A stretch of DNA of 64,000 nucleotides from NCBI GenBank assembly GCA_947568835.1, contig OX387603.1:4562701-4626700 (forward strand), in the 5' to 3' direction. The notes beneath the pieces were generated by a model that saw only the letters and a program-made list of their open reading frames with translations, was not told the DNA's origin and did not search any database. Positions 1 through 64,000 of the stretch are shown piece by piece. A program made the position numbers and the translations under genes. The DNA comes from Protonemura montana. Lineage: Eukaryota; Arthropoda; Insecta; Plecoptera; Nemouridae. Position 1 is the first letter of the stretch. Each line of letters opens with the position of its first letter.

Positions 1-392
1 CCGCAACAATTGACGGGCGCGACTCTGCTAGGTGCTTAACTATCGAAGAAATATTTGAAACTTTTAGAGTGTAGTTTCAATTTTTGCCACCAGGTGGCGC
101 TCGCGTCAGTTTTTCCCTTAACACTAAGTCCCGTTTCTCTATACTTGTTGCTAGACGTAGGAGCTGCACACGGGGTATAGGTGGGGTTTGGGGTCGTGGG
201 AACAGCCCGCAAAATTGGCGGGCGCGACTGGCGCGAAGCGACAGGAGCGCCCGGCAATTTTGCTAGTGTCTAAACCAGACGCCCAAAAAATGTGCAAAAA
301 TCGACTCCGCAAACAGGTCATGAATTGTCGATTGACATAGAAGGATTTTAATTGAAAATATCCAACTCCGTGAGAACTTTTTAAAAGAAGTT

Positions 393-466
393 GGATGGGA
401 TTTGATCTCGGTACCCCTGGCACGTGAAGTGCGTTCGCTAACCACACGACCAACCGAGGAAGTACA
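393..466 (-). repeat. tRNA-like SINE head (left arm of palindrome)
   Basis: On the minus strand a box-A-like block (TGGTCGTGTGGTTAGCGAAC) is followed about 35 bases later by a degenerate box B (GAGATCAAATCCC). The spacing is that of a tRNA-type internal polymerase III promoter. The cloverleaf does not fold cleanly, so it is a tRNA-derived remnant and not a functional tRNA. Its mirror copy lies in the other arm. Confidence 0.4.
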
Positions 467-552
467 TGTCACGTGTTTATTTGACATATATGATACATCC
501 TCGGTTGCTTATGTCACCAGGCATATTATATATGTCAAATAAACATGTGACG

Positions 553-628
553 TGTACATCCTCAGTTGGTCGTGTGGTTAGCGAACGCACTTCACGTGCA
601 AGTGGTACCGAGATCAAATCCCATCCAA
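553..628 (+). repeat. tRNA-like SINE head (right arm of palindrome)
   Basis: This is the mirror copy of the tRNA-like block in the left arm, with the same box-A-like TGGTCGTGTGGTTAGCG and box-B-like GAGATCAAATCCC. Having it in both arms shows that the tRNA-like unit was present before the arms were duplicated in inverted orientation, or that the arms have since been converted. Confidence 0.4.
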
Positions 629-984
629 CTTCTTTTGAAAAGTTCTCATGGAGTTGGATAATTCCAATTAAAATCCTTCTTTGTCAATCCAGAATTCATT
701 ACCTGTTTGTGGAGTCACTTTTTGCACATTTTTTGGGCGTCTGGTTTAGACACTAGCAAAATTGCCGGGCGCTCCTGTCGCTTCGCGCCAGTCGCGCCCG
801 CCAATTTTGCGGGCTGTTCCCACGACCCCAAACCCCACCTACACCCCGTGTGCAGCTCCTACGTCTAGCAACAAGTATAGAGAAACGGGACTTAGTGTTA
901 AGGGAAAAACTGACGCGAGCGCCACCTGGTGGCAAAAATTGAAACTACACTCTGGACTTGTAAATTTTGGATTTCTTGATTGAT

Positions 985-1300
985 AGTTTGATACCTCAGA
1001 AAGTGGCAGTAGTTCCTGTTTCTGCCAACAGGTTGTGCTGATTGACGCTAACACTAAGTACCGTTCCCATATATTTGATGCTAGACGTAGGAGCCGCACA
1101 CGACCACGACTACGACCACCGTTCCCACGACCCTAAACCCTACCTATACCCCGTGTGCAGCTCCTACGTCTAGCAACAAGTATAGAGGAACGGTACTTAA
1201 AGTTAAGTACAAAACCTACCTTTGCGCCACCTGTTGGTAGAAATTGGAACTACACTCTGGACTTGTACATTTTTTCTGATATTCTTTCGATATTAGTTTG
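985..1300. repeat. Second, smaller foldback element of the same family
   Basis: The block GCTAGACGTAGGAG at 1080 returns as its reverse complement ending at 1174, giving a symmetry centre near 1127. The arms are diverged relatives of the first palindrome: they share the CTCTGGACTTGTA edge, the GTACCGTTCC stretch and a CTCF-like core on the minus strand at 1223-1240 (ACAGGTGGCGCAAA). The facing site near 1028 has decayed to ACAGGTTGTGCTG. The spacer contains a short CGACCACGACTACGACCAC run. Confidence 0.65.
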
Positions 1301-1351
1301 ATAGTTCTTAGCTTATCATGACAAACATCCACGTATATGTAGACATGTATC

Positions 1352-1430
1352 TGAGGTCTTCGTGGTTGAGCGGTTAACGTGGTTGCTTCATGGATGAAAG
1401 GATCTGTGTTCGATTCTCGTTCCCTACGTT
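1352..1430 (+). repeat. tRNA-like sequence (SINE head or tRNA pseudogene)
   Basis: A good box A (TGGTTGAGCGGTTAACG) is followed by a good box B (TGTGTTCGATTCTCG) at tRNA-like spacing. The acceptor stem does not pair, so a functional tRNA is unlikely. No poly-A or simple-repeat tail is obvious directly downstream. Confidence 0.4.
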
Positions 1431-2730
1431 ATTTTTTTAATCACACCAATCATCCCACAGAGCAAGAAAAAAATTCAAAACTTTTTTTAGTTACTGGCCT
1501 GGCTACCAGGTGGTGCTGGCGACGACGACGCGTATTTACCATTGGTTTTGTAAAACCGTCAATCATTGCACATTCGTTATGACAAAGTGAAACATGTGCA
1601 CAGATACTAAAAAAAATTTAGCACGGGTTTTAAATACAACACAAGGAGTGAAGTAAAACATAGAAGGCTGACATGTTGAATTTATTTTCCAGTTAACAAT
1701 CATGCGACATATACATAGCAAATAACAAACACCGCCACCACCATAACCACTACCGCAACCTCAACTACGGGCAAATAGAGAAGGAAGGTTTCGCTTCTAC
1801 ACTATGTGTAAATGCCGGACCTGACCCCAACACCAAGCAGTGCTGAGGCACTCGGCCACTCCAAAGATCTGGGCTCTCACCAGTTGCCACGAACAAACGC
1901 GAAAATGCAAGCCATGAAGCCCGACTGGAGGAACGCCAGTCGAACCCCGTTGTTAGAAGCGAGGTCCCCTGGTCAACCATACCAAACAAGTATCACAGAA
2001 CCAGCAGTCGAGTTAAAGCACACAGTGATCGCAAACGCCGTCTGTTGGATATCAAATGTACTTGATCAATTAAAATGTCGATAAATCACGGCCATCGGTC
2101 GGTAACCAGTGTACCCACCTTGCTGAGCTGCCAACCTTGAAACTATAAAATAACGGAATCGTGCCCCTAATAGCCCATCGTGTTCGGGGGTGTTAACTTC
2201 CTCATGGACCACAGTATGGGCGAATCTTCAAAAATCAAGAAAAAACGTAAGAAACGTAAAAAACGTCCATAGATTTTTTCAATATTTTTTGAGTGGAAAT
2301 TTAAGTGATGGATTTTGACCCGCGGGGGGTGTCAACAGGGGTAGAATTTCAAGGGGAGTTAAATTCAACCTCCTGTTTGAACCTGCGATGGAAACTTACT
2401 ACATTTTTCTTGATTTCCTTTTGAGAATTCCCCGAGTTCCTCGACTCCAACGCCTGGGTTGTAGACATGACGCAAGCGCATACGTGTACGATGGGTGGCC
2501 TACCCATCAGTTCACTGCTAGAAGTGATTTATTTATACCTTGTTTTATTTACTTCTTGCAAAAGGTACTAGAAAACGGAACGGAGGAGAAACGGGGCCGG
2601 GCTTGTATCCCACTTGGTATACTATTTTTAACTAAGAAATAATCACCTACCAAGAATATTAGAATATATTAGAATATATTGAATATTGAATATATTACAT
2701 AGAATATATTATATAGAATATATGAAAATA
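1431..2730. other. Intergenic stretch, no supported gene
   Basis: Open frames here on both strands (1812-2084 plus, 1765-1989 minus) overlap each other and show no family similarity that I recognise. Bases 2655-2730 are an AT-rich array built from GAATATATT-type words. I see no promoter or exon structure. Confidence 0.5.
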
Positions 2731-2754
2731 TTGTCATGAAACTCTCACCATTAT

Positions 2755-2845
2755 TCATAGCGTCCGCTTGGCGGCGAGTGAAGATCGCTCTCGTGCCCAG
2801 CGCCAGGGTGCTGAGGGTCGCTGGTTCGAACCAGATAAGTTACAT
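2755..2845 (+). repeat. tRNA-like sequence with intact box B
   Basis: A perfect box B (GGTTCGAACC, near 2822) follows a GC-rich stretch whose box A is degenerate. A second box-B-like word (GTGTTCGAATCC) occurs near 3027 and a third near 3648, so tRNA-like heads cluster here. They are probably old SINE insertions. Confidence 0.3.
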
Positions 2846-3583
2846 GTGTGCATTTAATCGCAGGACATGTATCAATAGTTACAGAGAAAACTTACTTTTC
2901 GTCTTGAAAGTGTACTGAGATCTCCGCCAGCTGATATTCAAGTACATGTTATTGTCTACAACAATAGGTAAGTCCCAGTGGCAAATGGTACGGTCACTTC
3001 TTCGAGAGTAGACTATAGCGTGCTTGTGTTCGAATCCGGCCCGGTCCACTTTTTGTTCTTCATCAAGTGGCGACTGGTATTCATTGTATGCTGCAACTGT
3101 TGCATCACGCGTTCATCCATAGAAACTCTCAAGAGTATTATTTTCATTGCACTGATGTCGTCTCCTGCAATTCATGTCTCGCTTATTTGCCCACATGGTC
3201 CTCGCTAGTCACAGTGGCTGATTGGAAAAGTCGCTTCTTTACGAAGAACCTGGACGAGACAGGGTTCGAGGTCTTTCCTATCCGGTATTTGTCCATCAGA
3301 AAGTAGCAACAGGAATTTGATCGTCACGTGCATCACCTGCTTGATAACAAATCCTTTAGATAGTGTCCGTCCTAGTAGCACATTCGGATAGTCGGGAGAT
3401 TCGGTAAGTGGGGTCTGCAGATCGCAACCCGCCGCGACCCACTTTTGACTATCGGAGTTCTTCACCTAAACCATATTTCAAGTGGAGGGATGGAAGAGAT
3501 GATCCAAGTATAATTTACAAGTTTTTTTCTTACTAAGTTTAAAATCAACTACCTTTATACGACTTCCACCAACAGACTGGCAG

Positions 3584-3664
3584 CAAGGCGGCGTGGCTCA
3601 ATGGTAACGTGCTGGCTTCGTAGCTGGGCTAGGTTATCCAGTTTGTGAGTTCGAATCCGGCCGA
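3584..3664 (+). repeat. tRNA-like sequence (SINE head)
   Basis: Box A (TGGCTCAATGGTAACGTGC) and box B (GAGTTCGAATCC) are both well matched and correctly ordered. The anticodon and acceptor stems do not pair properly, so I call it a SINE head or tRNA pseudogene. Confidence 0.45.
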
Positions 3665-3778
3665 AAGCTTGATTTTGAAAGCGGCTAGAGATTTTTTTTT
3701 GCGTACAGTGTATGGGGTAAGCGGTTTTTTGAATACAAAGAAATGTGTAAGCAAAATTTATTTAAATCAATAAGTAAT

Positions 3779-4764
3779 AAATCATTGACAATGTTGAATA
3801 AAAGATACTCGTTGGTAAATTGACGTCACAAGGGTTGTTTACTGCGTCGTTAAACTGGCTCTGGGTGTCGGTCAGGACGTGTCAGTTAAGAGACCATATG
3901 ATTTTTTTTATCAATTTAATTGCTTCTAAAACTATTTTCACACTGGGAACGAATGACGTTGTCAGAAAATTTCGTTTGCCTGTGAAAACTTTGAAGCAAC
4001 TCGTGGTACGCGTGAGTGCCACGGGACTGCCTATACGTACGGTTAATCCAACCATGACAAGTTACAACTGAAATAATCGTCTAAAACGAGGCGAAAATTT
4101 GCCTCTTCGTACCAGGCGAGTAGCCGACAGAAGAGTATCGCCTGAAACCTACTGCATCGCTGTTCAAGTGACGTCACAACACGTGCTCGATCGACCCAGC
4201 CTCCTACTTTTAATCGACTGAAGCGCGGCTCCCATTAGCTGACCGGTTTTCGAAGTGGATCTAGGTGATAACAGCAATGGCGTCCACGGCTGCTTTCACA
4301 GACCAAATGTTTTCTAGGCATGCAGATGCTAAACAACTGCAAATGCTCGTACTTTAATTGCGGAAATTTAATTAGATCACTTATAACTATGTTAGCATTT
4401 GTTAGATGTGAGTGTTCTTGGCCAAATCAAGTCACACAGCGGGTCCAATTGCTTACGAGCCCTCCTCGAATCGTTTGAAGATTATTGCAGTTGAAACTTG
4501 CCATGGTTGGATTAACCGTACGTGGCACTCACGCGTATCACGAGTTGCTTCAAAGTTATCAAAGGCCAGCTAATTTTCCTAACAACGTCATTCGTTCCCA
4601 GCGTGTGAATAGTTTTAGAAGCAATTAGATTGTTAAAAAAATCAGATGGTCTCTAAACTGATATGTCCTGACCGACACCCAGAGCCAGTTTAACGACGCA
4701 GTAAACATCCCTTGTGACGTCAATTTACCAACGAGTATCTTTTATTCAACATTGTCAATGATTT
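3779..4764. repeat. 1-kb inverted repeat (foldback/MITE-like element)
   Basis: The arm at 3779-4080 returns in reverse complement at about 4480-4764. Both outer ends read AAATCATTGACAATGTTGAA. The shared blocks include TTGACGTCACAAGGG, the words around ACTGCGTCGTTAAACTGG, and GTACGGTTAATCCAACC near the inner ends. The spacer of about 400 bp is unique and has no transposase-like frame. Small indels between the arms show it is not a fresh insertion. The open frame at 3820-4071 lies inside the arm and should not be taken as a gene. Confidence 0.75.
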
Positions 4765-7220
4765 GTAATGTTACACCAAATCTATCCTTAAAAATTTAAC
4801 AATTTTTTTCGATTTTATAAGTTTTTTTTTTGCATTAAAATGAGTATGAAATATTTGTATGTGCACCTAAAAAAAAGAACAGAATTAAAAATTATTCCTG
4901 AAAGCAAAAAAGTTTTCAGTGTAATACGAGAGCCCGCCATCAGGCTTCATTGATGAAATCACTTTGTTTTAAATTGTTGGTGATTTCTGTAAATCAGTTT
5001 ATTCGAGATTTTAATCAAATTTATTGTCGTACCTCAATTATATTGCAAGAAACATAGTCTTTTTTCTCGTATACACGCGGGCGCCATTCTGATTAAACCG
5101 TGAAGAGGTCAGAGCTAACAAGGCACTGACCTCAAAGTAAGTACTTAATCTCATTTATTTTCTGAGTTTCATCCATTGCAACTATGTTATTTTTTGCAAA
5201 TAAAATTAGTGAAATCATAGACCTGATGGATGCAACTTAATCGCAATGAGTGCCTCCTGATATACTACTACCAAACTACCGAATGCCAATTATTATTTGT
5301 GGTTCACAAATTGCCCGCGTCTGGGCCTTTTTTAAGCTGGCCTGAATGGACGGGGAGGTAGGTGCTGTGCTACGTCATCGGCACGAGGATACGTAAGTCG
5401 GAATGATCTGTAGAGGGTTGCAGTTCCATAGTCTAGTGACTGAATTGCAATTGCAAGTCTCTGAAACTGGTTGCCAGTCACAAAGATGACTTGCTCCGTA
5501 CCGAGTTCGGGTCTCTTAGCAGCAATCTTGTGATCAATCTTGTGATCTTGTTAGCTCGCACTTCAATCGACATCAGCAATATCCTAGAAGCAAAACAAAC
5601 TCTCCCTTACAACATGGAAAGCTACGCAACGGTTGATGAAGAGAAATTAAGCGTTCAATTCGGTGATCCGGTACCTGTGCTCCAATCGTTTAACAGCATT
5701 GCAGCAAAGGTTCCGATTCTTAAAGAGTGCTATAGGACACCCTCGCCTGGCAAGGAATTTATTTCTACGCGTAAAAAGGCGATATTGGCCATGAGCTAGA
5801 ATCCTTTATCTATGGCATGACCCATCAGGCATAGATAGGCATAACCTGGCATAACCCTACCAGATTGAATAACGACAATGTCAGGAGATTTAACTAAAAA
5901 AGAACAAAATTATCAATCTCATAAGCTGAGAAAACTTGCAGGATCAGTCTGGGAATACTCTCAATGTCAAAATACCGTAATTTAGAAGAATATTGGACTT
6001 ATTTAAAGCGACGCAACATGTTCGAAAAGCCACCGGACGCCAACCGGCGGCATATTCAGATTGAACATAGCGAATATTATAGTCCCTTATAGAGGCTACA
6101 ATCAAGAATTCTATGCTCAGTTGAACCGTTGATTAAACAAGCTAAACGGCATATCTACCAAAATAAATTCGTGTGAAACTCAAAAATGTTGTAAAATGTT
6201 AAAAACATCAAGAGCCTACCTTGAGGTAGAAGGAAATTTTGTGCCCAAAGTTTCTAAATGGGTTTAAAAGCATCCACGACACGTTATCTTGCTACCTTGA
6301 GTTACTAAACCGGCAGTAACTACCAAACGAAAACCTAGCTAATTCAAAAATCTTGCAAAATGATAAACACAAACAGAGGAACCCTAAAAAAAGGACAATT
6401 TGACCCGGAATTTCTGAAGGAATAAACGGCAGCCAATACCCAACACCAATACGATTTCTTGAGTATATTGAGTTACTAAACCGGCTGTAACTAACAAACA
6501 AAAACCTGGCCAAACTCAAAATCCCTTGCGCCAGAACAGCTGCTTTGGTAGGAAAAGTCATCGACCTATTGCAGACGAAAATAATTTCGCATTAATTGAT
6601 CATTTTTCACCTGTTTATTTATTCAAATAATTTTACAAATTGTCAATGAATGCATAATATTATAAATCAGTAATTAATAATAAACATCACCTTTTTGCCT
6701 TAATATATAGAATCGAATGATAATTTAAAAGCTCTTGTGTTTCTCCATTTCTTAATCTGGATAGATATGAAAATCTACAGTCCCAGAAGAAACAATTGAA
6801 AAATAAACATAACTACCTCAAGTTGAATCTTTTGTCTACGCTTACTTGATACCTAGAATTCAAACTGCATTGGTACGGCTTGAAAGATTGTTCTGAAATA
6901 AATTATGTTCATTTAAGAAATTTAAAAAATGGAGCACAATTTCGTTCATTTCTGAGAATGTTTAATTATTCTTAAAAAATATGTCCCATTTTTCTCGTCT
7001 GGCTATGATTTAAACACATTGTGTTAATTTCTTCACTTAAATTGTGACAATTTTAAAATAGATTTTTGTTACTTTTTCAAAATTTTTATTAATTTCAAAC
7101 AAGCATTTGAGAGATACAATTAAAGCGATCATCGCACCTATTTACCGTTACTGAACATTAAAAAAATAACACTCTTTCGATATTCTATGCTTCAGCAAAT
7201 ATCACGTAAAAAAGAAACTA
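4765..7220. other. AT-rich intergenic DNA, one orphan open frame
   Basis: A frame of 102 codons at 5491-5799 (plus) contains no motif that I recognise and may be chance. Around 6290-6350 and 6460-6520 a word of about 60 bp (GAGTTACTAAACCGGC then TGTAACTA or AGTAACTA) occurs twice in direct orientation, 170 bp apart. From 6600 to 7200 the sequence is strongly AT-rich. No RNA gene or exon is supported. Confidence 0.4.
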
Positions 7221-7320
7221 TTGGCAGTATTATTAGTGGCCACCCATTACAAAGCATCGCCTAGCTCTTCTCCGAATCCAACTCCTATGCCTGCTAGTCG
7301 CTCCCTTGGGAACTATCGAA

Positions 7321-9828
7321 CTACCAGCTCTGCGTGGGTCGCTCTCCTCTGCTCGGCGTCTTGGCAGGACGCCGTTGGGGCTCGGGCTGACCTCCAAACG
7401 GCCTCTCAGAAAAGTCGTCTTCTCCGATTCTTGCTGGCCTGGCTGGGATCTTGGTGGGACGACGCCGTTGAGGCTCGGGCTGACCTCCCAACTGCCTCTC
7501 AGAAAATTCGTCTTCTTCGATTCTTGCTGGCCTGGCTGGGATCTTGGTGGGACGACGCCGTTGGGGCTCGGGCTGACCTCCCAACTGCCTCTCAGAAAAG
7601 TCATCTTCTTCGATCCTTGCTGGCTTGGCTGGGATCTTGATGGGACGACGCCGTTGTCCGCTGGGTCTGAAAAGCCGTTCGGAAAGTTAATGCAAGCTTT
7701 CATAGAAATGTACCTGCAAATACCATGCGCTTGCCGCATGGTTTGGTACCCCCCGATACCAAGACGCCTGAAAGATAGGCAACTTGTGTATAATATCAGC
7801 ATCATAGTTGCCTGCATTTCAGGAGCAGAGCGAACGCGTTTCAGAATAATGTGTGAACCATAAATAGTTTCATGTCAATACCTCCGACCACCGAATAATT
7901 TGCTAAATAATACAAACTGCATCTTGAGGGTAAAGGAAGGTGTTGAAGGACAACTTTTAAGAACTTGTCATTGAATTGTACCGGCTCAAATATGCGTTAA
8001 TGCATGAAAGCATGACTTATGACTTTTTCCTGTTTCTTGAGGAAAGTGTCTCGACCACTTAGGAAGAATGTATCGCACAAAAAGGTGAAGAGCCGGCCGT
8101 GCCCAGTTGGTAATAAAACTATCCCAGAACGTTACCAGGTTTCTCTCTACATAATCCGACAGTGGAAATAACCGACTTCATCATCGGGTTATAGGAATTT
8201 CTGTTAAATGTTCTCAGCCATTGCAACTGGTGGTTCTAACACATTTTTCACAATTTTTCTACAAGTTTTGCGCTAATTTATGCGTATGTCTCTAACCTGC
8301 GCTCGGTGGGGTCAGCTTCGACCGGGGCCTCGACTTCCGCCGGTTTCACGGCCGGCACGCGTTGTCCCCGGTGCTCCATAATCTGCTTGGAATTGAGATA
8401 CCAGAAGGGCATGTGCTCCCTCGGGAAGTCCGCCAGGCGAGGGGTGAGGTAGGGGTCTCCCATGATGCCCTCTTCAGGCTTCAGGGGAGCTTTGTCCTCA
8501 TCGTCGCCGCCAACTCGGTTACCGAGACCGTCGGTCGGTTTGAACTGGTCCAGCATCTCGGGTACGCCGACGGGACGCGATGCGTAGAACGGCCGGTTCT
8601 GGGCGCTGGCAAAGACAGCTAGGGCCAGAATGATCAGCGAAGATTTCTGAAATATTAATTATGTATGTTTCAGATTGGGATTTTTTCATTTCATAGGCGA
8701 GGAAAAACGAAGCCGTATCTCTGTAAATAAAGAAGTTTGTTACACATGTTGGACAACAAGCTGAAATTGTTAGAGTATGTTCAGGACACCTTAGTGTATC
8801 TGCCATTAAAAGTTTCTCGTCGGAATTTAATTAAAAAACCTATAAAAATCAAAATCTGCTAAAACCAAAAGAAACCGTTTTAAATGATAGCGTCACCATT
8901 GTTCAACATAAAATATTACAGAGGGTGTCAACTGATGCATCTTTGTTAGATCTACAAAATAATTATGTAAAATATGGCATTTCTGAACACTGAATAGCCT
9001 TAAAATTCTTAAAATCGACCAAGAAATCGAAATAATTCTCGCTACCGCTCTTAACAATATGAGAAATTTAAAAAAAAAAAAACATTTTTTTTAAGCAACC
9101 CGTTGTGTAGCCCTGGGTGTTAGCTTCAACTTTGCCGCTAGTCACCGCATCTTTTTAGCAAATATTTTAGTCGTGGTCTACCCGTGGTCTACCAGCCGTG
9201 GCTGGTGCCCCGTGTTATGGCGCCTTAAGACCGTGGATTTACGGTCTTAAGACCGTCTAAATTTAATCCCTGACTTTTTGGTAATTGTTCACACCAACAA
9301 CTCTAATGTAAAATCTAGAGTAAATTGATGCGAAAGTAAAGATATTTCGTCAAAACGATATTACTTTGCGATAATTAAATATCAAACTAAAATTTCTAGG
9401 TTAAAGTATGAAAAGTTCAGTTCTTTTGACGACAATGAGTTGCAATAATGTAACTCGATGTAATCAACCACGAAGACGTGCGGTCACGTAGCAACGTGCC
9501 AAATGTTAGCTCGAAAATGTTCGCTATATTGGGTGCTAAATTTGGTCCCTCCTGTTTCACCCATCTCTTACAAACAGTCCCAAGAAGGTAAGTGTGTTTG
9601 AATTTCGTGGTACACTGAATCGTACAGAAGGTGAGTGCAGAATAAACTGGCACATAAGAACGGTGTTAGGCAAGGTTCGGCTCAAAAATGTGTAATTTTT
9701 TCTAGTTTCTAACACACAGCATGGAAATATCGTCAACAGCCTCATCGTAAAATGTGTCTCCAAAGCTCAACGATTAGCAACAAAAAAAACTCAGCCCCGA
9801 AGAAGACGACAGAATCTCTTACCATCAT
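7321..9828 (-). CDS. Secreted protein with Arg/Pro-rich 31-residue tandem repeats
   Basis: I joined three exons with matching phases: 9828-9823 (ATGATG then GTAAGA), 8646-8297 (after TTTCAG; ends CGCAG before GTTAGAG) and 7666-7321 (after CTTTTCAG; stop TAG). The product is 233 residues. Residues 1-17 are a signal peptide ending VFASA, with QNRPFYASRPVG as the mature start. The middle contains FPREHMPFWYLNS. I half-remember similar N-termini in uncharacterised insect secreted proteins, but this is unverified. The C-terminal half has three near-identical units: a basic block (QRRRPTKIPARPARI), an acidic block (EEDDFSER) and a QLGGQPEP linker, followed by a fourth, truncated unit. The layout resembles a multi-copy peptide precursor. 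An antimicrobial role is an inference only. Reading through the 8297 donor would give a shorter form ending at TAA 8278. Confidence 0.75.
9192..9251 (-). other. Two adjacent perfect hairpins inside intron 1
   Basis: CTTAAGACCGT (9224-9234) and ACGGTCTTAAG (9241-9251) form an 11-bp perfect stem around a six-base loop. Just before it, CCAGCCGTGGCTGG (9192-9205) is a second near-perfect palindrome. Both lie in the intron between exons 1 and 2 of the secreted-protein gene. No microRNA-length stem is present. Confidence 0.5.
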
Positions 9829-9898
9829 GATGCGCTGGGTGTGCCTGTTGGAGGAGCTCAAGTTTCTTGTAACACTATCGATAGCTTGCTGCGTTTCA

Positions 9899-9936
9899 AA
9901 CTGAGCCAACTTCCGATGGCGATTAATAATTTATAG
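9899..9936 (-). promoter_or_regulatory. TATA box plus initiator of the secreted repeat-protein gene
   Basis: On the minus strand CTATAAATT (9936-9928) lies about 33 bases upstream of an insect-type initiator TCAGTT (9904-9899, likely start at 9902). The predicted 5' leader is about 74 bases to the ATGATG at 9828. Spacing and order are those of a canonical arthropod core promoter, which strengthens the exon-1 call. Confidence 0.6.
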
Positions 9937-9939
9937 AGC

Positions 9940-11235
9940 CCTAACTCTTTCCTCGGTCAGAATTACTTGGTGCAACCTATCGATAGTGTGAAACTCCCGG
10001 GCACAGGAAAACCACAGGATTACAGAAGCGTGAGTCGTGACTGCTGGAGGCAGGCATTCAATGCGATGAGTCAGACAGCATCTCTTATGCTCTGAGCCCC
10101 GAGGCTGAGCCCCGAGTTGTGCTGAGGAAAAGATGAGAAACGGTAAATCCAGATTCAAAAAGTCATTTTATAAGCTTTTTTTATGTATTTTAATTTTTAT
10201 ACATTTCCTCCTTGACCTGCGAGAGTTCTGTTTTTTATATGAAATTATCAAATCACTAGCAATTATTTAAAAGTGGTTCCAAGAAATATGAACAGGAAAA
10301 CATTGCTTTCCCGAAATTATGTTAGGAGTTATGGGGTTCATTGGTTAGCGATTCATGAGGTGAGATAACAAAAAAACTTCCCCGTCCATGAAAGAATTTT
10401 GATTTCTATGCCTGGAAATAAATCGAGCTGTAACGGTCCTGTCGCCAGTCAACTAAAAATCCTTGTCAAATAAGCATCCGATTTTCGAAATGAAAATGCA
10501 CTAAAGTATCTTTGGATGAAAACGGGCAAACATATTGATGAAGTCGTCGTGAAGTCCATGTTAGCTACTTCTAGAGGAACAATGGGGGTTACTTTTCTTG
10601 GGAGACGAATGTAGGTATTTTACAAAGAGCGTGCGGAAAAGCACTCGGAGTAAATTGACCAAAACGGAGTTGATACATTTTAAAATAAGGGTAGATCATA
10701 GGGTCCTAAGAGCTCTAAAGGAGTTGATCTCTGAAGATCAACTCCTTAGTCAGGTCCTTTGACAATTATTCCTCAAGCCAATGGTATTCGAGTCCCTTGA
10801 CGACTTGACCCTTGCGAGGTTCCACCGAGATACCGACGCTGTATCAAAGATGCGCCGAGTAATATCGAAGTCCACAAAAGTCAGAAAGTAATTTGAACTT
10901 GAACTTGAACACAAGCAGTGTACTTGAAGTGAGCATCGTTATAGAAACAAGTCGTTAAAGCGCGGTGAAATAGTTACGATTATCAAGCGAATACGCTATA
11001 ACTACATTAGTACCAATGTTTCATCAAAGATATTTCGAAATTTGCAGAAATCGATTCCATCTTTTGCCTCTGGACGGCAATCCCCACTTACCTTGAGAAA
11101 CTCCTTACTAACATAGATTCATAAATAATATCAACGCAATAAAAGAATGTAGGAGGTACTTTTAGCATGACGCATTACAATGTACACATTTGTTCACGGA
11201 ATAAAGACATTATTATTATTATTATATTATTATTA

Positions 11236-11271
<36 letters not shown>

Positions 11272-12250
11272 TATTATTATTATTATTATGTTATGTTCTT
11301 TTGACCGTCCGACTACAATAAAAACTGCCACCCGAGATAAGCAATCTGTGGTTTCCTCCAGTTTCCTGTTGATTTCTTTCGTCTCGTCAATTCACACACT
11401 ATATTGTGGTTTCCTTCCTCCCTTTGAGTAGATTTTGACAAATACCAAGCGACGATCTGCCCCGGAACCTTGCGGTCGCTTTCAGTAGCTGTATCCACAG
11501 AGCAGAGTTGCATTGGAGACTCATAAATGTTGTGGTAAAGTTGTTATCACCGTGGTAGCAATCCATGGAAATCTATAAAACACCGTCTGTGATTGACTGA
11601 TCATTTTTAAACTCACTAATGCTCTGGTTTGTGGATCCGGGAGTTTTCGTTCTTGGGAGGAAACGGCAATGTTGGCGTGATGTTTGCAATGTTTTTCGAA
11701 AATGTTGAGGAAATGTAAAGTCCCAGAACCAAACGGATGTTTTCCAGTTTTTTTTCCCAGTAGACATTTGAAAATGTAATTATTTCCGCTTTAAAAGAAA
11801 TACCAGTGTTATTTTTATGCTAGTCACAACGCAATGAAATGTGCCCAACCAGCGACCAGTGGGTCGGCAAGCCACTTTTTGAAAAATTTAAGTGGTGTTC
11901 CACGTAAAGTTGTGCTAGACAAGTATTGAACTTAGCAATCATTAAAAATAGGTAAAAAACCATGTGAAACTAGCAATCAAATATAAAAGACAAAAACATT
12001 AAATCATTAATTTACCAAAATTAATCGGTGCAAGGATTCTTGCAGTAGATAATAAAGGGATTTAGTCTTCTTCATTATTTAAAATTAATTGCAGAAAGCC
12101 TTTGTGTCCAAACATGGTAATCTTGAAAAAACAAATCTGATATGATTCATCAGATCCACTCGATAGCACTTGACTCAACTCGACGGCACTTGGGATATTA
12201 GCTCAATCACCTGCACAGTTCTCACGTCGCACTGTAAGGTAAAGGAAGAT
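9940..12250. other. Intergenic DNA with an (ATT)n microsatellite and a hairpin
   Basis: Bases 11207-11289 are an ATT/TTA trinucleotide run with few interruptions. AAGGAGTTGATC (10718-10729) and GATCAACTCCTT (10736-10747) form a perfect 12-bp stem with a six-base loop. I find no exon with both good coding character and splice signals in this stretch. Confidence 0.5.
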
Positions 12251-12253
12251 ATA

Positions 12254-14430
12254 ATGGCCTCCTCACAGACTGGAGCATGGAGTAAGTGCATTTCTGGCAA
12301 TACTTTCAGTTCTTTGCAGCTGCCTTCATGTGTTAATGTGCATTATCAGAAGTAGTTTATTTAGACTAATGCTACGTGTTTATCATAGTCAGGAGAAATG
12401 AATGGGTAAGATAATGATGTCAGAATAAAAATATTTTTCATTTCGAATATCAAAACATAAAAAAGGGAAACAAAGAAAAAATGAAAACAATTTGTTCTAA
12501 CTAAAAATTAACGCGTTTTGGATAAAATGTATGAAAAAAGTTGCAAGCGAACGAGTTAGAGCTAGTTTAAAAAGGTCCAGCTAGGAAAACAAGGAGCAGA
12601 ACCAGAAGTTAGTATATTTCGAACACGTGTGTGAAACATGGACAGAAATAGAGGGAACTCCAACTATTTACTCAAAAACACATCTTTAATACTAGAATAT
12701 TTTAAATTATTGAAAGTAAGCCATATTTGACGGTGAATCAGTGAAACTCGATTTCTCACACAACCCCTGAATAATCGCCACCCATTATTTCGACTATTAG
12801 GAATGGTGCTGACTGACCGCGAATGCAGCGAGCCCCTACGACTCGAGCGCGACCTGCACGTGACTCGTGTAACCCTCGAGCTGGAACAGACCACTCGGAT
12901 CAAGGCCGCGGCAGTCTTCTTCCAGGTCAACGGCGGGTACGAGGCTGAGCTCTGTCGCATCGGGGACCATGAGGGCTACACACTCAGCGTCGACATGGAC
13001 CGAGTGTTCTCGCGTGGGGACACCGTCAGGTGCGACTATTTTGTTGCTAACTAAGTGCTATCTCGTGGAACCAGATACCAAAAAAAGCCCTTTGGAACCA
13101 TTTCTTCCATTAGAAACAACTTCATGTTGTGTTTTGATATGGTACTGTTTGTCTGGGATGCAATTTAGTCATACTTGGATATTATTACTTTAACCAGCGT
13201 TGCGTAACGGATGCCACCTACCTTAGGTACCTTTTATCACAGAGATAATCTAAAATGCAATGTTTATCGATAACAGAAATGAGATTATCTCCGTATCATG
13301 TCTACTGTGATGAAATGAGTGTTGTCGTCATTGATTAAAATCTCAAAGCATAAGATAATCTACCTCACGGCTTTGTCTCCGGTTTTTGTCGTATACAACA
13401 TATTGAAGAGAATGGTTTGACCTTTGCAAAGTTGGTCCGATGCATCCTGAGCTTCGTATTCAAACCATTAATCACACTTTGTCCTTCATCTGGGGCTACT
13501 GGGCGTCGCGACGTCGGCGTCTTCGTGACGTCGAGGCATCAGGCGTCGGAGAGCGTCGGAGAGTTTGGTTTGATTGATTGATCATTGGCACCGACCATCG
13601 TATTGGCTACAAACAAAAGCGTATGCTCAAATCCTCAACATTCATCATTCTTTAACCCCATGATGGTCAGCTTCTAATTCACAGAAACATCTGCATGTGA
13701 TTCCAGCTAGTTGAGAAAATTGTAATACTGGGAATTAGGCATCTCGCGTTACGTAAAAGTGTGGCGGGTAAACGACCCGTCGACGATCACCGGGCACACT
13801 CACACACTCAATTTTATCTTGAGGAAAGGCCAGATCTAGTTGTGCACTGAACATTAAATGTGCTCTTCAGCTACTATTAAAATATTTGTACCCGTGGTAG
13901 CATAAGATTGCAGAATTAAGAAGCTCTGTCAGGCGATCTCAGCATCTCCATGGCTACCAAACGTTAAATCTACCATGTGAACGGCCAGTACTTAAACATA
14001 CTTAATTGAACCTCCTTCCATGATTCTGATTTTTTATTTGCTTATTTTCCATGGTACCTATAATGTAGGCCAGTAATTTACAAAACTTTTTTATTATTTT
14101 TTTTAATATTAACCTAAAATTGAAGTAAAATTTTTTTTTAAGTAACCAGCGTACAAATAATTCTCCACATTTAATACTCCGTCCTTGAGTAAATTTTCAT
14201 CAAAAGTAGGCCCAAAATCATTAATCAACTTTTGTAACTGATGCAAACCTCTACGGGGTTGTAATCTTATATAAGATTTGATTTGCAGGTTTGCCGTGGG
14301 GATGATGCGGTCTGTTGTGACGAGCGTGGGGACAGTGAGGCTCGAGGGCCACTTCGACATGAAGTCTCGTGGGCCCTGGGGTGATGTTCCCATGGAGGGT
14401 CCACCGCAGAAGAAAATTTTGCTAGCATAA
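12254..14430 (+). CDS. Unrecognised 132-residue protein, three exons
   Basis: The exons are 12254-12281 (ATGGCC to GGA before GTAAGT), 12801-13029 (after CTATTAG, ending GTCAG before GTGCGA) and 14289-14430 (after TTTGCAG, stop TAA). Phases match at both joins (1 and 2). The product begins MASSQTGAWRM and has no signal peptide or membrane segment. It alternates hydrophobic and polar residues in a way that suggests beta strands (LHVTRVTLELEQ, AAAVFFQVNGG, RFAVGMMRSVV, GTVRLEGHFDM) and has two cysteines (ECSEP, AELCRI). It ends in a proline-rich tail and KKILLA. Exons 2 and 3 are much GC-richer than their surroundings, as in the other genes of this window. I do not recognise the family. The first exon is short, so the start is the least certain part. 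A poly-A signal AATAAA lies at 14597. Confidence 0.6.
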
Positions 14431-14596
14431 GAGCCCGTCACGGATAGAGATGAAGCGTAGACCTAGTAGATCGCTCTCTCCTCTGATATTTCAAAAAGGA
14501 AATAACTGTTCAGACCACGAATTTCTTGGAAAATTCTAGATCATTCTTGATGATCATTGGAACAAATGGGGTCAAAACTAAGTATAAACTGGGTAA

Positions 14597-14602
14597 AATA
14601 AA
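14597..14602 (+). terminator. Poly-A signal candidate after the 132-residue gene
   Basis: AATAAA lies 167 bases after the stop codon at 14430, followed by AT-rich sequence. It is the first canonical signal downstream on this strand. Confidence 0.4.
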
Positions 14603-14609
14603 AAATATA

Positions 14610-15975
14610 TATAAGTTTCTTTTATCAATGCCTATGTAGACAAATGCAAATCTTAGCTAATTACCAGGGGAGTTGTGGATATTGAATTTACTGTTTTCTT
14701 GATTATTTGACTGTGAATTGATTGTCCTGTAAACAGAAATAACTTTGTTACTGAACGGTGTAAGTCAAAGTTGGAATGATTATGATAAATCAATTTTCAT
14801 GTCAATGATCGATAAAAGGCTTGAGATTATTTTCAGTACGCAAAGGTCACAGATCAGTAGGACTAATGCTACGGTATTTTAAGTTCATAGGAAAATAATT
14901 CCAAAGAATCCACTTCATTGAATACCTAACAAAACAAATAAAATTTTTAGAATTACGAAGTATTTTGTACCTTGTCTTATTCTACCTACCTAATACTGCG
15001 TTCCCATACCACGTAAGTTTTCCGTTATAAACTTGCAGATTGGATTAAAAAAAAATATAATTAACTTAGAATACAAATATAATCATGTTCCTTGTTATCA
15101 ACTGTCCGGTACCGATGAAGATTTCTTTACCAAGTTTGCTTGCACCAAGTTGTTGATGTGTTTGTTCCTGAGCTTGCACAGGTTCCACGCGGGAGTGTCC
15201 CACCCAATCCAGTGATCCAATCAAGCTGCCAGTCCAGTCACTTGTTCTTATTGCACCACTGAAGATTTTAGATGATATATTGGAGCAAGTATGTATTGGA
15301 CCAGTTGAAGAATCAAATGTTGCTCTAGGGTGGTACAATCTTAGAGGCAGGAATGGGTAGGTACAATGTGACCCTTTAATTACAGTAGTCAGTTGATGCA
15401 CATCTGAGCAGCTTGTCAGAATTGCCAATAGATTATCAGATGTGAATTACAAATGTCAAAAAGTTTACTCACATGCCATGTCAACAGCAGAAAACTTTTC
15501 GGTGAAAGGATGCAACACAGAGTTTCTGACTTTTAAACAAAATTGCAAACACAACTACTGAAGATCAATACCAAAATTGTCATTCAGAAATGATGAAAAC
15601 ACCATGGAGATAACTTTCAACAAATCAAAATTCAACAATTCAATTCGACAATCAAAATTTCCATTATTTCTTTCAAGCTGGGTCGAGGAACCAATGCTTG
15701 AATGCAAATCCTCTTAGATTTTAATAAAACCTCGGTTCCTTGAGCCCATTTTAATGAGTGGACACTGTCGTGCCCTGTGTTGCATTATTATCAATAGAAA
15801 AAGCAAAAACAAACTAAATTTGACCCACATGGCATTAGGAATCCCTTACGTTAAAAACTGTCGAAGTGGCTTCAAAACTTATTCCACAGGCCATATGAGG
15901 TAATAGGAAATATCTATGCTAATTTACATGCAAGAGGGTAGCTGAATGCTTAAATTAAAAAATGACAATGTACAA
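14610..15975. other. Intergenic DNA, nothing supported
   Basis: The minus-strand frame at 15066-15428 and the plus-strand frame at 15033-15215 overlap and show no family features. I see no repeat unit, tRNA-like box pair or exon here. Confidence 0.4.
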
Positions 15976-15982
15976 CCATGAT

Positions 15983-15988
15983 TTTATT
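15983..15988 (-). terminator. Poly-A signal candidate of NDUFB7
   Basis: TTTATT on the plus strand reads AATAAA on the minus strand, 71 bases downstream of the NDUFB7 stop codon. The distance is normal for a short 3' untranslated region. Confidence 0.5.
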
Positions 15989-16058
15989 TAATACATAATA
16001 ATTAATAAAGCAATCTAATTGTCTGCTCCCACTATTTACACTCGTGTACATTGCATTT

Positions 16059-17060
16059 TCACGCTTCCAGCGATTTTGTATCGATGCGTTGCTTTCGTTG
16101 CAGGAGTCTGCGCTCGCGTTCAAATTCTTTCATCCGCAGAACATAGCTGAAACAAGCACTTTGTATCAGTGACTCTCCTTTGATGTAGAAGGAAAACAAT
16201 GTTTTCATCCTTATACTCTCTTTAATTTACAAAGGATTACAAATTTACAAAATATAAATATTGCTAAACATGACATGAATGTAAGCATTAGAATGTTTTT
16301 TAAATTGTGTTTTTATTCTGAGGCTCAACTTACTCTTCATATTGGCAGTGAAGGTATTCGTGGCGTTCGTGTGCACATTTGTAAAGAAACGGCCAAACAT
16401 CTGCACGGCAAGCTCTGTAGTTGAGGAGAACATGCGAGCAGTAATCTCTTTCGTCGAGAGGAATCTTGGCTGATACCAACTGCTCATTAGTAGCGTGCAT
16501 CACTGCAAATAAATTTTTATGTTTGGAACAGTCTTTGGTTGGAACCACGTAGAGTTATCATTTTGTGTTGCTTAAACGACTGATTTTGAAAATTTTGAAA
16601 TTTAATATGCATCAAAACTAAAATTCTTTATCTGAGGTGACCTTTCAGGTTTAAGTACCAGGGTGTTGGTACTAAATGATACTTCAGTTCACAGTAGGTA
16701 TGTGTGGCAGCAGGCAAGTATGTACTACGGACTTCAAAATGGATTTGTTCTACGCAAATTTATTTCTATATCTAGACTGACTGTGGATAGTTGAGCGGCA
16801 AACCACTAATACTGAAGACTGTCTTGAAAATGCGCAATTTAATTTTTAGTGTAAATTAGTGATATTTTTAACTTGAAACTGTTCAGTTTAAATTGAAGTT
16901 TTGAGATGATTTGGAAGTGGTAAAAAAGGTTAGGTCAGCCAGACTAACCTCGTTCCTTTCTGCCATTTGGAAATCCCATCAGTGGGTCAAACGACGGCTC
17001 GTTGAGGGGATGTGGTGTTCCTTCTGGATTTGACACGTACAGTGAATACCAGTTTCCCAT
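16059..17060 (-). CDS. NDUFB7: NADH dehydrogenase (ubiquinone) 1 beta subcomplex subunit 7 (B18)
   Basis: Exons are 17060-16949 (ATGGGAAAC, ends before GTTAGT), 16502-16334 (after TTTGCAG, ends before GTAAGT) and 16146-16059 (after GTTTCAG, stop TGA). The phases agree and give 122 residues, close to the family's usual 115-140. NDUFB7 is an accessory subunit of mitochondrial complex I on the intermembrane-space side and is imported through the Mia40 pathway. The diagnostic twin CX9C motifs are present: C59-C69 in DYCSHVLLNYRAC and C80-C90 in YKCAHERHEYLHC. The C-terminal YVLRMKEFERERRLLQRK matches the family closely. The N-terminus MGN fits the N-myristoylation seen in relatives. The start codon lies 188 bases from that of the divergent kinase gene. 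Confidence 0.96.
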
Positions 17061-17248
17061 ATTTGACCGGTGTCAAATCACTCTGGAAGAAAATACTTCC
17101 TTATCCCAGATTTCGTCCGACCGAAGACCAACAATCACCCGAGAGTACAGGAAGAGCTCCCTAGTACCTAAATTGCGAAGCTAACGTACAGTCCAATTCA
17201 GAAAGACATACCTATACTTTCAAACCCAATTTAATTTTAGTATAAAAA
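17061..17248. promoter_or_regulatory. Shared (bidirectional) promoter region of NDUFB7 and the NEK-like kinase
   Basis: Only 188 bases separate the two divergent start codons, so both promoters and 5' leaders must overlap this interval or extend into the genes. I see no convincing TATA box in either direction. TATAAAAA at 17241 abuts the kinase ATG and is too close to act as one. Confidence 0.5.
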
Positions 17249-20037
17249 ATGAAATTGGAAATGAAAGACTACACCGTAGTGGCGAAAATCGGCAGTGGAA
17301 GTTACGGGTAACAAATATGTCTTCTGATATCCACAATTTTGTTAAATTTGCAAGCAAATACCTTAAAGATTTCTTTCAGTACTGTTCATATCTGCCTACG
17401 AAACAGCGACAGAGTGAAATGTGTCGTCAAAGAAGTGCATTTGGATGAAATGAACGATAAAGAATGCCAGGTATATTTTTTAACCTTACTCATAAACATG
17501 ATCAGCTGGAAAAGAAGCTACCTAGATGAATCATACAGTCTTCCGGCGTTGCTTCCGGCGACATTTCATAAGATAATTTGTTAAAAGCATCTGCACTGAG
17601 AAGATTACATTTGTAGTTAACTTCCGACACCAATCGTAAATTGGTGGGTTCATCATTGACCTATATTATTTTTGTCACTAGAGTTAGCAATAATTGGTGA
17701 AAATTAGTCTGCCTTGAGAAAGATGTTCTTTAAATGTTTCAAATAAAAATCCAAATTTTTTCGTAGTTTGAATTATGTGTTAACACTTAATGCTATAATC
17801 AAATGACAAAACAAATAAGTTGATATTAAATGGTGTAACTAAAAAATTACCTCACAGCTTTGAGAGAACAGAACTAGCACTTTTTTGGAACAATGCGGTG
17901 TCAGCTAACAGCGTCCTGAAAGTCCTCTGATTCCTCCAACTTTTCGTTGCCTGATTTGCCCCACGATCGACCCGTTTGGCTACCTGCCTATATCTGTAAT
18001 TATTTATCGAACACATAAATCCAGCACCCATTTCAACAACCTTTCGTTACTGCTATAAGCTGTGTATTTCCATAATTAATCCCTATAATTTAAAAAGCAC
18101 CTATATGGACAGGCCGCCCTGGAAGAAGTGCGAATTCTATCGAGCCTGTCCCACCCAAACGTGATTGGTTACGTGGATAGCGAACTGCAAGCCGATTCGC
18201 TGCTGATTGTTATGGACCTTGCCAGTCAGGGTTCGCTTCACCAAATGCTACAAGCCCGGCGCAACCATCCTCTCCCATTCTACGTGAGTTCTAATATTGA
18301 TGCTAGTGTAAATAACAAATTACGTAGTGCCATCTCTCGGACAGATAACGCCAAAAACTTTATAAATATACACTGTTTTGCAATAATTATAAAGGTTTTC
18401 TCTTGTTCATAGGAGGTAATGAGTATTTTTGTGCAAATTGTTCTGGGCTTAGAATACGTTCACTCACAGCACGTTCTGCACCGTGACCTCACCTCAAAGA
18501 ACGTGCTGCTCGAAACAGATGGTAGCGGCAGAACAACTGTCAAGCTGGCCGATTTTGGCATCGCCAGGCTGCTCCTAAGGTAAAGTAGGGGTCGATTATT
18601 TTTTCAATGAATTAATTCAATTACACAGTAGCAATCCCATTGCTACTGCGGCATTCTAGCGTGTTCAACTTTTTATTATCAGTGCCTGTAAATTTTGCTC
18701 TGCTGGGCTAGTTAAAGCTCAATAGCTATAGGTAATTAAAAAAAAAGTTGCAACCTGAGAACCATTTTGCTGCCACAGCATGTTAAAGATATTGATTTCT
18801 CTTTTTTTTTGGAAATATCAAATACATTTTCCTTAACTTTGTACCTACTGCAAGGGGTGCGCAGTGGGGTAAGGAAGTGCGTATGCACTCATCTTTAAAA
18901 TACCAGTTTAATTGACTAACTAAGCCACTGGTAGTTGAATTGAATTCTCCCACTTTGTTTTCGACACGCCTTGATGCTGCATACCCAGTAAACTCTCACT
19001 GCATGCCCCTGCATGCTTCATCAGCTTTCTAATCACTTCTCCTATTCCAGCCGCAAGATGGCATCGACGCAGGTGGGCACTCATTGGTCCCCGGAGCTGT
19101 GCCAAGGTATCGGCTACGGCACTGCCAGCGATGTATGGGCCTTGGGCTGCGTCTTCTACCAAACACTCACTTTCAATGACCCTTTCCCTGCTACGGTACG
19201 CCCTAACCCAGAACCGTTGCTTTCTATTTCTAATGATAAACCAGCAAAGTGTAGACAGCTGATCTCAAAAAACCAGGATAGAGCATAGAAAACTACTGAT
19301 GAAAACCTTAAAAGAACACTTTGAGAGAACTCAAAACTAGGTACTAAGATGGCAGACTTGGCTTCAGTCTCTCTATGGCAGCTGTCATCCAGGTAATTTG
19401 AGGAGTGTTTAAGCGGAATAGCAGGTACCGAAACAATTTCCACAAATTCTTAGAAATTCCTAATTGCAGGGCAGATTTAGCGTTTCTCTTACCATCACAG
19501 CACTGATCTGGAACCTTTTTGAACGCAAGGTACTGTTGGTACTTTTTCACTACGCTTGGTGTAATCCAATGTTCAATTTAAGTGTTACAAGACATCACTT
19601 TAAAAGGACTGGAAGCACACAGAATTTTAGGGTTAGTAATATTAGGAAAATGACTTCGAACTTGTCGGTAATTAAATTTTATTCAAAAATAATTTAATGC
19701 CCTCTTTAATCAGTACAAACAATCCAAAAAATTGTTTCAATTTCATAAAAAACAAGGGATATATTTAAACCATAGCTGATTGCAACTGAAAATATAAGTC
19801 AACTCAGTGCACCTTGGTCCCATGCAGAATGTGGTGGCGATGGCGCGCAAGGTGATGCTGGGGTCTTACGAGTCGATCAACGAGTTGCTCTACCCGGCGC
19901 CGGGACTTGCACACCTGGTGTCGTCGCTTCTCCGAACCGATCCAGGCAAACGCATCTCACTCTGTGGCGTCAAACTGCATCCCGTCGCTATCCCACACTT
20001 CGTGCTAGCGGCAGCCGATTTAGGTCGCATTGTTTAG
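17249..20037 (+). CDS. NEK-family-like Ser/Thr protein kinase, kinase domain only
   Basis: Six exons join in phase: 17249-17307, 17380-17470, 18113-18283, 18413-18579, 19051-19195 and 19828-20037. They give 280 residues, essentially a bare kinase domain. Visible motifs are the glycine loop GSGSYG, the lysine strand KCVVKEV, the helix-C run [19 protein letters not shown], the catalytic loop [21 protein letters not shown] and [21 protein letters not shown], the [11 protein letters not shown] hinge and DVWALGC point to the NIMA-related (NEK) family. Two oddities: the catalytic-loop lysine expected after HRDL is threonine, and the P+1 segment reads GTHWSPEL, two residues shorter than the usual GTPYYxSPE. 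The C-terminal regulatory region typical of NEKs is missing. The HRD aspartate, DFG aspartate and ATP-binding lysine are kept, so activity is possible but unproven. Confidence 0.88.
19257..19288 (+). repeat. Single monomer of the 41-bp satellite inside a kinase intron
   Basis: The 32-base stretch starting AGCTGATCTCAAAAAACC matches the 41-bp satellite consensus (array at 32.7-33.5 kb) with only two or three differences. It sits in the last intron of the kinase gene (19196-19827) with no neighbouring copies. Confidence 0.7.
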
Positions 20038-20190
20038 CACTAGTGGCACTCTAATTGCCACTTTTTTAGCGCTGGCAAACTCTACTTGCCATCGTTTTGC
20101 GCTGGTGGCACCTTACCTGGCTTTTTTTAGCGCTGGCATCCTAAATAAGCATACACTCGATAAATGTATAGGTTGGTTAGTTCCATCTTG

Positions 20191-20196
20191 AATAAA
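20191..20196 (+). terminator. Poly-A signal candidate of the kinase gene
   Basis: AATAAA lies 154 bases after the kinase stop. The 3' untranslated stretch before it (20040-20140) repeats a word of about 40 bp built on TTTTTTAGCGCTGGCA three times. Confidence 0.55.
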
Positions 20197-20689
20197 TTCC
20201 TCAACTCTTACCAAATTTTTGAATGATTTAGCTCAATTCACAGAAAATGGCATGCACTCTGAGGTGGCTGGATTTTCCTCCCAAAACACAAACAGTGTAG
20301 TTTTCAATGTTAATTTGAAATTAAATTTCAATTAAAATGTTTTGTACACGTGGCAAGTCCATCAGACTCCCTTTACTCAAAATGAAGCCCTATTCGCTGC
20401 CCGAGGTCTGCCAGCACACAGTCACTGTTTTGCTGTGCTACACTTCGTAACTAGCAGGAGAAAAACTAGGTGCGTGTTCATACTGACAACAGTTCGCGTC
20501 TGACAGTCTCAGCACGACTCAAGTTAACTGAGGCGCAAAAATTAGCCGAGTTGCACTAAAACAATGTTTTCTTCCTTATATAAAAGTCACTTAGTGCAGC
20601 TACATTCGAGGGGTCTACAGAGTCCAAGACAATTTGTAAGAAATCAGCAATCAAAAGAGATCTTTCCCCCAAAGAACATGCCATCTGTG

Positions 20690-20740
20690 ATCACCCATCC
20701 AATACCTGACTAGTTGCAGTGTCGTTGAGCTCCATGATCC
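20690..20740 (-). repeat. Diverged fragment of the 5S-derived SINE
   Basis: TCACCCATCCAATACCTGAC followed by a GCAGTGTCGTTGAGCTCC-like run matches the 5S-like head of the SINE family seen at 26-44 kb. Only about 50 bases remain. The rest of the interval 20200-21530 holds no gene. Confidence 0.5.
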
Positions 20741-21539
20741 AATTGCAAAGCTTCACAATTCTCCAGAGGTCGCAACAGATAGGACAATGTTTCAGGAAAC
20801 AAATACCTAAATAGAGGAAATTAAAGAGAGGAAAACCTCTGCCTCGGCTTCCTATGCTGTAAGGGAAGAAGACGTGTTAAGGCACAAATTCGCTCAGTCA
20901 TAAAACCACGTTGCACTAAAGCTATTAGGTGAAAAGAAATTGCCGTTTATCGCTTCTCGGCACCAACAATGACCAGTCACGTTTCGTGAATTCCAGTTTT
21001 GTAAGTTTGACATTTATTTCATCAAGACAAGAATTTTGAGCAGCATCAGTTTGCAGAGATTACTGCTCTTATCAGATTACATAATATGAAGACAAATAAA
21101 AAAATGTACAAAAAAAAGTATTGTTGTAATACAAAGTTTTCTTTTGGATCTGGCTGCGAGAATAGATTAGATTGCCGTTGCAAAGAATATTGACCTGGGT
21201 ACAAGGCAGTAATCGGTAATTCATCTCAAGTTACCGAGTAGCAACCAAGTTGATTAACTATACGTTGTCATGAATAAGGTGGGCAATCTGCTAATTGATT
21301 AGTTTTTCCAAAGACTGCTTGAACGACTGCATCAAATTTTAAAACTATAGAGCAAACATAAGTAAAATAACAACCATCACAGCGACAATACCTCCATTAG
21401 GATAGCATGGTCAAATTACTGTCATATATAACCCAGACATTCTTTGCTGACAATGAATCACATCTTGGCCTCCCATCTAACAAATGGACGACTCAAATCC
21501 GCCCACAAGACTTACATTGGCAGTCAACGGACTCCGCTT

Positions 21540-24413
21540 TCAGTTCCCATTGACGTGCATAGCATGCACAGCTTCCATGTCATCGTCCTCATCTTCTTCC
21601 TCTTCAGTCGCATCCATGTCCACGCCTGAAAACAGAACATAGAGTCAAACGGGCGGGACACAACTAGGGTCTGAAATCTCAACAAATACTTTCCTGTGCT
21701 ACGTGCTGTGAACTTTATGGCCTAGACTTGCAATCGATAAAATCCTTTATAACATATGTAAGCTTAAGTTTGGATGGAAAGTAGCTTTAAGCAGTAATGA
21801 GAAAGTAAAGTGAATGCTACTTCTTGTGTGTATGGGTCAGCGCCAGAACAGGAACTGCCCACTTATTTGGGTAACCAATTCAGGTAACTTATTTGTATCA
21901 ACAGCCAAAGGGCCATCTCACTTGGCCACAGACCTGTTAAGTTCTCACTTAAGAATAAACAGGCCATCAAATCTCAGGGGTAAAAAAAATGTAAAAGATC
22001 TTGATCAACAAATTCACACAACAGCATCTAAAGGTCCAACCCTCTCACCTGGAGGCAGGTCGGTGGGTTTAGGTCGGCCCGGAACGATGCCAGCCTGCAA
22101 CAGACGACTGAGTCGCTCCACCTCGTCCAGGGAGCCGGCCTTGGCGATGGCCTCACGGATCTTCCATCGCTCCTCCTCCGTCGGGCCCGCTTGTGCCTTG
22201 GGATCTGGTAGCGCCCCACCAGGTACAAACGTCTTGGCCTTGCGGCTGATTTCTTTCTGTAGGTCGCGGCCACGCTTTGATTTGAACAACTCGGTGGCTG
22301 CCGTTCGCTCCTGCAAGGCACGGACTGATTAGATGCAGTCGCATTTCTTATGAAAGAATTGAACAAGAAAGTCGAAAAACTTGCTCAGCAAACAAAATAT
22401 TGGAGCTAAGATCAGAATTACCTGGGAGTGGATTGATGGTGCTTCAATAAAAAGCACAAGAGACATGAGTAAAAATGTTGGGTTCCAACCAAAAGCCCCA
22501 TTTGTCAGATTTTTAGTAAGTGCATAGGGTGCCAAGAGACTAGATAATTTATGTTGTGAAGAAGGACGGAGGGAGCGCAACTTACCGGAGAAGAAAATCG
22601 GCTTTGCAGGGTGCACTTGTTCGAGAAATCCATAATTTTGGCAACACGCCGAAACATTAAAATTCTTGGAAATTCTAGAAATTTCTCACCGAGTGCACAA
22701 TACAATCCCAATTTTCTTTTCTGGTAAGTTACGCTACCTGCCTTCTAATTAGAAGTTGGTTGCAAAAAATATATAAACTTACCGCAAGCTTGATCTTGCA
22801 GAAGTCAAGGACTCGAAGCTGTGGTAACTTGTGGGCAATGTACTGACGGTAGTGTGGTTTTGATGCAATAGGGTTGTTGAGTAGACTCAGAGAAGACAGG
22901 TGTGGTAGAGCAGCGAGTGGATCAATATCGGACAGTTCAGTTAACTGGTTTCCTGTCATTACTAACGTTTGTAAGTTGGGTAACGATGAGTGAAGTGTCT
23001 CGGATATTCGTCTGTAAGCAGAGAAAATTGTATTGGCAACTTGTCTTTCATACAGGAATGGTGAAGCGTAGAAGATTAGGCTAGTTGAAAGATGATCACT
23101 TATAAAATTGACAAAGCTTGCAACTATTTAGCTGTCCTAAAAGTACAAGTAAAAAGAAATATAAGTACATATTAAAGAAATCTTCAGTCCTGCAGTGTTA
23201 TTGTAATCCTGTAAAAGCCAGTGTCATAACTGTCAAACAGTTGCCACGACAGTCTGTCGTAGCAGAACCAAAACAAAGAAACCACATACTTTCAACAAGA
23301 ACCACAGCCGAAATACTCAACCCAAAACATTGTCTGGCAATAGAAATTGCCGTAGTCAAGGATTACACATATACCAATAATAACGCGATATGAGCAGAAT
23401 TAAAAGCGCAACATCTTTTCCTACTACATCTTTTCTTACACATGTACATTGATAGTGTGGCAGAAGCTATATCTCAGAATCATCCTACATAGATGCACGC
23501 TAAGATGCTAGATGCCATAAGCGCTTGACCTCTAACTAACCTAGTCTTTCTTACATGATTAAAGCATAGATTTAGGATAGGAAGCTTACATTCAAGCATA
23601 TGAATGGAAATCATTCGTTTCCATTGAAAGTAAGGCATTATCACAAACGTTTCAATTTAAACTTCTGTTAACATATATCATTCTCACTCATGCCGCATTT
23701 GCTCATGGAGTCCACATTTTTGGTCCCATTTAAGGTATGATGGCAGTTTCGGAATCCACTCTTCCCAGGTCTTAGACTTGGAGAACCTTGATTTTTAACG
23801 ATTTATGGTTGTGGCATGAGTTTGAATTCCAAAACGGCGTAGCGAAGTTAAGAAGGGAATCGGCGTAAATCAAGTGCAGGCCCGGGTTAATTTTGGGTTT
23901 CACATGTTTTTCGGCAATTCAACGCTCATCACCTGATGAATGTCCAGTTTCTCAGCGCTCCAACTTCGAAAATTCAGGGGACTGCCAGCACATGTCGGCA
24001 CTCACTGAACCGAGCACGGGGATTCTATAATTTTACCTCAAAGTTCAAATGGTGATGATACTTACACAATCCTATTGTTGTTAAATAGCAGAGTCTTGAT
24101 GCGTTTCAGCAATGGAAATCCATCGAGTTTCCGAACGTCATTGTCAGAAAAGTCAATTGTGTCAAACTGGTCCAGAGTGGCGCCCATATTTTCAATTACC
24201 GGTATTTTGTATCCTGAAACAAAGACACAGTTAATGGGGCTAAACATTTCTAACAAATTATTCGGTGACATAACCAAACTACACTGCCGATGGGTCGGCG
24301 CGTCGGCGTCCGGCATCTTCTTGTATCTCACCTCGTAGGTCTAGTTCACGATCTTTGACAGGATTCGTGCATTGCATCGACTGCTGAATTAAGTCTGGTG
24401 TTAGTTTCACCAT
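21540..24413 (-). CDS. SNRPA1: U2 small nuclear ribonucleoprotein A' (U2A')
   Basis: Five exons join in phase: 24413-24332, 24213-24066, 23011-22783, 22310-22049 and 21625-21540. They give 268 residues against about 255 in human. U2A' binds U2B'' and U2 snRNA stem-loop IV in the spliceosome. The N-terminus MVKLTPDLIQQSMQ and DRELDLRGYKIPVIEN is diagnostic. Leucine-rich repeats follow (FDTIDFSDNDVRKLDGFP, IKTLLFNNNRI, LQTLVMTGNQLTEL, LSSLSLLNNPI) with the LRRcap YRQYIAHKLPQLRVLDF. The C-terminal KSKRGRDLQKEI and KTFVPG segments are also typical. The last exon encodes an acidic tail (EEEEDEDDD) ending HVNGN. The gene is convergent with the kinase, and its introns carry no recognised repeat. Confidence 0.96.
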
Positions 24414-24419
24414 TTTTAA

Positions 24420-26295
24420 TTAATATCTTGCTTTAAATTAGGTAAATTTCGCGTATCTAGATCACGATGTACATGCTTTCGGTGAACGATGCCAAATTTA
24501 TCTGTAAGAGATATATTCCGCCATTTTGACAACTGTCGCTCGTACGCTGGCGCTCCCTAGCCACCAGTTTCACTACTGAATTCATTGCAAAGTTACAAAT
24601 GTGGTAACTTGCATTTTCTGACATATTTCAAGGGACATCACGGAACCAAAACCAAGAACCACAAACTACAATGAATTTCCTAAATAGTCGAAACAGGATT
24701 AACATACTTGTCTGAGGGTGGCAATAAAATTGGATTCAAAACTTTAACTTTAATTAATCTGTACACCAGCATTTCCCATCTAATGTAATGGTTTTGATGA
24801 CAATAAACAACAATACAATCCCTATAGTCGAGGTTCAATCTTGATGATCACCAAACTTGGTCGTTTGTTTCCATTATTAAACATTACACAGGGATAACCG
24901 CAAGGAGGATGCTGGAGGTACTATCTAATTCTATGCGTGGGAACTATTAACTTCATTTTGCTAACCATAGCATTTTACATTTTATTATTAGGAACACGAA
25001 GGACATGCACTACAGGTTAGGTACAGATAATAACTATCATTCCAAACACAAATGAGGTTGAAAAGGTTTCGAAGATTAAAAATTTGCCATATAATAATAG
25101 CATTTGGCATAACTTACGTTGACGTCAATAGAACTCTTCTTCAAATCTTTACATTTAGAAGAAACTCTAATTACTTCGTACAATTTCAAACAGAATCGCA
25201 GAAAAAAAAACACGATAAAAAAGCCTTGGAATATTTTCATCGTTGACTTGCATCAAAGCAATTTTGCACAGAGAGCCCACAACTCACGCAACTCGGAGTT
25301 TTTACACACACCTAACACACCTAACAAAATCGCCCAATTGTTAGAAGTTGTGCCAAATGACAGATGGACAGCGGCGACGAAAAACAATTGGCGGACCAAA
25401 TTCTCTGACAATAGAAACAACTGCAAACGCGTTTGGCAGATCTTTTTAATGCAATCAAAAGTTTTTTTTTCTTTCTTTGTGCCTCTGGGGTCGGCATACA
25501 AGTTACGAAATGGCAATTTGTTAGTGAAGCAAGTGCCATTCGGTGTGCCAAAAATGCGTTTTAAATGTTAATGTTGAAATTGCAATAGGAGTCACGTACG
25601 CGTGCCTGAACAAATTATCAGAATATTATTCCACATCTAAGTAAGTACCTGTGTACCTATACGACATAAATAATGAATAGCTATGGTCATATAAAAAAAG
25701 GTCAATTGTCACAGACACAATCTCAAAAGGTCATGAAAGGTATAATTTATAAAAACCTTCTTCACCACAGTTCTGCAGTACGATAAGTACCATCGTTGTA
25801 CCATCTTTGATAGAGGAGGTAGCTTCCTTTACAAATTATTTACCATAGCATAAGATATTTGGTAGACCTTTACACATAAGTATATTAGGTAGATATATAT
25901 ATCACCTGTAGATGCATCTCTAAAATCAATATTTTCCCTTGATTTCGTAACACGCATGGTACAAACGTGACATTCATAGGTCAGTTTGTTTGCACTCAAT
26001 GCCGAATCGTATGCCATTTAAATAGAGACCCACGCAAAATGCGTTCTAAGGTTGTGCGTGTCAACGGTACCTGACCATTAGCGCAAAGCACCATGCGCTG
26101 CAAAAGAGAAATTTATTGACCACCAAATGGGTATTACATGGTTGCGTCGACAATGTAATGCGTTATTTCGGCATTCTAGGCTAACTTCTGACCTAGGCCT
26201 AGTGGAACCTTCGCAGCCTTCGACAGTTTTGTCCAGTGTTTATTTACCTTACAATAGACAATAGGCTTTACTCGAGTTTGGTGTAACCCTCGTGT
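24420..26295. other. Intergenic DNA upstream of SNRPA1
   Basis: Frames at 25119-25571 (plus) and 25253-25551 (minus) overlap and lack family features. No satellite or SINE copy is seen. Short GTAGGTA or TACCTA words recur, as throughout the window. Confidence 0.4.
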
Positions 26296-26299
26296 AATT

Positions 26300-26720
26300 C
26301 GTTATTATTATTGTTATTGTGGTGTTTAACGACGCACTATTTTGACAACTGACCCTGCGGCACTGGTCTAATGGCGTCGGTGGATGGGTGGATGATTATG
26401 AGGATGGTGATGAACCTAACCTAACCTAACATAGAAGGGAGGAGGGGAAACCCGCCTGTCGAATAGCACCAAGGAGACCACCGGCTTTACGTCCCTTCCG
26501 AAGGACGGCACAACGCGAAAATCAGGATTCCTCCACAAATCCATGCTGCCGAGAGGTTGATTAGCAAGGCGAATGAAGTTGCTGTACTAACTTTCATCCC
26601 TCCAACCTCTCATGTTTATGTTTATGATGTTCACCCATCCAATACCTGACTCAGCGCAGTGTTGCTTAACTTCGGTGATCTCACGAGAACCGGTGTTTCC
26701 AACACGACAAACCGTTCGGT
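26300..26720 (-). mobile_element. 5S-rRNA-derived SINE (SINE3-like), full-length
   Basis: Read on the minus strand, the element starts with a 5S-like head: CCGAACGGTTTG, then AACACCGGTTCTCGT, GATCACCGAAGTTAAGCA and a GGATGGGTGA-like block. These correspond to the 5S gene's A-box and C-box promoter region. The central domain (CCTTCCGAAGGGACG-like, GCCGGTGGTCTCC) resembles the 3' domains of other arthropod SINEs. The 3' end is GTCGTTAAACACCAC with an ATA/ATT-type tail. The TTAGG-like words at 26405-26428 are part of the element body. Confidence 0.85.
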
Positions 26721-27199
26721 CGTGTGCTTCGTGGTCAACTTTATGTGAATGCAGAATGAAGGATTGAAAGTGATTTGTGTGGTTCAGTGCACCAATCATT
26801 GCTGTAGAGGTCGTGCTGCATTCTGGGGCTTGACGAACGCTGCTGTGTTGATGATCGCTGATTCCTTTGCGGTAAAATAGCAGGAAATTCAACCCAATGC
26901 ACCTGTGCCATTGTTCTACAAATTGGACTTGGGGCAGAAGTTTTTTCTATTTGGAAGCTGCTTATTATGTAGTACCTTACATCTCGCATTCTCTGAACAC
27001 TATCTGGGAATTGGTGCATTTGCTACACCGGTTAAAATCATCCCTAAACGTCGTTTGAGAGAGTTTAAAACTGTGTTGGTGAAACCGGCAATGAGTTGGG
27101 AAACTGCGGGGATCTAAGTTGAGATAACGAACGATTACTCTGTAAATACCTATCAACAAAATCTTGGCCGGTCGAACTTGATAGACTGGTGAAAACATA

Positions 27200-28880
27200 A
27201 ACTTCATGCTCTTTTTTGGGGGCTATGGTTTAGTGAAAATGAAGGCTTGCTACGCTCATAAATTAAACTGAGGTTCGCACAGTTTTATTTAGTTGAATTT
27301 TTTCCATGAATTATGTTTGGCATATCACAGAGTTTTTGTCATTTTTTTTTTAAAATAATTATCTCAAAAATAAATGCTTTGCTAATTTTTGTTATATCGC
27401 TATTTTTTAATGCGGAGGATAATTGTAACTTTTTTTTAGAAATATTGAAACAAGTTTTTGCTTGAAAGTCCTGCGTCAGTGAAGTACTTGTAACTTGTTA
27501 GACATGACCGTGCCAACTGTCCAGACAGCCGGTGTGAAACCTCGAACCAAAACATACATTTACACGAACAAAATCAATCCCACTCGCAGTTCACGAAAAT
27601 TCCCGTCGGTGGTTTTCGCGTCGCAGGTGGATTTTTTCCCATCTCGTCCGAATGTTTGCGGCATAAAACATTCCTGACGTCACGCCCGTGCTGAGAGTCG
27701 AACACAAAACCAATTTGCGAAACGGAACTAGCGAACAGCGGCATAAAGAGAGAAAATGATTTAACGCTAGACTTTTGCCTACAGGATATTTAGCAAAAGT
27801 TTGCCATAAGACATTGGATTTGTATTACAAACAAGCAAAGTAACCAGAAAAAAAGGCTCAGTTTTCAAGTGCACAGATTATTGTGCAGAGGGCGGTTGAC
27901 TTTTCGTAAAGAGGAAACAAAATTAATTTTAGATATCATAATCAAGGGCCAATAGCAACCAAACCTTTCTGCCAGGTCTCGCCTCATACATTCGACGGAT
28001 GAAAGTGTTGACATTACATGTAAATGGGTCCTTACCTAAACTAATTATAGACTGATGATAGACTGATTATGTCATTAGTATGTTCAGACTGATTATGATT
28101 AGATTCTCAGATGGTTTCAGGTTAGAATTTCTCTGTGAATTAATTAATTATCACTTCAAACTACCAGTCAACATTGCCGAACCTGTTATAACATCAAAAG
28201 TGAGGCCGGCCATTTTAGCCCGTGTTTCCTTTGGCGTGTGCGTTATTTAATTATGCAGTCTTATGCAGTTAATGATTACAAGTTCCAATGACCGAACCCA
28301 TTCTTTAACCACACCTAAAATCCCAAATTAAAAACAGTAAAAAAGATAAGTTCCCGTCGTAGCGGACCGTCGGTATTGTATTCACCACTTTCCACTCAAG
28401 AAACGCTTAAACAGCACCGGCTGTACGCACCGGCAATGTCCTTGGAATAACTTGTTGGTCAAGTCTACGCTACCTACAGCAAGTAGCCAGCGGTCAGGGA
28501 ATCATAATAACACCGGCATTATCTCAGTGTTACCTCATCCAGAGAGCGTAGCCATCGAGTTCGATTAGCTGCCCGCGGCCCATTTCTGCACGTCGATATT
28601 ATTTTGGGAAAACCCCGGCTAGGTTTTTTGCTAAATTTTGCTCGTTGTAAACAAGATGATGAATGTGTTGCTTCTGTACCCCTTGAACCAAAGTCATGTA
28701 TGACGTCGTACCGATGCCGTGAAACAGGATAGTATTGCGGATCTTGCCGTTGATGAGGAGCTACAGGTGGTCATCATAACACTGACTTTTTTTGGAGGCA
28801 TACGTGCTAACATTTCTCAAAACATACTTCGAAATTGTTAAGACATTAGTCAAAACAGACGTGATGTCATGGTTTCCTCA
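27200..28880. other. Intergenic DNA with a tRNA-like remnant
   Basis: On the minus strand near 27745-27665 a box B (GTGTTCGACTCTC) lies downstream of a weak box A, suggesting another tRNA-type SINE head. The rest is AT-rich with no supported exon. Confidence 0.35.
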
Positions 28881-28892
28881 ACAACACTCGCC

Positions 28893-29574
28893 ATGCTGGA
28901 CATTCCGTGACAGGGTGCTTGTTTCACTCCACGCAAAGGAGCGGACACTCACCGTCGCCTCTGTGCTGGACATTCCGTGACAGGGTGCTTGTTTCGCTCC
29001 ACGCAAAGGAGCGGACACTCGCCGTCGCCTCTGTGTTGGACATTCCGTGACAGGGTGCTTGTTTCGCTCCACACAAAGGAGCGGACACTCGCCGTCGCCT
29101 CTGTGCTGGACATTCCGTGACAGGGCGCTTGTTTCGCTCCACGTAAAGGAGCGGACACTCGCCGTCACCACTGGGCTGGACATTCCGTGACAGGGTGCTT
29201 GTTTCGCTCCACGCAAAGGAGCGGACACTCGCCGTCGCCTCTGTGCTGGACATTCCGTGACAGGGTGCTTGTTCCGCTACACGCAAAGGAGCGGACACTC
29301 GCCGTCACCTCTGTGCTGGACATTCCGTGACAGGGTGCTTGTTTCGCTCCACGCAAAGGAGCGGACACTCGCCGTCGCCTCTGTGCTGGACATTCCGTGA
29401 CAGGGTGCTTGTTTCACTCCACGCAAAGGAGCGGACACTCGCCGTCGCCTTTGTGCTGGACATTCCGTGACAGGGTGCTTGTTTCACTCCATGCAAAGGA
29501 GCGGACACTCGCCGTCGCCTCTGTGCTGGACATTCCGTGACAGGGAGCTTGTTTCGCTCCACGCAAAGGAGGGA
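28893..29574 (+). repeat. 70-bp satellite, island A (about 10 units)
   Basis: The unit starts CTGGACATTCCGTGACAGGG and ends with a GCCGTCGCCTCTGTG run. It repeats every 70 bases with few substitutions. Each unit contains CGCTCC-ACGCAAA-GGAGCG, a 6-bp hairpin. The array begins after CGCCATG and ends inside a unit at GGAGGGATAAAT. Long open frames on the minus strand here are a by-product of the repeat. Confidence 0.95.
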
Positions 29575-29579
29575 TAAAT

Positions 29580-31385
29580 AGTAAAATCACTGTCAATTTA
29601 TTAACATCCCTCACATTGACTGATTCCTACATGACCTCGAGCTTCGTGCATTGTTCCCTCGCGAGCTCAGGCCTTCGTCTTCGCCCAGGTGTTGGTGCGC
29701 ACCATCAATGTAGTAGAGAATTGAATCGGTGAAAACTGGACTCGTGTCACTGCGATTGCATTTTACTTATAAAAATAGGTTGTTCACTTGTAAGCTTTAT
29801 GAAGCATGTAGTGTATGTGCAGTCAGGACCAGTCAGGAATGCAGAAATGCAGGAATGGCGAGGCAAATCACCAATGTTTCAAAGTAATAATTTTGTGCAA
29901 ATACAAGAGAATGACGTGAATTCATTGGTATGATTTGTGTTCGTGGAAAACTTGGTTCAGTTTGAAGTTGTTCACCTCGTGTAAAATATGTGTTAAAGGA
30001 ACAGAGCTTCGTAAAGATGCAGATTTTGGATGCGAATGTGTATTTCATCTTCAAACGCATTTGACTTCAGGGTTAGCCTTCAGGTTTGTGCCCTCAAAGC
30101 TCTCTCCACAAATAATACATACACAGCTTAGTATAGGTACTTACCTACATCAAGGTAATTCTAGACGCATTCGCCGTTTAATTTTATCAATTTCTTTTTG
30201 TGCGTTGTACTGGATGGGACCTTATGACGCCCCTGAGTGAGTTGGCATAACATGATTTTAATACCAAATATACAACAGCGTACGTACGACAAAAACCCAC
30301 TCAACCGTCATTACCAAAGCAATAAAACCATTTAAATGTAATTATTTTCATGTCAAACGTTCCATCTACAAAACCTCACGTGAGAAGAGAATGAAACGGC
30401 AAGTATTTTGATGAAAACTACACATCCTAACCTGGTATTTGAAGCACGCACAGCAAGTGCTTGTTTAGCCGGACCTTGTGGTAGATGCCATTGCCAATGG
30501 GCGAGCAGGAGGTTGCATTGTCGTCGGCAAGGATGGAAACATCTCAGGGCTTGGTCAAAGTCAACGGAAGTCAATGCTGAGTATCACGTAGATGGAAAAA
30601 CATCTTCATGCGCTGGAACGACCAGACAGATCATGTCATTATTTGCATTTTCATAAGCTTAAGACACTCTCGATTTTGACAACCATGTGTGTGCCGTACT
30701 GGCTGAGGTTGCATCTTGCATGCCGCTATGCTCGTTTATTTCGTGTCGTCTAAATGGAACTTTTAAAACCTAGCAAAGTTCTGCCAGAGATTAAAGACCT
30801 CATTTATCTCTGGTTATAACAACGCTGCTGGTGCAACTGTCGTGTTGACATCCAGAACGTTTAGTAGCATTTCTGCTGAAATTTAATTTTTGATGTCTTA
30901 AGAATCGTTGTGCATTAAGAGATCACGATAGAATTATACAAAGACAACAGACATCTTCCATGTTAGTACGGACTGCGCTGAAGTTCACTTCGGAGTCGGT
31001 AAGCTTGTTGACACTGCTGACCGATTAGTAAAGGCAGAAGTTGATGCTCCTAATTAGAAGAGATCTGAGAGTAGAACCGGTGTAGGCACCGCAGACTATA
31101 CACAGTGCTGATGTAACGTGCCCTCTATCGGCGCTTCAAGAAACACAACCACCACGGTAAGAGAAGAAAATGTTCCAACCAATCCGTGAGTTCCGTGAAT
31201 GCAAATCGTGGAAATGACGCGCCAAGAAGGTGAACCTATTTACAAATGTGGAAAGAATTCTTGAGTTTTTTGCTCGATAATGGTCTCATATTAGAGGTAT
31301 TTGAAGTCTTGCACGCCCGTGGCAGGCTGTTACTATTATTAGGAGCGTTACCGAAACTATTCTGAACTTGACATTGAATCCATTG
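29580..31385. other. Intergenic DNA, nothing supported
   Basis: Frames at 29935-30240 and 30408-30656 (plus) overlap minus-strand frames and show no motif. I see no exon pair or repeat unit. Confidence 0.4.
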
Positions 31386-31388
31386 ATG

Positions 31389-31823
31389 TTGTTATTATTA
31401 TTATTTGTGGTGTTTAACGACGCGCTGTTTTGACATCTAGCCATGCGGCACTGGTCTAATGGCGTAGGTGAATGAGTGGATGATGATGAACCTAACCTAG
31501 CCTAGAAGGTAGGAGGGGAAACCTGGTGCCAGCACGTAGCCTACTCCTGTCGAAGAGCACCAAGGAGACCACCGGCTTAACGTCCCTTCCGAAGGACGGT
31601 ATAACGCGAACAACAGGATTCCTCCACAAATCCATGCTGTCGAGTGTTTGATAAGCAAGGCTAATGAAGTTGCTGTACTAACTTGCATCCCTCCAACCTC
31701 TCTCCCGAACAGAACTGGTCATGTGTATAATGGTCACCCATCCAATACCTGACCCAGCGCAGTGTTGCTCAACTTCGGTGATCTAACGAGAACCGGTGTT
31801 TCCAACATGCCAAACCGTTCGGT
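31389..31823 (-). mobile_element. 5S-rRNA-derived SINE, full-length
   Basis: Same architecture as the copy at 26.3 kb: the 5S-like head ends at the plus-strand CAAACCGTTCGGT, the central domain is intact, and the plus strand starts with a (TTA)n tail and GTGGTGTTTAACGACGC. The frame at 31497-31688 is inside the element and is not a gene. Confidence 0.85.
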
Positions 31824-32716
31824 ATTACATTGACGTAATGTCTACTGAATTTGACGATACACTGCGGCTTTCGGGGGTGAAATGACGTGCTACGTTTTTG
31901 TGGTAAATGCCAGATCTGGTCTGGTCGAGGGAATGTTATTCTAGAATTATAACAACAAACTATGAAACAGTTGATGACGTCACGAATTGAGCAAGACAAG
32001 TTAATTACAATATTAGCGTCGTACAACATCAGTAAATACACAAATTAACCAACGTTTACCAACAAAAAAGACGAAAAACCTAGAAAAAAATAAAGGAATA
32101 AAAGAAAAGAAAGAAGCGAAGAGTAGAACGCCCTACAAGGGTAAAAAAATTTGATTTGTTTAACAGAACGTGGATTTTACCATACGAGACATTTTTTAGT
32201 TCCTATGAAGAAAGCAGAAAAAAAAAATTCCTCCACGGAATTAAAAATCCCTCCATTGTCGCTGGTCTGATATTCCTATCGACAGTCATTTTCAGTCATC
32301 TCAACAGTTAAATTTCCCGCTCGTGTTTGACATTGCTGCTAGAGTATATGCTTAGAGTATTAATAGCCATACAATTTTCACTTGCGTGCTGCAGGTATAA
32401 GAAGAAGTCTGCAAGCTCTGCGTATGGTCAGTGGGAGTCGACTTCTGGCCATGAACCTGAGTCGAGGGCTTATTCATTAAACCGAGATGCCGACAATGAA
32501 TAATGAGAAAAGATATATTTATGCATCCTTAGACATGTCAGACATGATATTACACGCCAGATAATTATCAATTAATGAACTGCCTTTCAATTATTTACAA
32601 GCTAGAAAGATAACCAAAAAACCAAACTATTTGACAGCCCCGAAAATAAAAATGATTTGAAAAGTGGATTGACAAAAAAAAATCTTGTACGAACGCAGGT
32701 ATCACAATTTGCACGA

Positions 32717-33494
32717 GCTCACTGATCTCAAATAACCTGGATTAAGCATAGGATCCAGCCAGCTGATCTCAAATAACATGGATAGAGCATAGGATCCAGC
32801 CAGCTGGTCTCAAATAACCTGGATAGAGTATAGGATCCAGCCAGCTGATCTCAAATAACATGGATAGAGCACAGGATCCAGCTAGCTGCTCTCAAATAAC
32901 CTGGATAGAGCATAGGATCTAGCCAGCTGATCTCAAATAACCTGGATAGAGTATAGGATCCAGCCAGCTGATCTCAAACAACCTGGATAGAGCATAGGGT
33001 CCACCCAGCTGATCGCAAATTACATGGACAGAGCATAGGATCCAGCCAGCTGATCTCAAATAATCTGGATAGAGCATAGGATCCAGTCAGCTGATCTCAA
33101 TTAACCTGGATAGAGCATAGGATCCAGTCAGCTGATCTCAAATAACCTGGATAGAGCATAGGATCCAGCCAGCTGATCTCAAATAACCTGGATAGAGCAT
33201 AGGATCCAGCCAGCTGATCTCAAATAACCTGGATAGAGCATAGGATCCAGCCAGCTGATCTCAAATAACCTGGATAGAGCATAGGATCCAGCCAGCTGAT
33301 CTCAAATAACCTGGATAGAGCATAGGATCCAGCCAGCTGATCTCAAATAACCTGGATAGAGCATAGGATCCAGCCAGCTGATCTCAAATAACCTGGATAG
33401 AGCATAGGATCCAGCCAGCTGATCTCTAATAACCTGGATAGAGCATAGGATCCAGTCAGCTGATCTCAAACAACCTGGATAGATCATAGGATCC
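32717..33494 (+). repeat. 41-bp satellite array, about 19 units
   Basis: The unit is GATCCAGCCAGCTGATCTCA followed by AATAACCTGGATAGAGCATAG. Nearly every unit carries a CAGCTG E-box and the BamHI-type word GGATCC. The outer units are more diverged than the inner ones, as expected for unequal exchange. The minus-strand frame here is repeat-derived. Confidence 0.95.
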
Positions 33495-33699
33495 TAGAGC
33501 ATAACTGATAGATTCCGAGTATCGCTAATATTTTAGTTTAAGTCGGACACTTTAGAGGTAGTTTAGAGACAGCTAAGTAAAAATAAAAAACTTGTTCTCT
33601 TATTTACAATTAAAGCGCGATATTGCTTACAAAAAAAAGTTTGCTTGCATGTACCTACAGTGTGCTATGTGAAGTTCCAATTGAAGAAATTGCAAACAT

Positions 33700-33772
33700 T
33701 GCGCCATTATGACATTGTGACAATGACATTGTGAACATTGTGACAATGACATTGTGAACATTGTGAAGTGTT
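33700..33772 (+). repeat. Short tandem repeat of GACATTGTGA words
   Basis: GACATTGTGACAAT and GACATTGTGAACATT words alternate over about 70 bases. A frame of 48 codons starts at ATG 33797 (MSEPLNNLTSQ...), right after this repeat; it is too short to support as a gene. Confidence 0.6.
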
Positions 33773-34343
33773 ATTGTGTGTTTTATTTTACGTCCATGTC
33801 CGAGCCCCTCAACAATTTGACATCACAAGCGTCTTCTGGCTTGACGTCATCAAAATGGCTGACCAAACAACAAAAAGTAGAAAATAAAGTCGAACATGAT
33901 TGGGAATATCTTCGCTGTGCTTTTGACTCGATAATTTTATGATCATCTTGAGATCCGACAAATAAGAATAAGTCTCTATCGTTACACCATCTTGAAAGAC
34001 ATATTTTCGCTGACGCACGATTGCTGGAGAATATTGGATCTTTTTTTTGCTCGCTTCGAGCAGAATAATAGTGCGTAATTCTCTTCTCATATCTCAAAAG
34101 AAAAAAAAAAGACCTGACTTAAGCCATGCGTTTTCAGGCGCAAAAAATCAAAGAGCTTTGAATAATTGAAGAACTACGCAGTTTTCTGTCCGGCGCTGCG
34201 GTTATTTTTTTCCACTTGCCGTTTGTTTTTACACCCAGGGGGCACGAAAAGTACTCTCGATTTTCAATTTTTCAAACTCTTGACAGATCAATTTATTTTT
34301 TGTGAAATTTGCGCCAACTGATGTGTACATGACTGCGGCGTGT

Positions 34344-34378
34344 ACGGAGCGGTGCGGAGCGGTGCGGAGCGGTGGAGG
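34344..34378 (+). repeat. GGTGCGGAGCG tandem repeat
   Basis: An 11-base word GGTGCGGAGCG is repeated about three times in otherwise AT-rich DNA. No associated gene is seen. Confidence 0.6.
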
Positions 34379-35305
34379 TATTTTTAATTGTCATTTTATA
34401 GCCAATAACCAACAGCAAACACAACTGTTAAATTAGATTTACAACTATAGTTTCTTGAAATGTGGTGATTGGTAATTGGTAGCTAGGTGACAGTTCGAAG
34501 TTAAATGCATTTGAAAAAGTGCGAAAGAGATTGTGGACGTGTGCATCAAGTGGTATCACGTTGATCGTTTGAATTGGTGTCTAAAAGTAATTTGAGGAAC
34601 TTGTAAATGTCAAAAAGTTGTTCCAAATGTTTATTTCTTCACTATTTAGAACCATTTCCTTGACCCCATCGAGGAGTCCCCGTCGAGGAGTTGTAATCGT
34701 GTTCTTTTGGCGTCGGACAGCTATATGGTAAGTAATCATTTTGTATTTTGTAACACAAATGCGTAAACCAGATTTGACGCCAGTGTACCTACCTGCAATT
34801 TTTGGATGATTTTGCCAAAGCATAATTATATTTTGTATTGATATTTTGTACTCCCAGTTCAGATTTAAAATAAGATAAATGCAAACGTGGTCACCCAACC
34901 GCGACCTAAATGAGCGCTATGTTACTGAACGACCCTGTCAAACCGATTTCCTCCAAGCCCAACCAGACGCGCTCAATGAAGCAAGCGTCCGCTTCTTCGT
35001 TCCCCTTCAATACGAGTCATGTCAGCTGTTTCGGTTTCTAGCGATGTTCAACGACGCATCAAAAGACAGTGGACCAACTGTGTCGTTAGTTTCACGACGT
35101 TGGTGTGAGGCACTATAACGCTAATAGAGAACAGCCCTTGTGCCCGAGCCCTGTTCCTCGTGAGCAACACAGATTGAGTTTCCCTTCTGTGTTGTTTCGA
35201 GATCGACAGCGTACAAGGTCATGATCTCTTTTATTGATGTCAAGTAATTGCCACGTTTCTCTCAAATTCTCCAAGTTATTTAAAATGTCCGACTTAACCC
35301 TTGCT

Positions 35306-35734
35306 GTCGGGTTTTGAGTGTTGGAAACACCGAAACTTTTTAGATCATCGAAGATAAGCAACACTACGCTGGGTCAGGTATTAGATGGGTGACCATCATT
35401 CACATGCCCAGTTCTGTTCGGGAGAGAGGTTGAAGTGATGAAAGTTGATATGTAACTTCACTCGCCTTGCTTATCAACCTCTCGACAGCATGGATTTATG
35501 GAGGAATTCTGTTGTTCGCATTGTACCGACCTTCGGAAGGGACGTTAGGCCGGTGGTCCCCTTAGTGCCGATATGGCTACGTGCGAACACCGGAGTTACC
35601 TTCCTCTCCTTTAAGCTAGGCCAGGTTTCATCATCATCATCCACTCATGCACCGATGCCATTAGTTTAGTGCCACATGGCCTGTTGTCAAAACAGTGCGT
35701 CTTTATCTGCCACAAATCAATCAATCAATCAATT
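35306..35734 (+). mobile_element. 5S-rRNA-derived SINE, plus orientation, near full-length
   Basis: The 5S-like head is recognisable but more mutated (GTTGGAAACACCGAAAC, GATCATCGAAGATAAGCA, GGGTGACCATC). The central domain and CAAAACAGTGCGTC end follow, with a (AATC)n tail. It appears older than the minus-strand copies. The frame at 35445-35669 is inside it. Confidence 0.8.
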
Positions 35735-35739
35735 TCAAT

Positions 35740-38700
35740 GCAGTGTGCGATCAACTGGTGGCAGAAATCTGTTAAAATGCTGAATGCGAGTGTACTCGCA
35801 CGTTGGTCACCCTCTCAAGCACCTAACTGAACAGCGGTGTTACCCAAATAACAAAGCCATATTATCCAGATTCTATACCAACAGCTCGACAAAAAAATAC
35901 ATACTTAAAAAAATGTAAGAAAATGCGCCGTCTCATTCGCAGCAATGCTAGCCAGCAGCGACATGAGCAGGATGGCCTGTCCACTTTGACAATGACGAAA
36001 TGTCAAGGTGCTATGAATTTAGGTTATCAGAAGAGGGTACCTACCTATACCGTACGAGCAAACAACAAGCGTTGCGCCACGCATTCGGCAACTGGCCGAT
36101 ACGATAAGTTGGCAAAGTCCGACAGGGGCCACGAGTCCATGAAGGTATGCCGTGGGTACGATGGCTGCTGTGTAGCCTGTACATGCTTTCTAAGAAATTG
36201 TTAAAAAAATATCAAAGAAAGTGTGGGAGAATTGTTGGTTTAGTCGAGAAATGGTTCGCGCCACGGCTATGAATTTATGAATTTGTGAATTTATTTGTTT
36301 CTTGACAAAATGTCATTACATACAAAACGTAGCCTGGCGGGAAAACACGTTAATACAGCCGCTAAGACTTTATACACATGAAAAATAAGTATTTTCAAAG
36401 CGTGTCTTTACAGAGGCCCCCTTCCAGCTGTCCAGCCCTTGTATAGCTACTGAGATTAATATACTGAAACGAAGTAAACACACCCAGATCTGGTCTTGAA
36501 ATCACAAATACATTTTGAAGGAAGATACGTTGTTGGGCTAGGAAGTCGTTTCACATGTACTAGCTACCAACATGCGCTCGACAAGTTTATACTCATTGAT
36601 TTCGATGAGATGCTTCGTTGCAGTATCTTAATTCTTCTTTTGAGCATATTCTAGAACAATTTCTGAGTGAGACCATACCCAAACTTTTTATTGGTAGCCT
36701 GACTGTGTAATCAATTGCAAGTTTTAACTTTTTTAGCCTACAGTTTTGGTCGACAGCAGTGGGGCCCTTTACAAAATATTAACTTAATCGATCCATATTA
36801 ATACAAAGTGAAGCGTGGTTTTTTAAAGATCATCGATGAACTGTGCTGTGAGTATTAAGTAACCAGGCGACTCCTAGTCAAAGACGACCAATTGCGTGGC
36901 TTTGCAATACCTCGAGTATGTCCCGTAGTGTTCCAAATTATAAACAAACAAACTATTGAAATCGCAGCAATATGAACGAACATCGATGACCAGTTATTTG
37001 GCAGTGACGTGACCACAAAGCGAGATAGAAATATGCCGCTCAAAGTGCGTATGTACTTAGGACGGCAGCTGGAGGCAAAATGGTGACCGTTGACCCCGAC
37101 ATGACATAGTGGCATTGGATATGACGTACCATTCAATTCGATCTTTCTTACAAAGCGTACACCTGTACTCGGCTACAGTTCATTTTACACGAAAACTGTC
37201 AGCGAAAAAGGTTTCGGTGCTCTGTTATTATTTAAGTTACAACAGTTTTGAATTCTTGGCTTGTGAATTTTTGGTGGAAGTTGACCCACCTATCGGCGCC
37301 AATTGTTGTGTGAATATTTTTCTTAATCCTAATCCATGGGCTCCAATTGTTGCGAAAATATTGTCGTGATCCCTGGGTGCCTCGAATCCCTGGGTGCTAA
37401 CTGAACAGAGATAAATTTTCATAATCTGAAATGTTCATAATTGGATCCCCCGTTGCCCTGGCCACTAATTTCAGCGCAAATATGTTTTAACGTCGTGCTT
37501 CTGGCCACCAATTAAATTGCAGATTTTTTCCACTGTTGCGTTTCTGGCCACCAATATAAGTAAGAATTTTTGGGCGAAAATGTTTAAATACAAAAATAAA
37601 TTGCAATAACATTTTTATTGCAGCGTCGAATCATTATTAAGTTTCAATTGTGTAATAATGCGAATAAAATTAGAATTGGTCTGACGTCCCTGGGTCCCAA
37701 CGCTTGCTTTTTTCCTGAGCAACATACGCCCCCGCATCAAACCGAGTTAACGGCGACAGGTTCTAGTTGAACGCACTCTAGAGTTTCCCTCAGGTCAGGC
37801 GTTACTGTGAATGAAGTAAGGAGTGACTCGTCGAGTCATGGGGTCAGATGGATGAATGGGCCGGTGTGCGCGTAGAGTAAGCTATGAAGGTAATTAGGAC
37901 TCGGCTGCGAGGCATGTCTCGTTTTAATGGGGCTCAAGGTGAGATTAAATAAAATTAGTTTTACATTCTTTAATTGCCCTCTTTTGGCTCGTCTTTTGTG
38001 TTGTTCACTCACCTTCTTTCTTTCTTCCTTGTAAGAATTTATTAAGTGAATATATTTACATAAATCTATCAATTGGCCTGAAGAAATGCCACGGTTGAAG
38101 AAAGAAAAATGGAATGTGATTTGAAACAGAGAAGAGTTTGAGAAGACTGAAAATATGAGTGAAGTAATGTAGTAGGCAGAAGCGTAATAGATGAAATCCT
38201 TGCCCGTTATTGAAAATGTATCGGGCAGGAGCGTCAGAGATTAAATCCTTGCCTAATTGTTGAACTGGAAGATCAGTCAAGAGATAAAATATAAAGAAAA
38301 GGGTGATGATTTTTACTTTTCGTGTACCTATAAATATGTTCGTGCACCCAGGTAGCCAGAAAATGGTTGTGTATCGAAAACGTCAGAAAGCTCTTCACTC
38401 GAAAATTGTCATGTCAGTTGGGCTCAAGAAAAATAAATATTTTCTACGGTTTACATCGGTGATGGAGAAATATTTTCAAATTTATGCTGAAAACTCAACC
38501 TGCGAGAGCTGTAACCTGTAGCGCTAGCTTGGCTAACCGCGTATTCGTAGATTCTTTTGCAAATGTATGAGGGCTTACTCACCTATTTTGCTACAAAATA
38601 ACTGCACTGGTTCGAAGTTACACAATTTTTTGTGGAACATTGCTACTCGGTGCAATAAGAAAAAGATGCTTGTACTCTTGTGAATCGCCATAACCCAGCC

Positions 38701-38840
38701 AGTTTGCTAGCTACGACCGTCGCGGGTGGTTGTGCGAGTTGTACTTGTTAAGTCTTTGGGAAGCTGTGTCAGGTGTAAGATGCGTTGTAATAATTGATCT
38801 TTGATATTAATATAAGAAAGTGGTGTTACGTGCTTGAACT
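35740..38840. other. Intergenic DNA, nothing supported
   Basis: Open frames at 35923-36204, 36855-37136 and 37109-37369 have no family features and no paired splice signals. I see no satellite or SINE copy in this stretch. Confidence 0.4.
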
Positions 38841-38844
38841 AACA

Positions 38845-38913
38845 ATGAGTTCGGCACCGGGAGGTGGTCCGCCCAATTACAGCTCATCCAGATCGAGTTG
38901 CACACACGTTTAG
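38845..38913 (+). other. Short ORF with good start context (possible first coding exon)
   Basis: ATG in the context AACAATGAG opens a 22-codon frame, MSSAPGGGPPNYSSSR and then SSCTHV, with codon use unlike the AT-rich surroundings. It could be the first coding exon of a gene continuing to the right, but no good donor precedes the stop (only GTTTAG at 38908). I cannot find a matching downstream exon. Confidence 0.2.
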
Positions 38914-38919
38914 GTGCGA

Positions 38920-39840
38920 ATAGCCTTGTGATGACTTAAATACACGACATTTTCGTGTTTTTTTCGTGCTAATAGACACTCCATTGCAAGTTTTTTCCGG
39001 CTTTATTTTCGTTGAACTCAAAGAGTGCCTAAAAATGTGAGCTACCATCGATTTAGGTTCAAATTTTAAACGAAGATTACCACGAAGCAAACACATTCAA
39101 CAAAATAAATTTTGTTTGACGTGACGAACTTAAATTGAATTAATACCGAATTTACCTGAATGTGGTACCTATATGTACCTAATACCTGAATTAATATCTT
39201 GAATTAACACCACATTCCAGTGTAAATCGCAAACTTTTTTTTAGTATATGTGTAATTATCCACTTTCATACTCTTCAAAATATCAGATAAAAGAAAATAA
39301 TATTGATTTTTAAAACAAGTTCAAACCAAGTGAAGATCGATGTTGGTGAAATCTTTGTAATCTTCGTTGTTACCTGCAGTCAAATGGTTTTAACAAAGTC
39401 GATGATTGTAATTATTAAAGCCACCAGTATCTTGACCACACCCTGTGAAGGAGTGCATTCCGAGAGTCGGCAGACGTGCACACGAATTATCTACCAGTTT
39501 TTCTTCTCTTGCCCTTCAATCTCTTTCGCCCGTCTGACTTCACGGTTTGGTTGGCGTTTTGCAACTTCAAAATTATTTACGCCCTGGGTTTTAACCGGAC
39601 TTCATATTATAATTTTCTTTTTTTTTGTAAAGAAACATGTAACTTATTTTCTTTTTGCTTAAAACCCAGTGTTTAGTGCTAATTTTGAATAAAGTACACA
39701 TGCATTTTAAATACACAACTTTTCCAAAGTTTTCGTAGAACACTGCAATTAATTGTGTTTATGACCATACTTCCTGTTCTCAAGGCCTTCTTAAACTCGA
39801 CTTCCTTTCACACCTCCACCCCCTAAACCAATAAAACTAA
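38920..39840. other. AT-rich intergenic DNA
   Basis: No exon, repeat unit or RNA gene can be supported here. The frame at 39303-39662 is hydrophobic and T-rich at its end and is probably chance. Confidence 0.4.
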
Positions 39841-39845
39841 GACAG

Positions 39846-40080
39846 AGATTTGTGGTCGAATTCTTTTTTTCGCGTTGTACCGCCCTTCGGCAGGGTTATG
39901 CCGGCGGTCACCTTGGTGCTTTTCAACAGGAGTAGCTACGTTGTTTCTCCTCCTGCCTTCTAGGTTAGGTTACGTTCATCATCATCCTCATCAGAACTCA
40001 CTAATTCATCGACGCCGTTAGACCAGTGCCACATGGCCCGTTATAAAAACAGTGCGTCGTTAGGCCACACAAATCAATCA
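39846..40080 (+). mobile_element. 5S-rRNA-derived SINE, 5'-truncated
   Basis: Only the central and 3' parts remain: CGCGTTGTACCGCCCTTCGG, GCCGGCGGTCACCTTGGTG, the (ATC)n run and CAGTGCGTCGTTAGGCCACA. The 5S head is missing, which fits the 5' truncation common in LINE-mobilised elements. Confidence 0.75.
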
Positions 40081-40654
40081 AAATGTATCTTCAACTTCAA
40101 CAGTAGTGGTGACTTCTCATTTCTGAAATCACGATATCAGGGATTATTGCACCTCTTTACGAACATCTAAGGTCATGATCCACAAACAGTACACCACTTA
40201 AGTCTAGAACGAAGATGCCACAATTTGACTAAACATAAATTGCTCAGGGAGGCTAAGTCATAATGGTGTTGTTGCGTCTGCTTCGCTGTGTCAAAGATTC
40301 GCACACCTTTTTGTTACTAAGTTCAAAGGAAGAATAAGCCATATTACGAAAAATGCGACCGAACCGAACAAGTAAAAACGAACTGTTTGAATTCTGAGAA
40401 AGAGACTTGCAAAAGTGTTTTGAAATCAAACCAAAAATGCAAGTAATAAGACTGCTCCAGGCGTTTTGTGCGTAAGGGCTGCACGGTCTGATACGCACGA
40501 ACAGATGAGATAAGATCCAGCCAATCATTAGTCAGTGAACGATTGTAATTACTTCGCCTTAGGCAAACAGCAGATTGCCAATTTTTTTTAAAGAGGTGTG
40601 CGTACTTTTAACATTGAATTTACGTTTGGCGAGGTCAAATGGTACGGGCTGTCC

Positions 40655-41400
40655 GACATGGAATATCCAGCACAGAGGTGACCGTGAGTGTCCGCTCCTT
40701 TGCGTGGAGCGAAACAAGCACCCTGTCACGGAATGTCCAGCACAGAGGTGACCGTGAGTGTTCGCTCCTTTGCGTGGAGCGAAACAAGCACCCTGTCACG
40801 GAATGTCCAGCACAGAGGTGACCGTGAGTGTCCGCTCCTTTGCGTGGAGCGAAACAAGCGCCCTGTCACGGAATGTCCAGCACAGAGGTGACCGTGAGTG
40901 TCCGCTCCTTTGCGTGGAGCGAAACAAGCACCCTGTCACGGAATGTCCAGCACAGAGGCGACGGCGAGTGTCCGCTCCTTTGCGTGGAGCGAAACAAGCG
41001 CCCTGTCACGGAATGTCCAGCACAGAGGCGACGGCGAGTGTCCGCTCCTTTGCGTGGAGCGAAACAAGCACCCTGTCACGAAATGTCCAGCACAGAGGTG
41101 ACGGCGAGTTTCCGCTCCTTTGCGTGCAGCGAAACAAGCACCCTGTCACGGAATGTCCAGCACAGAGGCGATGGTGAGTGTCCGCTCCTTTGCGTGGAGC
41201 GAAACAAGCACCCTGTCACAGAATGTCCAGCACAGAGGCGACGGCGAGTTTCCGCTCCTTTGCGTGGAGCGAAACAAGCACCCTGTCACGGAATGTCCAG
41301 CACAGAGGTGACGGCGAGTTTCCGCTCCTTTGCGTGGAGCGAAACAAGCGCCCTGTCACGGAATGTCCAGCACAAAGGTGACGGCGAGTGGCCACTTTTG
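40655..41400 (-). repeat. 70-bp satellite, island B (about 11 units, reverse orientation)
   Basis: The plus strand shows the reverse complement of the island-A unit. The left-hand units share ACCGTGAGTG while the right-hand ones have ACGGCGAGT, so subtypes are clustered. The last unit decays into GTGGCCACTTTTGTGCG. Plus-strand frames up to 197 codons span the array and are repeat-derived. Confidence 0.95.
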
Positions 41401-41409
41401 TGCGAGGAT

Positions 41410-42735
41410 GGAAGATTTTAGTTGTATCTCCTTGAAGTTGATGTTTTTAAATATGTGTTGAATTTCATATAATTTTGGCTCGTTTAAAAGATTTGATTGT
41501 GAAGGCTAGGACGGATGTTCCAAGAAAGGTTCATCACACAGCCTTTGATATGACTCTAATTGTACGCTGCTCTCTCTCATTTGAATAAAAATTCACACAG
41601 AAATAAAGCGAGTCAAAACTAATAGCACTGTAATAAATGTTTTTAACATAGTAGCTGACATTCCAGAAGGTTGCAAACATTTATTTTGTGCGCACTTTGA
41701 GTGATACAATATCATCGAACTTGCATTTTTCCCATGCGTCTTCTGTTTGATATTATGTTTGAGTTTGAGCTGTAATTTCTTCTGATCTTTTGTTCTCGGA
41801 AATAAATCAAGTTCATCTAAACTTTTAACAAGCTGCCCATATTGATCTGGCAGTCAAAGTCAAACCTACTGATCTTTATTTAAATGAGCGCTAAAGTGCT
41901 CTTAAACTTGCGGATCTGTAATTTTAGAGACATGATAGATCTCAATTCGCTCAAAAAACGCAGCATATTAAAAAAAATGTTGAAACTGTCATTCAATTCG
42001 GTCTAGCAGTTTGGTCTGTAGCTTGCAAACAAACACTTTTTTTTGCGCATTTAAATTGACTTTTTCCTTCGCTCTCTACACTCATCCAATAAAGCTTGAG
42101 CGGTTCACTGAGTTAAAAAATGTTTAATGCGACAAAGATTTTGACCTTCTGAACTTTTTCTGAACAATTGGACGTGGGCTTCTTGGTTCATGTTCGCACT
42201 CGGTACTGAAGATGTGTTCAGTTAGTTATTCTTTGTCAGAAAACAACTGTCATTTTAATAATATGCTTGATATGGAAAAAAAGAAAATGGTTCCGTATCT
42301 ACTTAAGCGAGGCTGTAGATAATAAAGGTATGTACGATATGTTGCTGCTGTCTACAGTATGCATACCATGCAGCAAGGTATGCTGTTTAATGTAGTTTGC
42401 CTAATAATCTAATATCAAACCCATGCACGGTCATTAGATGGAAGTAATGAATAAAACACGCAGGAAAAAAAATGCGCACATTTTCTGTACAAGCTGTTCC
42501 TGATTGGACAAAAACCCATTTACCTTGATTGAATGACACAAAACCTGGTACACATTCGAAGGTATGCGTGCGTAACCAAGGTTACTTATGTTTACTTCTG
42601 TGCACTCGTTACATGCAAGGTGTAGCGACTACTTTTGTGAGATCATCGCGTTGCTCTAGCACGACGCACTGTTTTAGCGACAGTGTCTCTCGAGTAGGTA
42701 CTGATACTTACTATCCTGACTGCCTCCTGATGTTC
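41410..42735. other. Intergenic DNA, nothing supported
   Basis: AT-rich sequence without satellite units, SINE copies or exon-like frames. Confidence 0.4.
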
Positions 42736-42740
42736 ATTTG

Positions 42741-43167
42741 ATTTATTTGTGGTGTTTAACGACGCACTGTTTTGACATCTGGCCATGCGGCAAGTTGGTC
42801 TAATGGCGTCGGTGAATGAGTGGATGATGATGATGAATCAAACCTAGCCTAGATGGGAGGAGGCACGATGCTGGCACGTAGCCTACTCCTGTCGAAGAGC
42901 ACCTAAGGGACCACCGGCTTAAAGTCCCTTCCGAAGGACGGTACAACTCGAACAGCAGGATTCCTCCACAAATCCATGCTGTCGAGATGTTAATAAGCAA
43001 AGCGAGTGAAGTTGTTTTACTATAACTTTCATCCCTCCAACCTCTCTCCCGAACAGAACTGGTCATGTGTATGATGGTCACCCATCCAATACCTGACTTA
43101 GCGCAGTGTTGCTCAACTACGGTGATCTAACGAGAACCGGTGTTTCCAACACGCCAAACCGTTCGGT
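42741..43167 (-). mobile_element. 5S-rRNA-derived SINE, full-length
   Basis: Same layout as the other minus-strand copies, with GTGGTGTTTAACGACGCAC at the left edge and CGCCAAACCGTTCGGT at the right. It has a (GATGAT)n run in the middle. It lies only about 350 bases from the next copy in the same orientation. Confidence 0.85.
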
Positions 43168-43512
43168 TCCTGATATTCATGCCATAATAACGTAGATAGT
43201 AAAGATGCAACTGAAAATCAGTTTTGCTAAGTTATGCTCTCGCGTCTGTAAACCTATAACATCTCAGTTTGATTTGTTGCCAGATGCAGAATGAGCAATT
43301 CTTGCGCAAGGTACTTTCGATTGCTTGTCAGAAAGTGCATCTGACAATGCCGTGTAACGCTTCGGCAGCAACGCAAGGGCCAAGCTAAACGTGCGATGTT
43401 GAATTAGGATGAAATTGCTGGACTAAAGCGGTGTGTTAAGCGACCACAACATTCTTTATGTCATCTTGGTATTTTTCTGTCCAATTTCTTACCTTAATTT
43501 CCCTGGCAAAGC

Positions 43513-43956
43513 GTATTATTATTATTTGTGGTGTTTAACGACGCACTGTTTTGACAACTGGCCCTGCGGCACTGGTCTAATGGCGTCGGTGAATGAGTGG
43601 ATCATGATGAGGATGATGATGAACCTAACCTGGCCTAGAAAGGAGGAGGGGAAACCCGGTGCCGGCACGTAGCCTACTCCTGTCGAAGAGCACCAAGGGG
43701 ACCACCGGCTTAACGTCCCTTCCGAAGGACGGTACAACGCGAACAGCAGGATTCCTCCACAAATCCATGCTGTCGAGAGGTTGATAAGCAAGGCGAATGA
43801 AGTTGCTGTACTAACTTTCATCCCTCCAGCCTCTCTCCCAAACAGAACTGGTCATGTGTATGATGGTCACCCATTCAATACCTGACTCAGCGCAGTGTTG
43901 CTTAACTTCGGTGATCTAACGAGAACCGGTGTTTCCAACACGCCAAACCGTTCGGT
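43513..43956 (-). mobile_element. 5S-rRNA-derived SINE, full-length, best preserved
   Basis: A complete copy with a (TTATTA) tail on the left, intact GTGTTTAACGACGCACTG, central GAAGGACGGTACAACGC and the 5S head ending CCAAACCGTTCGGT. It shares the GTGATCTAACGAGAACCGG variant with the 42.7-kb copy, so the two may belong to one subfamily. Confidence 0.87.
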
Positions 43957-43959
43957 CTG

Positions 43960-45640
43960 GCAAAGCTCGTGGATCCACAATCATCCATATGTCGCTATAT
44001 CCATGTCATATGTCCGCACTGAGATTAATTGATAGTTCTGAAAGAAAGTTATTGAATTAATTAGAATTGCCACTCAAAATGACTCCGAAGGAGGAAATCG
44101 GCCCACAGTTAGATTACATAAATCGACAGCGGACATTTATTTGGTTGCATCAATGACAACCAGATCAGTCGTAACAAGCTCTAACCACATATTATCAACG
44201 GGTTTATCAATGGTGTCATCGTATTAATTGCCTAAATTGTATACCTAGTACCGGAAAGGGCGATAGTGATTTCACCTTTCATATTCAGCGAGTTGCAAGC
44301 TGCTAGCATTTAGGGTCGTGTTTTGGAGCAGGGTCCACGCTAGTACAGTGATCAAACAATTGCAATTTACCTTGACCACCTAATAATTACCCAAGTTCGA
44401 ATACAAGGCTGTCGACTGGGCTTCTAGGTTCCGTTCTACGTGTGTTGACTTGATTTGTGTTATTTCAAGCCTAGGTTTCCCGTAAGACATAATATGATAC
44501 GTTGTAGACTGTCATTTTTAAGTCCCCAAAATGTGGTAAAATAAGAATTTTGCACTTTGAAACTGCCAAATTCGGTCCAATAGTAACTTGGTAAAGTCGT
44601 TGTTGATGCTTATTAGAAATAATAAAAACTTATGAGCACCATATGAAACCAACTTTTCTATATTTATCTTAAGAATTATTATACAACCTAACTAGCATTG
44701 CCTCTCTCGACAATATCTAATTGTGTAACTTTCTTTGAAAGAAAAATTAGACTCGAGACCAAACTGAGCCAAGTATGACCTAGAGAGTACCATAAACACT
44801 ACCAGCACCAAAACCACCAAAAGATATCAAAGAGATCCTCAGATGCGACCACCGGATCAGCCGCATTATGGAAGGTCAAACCCGCGGCCGTCGCGAGAAC
44901 GTAACATGGTGTGCAAAGCCTGAACCCTAGAAGGTCGGCGACGACGCTGCTGGTGTAGTACCACGGTGTTGTTACGTAGGTCAAAGAGGTGGTCAATGAA
45001 AGTACTAACTTTGCCGTCGCTCCGTTGAATTTGTGTCAAGAGCACTCGTCGGCAAGCGAGATAATGCTCGGGCCCGGGCTAATTTGGTGAGACGTGTCAG
45101 GCGGCAATCTGTGTGGCAACGCATGCGAATTCCGTTCACACGCATGCCCAAAGCTTCGCGTTAGGGCACGCCGCAACGGCACGGGGATGATTTCTGGAGA
45201 CCTATATCATGGGCAAGGGGTTTTCAATGTGAAATTCGACCTAAAGACCTCCAGGCAAGGTTGGGACGCCTATATTGGTGCAATACTTGGTGGGTTTGAC
45301 ATCTACGTTAGGTAGATTACTAGCTACTTAAGGACAGGGTTGATTTTTAATATCCTCCGCGTAGGAAGACGTATTGGTGGTGGTATGTGACTCATACCTC
45401 ACGACCTACAGAAATGAGGACAGGGCGAGAGTAATATGTGCAAGATGAGTTGATAATTCTCACAGTGCATGGAAAAAAAGTTTGTCTGCATAAAGTGAGG
45501 CCCACGTCCAGCCACTTTAAGCGACTGTGAGTTAATGTTAAAGTTAGAGACGGAATTTATTACCAATAGAAAATGAACAAACTCTGTGTAATCTATGTTG
45601 AACTGGATTAGTTGAGGGTGTTCTGGAATGGGGTGTAGGA
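43960..45640. other. Intergenic DNA with a GC-richer patch
   Basis: At 44799-45020 (minus frame of 65 codons) and 45094-45315 (plus frame of 73 codons) the sequence is GC-richer than its surroundings and might be decayed exons or transposon coding sequence. I recognise no domain in either frame. Confidence 0.35.
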
Positions 45641-45644
45641 ATAC

Positions 45645-45858
45645 AGGGCATTCCGTGACAGGGTGCATGTATCACTCTACGCAAAAGAGCAGACACGCGC
45701 CGTCGCCTCTGCGCTGGACATTCCGTGACAGGGTGCTTGTTTCGCTCCACGCAAATGAGCGGACACTCGCCGTCGCCTCTGCACTGGACATTCCCTGACA
45801 GGGTGCTTGTTTTACTTAACGCAAAAGTGCGGACACTCACCGTCGCCTCTGTACTGGA
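45645..45858 (+). repeat. 70-bp satellite, island C (about 3 diverged units)
   Basis: Three units of the 70-bp repeat in forward orientation with more substitutions than elsewhere (GTATCACTCTACGC, TTTACTTAACGC, GACACGCGCC). It looks like an old or dying island. Confidence 0.9.
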
Positions 45859-45869
45859 GCCATCGTGTA

Positions 45870-47080
45870 AAGCGATTATTTCTTAGTCAGGTCGCTGACA
45901 TCCTTTTTTGTGTTGGTAAAATAAAACAATTAAATGTTAATTAAATTTGCTGGTTTAGAAGGCGCCATTATGCATGGAGAGATATCTATCATGTAGGTAC
46001 ATTGCTCATTGCTTGGCGTAAAATAATGACTGCGATCTGCAACAAACCATTTCCTTCAACAATCGCCGTACGAAGGGCAAGAAATGAAAAAAGGATGCCC
46101 GCCGGCCAGTTCTTTGACCGCTCGGGAAAATCCCAGCTAGGCTAGCGAATCCTGACCGGTCAACGCGTGAACTTCACAACATTTAATGCAACGTTTCCTG
46201 ACCATACCACCAGCTGTTAGAAAAAACTCCGTTGTGTAACTCTTCTTCGCTTTTTATAATAGTTTTTTTTTAAGTAATTTGCTTGTTTTTTTTTCAATGT
46301 CGATGGTTAACACGCAAATCTGTTCGGAGCCTGCAGCATCTGGACTGTGACAGTCGCTAACGGTCAACCGCTCATTATTGAGTAATTTCGGGCGAGTAAT
46401 TCAATGCCTGTCTCAGTAATGACGGATTTATCCATATGCAGACAAGATTACAAGACCATGCTCTGGATCATGTGATTTCTGACAGCCAAATTCCAACCAA
46501 ACCTTGGGATTCGAAACCCAGTTCAAATAGTTTTTGTCAAAACTAGTGCTAAGGTTAAATCGAGTAGACATGAGTCTAAAAATAATCACAAACCTTGGGA
46601 TATTTCAGGGAATCTTTATTATTCAATCATTTTATTGAAGAATAAAAGATCTCTTAAAATTGGTAGCGTAGTTATCTCTTTAGACCTCGGTCAGGGAGAT
46701 TCCGAGATTTTGCTCGATGGTTATCGATCGACACACCTGCATTTGTTCCGTTGTAACCATCGGCAACAAGAGCAAGTATCGACCGAGGAGTTGTTGTCAT
46801 CAGGAAAAATCTTTAAATCTCAGTGCATACACACGAAAGTCTGTCAACCCTCAAAGCCGCACCCCAAAAAGAGCCCAATCCTGGTCCACGTGCCAGAATC
46901 TGGTCCACGTGCCAGAACCTGGTCACTTTTAGCCTTGACAAATGAGGCTGCTGCGTAATATGTTCTGGCCAATGACGGTGACGGGGCAGAAATCCAAGCG
47001 CCCTGGGCCGACGACCTCTGGTCAAAGCAATCGACGCAGGCAACAGCTTTAATTGAACGACGTGTTATATGGCACTGTCC
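45870..47080. other. Intergenic DNA between satellite islands C and D
   Basis: The frame at 46635-46958 (plus) is unremarkable. GGTCCACGTGCCAGAA is repeated in tandem at 46883-46917. No gene is supported. Confidence 0.4.
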
Positions 47081-47084
47081 TGAG

Positions 47085-47938
47085 TGACCGCTCCTTTTCG
47101 GGGAGCGGAACAAGCACCCTGTCACGGAATGTTCAGCACAGAGGCGACGGCGAGTGTCCGCTCATTTGCGTGGAGCGAAACAAGCACCCTGTCACGGAAT
47201 GTTCAGCACAGAGGCGACGGCGAGTGTCCGCTCCTTTGCGTGGAGCGAAACAAGCACCCTGTCATGAAATGTCCAGCACAGAGGCGACGGCGAGTGTCCG
47301 CTCCTTTGCGTGGAGCGAAACAAGCACCCTGTCACGGAATGTCCAGCACAGAGGCGACGGCGAGTGTCCGCTCCTTTGCGTGGAGTGAAACAAGCACCCT
47401 ATCACGGAATGTCCAGCACAGAGGCGACGGCGAGTGTCCGCTCCTTTGCGTGGAGCGAAACAAGCACCCTGTCATGAAATGTCCAGCACAGAGGCGACGG
47501 CGAGTGTCCGCTCCTTTGCGTGGAGCGAAACAAGCACCCTGTCACGGAATGTCCAGCACAGAGGCGACGGCGAGTGTCCACTCCTTTGCGTGGAGTGAAA
47601 CAAGCACCCTGTCACGGAATGTCCAGCACAGAGGCGACGGCGAGTGTCCGCTCCTTTGCGTGGAGCGAAACAAGCACCCTGTCATGAAATGTCCAGCACA
47701 GAGGCGACGGCGAGTGTCCGCTCCTTTGCGTGGAGCGAAACAAGCACCCTGTCACGGAATGTCCAGCACAGAGGCGACGGCGAGTGTCCGCTCCTTTGCG
47801 TGGAGCGAAACAAGCACCCTGTCACGAAATGTCCAGCACAGAGGCGACGGCGAGTGTCCGCTCCTTTGCGTGGAGTGAAACAAGCACCCTGTCACGGAAT
47901 GTCCAGTACAGAGGCGACGGCGAGTGTCCGCTCCTTTC
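47085..47938 (-). repeat. 70-bp satellite, island D (about 12 units, reverse orientation)
   Basis: The reverse complement unit is repeated with a trimeric higher-order pattern: GTCATGAAATG recurs at about 47262, 47472 and 47682 (210 bases apart), and TGGAGTGAAAC at 47382 and 47592. A stop-free plus-strand frame of 264 codons runs through it. The island ends abruptly at CTCCTTTCCACG. Confidence 0.95.
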
Positions 47939-47944
47939 CACGAG

Positions 47945-50335
47945 GGCCTCTTTGAGGCATACTCATTACATTGCTTACTCAAACAACGTGTTTAAAAAAA
48001 ACGTTTATCAGCAATAAATTTGTAGATAAAGAGGAAACCGCGTGTGTGTTTTTTTAAGGAAGCTAGTAATTAGCTGTGCCCACACTCATTAGGCTACTTT
48101 GTAAATATAGGTATGTAGTTGGAGGACAGCCGCTGTATCAAGGCCCCGAGGTCTTCACCACAAACCCATGCGGTCAACACTGCTATGCACCGGCATCAAC
48201 AATTGGTATCCGTAGTAGTATCTTTTCGCTGTTCCCGCGCTTTTACGGAGCGAGAAGCATGCTCTACCTTGATTGTTTAAACTGGCAGAGCGTTTGGCAG
48301 GCTTATTATGGTGTTCAGAATATGTCTACATTATCTTACTTTAGTACCAGTTTAAAAAAAGCTTTTTAAAAACTATATATATATTTTTTTTATGCTAAGT
48401 AAACTTACTAATTTTCGCGAAGTTTAGCAAAATGTGTCTGTAACTTCACTGAGGGTGGAAGCAGTTGAGAGATTGCTCTGAAAACAAACAAAAAAAACAC
48501 AAAAATATAGACATTATCTTTTCTAGGCAACATTGATGCATTTAACTTAAAATTAAAATCAATATTTCAGAAAATTATAGTGTTAACATTTTCGATATAA
48601 AATGAACCCAGCATAAATCATTGACATATCATAAAGTCAATGGTACGAGTTATTTATGATGATCATTTGGTAAACTAGAAGAAGAATTGGGTGAATTTCT
48701 GAAAAAAATGACTATGGAAGAATGTATTTATTTGTTTAAAACAAAAGAAGTTACTGGCGAACAGAAATAGTCACAATATTTTTGAACAGAGATTTTGAAA
48801 GAATAATAGGGATTATTGTGCTGCCAAAGTCAAAAGGTTTCCTATGAATACCTCTGGGGCAGTATCCACAAAGCAGTGTTTAAACAAAACCCCAAAAAAT
48901 GTAGGGGTTAATTTGTTATCACCATGGTAACAAGCTCTAAAATAACAGGCTTTAAAATCCGATAACAACCAAAAACTCCGCCTTGTGGATACAGTTCTTG
49001 GTAATTTGATCTCTTCCGAGACGTCAGCAAAACAAAACAGTGAAACGGTACCAGGTATGCAGCATTGATTCAACAAGATGAAGACTTCAAACTGCCATCT
49101 TGATTGTATAGATGAACGACCAACGCAAACAAATGAAAATAGGTGTGCAGATTTCAAGAGGAACAAAGATGACGTAATTTTTCTGCCAAGTCATCTAAAA
49201 ATATTCAAGTTGTTTTTTTTTCTGTAATCTCCTGTTGAATTTTCATTTCATTTGTTTGGTTCGATGATGAAATCTTCTGTGATGTTGTGTCTGATAATTA
49301 ATCATCAAAATGGAATATATCTTCGATGAAATAAATTTTATCAATTGGTTGCCATGAAGCTGGACTTGCTTAGAGATCCCCAAACCAGAACTTCTAAAAT
49401 TCAAAGATATTGTAGAATGCTTTCTTTATTTGCAGGTGGATTTCTGGAAAGATATAAATTATAAGTTAAATAAAACATCTAAATTACATAATTTATACCA
49501 ACCGTAAATTTGAAAAAAAGGCATTAATTCTTACAAAAACCTTGAAGTTGTTCTGCTCAGTTCAGGAATTATGAGTTCCTCAGAGTCAGAACATCTCATT
49601 GGTGTTGCATGGCTCGAGCTGCGCTAACGTTCCAATAATTATAATAATTATGCACTTGTTTATAATAAGATCTTTGCTCACGATATTATCCACTTTATAA
49701 TGACATTCAATTACAATAATTGCTGCCCAATGTTATGATCAGTCTACAGCCAGTCCAGATCGTAAGACCCACAGGGAAATTTGAAGTTAAAAACTTTTGA
49801 ACGCAAATGAAAGGAATTTTAGCAATGTGTCTTATCCCAGCGTTGAGCTCTCCATGCTAAATTCCGCCTGAAATTCCTCGGGTTCCAGTCCGAGTGTAGC
49901 TGTCTAAGCTTCAAATAAGGGGAAGGCAGTTTACAGGGAACGGTTTATGCACCCAAAGGTCGAGATTTTGAATACCTACTTGTGTGCATTCAAATAAGTT
50001 TGACGTAACTGGAGAGAGTTAGAGATATTATCAATTATCATGGAGTTTATCAAGCTTGTGATGACAGTTTATAGTCGTCTTTCATCAGTCGCCTGTATGC
50101 ACACTCCTATTTAGCTTTTACACTCAAATTATGGCGCTAAGCAATAAGGTCTTTGCATAAACGATCAGTAAAAACACTTCTCTTGCGTGTCCTTAAATTC
50201 AGTTGCAGAGCGTGACATATAAAAATACATAGACTGGTTGTTGTCCTTCTTGAAATGACATACATTATTGTTTGTTTATATTTTCTGCGTCTCAATCAAG
50301 AGCACAGGGAGCAAGGACAGCCGTAAGAATTGTAA
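47945..50335. other. AT-rich intergenic DNA with a tRNA-like trace
   Basis: Near 49840-49915 a box-B-like GGGTTCCAGTCCGAG follows a weak box A. No exon is supported, and the minus frame at 48813-49166 has no recognisable features. Confidence 0.35.
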
Positions 50336-50336
50336 T

Positions 50337-50955
50337 TTCTGTGCTGGACATTCCGTGACAGGGTGCTTGTTTCGCTCCACGCAAAGGAGCGGACACTCAC
50401 CGTCGCCTCTGTGCTGGACATTCCGTGACAGGGTGCTTGTTTCACTCCACGCTAAGGAGCGGACACTCGCCGTCGCCTCTGTGCTGGACATTCCGTGACA
50501 GGGCGCTTGTTTCGCTCCACGCAAAGGAGCGGGCACTCGCCGTCGTCTCTGTGCTGGACATTCCGTGACAGGGTGCTTGTTTCACTCCACGCAAAGGAGC
50601 GGACACTCGCCGTCGCCTCTGTGCTGGACATTCCGTGACAGGGTGCTTGTTTCGCTCCACGCAAAGGAGTGGACACTCGCCGTCGTCTCTGTGCTGGACA
50701 TTCCGTGACAGGGTGCTTGTTTCGCTCCACGCAAAGGAGCGGACACTCGCCGTCGCCTCTGTGCTGGACATTCCGTGACAGGGTGCTTGTTTCGCTCCAC
50801 GCAAAGGAGCGGGCACTCGCCGTCGTCTCTGTGCTGGACATTCCGTGACAGGGTGCTTGTTTCACTCCACGCAAAGGAGCGGACACTCGCCGTCGCCTCT
50901 GTGCTGGACATTCCGTGACAGGGTGCTTGTTTCGCTCTACGCAAAGGAGTGGACC
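50337..50955 (+). repeat. 70-bp satellite, island E (about 9 units)
   Basis: Forward-orientation units with a tetrameric higher-order pattern: the variant GGGCACTCGCCGTCGTC occurs in units 280 bases apart (50481 and 50761), and so do GGAGTGG (50621 and 50901) and CACTCC after GTCGTC (50551 and 50831). The island stops inside a unit at GGAGTGGACC. Confidence 0.95.
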
Positions 50956-51084
50956 TTAAATATCGGTTGCGTGGGGTGGTGGAGGGAGGATGATTGAAAT
51001 TTTAATTTGTAAATGAGATATATATTTTCGATTTGCATTAATTTAGTATTATTTGAAACGCAACTAAAGAAGCATCTGCAACGA

Positions 51085-51360
51085 ATTACGACATTCGGAC
51101 CGGAAATCTGGCCGAGAAAGCCGTTCTAAGAAATAGGTTATAAGGGGTGGTAAAGTTTTGACATCACCAACGAAAAATATTTGGGGGGAAAAGTTGTCGC
51201 GTTTGAATATCGGCCGTGTTAACAGGTAACACCCACAACAGGAAACACCCACATGCATTTTGTTTTTATTAAGTGTGACATAACCAAACAGCCGATATTG
51301 AGAACAAGTTTCTGGCTGGGCATTATTTTTAGTGACAGCGTATAGCAGGTTCCCTTTCCG
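51085..51360 (-). pseudogene. Partial third copy of the duplicated segment found at 58.3-60.2 kb
   Basis: Blocks such as GTATAGCAGGTTCCCTTTCC followed by GATTGCCGA, and AAGTTTTGACATC, match 58.3-58.6 kb and 60.04-60.17 kb. On the minus strand a frame reads NRKGNLLYAVTKN; the 58-kb copy reads a similar GNLLYAFAK frame but with a stop. It appears to be a decayed fragment. Confidence 0.45.
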
Positions 51361-51907
51361 ATTGCCGAGAGTCAAGTACGTGGAAAATACGTTGAAAATA
51401 CGTGGAAAATTATAGAAAACTGCAGGTGGCTTGTCGTGCCATTTAGAGTCAAACCTAGAAGTGGGACCTCCGGAATGTAAGACGCTGGACTCTCACTAGG
51501 TGCTGCTAACTGCTACCAGTGGTTAAAAGCATTGAACAATTTCCCAATCCCTAGTTGCAGTGCTGGTTGAAACAATTGTTATGGCGACTTTGAAGCGTCA
51601 TGCAGTGACATTCAGGTATTCTTCTGTGAGACTCTGCATGTACGTTTTGTATTTTCAAAGAGGAGTTTTTTTTTTAAGAATACTCTATGTATTTTTTTTT
51701 GAAACAGGACAAATTAACAAGCTTTTAGTTCCAGAGAAAAAATTATTATTATTGTTATTATTTGAATATGTGTTAATGTGTCATTTTATTACGTAACATT
51801 TTTCAAATTTTACAAGACAGATGAGTCCACAAACATGACAGATGCAGCTGTCATAATTTGTGATGCATAACTGTCATTTAATAAATGCAAATTGAAAAAG
51901 TTAATAT

Positions 51908-51938
51908 CACTGATCTCAAATCACCTGGATAGCTATTG
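51908..51938 (+). repeat. Isolated fragment of the 41-bp satellite
   Basis: CTGATCTCAAATCACCTGGA followed by TAG matches half a monomer in the orientation of the 33-kb array, about 250 bases before a reverse-oriented array. Confidence 0.55.
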
Positions 51939-52186
51939 CACAAAGAGTCTGTGAAGCCAAGGACGCTATTTTGAGAGTTCCTGATTTCGATTTTTCTCAT
52001 AGGGCTAGTACTATTTTTAGTGTTTTCATCGGTAGTTTTCGCGGTTTTCGTAGTTTTCACCAGTTAAATGGTCAAAATTGCCTGCAAGCGTGTTTCAAAA
52101 ACTCAAAATTAGAATTGAAATAATATGAACATCTCGGATTTAGGGACTCCTACCTGTTGCCAACAATGGATTGCCGTCTTCAATAT

Positions 52187-52492
52187 CAATCAGCTGGCTG
52201 GATCCTATGCTCTATCCAGGTTATTTGAGATCAGCTGGCTGGTTTCTATGCTCTATCCAGGTTATTTGAGATCAGCTGGCTGGATTCTATGCTCTTTCCT
52301 GGTTTTTTGAGATCAGCTGGCTAAGATCAGCTGGCTAGATCCCATGCTCTATCCAGGTTATTGGAGATCAGCTGGCTGGATCCTATGCCCTATCCAGGTT
52401 ATTTGAGATCAGCTGGCTGGATCCTATGCCCTATCCAGGTTATTTGAGATCAGCTGGATGGATCCTATGCCATATCCAGGATGCTGAGATCG
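52187..52492 (-). repeat. 41-bp satellite array, reverse orientation (about 7 units)
   Basis: Units of AGCTGGCTGGATCCTATGCT followed by CTATCCAGGTTATTTGAGATC are the reverse complement of the 33-kb unit. One unit is cut short near 52320, and a CATATCCAGGATGCTGAG unit marks the decayed end. Confidence 0.93.
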
Positions 52493-52839
52493 GTGGTTTA
52501 AAAAAACTAGATTCAATAGCTGAAGAGTTTAGTACAATCGAGCCTGGGCACAATTGAAAAGCGGGACATATTCGAATGGTTCTTATAGATAAGACGGCTG
52601 TTGCTTGCAACGGGGCTAACCACCCAAGACGGCTGCTGCTTTCAACGGTCTAAACTTCCAAAACGGCCGCCCAGCAGACCACACCTGCGTCCCTGGATCG
52701 CAAGTTGTCATTCCCGGCTTGAATGATGGTCTAGCCCACCTTGAGTCGAACAAACAAACAAAAATCTCACAACGCCAATCTAGCATTTCCTCGAAAACCC
52801 AGTGACCCTTCGAAAACTGTCACTTCCCCTTATCTGGTG

Positions 52840-53052
52840 TGGTTTACCGTGCGTGCGCGTGCGCGCAGTAAGCGAGTGCGAGGTGAAAGATACCGGCAGG
52901 CGACTTCAAGTGTTCAGAGTGAATTCGCAGGTTGTACGAGCAGGTAGCGCGAACCGCGAAGATTTGGAGCTCACATTGTGGCCAATTTCTATCGCCGAGC
53001 GCCGAGTGCCGGCTGCAACTTGAACCTTGCTTTGAACCGTGACACAGTTCTG
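52840..53052 (+). other. Candidate non-coding first exon with donor site
   Basis: A locally GC-rich stretch with CpG-rich words (GTGCGCGTGCGCGCAG, GCCGAGCGCCGAGTGCC) ends at CAGTTCTG before a strong donor GTGAGT at 53053, followed by T-rich sequence. This pattern fits a promoter and untranslated first exon of a gene running to the right with a long intron. No TATA box is seen, and no coding exon is found in the remaining 11 kb on this strand. Confidence 0.3.
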
Positions 53053-53059
53053 GTGAGTT

Positions 53060-54085
53060 GACTTTTTTTTTTGTTTTGCTTTTTTTGTGATTTTTTTGTG
53101 ATTTTTTTTTTTTGCAAAAATTATGTTTAACTTTGCGTTTGATGTTACTGAGTTCACAACTTTGTTTTTGCAACTTTGATGTGCCTTTTTTTTTTTTTTT
53201 TTTGATGAGCGAAATCTTTAATTTTTCTTACCCTCAAAAGAAATCACTTTTGGGTGTTTATTTGTTTGCAATTTGCTCGTGCAGGCCAATCGCCTGCTCT
53301 GACAGGTTTGTTTTCATGTATTTTTTTGGTTCTTTGTCCTCCGTTTTTTTTTCTTTTTGTTAAGCAGAGTTTCAGATCCCATCTCAATTTTTAGTAAACT
53401 TGCTCGTTTTTTTTACGACCGCCCTCCCATGTCGAATCTAAAATCTACCAGTAACTTATCTCTTCGTGGCAGGTTATGCGATATACTTAAAGAATTTTTT
53501 ATTTTTTGGATCAATTATCTTTTTAATGACGCATTGTTTTGTTGTGGGTCTTCAATTGGCAAAGGAGTTTAAGTCAGCGAAAAGAATAAATTGGAAGAGG
53601 AAGAAGGAAACGGGGGTTTGAAAATGTGGTTGTAAGATTGTAACACTTAAGTAGCCGTGATATTCTAAATCGATACCAAAGATAGAACAAGCACCAGGTA
53701 TATTTAGAACGCGGCACTAAGCTATAATCTGCATCGTCCACGGGACCGAGCATTTGGCATCAGGCGCCTGTGGCATAACACTTGATTGTCAATCCTGTCA
53801 ACATTCTGTTTAAATATTTTATGGCAATAAATAAATAAATTAATTAATTAATTAGTTTGACATATCAAAGTCTAACTTGACGAGCAATAACTTCCATTGA
53901 GAATTTCGCAGCACATAAGAAAGTCACAAACCAACGTGCTTTGTAAAAAATTACAATTACATCATTTTGCTATTGATTATGAAATTGATTGATTTTTTCC
54001 TTGTGCCTCACGCATTTCTCCTTAATAGCAAAACGTATGATGCCAATAATGTAGATGGTAAATTTTAACGCAATATCATGGTACT
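53060..54085. other. T-rich low-complexity and intergenic DNA
   Basis: Long T runs occur at 53066-53110, 53187-53203 and 53346-53358. The open frames here are products of base composition. Confidence 0.5.
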
Positions 54086-54086
54086 A

Positions 54087-54266
54087 GATTGATCGATTTG
54101 TTGTGTTTAACGACGCACTGTTCAGACAACTGGCCCTATGGTGCTGGTCTGATGGTGTTGGTGAACGAGTGGGTGATGATGTGGGTGATGAGGAAGCTAA
54201 TCTAGTCTAGAAGGGAGAGATGAAAGTAAACCTGGTGCGAGTTGGAAGCCCACTCCTGTCGAATCA
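54087..54266 (-). mobile_element. 5S-rRNA-derived SINE, truncated to its 3' part
   Basis: TTGTGTTTAACGACGCACTG, the ACTGGCCCTATGG block, the GATGAT-like run and CACTCCTGTCGAA match the 3' third of the element. The 5S head and central domain are missing. It is the most diverged copy. Confidence 0.7.
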
Positions 54267-54269
54267 TTT

Positions 54270-55330
54270 GAGATTGTTTAAAGTGATCTATTAAATTTTG
54301 TGCCTGGATTCGGGAACAATGTCCCTGAAATCCTTGCTAGTCACGTGACCTACCGATAGGTCTTCCAGTGTTTGCAACAGAACATCAGGCCGAGTCCGGG
54401 AAGCAATAAAACCTCTATTGAGAATTACAACTGGGATTTTAGCGAACCATGCGCCTCATGAAACGGACGACAGTCCTGCGAATTGTAAAATAAAAACATA
54501 ATTTTGAAATTGCAATGCAACTTAACCGTAAATTATGAAAAATTACAAAATTCGGTTCATTAATCATTAAACTGTGTGTTAATTGAAATGACAACGTTTA
54601 TAGCGCGGGTTAGCCAACAAATTTCACACAAACAATTATTATAATTATTGCGATTTTCCAGTTAAAAAAAAAAAAAATTAATTCCGTTTTCTTATGCAGT
54701 TGTTTGCGCCAATGAAACAATTACGAGGCGATGCAACTGCAGTTGCGACTTGCAATCTTAATGCATGATGCATTGCAATGTTGAGACTGGATAATAGATG
54801 GAAAATTCTCTGACTTATTACAAGTATTTTGAGACATTCCGTGTAAGAAAGACGTATAAGAAGAATGATTAATAGCAACACGCGTAGCTCCATTAGTAAC
54901 GCAAATAAACAGGTAGGTACTTTATTTCTCTCCGATGGAAACTGTAATAATGGCAGAAAGATTGAAAATGGGAGTGACATTAGCTGTTGTTTACCATGCA
55001 TGCCTTGAGGGACGCTTAGAGTTACGCAAGATTATCATAATCGCAAGTATTTTATTTAATGAGCATCATCGGTGACCATCGGTAACCATCGGTGACCACG
55101 AGGACTGTTCTAAGAAACTTTTCTTTAAAAAGTTATTTTGAATTTTTCAACATTTATCTATCGAGATAACTTTTGAGATAACCAGGATCCGTGGAAAAGT
55201 GACAGACCGTTCTGTCCTGTGGCCATTGAATTAGTATCTTGTTCTAGATCTTGCTAATAACTCGTCCATACGAGGCACATGGCCTCTTCCCCCTTGGGAG
55301 GATCCCTTATCCCACCCCGCGAAAGCTGGA
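54270..55330. other. Intergenic DNA, nothing supported
   Basis: A short GGTGACCATCGGTAACCATC tandem repeat lies near 55070-55098. No exon-like frame is supported. Confidence 0.4.
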
Positions 55331-55338
55331 ATATGTGT

Positions 55339-55411
55339 GTCCGGATAGCTCAGTTAGTAGAGCACCCGGCTGGCAATTGGGAGGTCCCGGGTTTGTATCC
55401 CGGTTCGGTTG
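55339..55411 (+). tRNA. tRNA-like gene, anticodon GGC (Ala) by position; may be a pseudogene or SINE head
   Basis: A 72-base cloverleaf can be drawn: D stem GCTC/GAGC, anticodon stem CCCGG/TTGGG (three Watson-Crick and two G-T pairs) around loop CTGGCAA, five-base variable loop AGGTC, and a perfect T stem CCGGG/CCCGG around TTTGTAT. The acceptor stem GTCCGGA/TTCGGTT has one T-T mismatch and two G-T pairs. GGC is an unusual nuclear alanine anticodon in eukaryotes, and the T loop lacks the usual TTCRA. A tRNA-derived repeat is therefore at least as likely as a working tRNA. Confidence 0.45.
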
Positions 55412-55419
55412 CACATTTT

Positions 55420-56400
55420 TCCAGTCTAGCTTGCTTTCCATTTCAATTTGATTTTAGCTGAAAAACCGTCAATAATTGCTTTTATCTGTTTTTTCTTCCA
55501 CTGAATTTTATGGTTTGACTCTTGTTTTTAACAAGTCATGAAAAATTGACATGATTGTTTATAGGCCATGAATTATAAAAATAATCAGAAATATTTTTTT
55601 GTCTAAACTTTGCCAAGAGCTTGATTGTTCTCCTTGCAAAACTAAAGATCTGCAAGATCTTGCTAACGTGTCTGACAATATATCCGTGCCTAATTGCCTG
55701 CAATGGAAATAATCAGTTTTATTTTTTTGGATTTCCCATTCTCATGCAATAACTGACAAAATGTACTTATTTATAATTACAAATCATACTGGCGTAATGA
55801 TGTGCCTTTGAGCATGATGGCTTCTCTAGCTAGAGTTGCGGCTAGTATGTCGCGTGGAGTCGAACCAGAGACTACAGAAAATATCAGTGCATCGGTTTAT
55901 CTGAACTCTGAACATAGCGAGGTACCTTTTCTTTTATTTGGCATGCCATAACTAAAAGATATATTGAGGACGAGATTTTGTTTGGGTGTTAATTTTGACG
56001 ACTATTCTTTCAAATACAATGGCAACAACAAACAACACAACAAAAGGACATTTTTACCAGATGTGCCAAATCTTTGGACCCTTTTCCAATCTTTGGTATT
56101 CGCTTAAAAAATTGTGTGCTCAATGAGCGTTATAATGTTTTGTTTCGAAAAGCATCCAAATGTCAATAACGTTGCATTATTGTCACTCTTTGCTGTTATT
56201 AAAAATCAATTTTAATCTCAGTTTAACAATAAATAAAAGTAGCGAAGTGCTAAAAGTGACAGTCACTCATACTCCGGATCTCTTGACAGCAACTCAAGTT
56301 CTCTGTCCACTGAGATATCTTTCCAAAGTCAGTTTTAATTTAAAAATCGTGGCTTTTCACTCGAGATCTCGAAGATAATTGAAATCTAAGTGTTTCATTA
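55420..56400. other. Intergenic DNA with a tRNA-like box B
   Basis: On the minus strand near 55885-55868 CTCTGGTTCGACTCC is a good box B with a degenerate upstream box A. No coding exon is supported. Confidence 0.35.
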
Positions 56401-56414
56401 ATTCAATTTATCAG

Positions 56415-56451
56415 TATAAATACGCTGAAGGCGACAGATAAAGACGCAGTT
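56415..56451 (+). promoter_or_regulatory. TATA box plus initiator, gene unknown
   Basis: TATAAATA (56415-56422) is followed 33 bases later by GCAGTT (56446-56451), the same spacing as in the secreted-protein promoter at 9.9 kb. An ATG at 56462 opens only a short frame (MPPQRGTGK then stop), and no donor is seen nearby. It may be chance or the promoter of an unrecognised transcript. Confidence 0.3.
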
Positions 56452-56539
56452 GCTTTATCTTCATGCCTCCACAACGCGGAACAGGAAAATAACGAGTAAT
56501 ACGTTTAACTCGGAAGTATATCAGCGGTTACCAGCTCAC

Positions 56540-56622
56540 CCTGACTTTTAACAGCATGCTTCTGGAAGGACATTGCAACGCGTGGGACTGCGGCGAGGGT
56601 ACGGATTTCGAATCTTCACAGT
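56540..56622 (+). repeat. tRNA-like sequence (SINE head)
   Basis: A box-A-like TTACCAGCTCACC region and a box B (GGATTTCGAATCTTC) occur in order, with extra bases between them. The stems do not pair cleanly. Confidence 0.3.
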
Positions 56623-56629
56623 GACAAAC

Positions 56630-58330
56630 GCGTTTTTCATTATCTACCATCAGTTCAGTTTCAAAGTTAAATCCTCCCCGCCTGAACTGCTTGATTATTA
56701 AAATGAGGTATTGTCCAAATGTCAAGGAAGTTTTGTTTAATTGTTATTATTTAAATTTCTCTCAATAATGTAAATCAGTAGGTTATAAATTCAGGAAATA
56801 CTCAGAAAGTTGTTTTGCAAGAAATTTAAGGAAATTGACTACTCATTAAAATGAACACGCAAGTAGTGACTTATAAAATGGTTTAAGACTTTGTCAACCT
56901 ACCCAAGCAGTCTGCCAACTTGACTCTTGGTCCATGCTTAGATCAGCTGGCCTGACCGTGACAGGTATGTCAAGATCACATGTTATAAATAAGGGAAATA
57001 CAATGTCCCATATGGCTTCGTTGTCAGACCACCGAATGCTACAATCCTCATAAGCGCAAACAGATCAATGGCAGATCTCGTAAAGGAGATTTCGGACTGT
57101 GCCTCAATGATCTCGTTTACTTGAAATCAAGGATTATTCTCGGTAAGTAGGTTAAGTTGATCGCATATCTTTGCATGAATTAGCACGTAGTGCAGCACCG
57201 TATTTGCTTTGTAATAATAATTGTTATCTCTGACGATTACGACTCAAGTTGTGTGAGATTTTCGAGACGTTTCACATGCAACAATTTAAATGTCAATTGT
57301 CTTATTGGGTTGAGGAATTTCGCAAAATAATGGTGCATTAGTGAGAGAAGGACCGTGCCATCTTGGCTGTACGAAGGTTTGTTCGGTGGGTACCAATCAC
57401 AACAATTGGGGCCATTTTGCTCGTGTCATACGCGGAATGGATACAAGTGGCATGACCTACAGGATCGCAAAGAAATTGAAAGTGGTGTGTTGTCATCATT
57501 ACCTGGCAGCCGATGCTATAATCGAGTCAACTTGCACGGAGAAACCACGCAAGGCGGCATGCGCTGCGTTATGATCCGTTCAAGTCGATTATATCAGTGA
57601 CCTTCCTAAAGAACTGAATTCGTTTTTGATATTATGCCAATTTTTAAGTAATTTTTCAAACATTCGGCGAACTTGACTTCAATATTTCGAATGCTATGTT
57701 AATAATGAGTCAAATATATTGAATTTGATGCCAAACTGACGCTTGAAACTTTGTAAAATCCATACATCCATAAACGCCAATTTCTGGGATTTGGTTACTT
57801 CCCCATTCGGTCATGTGGTCGCATTGCTCGCACCCCACCTAGCCATGGGGTCGGTTAATCGGCTGCACTCATTCTTGCAATTGTGAATATAATTTTAGAC
57901 ACCATAAGATTGTTTTGGGGGAATGCCAGTCCCCAGCTACAAACAATCATTTTTCATGAACTAATTCGGTTGCTGGCATTGTTCAAGTTGCGAAAAAATG
58001 GCATAATAGTTTACTTTCGTGTTTGCCTCGTGGTATCTGACAGAAGCTGCAGAATACAAATGATGTTTCGTAGATAAAATTGCCCAAAGTATTGTGAACA
58101 GTTGACTTATAGCATGATGCTGTGCAAATTAACCACCAGCTAATCTTAGAAAAAACTTTGTTGACATTGAGCACATGCCGAAAGATTCGGGCAAGAAGGA
58201 CGCTCACGCATTTCCAGAAAAAAAAAATGTTTGATTTATAAATAAGAAATAAATGTTTGTTTACACGTGATTTACTTACAATTTGAAACCCGTTCACAAT
58301 TAAAGAAATACCTGTGAGACGTTAAGAGCG
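56630..58330. other. Intergenic DNA, nothing supported
   Basis: Frames at 57341-57600 (plus) overlap in two registers and show no motif. No satellite or SINE copy is found. Confidence 0.4.
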
Positions 58331-58339
58331 TTGGAAGAG

Positions 58340-58605
58340 AAAATCTAGTCGAGTAAGAAATGCTAAGATGTAGGTTCTAAAGGGTCGGCAAGTTTTGACA
58401 TCGAAAAATCTTGGGGTTTTTTTTTGCTTGTGTCGTAACTGAATGGCAGATATTGGGAACGCGATCAATAATTTTTGCGAAAGCGTATAGCAGGTTCCCT
58501 TAACGATTGCCGAAAGTCCAGGAGTTTTTTCTTCTAGTGATAAGTGTCCGTCCCTTATGGCGATCATCAAAGCAGTTTGGTTTATTGGTTTCTTGCGTTA
58601 TCGAT
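58340..58605 (-). pseudogene. Segment A, copy 1, of a local duplication
   Basis: On the minus strand a frame reads GLSAIVKGTCYTLSQK. The copy at 60.05-60.17 kb reads LSAIGKRTCYTLSQ. The nucleotide match (AAAGCGT.TAGCAGGTTC, GATTGCCGAAAGT, GATTAATGGTTTCTTGCG-like) is clear, so the two come from one duplication. I cannot assign a family to this part. Confidence 0.45.
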
Positions 58606-58964
58606 AATGTTTTCCGATTTTTTTTTTGTGTTGTAGTCTACATCATGCCACAATGATACCAGTCTTGTCCGTCATTTTTTTTTCCAATACTTACTAACCT
58701 TTTGAGCCTGTTTTTTTGATAAAAGACTTGTCCCTATATTCATGAATTGTGACCCCGGAAGGTAGTTCTTGTGAACTGCATAAAATTGAGACATAGCGAG
58801 AAATCAATTATTCATGTTTTGACCGCTCGCACTGTAAAGCGAAGTGATGTTCGGTGCAGTTTGGTGATGTTGGAAAAGCCATGAACAGCCGCCAATGAAG
58901 CTCGAGTCTTGCCTTGCTGTCGCCTGACATCGCTCACAGTTTAACTCTCATTTTAAACACTCAC

Positions 58965-59207
58965 CACGGATGTCTCGTCTGGAGTCAGTTTTTCCTCTGG
59001 CCGGGAAATGCTTGTCCAGTTTTCCTCGGGCGGCATTCGGGACACGTCATCCTGAGCGAATAACAAGGAAACTCTGACCGGGAATTGGTATCCATGGTAA
59101 CGTGGTGGTTCAGTCGGGAATAATGTTGCAGTCAACTCAACACAGGAGCAGATTGTTGTTGATTTGCGTCCAAGATGGCTGGCGTTGTAACATGGGGAAA
59201 ATATCAT
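58965..59207 (-). pseudogene. Segment B, copy 1: exon-like, possibly chemoreceptor-related
   Basis: The minus-strand frame runs YNASHLG, ICSCVELTATLFPTEPPRY, HGYQFPVRVSLLFAQDD, ENWTSISRPEEKLTPDETSV, and ends at a donor GTGAGT (58964-58959). The LFP...HGYxxxVRVSLL pattern recalls the ligand-binding-domain start of insect ionotropic receptors (LFPDKLRNLHGYxLRVSLF), but this is from memory and weak. No signal peptide or upstream exon is identified and a stop precedes the ATG, so it is either an internal exon or a gene fragment. Confidence 0.4.
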
Positions 59208-60044
59208 GGGCGCGGTTGGGGTTGCTTAGGCCTGAGCCTAAGAGACTAATATTCCTACCGCTCACAACCTAAGAAGAGCAAGGGGCGGGTATAATTAACC
59301 TTAGCTACTACAAAGCGATCAGTGATCCACGGAATTCGATAATAAAATAAAATAAGTATAATTATTTATTATTTGTGGTCCATGCTCTTGTTTAATAATG
59401 GGCGCTGAGAACTTAAAGAGACCTCAAAACAAAACAAAAGACAGTTTTGTTTTGACGTGAAAAACAAACTGATCGGCCCTGAATACTTTTGCCAGAAAGA
59501 AATAACACAATAAAGACATTCGGGCCAAGATGAGTCCAAGAACAAACAGCCAAACTGTTACCTCAATTGATAATTAATCCTCGAACTGTTAAGCACCCAG
59601 CTTTTGTCCAGCTTTGTCTGCACTTTGAGGCCAAAACCTGTACAATGACAGGCGTCATCGCGTTGCGTCATGTCTGGCCAATCTAACAAAACTGTTTCAA
59701 CAAACCAGCAAGTGATGTTTGCACAACGTACTCCAAAGAAGTCCACTAACAGTGGTTGGTAACATGTTAGCATTGCGGGGCTTCCAATCCACTGACTTCA
59801 GATAGCAAGTTACCTTTTTTGACAAAAGCATATTCATGTGTTAAATGACTACAGCATCGCAAGATTTAAGCGCGACTTTGATCGGTTGCGTTTTAAAAGA
59901 AACTTTCGTGTCCTGTCAAAAAATGTGGTGTCTTCGAGGGTAAAAACGGGCAAAGGTTGGCCTTTGTGAATTTAGCACCACAACAAATCATGTCTTAGAA
60001 ATTAGACTGTAAGAATCAGTAAGACAGCTAGGACATGTTGTTTT

Positions 60045-60170
60045 GCGAAAGCGTGTAGCAGGTTCTCTTACCGATTGCCGAAAGTTCAGTAGTTTTTTTT
60101 TTCGTCTGCAAAGTGTCTGTACCGCATGGAGGTCATCGAAGCAGATTGGATTAATGGTTTCTTGCGCAGT
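60045..60170 (-). pseudogene. Segment A, copy 2
   Basis: This matches segment A copy 1 over about 120 bases, including the run AGCAGGTTCTCTTACC and the GTTTCTTGCGCA-like end. A stop and frame changes relative to copy 1 show decay. Confidence 0.45.
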
Positions 60171-60267
60171 TAAACAATTTGTCGATTTTCATTAAGTGTC
60201 AGCCGCAATAAGACCTGTCATGTCCATTGTGTTCAAACACAGTTTGAGATTTGAGTTTGAGATTTGA

Positions 60268-60440
60268 TATTCGGGACACGTCAATAACAAGGAAACTCTG
60301 ATCGGGAATTGGTATCCATGGTAACGTGGTGGTTCAGTCGGGAATAATGTTGCTGTCAGCTCAACACAGGAGCAGATTGTTGGTGACTCGCCTCCAAGAT
60401 GGCTGGCGTTGTAACGTGGCAACAAAGGGGAAAGGATATT
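60268..60440 (-). pseudogene. Segment B, copy 2: exon-like, possibly chemoreceptor-related
   Basis: The frame YNASHLGGES, PTICSCVELTATLFPTEPPR, YHGYQFPIRVSLLLT is nearly identical to copy 1, then leaves homology (CPEYQISNS) where copy 1 has AQDDVSR. So copy 2 is cut after RVSLL. Upstream in frame lies a hydrophobic stretch (LPLLPLWLKFLLLFAYLNIL) with no ATG start, which may be intron sequence or a signal-like segment. The gap between segments B and A is shorter here than in copy 1. Confidence 0.4.
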
Positions 60441-60499
60441 TAGATAGGCAAAGAGTAGTAGGAATTTAAGCCATAGTGGCAATAGCGGCAGTCCCAATT

Positions 60500-62150
60500 C
60501 GGTCCTAGTTCAAGGTATCAATTTTGAAAATTCCTGATTTCCGTGACAGTTTGTGCGCATTAAAAAGTCAAAACGAGCCTCTTTATTCGGAGTGAATCTG
60601 ACAGAGCAGCCTGTCCAAGTTGTTGCCAACACACAGTCAATCTTTCCGGACTACATAAAATGCAGTAAAAGTCATCTGAAACGAAACGATGAAAATCTCG
60701 GGACGCAACAATCGAGTTTTCAAATGAAATCGGAAGTGTTGAGATTATATCATCGGCCATGGATGTACAAGAGGCTAGATGAAAATGTGCCAGCTCCGGC
60801 CCAAATCGTTAACCTGATTTGAGTGTTGCTTACTCGATTGCGATTCAGTATCAATAGTTACATTTTATTAGAGAACATTCGAGTGGTCGCAGAGTTGCTA
60901 ACTCTCTTGAAGCAACGAACTGTCTCCAATTCGTTCATTAGATCAGTTTCAAGGCGGTGACCAAATATGTGTTTAGTGTTTTGTGATTCGTGATTGTTGC
61001 TAATCGGTGAAGAGATAAAAAGTGATGCTAAATTCACTTAAAGAACGGTGAATGAAAATAAAATCCTACATTCTGAATCTTAATTAGATGAAAGAGAAAA
61101 CAGGTCTCTGCTCGCTCAAATGGCTTACAAATTTGAATTCAAGTTAAACGGGAAACAGATAAAAACGGAAAAATCGTTATGTATCGTGAAATAATGTCAC
61201 ACACTTTTGACAGCCAAACATTAGAAACTTATTGGAATTTCGGAATGATTACGAGCGCTTAAATTGTCTCAGAAAATAAAGATGATGAAAATATTCCACA
61301 AATATAAATATAACCACTGTAAAAACATTGTACTCAAGTGCATTGCTAGGTAATTTGGTGAATTGAGAAACAACCACAGCTCCACCAAGTCATACAATGT
61401 GGCCATAAAGAAGGTAAATGCAGAACACATTCTATAAAAGTGGTCAATTTCTTCTACACCAGGATAATTTCATCATCAGTTTGTAAACTATCTTTCGATA
61501 TTAATTGAACAATTGCGTTTGGGACTACGTCAACGCAGTGCGTGGCCGGGTAGAAATGTAATTAAGTCAGGTACAAAGTAGCAATGTGGTAAATTTACAT
61601 GTTGAGAAAATAAATTTCCACTACCACCTTGGTTCCAAAGAATGATTCCAAGAAGGTAGAATTTGAATTTTTTACAGCCTTTCGGGATCTTCACCTACAC
61701 TATGAGTGTTTCAACGGTTCTGAAATTTTCATACAAAACCAACCATCGCACGTTACGATACGTACAAGGAAAATATTCGCATTTCAGAGGTAGAGGTCAT
61801 TACTATTTAACATTCCAATACATGTAAAAAGTTTTTATTTTATTTCCAAAAAGTTTCCTTATACCCAACTCTCTAACTGCGATGACTTTCTGCTATCTGC
61901 GAGCTCTACTGAATTGGCAATTGTGCGTGCCCGACAATGACGATTATGCGTAATGACATCACAGACGAATGATGGTTGATATTGATGCCGAACACTTTCT
62001 CGTCGCTACTGAGACATCGCACCAATATCAATGCCAAAACGATAGACGTAAACGCACGTGTGCGAACCTCTGGCGTAACTCTGCCCGTTAGATTGTGAAA
62101 ATTGAAGCTTTGTGAGTAATTGAGATCTTAACAGTCGTTTGTTTCCCTCA
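60500..62150. other. Intergenic DNA, nothing firmly supported
   Basis: A minus frame at 60760-60560 (SFENSIVASRDFHRFVSDDF...) and a plus frame at 60553-60822 overlap. Neither is flanked by clear splice sites. The minus frame could belong upstream of segment B copy 2, but I cannot show this. Confidence 0.35.
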
Positions 62151-62156
62151 CTGCGA

Positions 62157-62464
62157 AGAAGCGGACACTCGCCGTCACCTCTGTGCTGGACATTCCGTGA
62201 CAGGGTGCTTGTTTCGCTCCACACAAAGAAGTGGACACTCGCCGTCGCCTCTGGGCTGGACATTCCGTGACAGGGTGCTTGTTTCGCTCCACGCAAAGGA
62301 GCGGACACTCGCCGTCGCCTCTGTGCTGGACATTCCATGACAGGGTGCTTGTTTCACTCCACGCAAAGGAGCGGACACTCGCGGTCACCTCTGAGCTGGA
62401 CATTCCGTGACAGGGTGCTTGTTTCGCTCCACGCAAAGGAGCGGACACTCGCCGTCGCCTCTTT
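62157..62464 (+). repeat. 70-bp satellite, island F (about 4.4 units)
   Basis: Forward-orientation units start in mid-unit after CTGCGAAGAAG and end at GTCGCCTCTTTGATAG. The first units show ACACAAAGAAGTGG variants. Confidence 0.95.
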
Positions 62465-62469
62465 GATAG

Positions 62470-64000
62470 TTGAATGTGCGTTGATTAGGGCCGGAATGGC
62501 GACATACTTGGATCTGCTGATTTCATCAAGACTGATAAACTGGTCGGACCTTTGAAAAGTCATAGCAAATCAAAATTAATTAGACAGCTCTGAAGCTTCT
62601 GTTCTTTATTTCACGGAAACCGGTCCTGATTTGGCAGGCGCCTACTAGGACGTAATGTTTAATTGGAAGTTCGACATTGGCACAGACTTGCGTGACCTAA
62701 TTCGATCAAAGAATTGACCCGCAATGAGAATTATGCGTCTTTGGCGCTTCAATGATGTGACTGCCATCAATAAGTTTAATTTTAATTTTAGAGAAGGTGG
62801 AAGTGAGCTTCGCTCTCCACCTCAATAGCAGCTAAACCAGCGCATACGATGACTACACTGAGATGGAAACGAAATAAAAATCTGATAGGAAATGAACACT
62901 CCAATTTCCTTGCCGCGGTATCAGCACAAAGGGACGATGCTTTGCTTTGAATGCTGATCCAACGCCGTAATAACGATAATAATATTTATATAATGTTTTC
63001 AATTAGCAGAAGAATCGCACCGTTACAGCAATGCGTGGGTAATGGTTGTGGTCACACTCCAACTAGTATTGCAATTTCCATTGTCTATCATTATTAACAC
63101 ATTCGCGTAATACACATATAACCACTATCTGTCCATTTGCAATAATAAAATCCAGCGAAAATTAGCATTTATGCAAATACTCCTAATACTCTAATAATAT
63201 TTCACAAGAACACTCCTCATGTAAGTAAAATATTTTACACGAGGAGTGGTTTCCATCCAGACTTCAAGTTTAAACGCTAAGCAAGCGCAAGGGGGTTGGT
63301 GGGTTGCATGGGGTGCCATGGGTTGGAAAAAATGGATGCAATTTTTTTTGTTTTGTACGTTTGTTCGCGACTATGCCTTGTAAACTTTGAAATTTTGCAT
63401 TTATTTTGTGTTCTTGGGAAAGTCTATACCGATTTTTAGCAGCAACATAATATAATTTCAACAAGAAAGAGTAATTTGTTTAAACTGCAACGGTTACGAA
63501 AGATGCTGATGGATGAAAAGTTATTGTAGGTTAATCTTAAACCGTGAAATAGTTTTACCTCGAGGAAACTATCAATTTCAATATGAACCAACATTAAGGC
63601 CATTAAGTGGTTTGTGATCCGGAACTATCGCCCACCAACGAAAGTGTGGATTGCCTCAAAACCTAGTGCCACTTATTCTATATCGAGCACATAAATTCCA
63701 CTCGCGACGAAACCAGTATATTTCTGCTGCTGTTTTGTAGAACTCACAGTTAAAGTTTTCTCAATTTTTAAACCCATCATTCTTCACACTATTTCTAAAT
63801 CAATTCGAAACAATGCGCACCCTAAGCAAATAACCTTCTCTTTTTTTTAATCTTTACCTTCGAACCGATCGCGGCGGTTACCGTCTTTGCAAGCCAAGTC
63901 GAAAATGGTGCCAAAGCAATTTTGTCGGCATTCAAATTCTCGAATGACCGTCAACATAGGAATTACTCTTCGTGTCCGTTTATAGCATTAGATCGATCGG
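62470..64000. other. AT-rich intergenic DNA to the window end
   Basis: I see no satellite unit, SINE copy, box pair or exon-like frame. The minus frame at 63270-63464 is short and featureless. Confidence 0.4.

Follow-up and report, generated by a model that had tools for sequence, protein, structure and literature searches.

A putative secreted protein of Protonemura montana with a charge-patterned 93-bp repeat tail, and its repeat-less paralog

The window, by which we mean the whole 64,000-nucleotide stretch analysed (Protonemura montana, contig OX387603.1, positions 4,562,701 to 4,626,700), contains a minus-strand gene of three exons that join in phase into 702 nt, encoding 233 amino acids and a stop codon (Table 1). 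Both introns have GT..AG borders, and the matching exon phases described in the original prediction are borne out, as is its pairing of a TATA box with an initiator (TATAAA at 9935, TCAGT at 9904). The N-terminal residues MMKSSLIILALAVFASAQ, read by eye, resemble a signal peptide that would be cleaved after ASA, in line with the signal peptide that had been proposed, and the 233-residue precursor contains no cysteine. From residue 19 onwards the computed mass is 24.6 kDa. The GC content of exon 3 is 0.607, as against 0.408 in intron 2. Taken together with the comparisons below, the sequence indicates that this is a real gene belonging to a small arthropod family.

Two side observations concern this gene model. 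The sequence TATCGATA, identical to the Drosophila DRE motif, occurs at window positions 9876-9883 and 9978-9985, flanking the putative start site, and has four copies in the whole window. Retention of intron 2 would extend exon 2 through window 8278-8296 and end its product in RRLETYA followed by a stop, giving a repeat-less form of ~124 aa, compared with the 140 aa of the paralog described below.

Table 1. Coordinates of the gene, its repeat units, its competing reading frames and its paralog (window positions unless a contig is named; ↓ marks a junction).
Feature	Position	Strand	Basis or remark
TATA box (TATAAA)	9930..9935	-	by sequence; paralog TATAAA at equal 33-base distance from initiator A
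Initiator TCAGT, putative start site A 9902	9900..9904	-	by sequence alone
Exon 1 coding part (ATGATG), then GTAAGA	9823..9828	-	phase-0 intron right after start codon, as in paralog
Exon 2: remaining signal-like N terminus and conserved segment NRPFYASRPVG...PREHMPFWYLN..HRGQRVPA	8297..8646	-	paralog at 56% identity
Exon 3: repeat tail with stop, in the frame with the best support	7321..7666	-	phase-2 junction AG↓A
Repeat unit 1 RRRPIKIPAKPARIEEDDFSERQLGGQPEPQ	7561..7653	-	joined exon translation
Repeat unit 2 RRRPTKIPARPARIEEDEFSERQLGGQPEPQ	7468..7560	-	joined exon translation
Repeat unit 3 RRRPTKIPARPARIGEDDFSERPFGGQPEPQ	7375..7467	-	joined exon translation
Degenerate unit 4 and C terminus RRPAKTPSRGERPTQSW, then stop	7321..7374	-	joined exon translation
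AATAAA polyadenylation signal	7085..7090	-	by sequence
Competing splice acceptor (CTATCTTTCAG↓GCGT), would shift repeat to another frame	7767..7768	-	AG-site scan
Overlapping open frames	7233-7874 (-), 7237-7863 (+), 7170-7640 (+)		ORF listing
Repeat-less paralog	G000:C16:6045510-6045926 (L006; exon 2 at 4927-4508)	-	protein search with exon 2

The remainder of the window contains other genes and repeats. Exons of a protein kinase gene (PF00069) lie at 18089-18412 (+) and 18992-19288 (+), an exon with an LRR_9 match (E 4.4e-28) at 22729-23127 (-), and an ORF at 12737-13051 (+), possibly an FKBP-type gene, has a weak nucleoplasmin-like (NPL) match at E 0.13, under the curated cut-off. One 70-bp satellite forms six arrays in both orientations (28894-29571, 40660-41390, 45649-45858, 47082-47937, 50338-50954 and 62139-62462), several of which contain long open frames that we judge not to be genes, and a 41-bp repeat forms two arrays in opposite orientation (32722-33494 and 52189-52480) whose consensus units are near reverse complements. 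Elsewhere in the genome, the start of contig C16 is (CCTAA)n, the sole one of four contig ends (both ends of C2 and C16) with this repeat; TTAGG is the telomere repeat typical of arthropods, in keeping with an arthropod source. The region G000:C2:2501-3000 (L007) consists of (AACCA)n from base 2501, unlike TTAGG, with bases 1-200 and 2451-2500 before it given as N.

The tail predicted from exon 3 is built from a 93-bp array at 7368-7656, with 3.1 copies and 94% matches according to TRF. Its lag-93 identity of 0.944 stands far above 0.402, the highest value that 200 mononucleotide shuffles reached at any lag from 30 to 149, and the repeat is therefore real. The three full units differ from one another at 6, 7 and 5 of 93 positions, and they are followed by a degenerate fourth of which RRPAK- is all that remains, so both the near-identity at the DNA level and the count of about three and a half units had been described correctly. 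In each 31-residue unit a basic block, QRRRPTKIPARPARI, precedes an acidic one, EEDDFSER, which is the alternation of charge that had been reported. Six of the 14 residues in the basic block are basic and none is acidic; proline occupies 3 of these 14 positions and 5 of the 31 positions of the unit. The charge segregation within the unit was matched or beaten by 478 of 20,000 shuffles of that unit. Genome searches, which scored the best candidates only and skipped very common words, returned a single place for the repeat unit as DNA in the 258-Mb, 34-contig genome; as protein, in the same 258-Mb genome, that place and a chance-level match at E 0.93. A 24-base core, with at most 3 mismatches allowed, matched the three units at this locus alone.

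Repeats with a length divisible by three are often open in several frames. Besides the reported frame, one more on the minus strand and two on the plus strand stay open over all or nearly all of this tract, which makes an alternative reading of exon 3 feasible. The lack of stop codons is no proof of the frame in itself, since 12 of the 76 AG sites between 8236 and 7321 leave at least 100 codons open if spliced to exon 2. Under such an alternative, exon 3 would not continue the coding sequence of exon 2 in the reported frame but would be a non-coding repeat or would be translated in another frame through the acceptor at 7767; we nevertheless consider this unlikely. That acceptor (CAG, pyrimidine content 0.64) equals the one at 7666 (GGCTTTTCAG), which leads to the reported frame, by simple pyrimidine count, and its 178 open codons speak against the reported frame; on the other hand, the extra 101 bases that it would include have a GC content of 0.485, a drop from the 0.607 of exon 3. 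Codon usage gives conflicting answers. Trained on 521 codons, in a test that chose the true frame for five of six training exons left out in turn, it places the reported frame third of six over exon 3 (-0.218 bits per codon); the other minus frame scores -0.122 and a plus frame -0.157. With the 255 family codons alone, the reported frame has the best score over exon 3 (-0.147, followed by -0.326 and -0.46), but over a single unit a plus frame (0.016) ties with it (0.011). The differences among units favour the reported frame over the other minus frame: three of the nine are silent in the former, whereas in the latter 9/9 change the residue and third positions are not affected (probability of no silent difference, 0.07). 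With an expected silent share of 0.26, the probability of at least three silent differences is 0.44, so the three silent and six replacement differences do not point to purifying selection on the tail, nine sites having little power. The joined product reads SGQR where the paralog tail has TGQR, a short match that argues against another frame. In our own judgement, the reported exon-3 junction and frame are likely to be right.

A protein search of the genome with exon 2 detected a single relative, on contig C16 (56% amino acid identity, E 2e-27, cut-off E 1), and the reciprocal search of the same genome at E<=10 recovered these two genes and nothing else. The paralog encodes 140 aa in two exons, with an ATG, a phase-0 intron at the start codon as in the window gene, and then ILTVHLLIACL...QRSPYAPKPVGYPTVLEQF...GPLKPEPGTIGDPYLVPHLPEWPREHQPFWYLNQQHILNHRGQQVPA...; like the window protein, it contains no cysteine after its signal-like part, as read by eye. 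Its TATAAA (the first of two, 5153 in L006) is located 33 bases before the A of GCAGT at 5122, a spacing identical to that from 9935 to 9902 in the window gene. Unlike the window gene, it ends in a short Q/R-rich tail without the 93-bp repeat. This paralog of exon 2, with the same start-codon intron and TATA-initiator spacing and without the repeat, is the new element contributed by the follow-up.

Of the 120 codons aligned between the two genes, 87 entered the codon comparison, from which the signal region and the tail were excluded. Residues are identical at 49 of the 87 codons, and nucleotide differences number 27, 21 and 55 at first, second and third codon positions, respectively, so that 55 of 103 fall at third positions; dN is 0.36 over these codons, and the NG86 estimate of dS is returned as -1, as when saturated. 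Because of this third-position excess and a dN of 0.36 relative to the paralog, the exon-2 protein is evidently a constrained gene product, and the comparison indicates that a segment of approximately 85 residues is under purifying selection. The part that this comparison finds constrained is the exon-2 segment common to the repeat-less paralog. On this evidence the two genes constitute a constrained family in which one copy has the repeat tail, and the tail was apparently gained by the window copy or lost from the paralog.

The homology searches proposed along with the original prediction were productive within the genome, where they led to the single paralog of exon 2, and returned nothing from Pfam or, at E<=1, from the viral and prokaryotic collections. 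Pfam hmmscan reports no family up to E 10 for the precursor and none up to E 1 for the paralog, and a PDB search gave no match for the precursor or for the repeat piece. In collections that are viral or mainly prokaryotic/metagenomic, the two-gene alignment yielded 268 word-sharing candidates and the full precursor 3072, with none at E<=1 in either protein search; 37 pattern matches in viral contigs and 30 in genome contigs, mainly prokaryotic/metagenomic, gave no confirmed case. Absence from collections of this composition tells little about arthropods. Similarly, the motif PFWYLN was not found in literature text, which is no proof of an unpublished family. As far as Pfam, the PDB and the viral/prokaryotic collections reach, the two genes apparently represent an undescribed small arthropod family.

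In multi-copy precursors of proline-rich antimicrobial peptides (PrAMPs), cleavable basic sites bound each copy, and a proline after the cut site hinders cleavage by proprotein convertases. In the present precursor, all five basic runs of two or three residues (5/5) precede proline, which amounts to about three independent cases because three of the five are copies of one, and R-X-K/R-R sites are absent. These features disfavour release at RRR, and the multi-copy proline-rich antimicrobial precursor with RRR-bounded peptides envisaged in the original prediction is not supported, given these features and proline at only 3/14 positions of the basic block. The layout itself does recall such precursors: their peptide copies are separated by a conserved oligopeptide, according to PMC11678341, and given the proposed frame the three full basic/acidic units present copies with a conserved spacer, in which the basic and acid-free block suits an antimicrobial peptide. 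The same source notes that PrAMPs can contain Pro-Arg-Pro motifs (PRP), of which there are none in these 233 aa, and describes two Galleria PrAMPs that miss the typical PRP motifs and are encoded together with an anionic peptide by one gene. In view of this precedent, neither the acidic blocks nor the missing PRP excludes a PrAMP reading. Set beside apidaecin-type precursors by description and in layout only, the window gene is alike in being secreted and in combining repeated basic proline-containing blocks with spacers, and unlike in having no R-X-K/R-R, proline-free dibasic site or PRP and in possessing a constrained non-repeat segment of ~85 residues. There are just three units, and the searches of the 258-Mb genome revealed no further locus of this kind, which also counts against an apidaecin-like precursor. 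An antimicrobial reading is possible, yet it fails the test of convertase-type release sites and its odds are low for that reason; the apidaecin-like version, with an acidic spacer and a basic proline-containing peptide cut at RRR, we hold to be very improbable.

Cleavage at minimal R-X-X-R sites offers another route to peptides. Four such sites occur, at residues 95, 164, 195 and 225, and those at 164 (unit 2) and 195 (unit 3) read RPAR↓I, so that cutting there, as in a lebocin-like precursor, would produce a 31-residue peptide with an acidic front and a basic end. PMC5282435 reports a lebocin with four RXXR motifs, "as other lebocins", and lebocin precursors are by description also secreted, proline-containing and furnished with several R-X-X-R. 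Against this, unit 1 has KPAR in place of RPAR, so that RPAR↓I occurs just twice in the repeats, unlike lebocin precursors; site 225 precedes proline; R-X-X-R is a loose motif within an R-rich tail; and hmmscan detected no Pfam family. We regard this lebocin-like precursor as improbable. A bolder version is likewise improbable in our estimation: an undescribed arthropod secreted family in which one of two genes recently grew a tandem polyampholyte tail, from which cleavage at RPAR↓I would release acidic-basic peptides of 31 residues, as a new multi-copy defence or signalling precursor on an old conserved N-terminal segment. A neuropeptide-like multi-copy precursor could account for repeated units with basic runs inside a secreted precursor; however, the units, checked by eye, have no glycine directly before a basic residue and thus no amidation signal, and the basic runs precede proline, which makes this reading exceedingly unlikely.

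Single-sequence AF2 models of both exon products are of low confidence and nearly devoid of structure. The exon 2 product (mean pLDDT 58.2, pTM 0.19) has helices of at least four residues at 12-16, 31-34 and 81-92, the longest, 81-92, lying inside the conserved PFWYLNSKQIMEHR; the model of the exon 3 product (mean pLDDT 66.7, pTM 0.14) shows no secondary structure. As single-sequence folds are often poor, these models suggest, at most, that the protein is disordered. The pattern XBBBXXBX (QRRRPTKI), which is of heparin-binding type, occurs in all three full units and in 2.0% of shuffled units; it is weak evidence, and since the units are copies of one another its three occurrences amount to a single event.

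Our preferred reading, held with evenly balanced confidence, is that of a secreted protein, free of cysteine and probably disordered, which would belong to a matrix or secretion and bind polyanions at several points through its tail. The protein would work whole, uncut at RRR, in a secretion or in extracellular matrix such as cuticle, an egg covering or a glandular product. Its conserved segment may provide a family-specific contact, the repeated basic blocks could support multipoint binding of anionic polymers or acidic matrix proteins, and the acidic blocks would keep the tail nearly neutral, soluble and capable of self-association. In-frame slippage or unequal exchange involving the 93-bp unit may have produced the tail in one gene copy; alternatively, the other copy may have lost it. 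Low-complexity arthropod cuticular and matrix proteins are characterized by an intron near the start codon, absence of cysteine, richness in proline and tandem repeats, all of which are seen here along with a signal-like N terminus, whereas the window protein and its paralog differ from them in having no Pfam match at all. Pfam recognizes in neither protein a known domain or motif of matrix, cuticle or chitin-binding type, in a search that classes without a Pfam model escape. The structural or extracellular-matrix alternative mentioned in the original prediction would fit better than the antimicrobial precursor, although no Pfam domain backs it.

At present, these findings stand as a modest annotation result. 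If a peptide-precursor reading were true, the gene would represent a new multi-copy peptide precursor. If the matrix or secretion reading is true, the family would comprise a constrained secreted protein that has a charge-patterned repeat tail in one copy, with the untailed copy serving as a built-in control.
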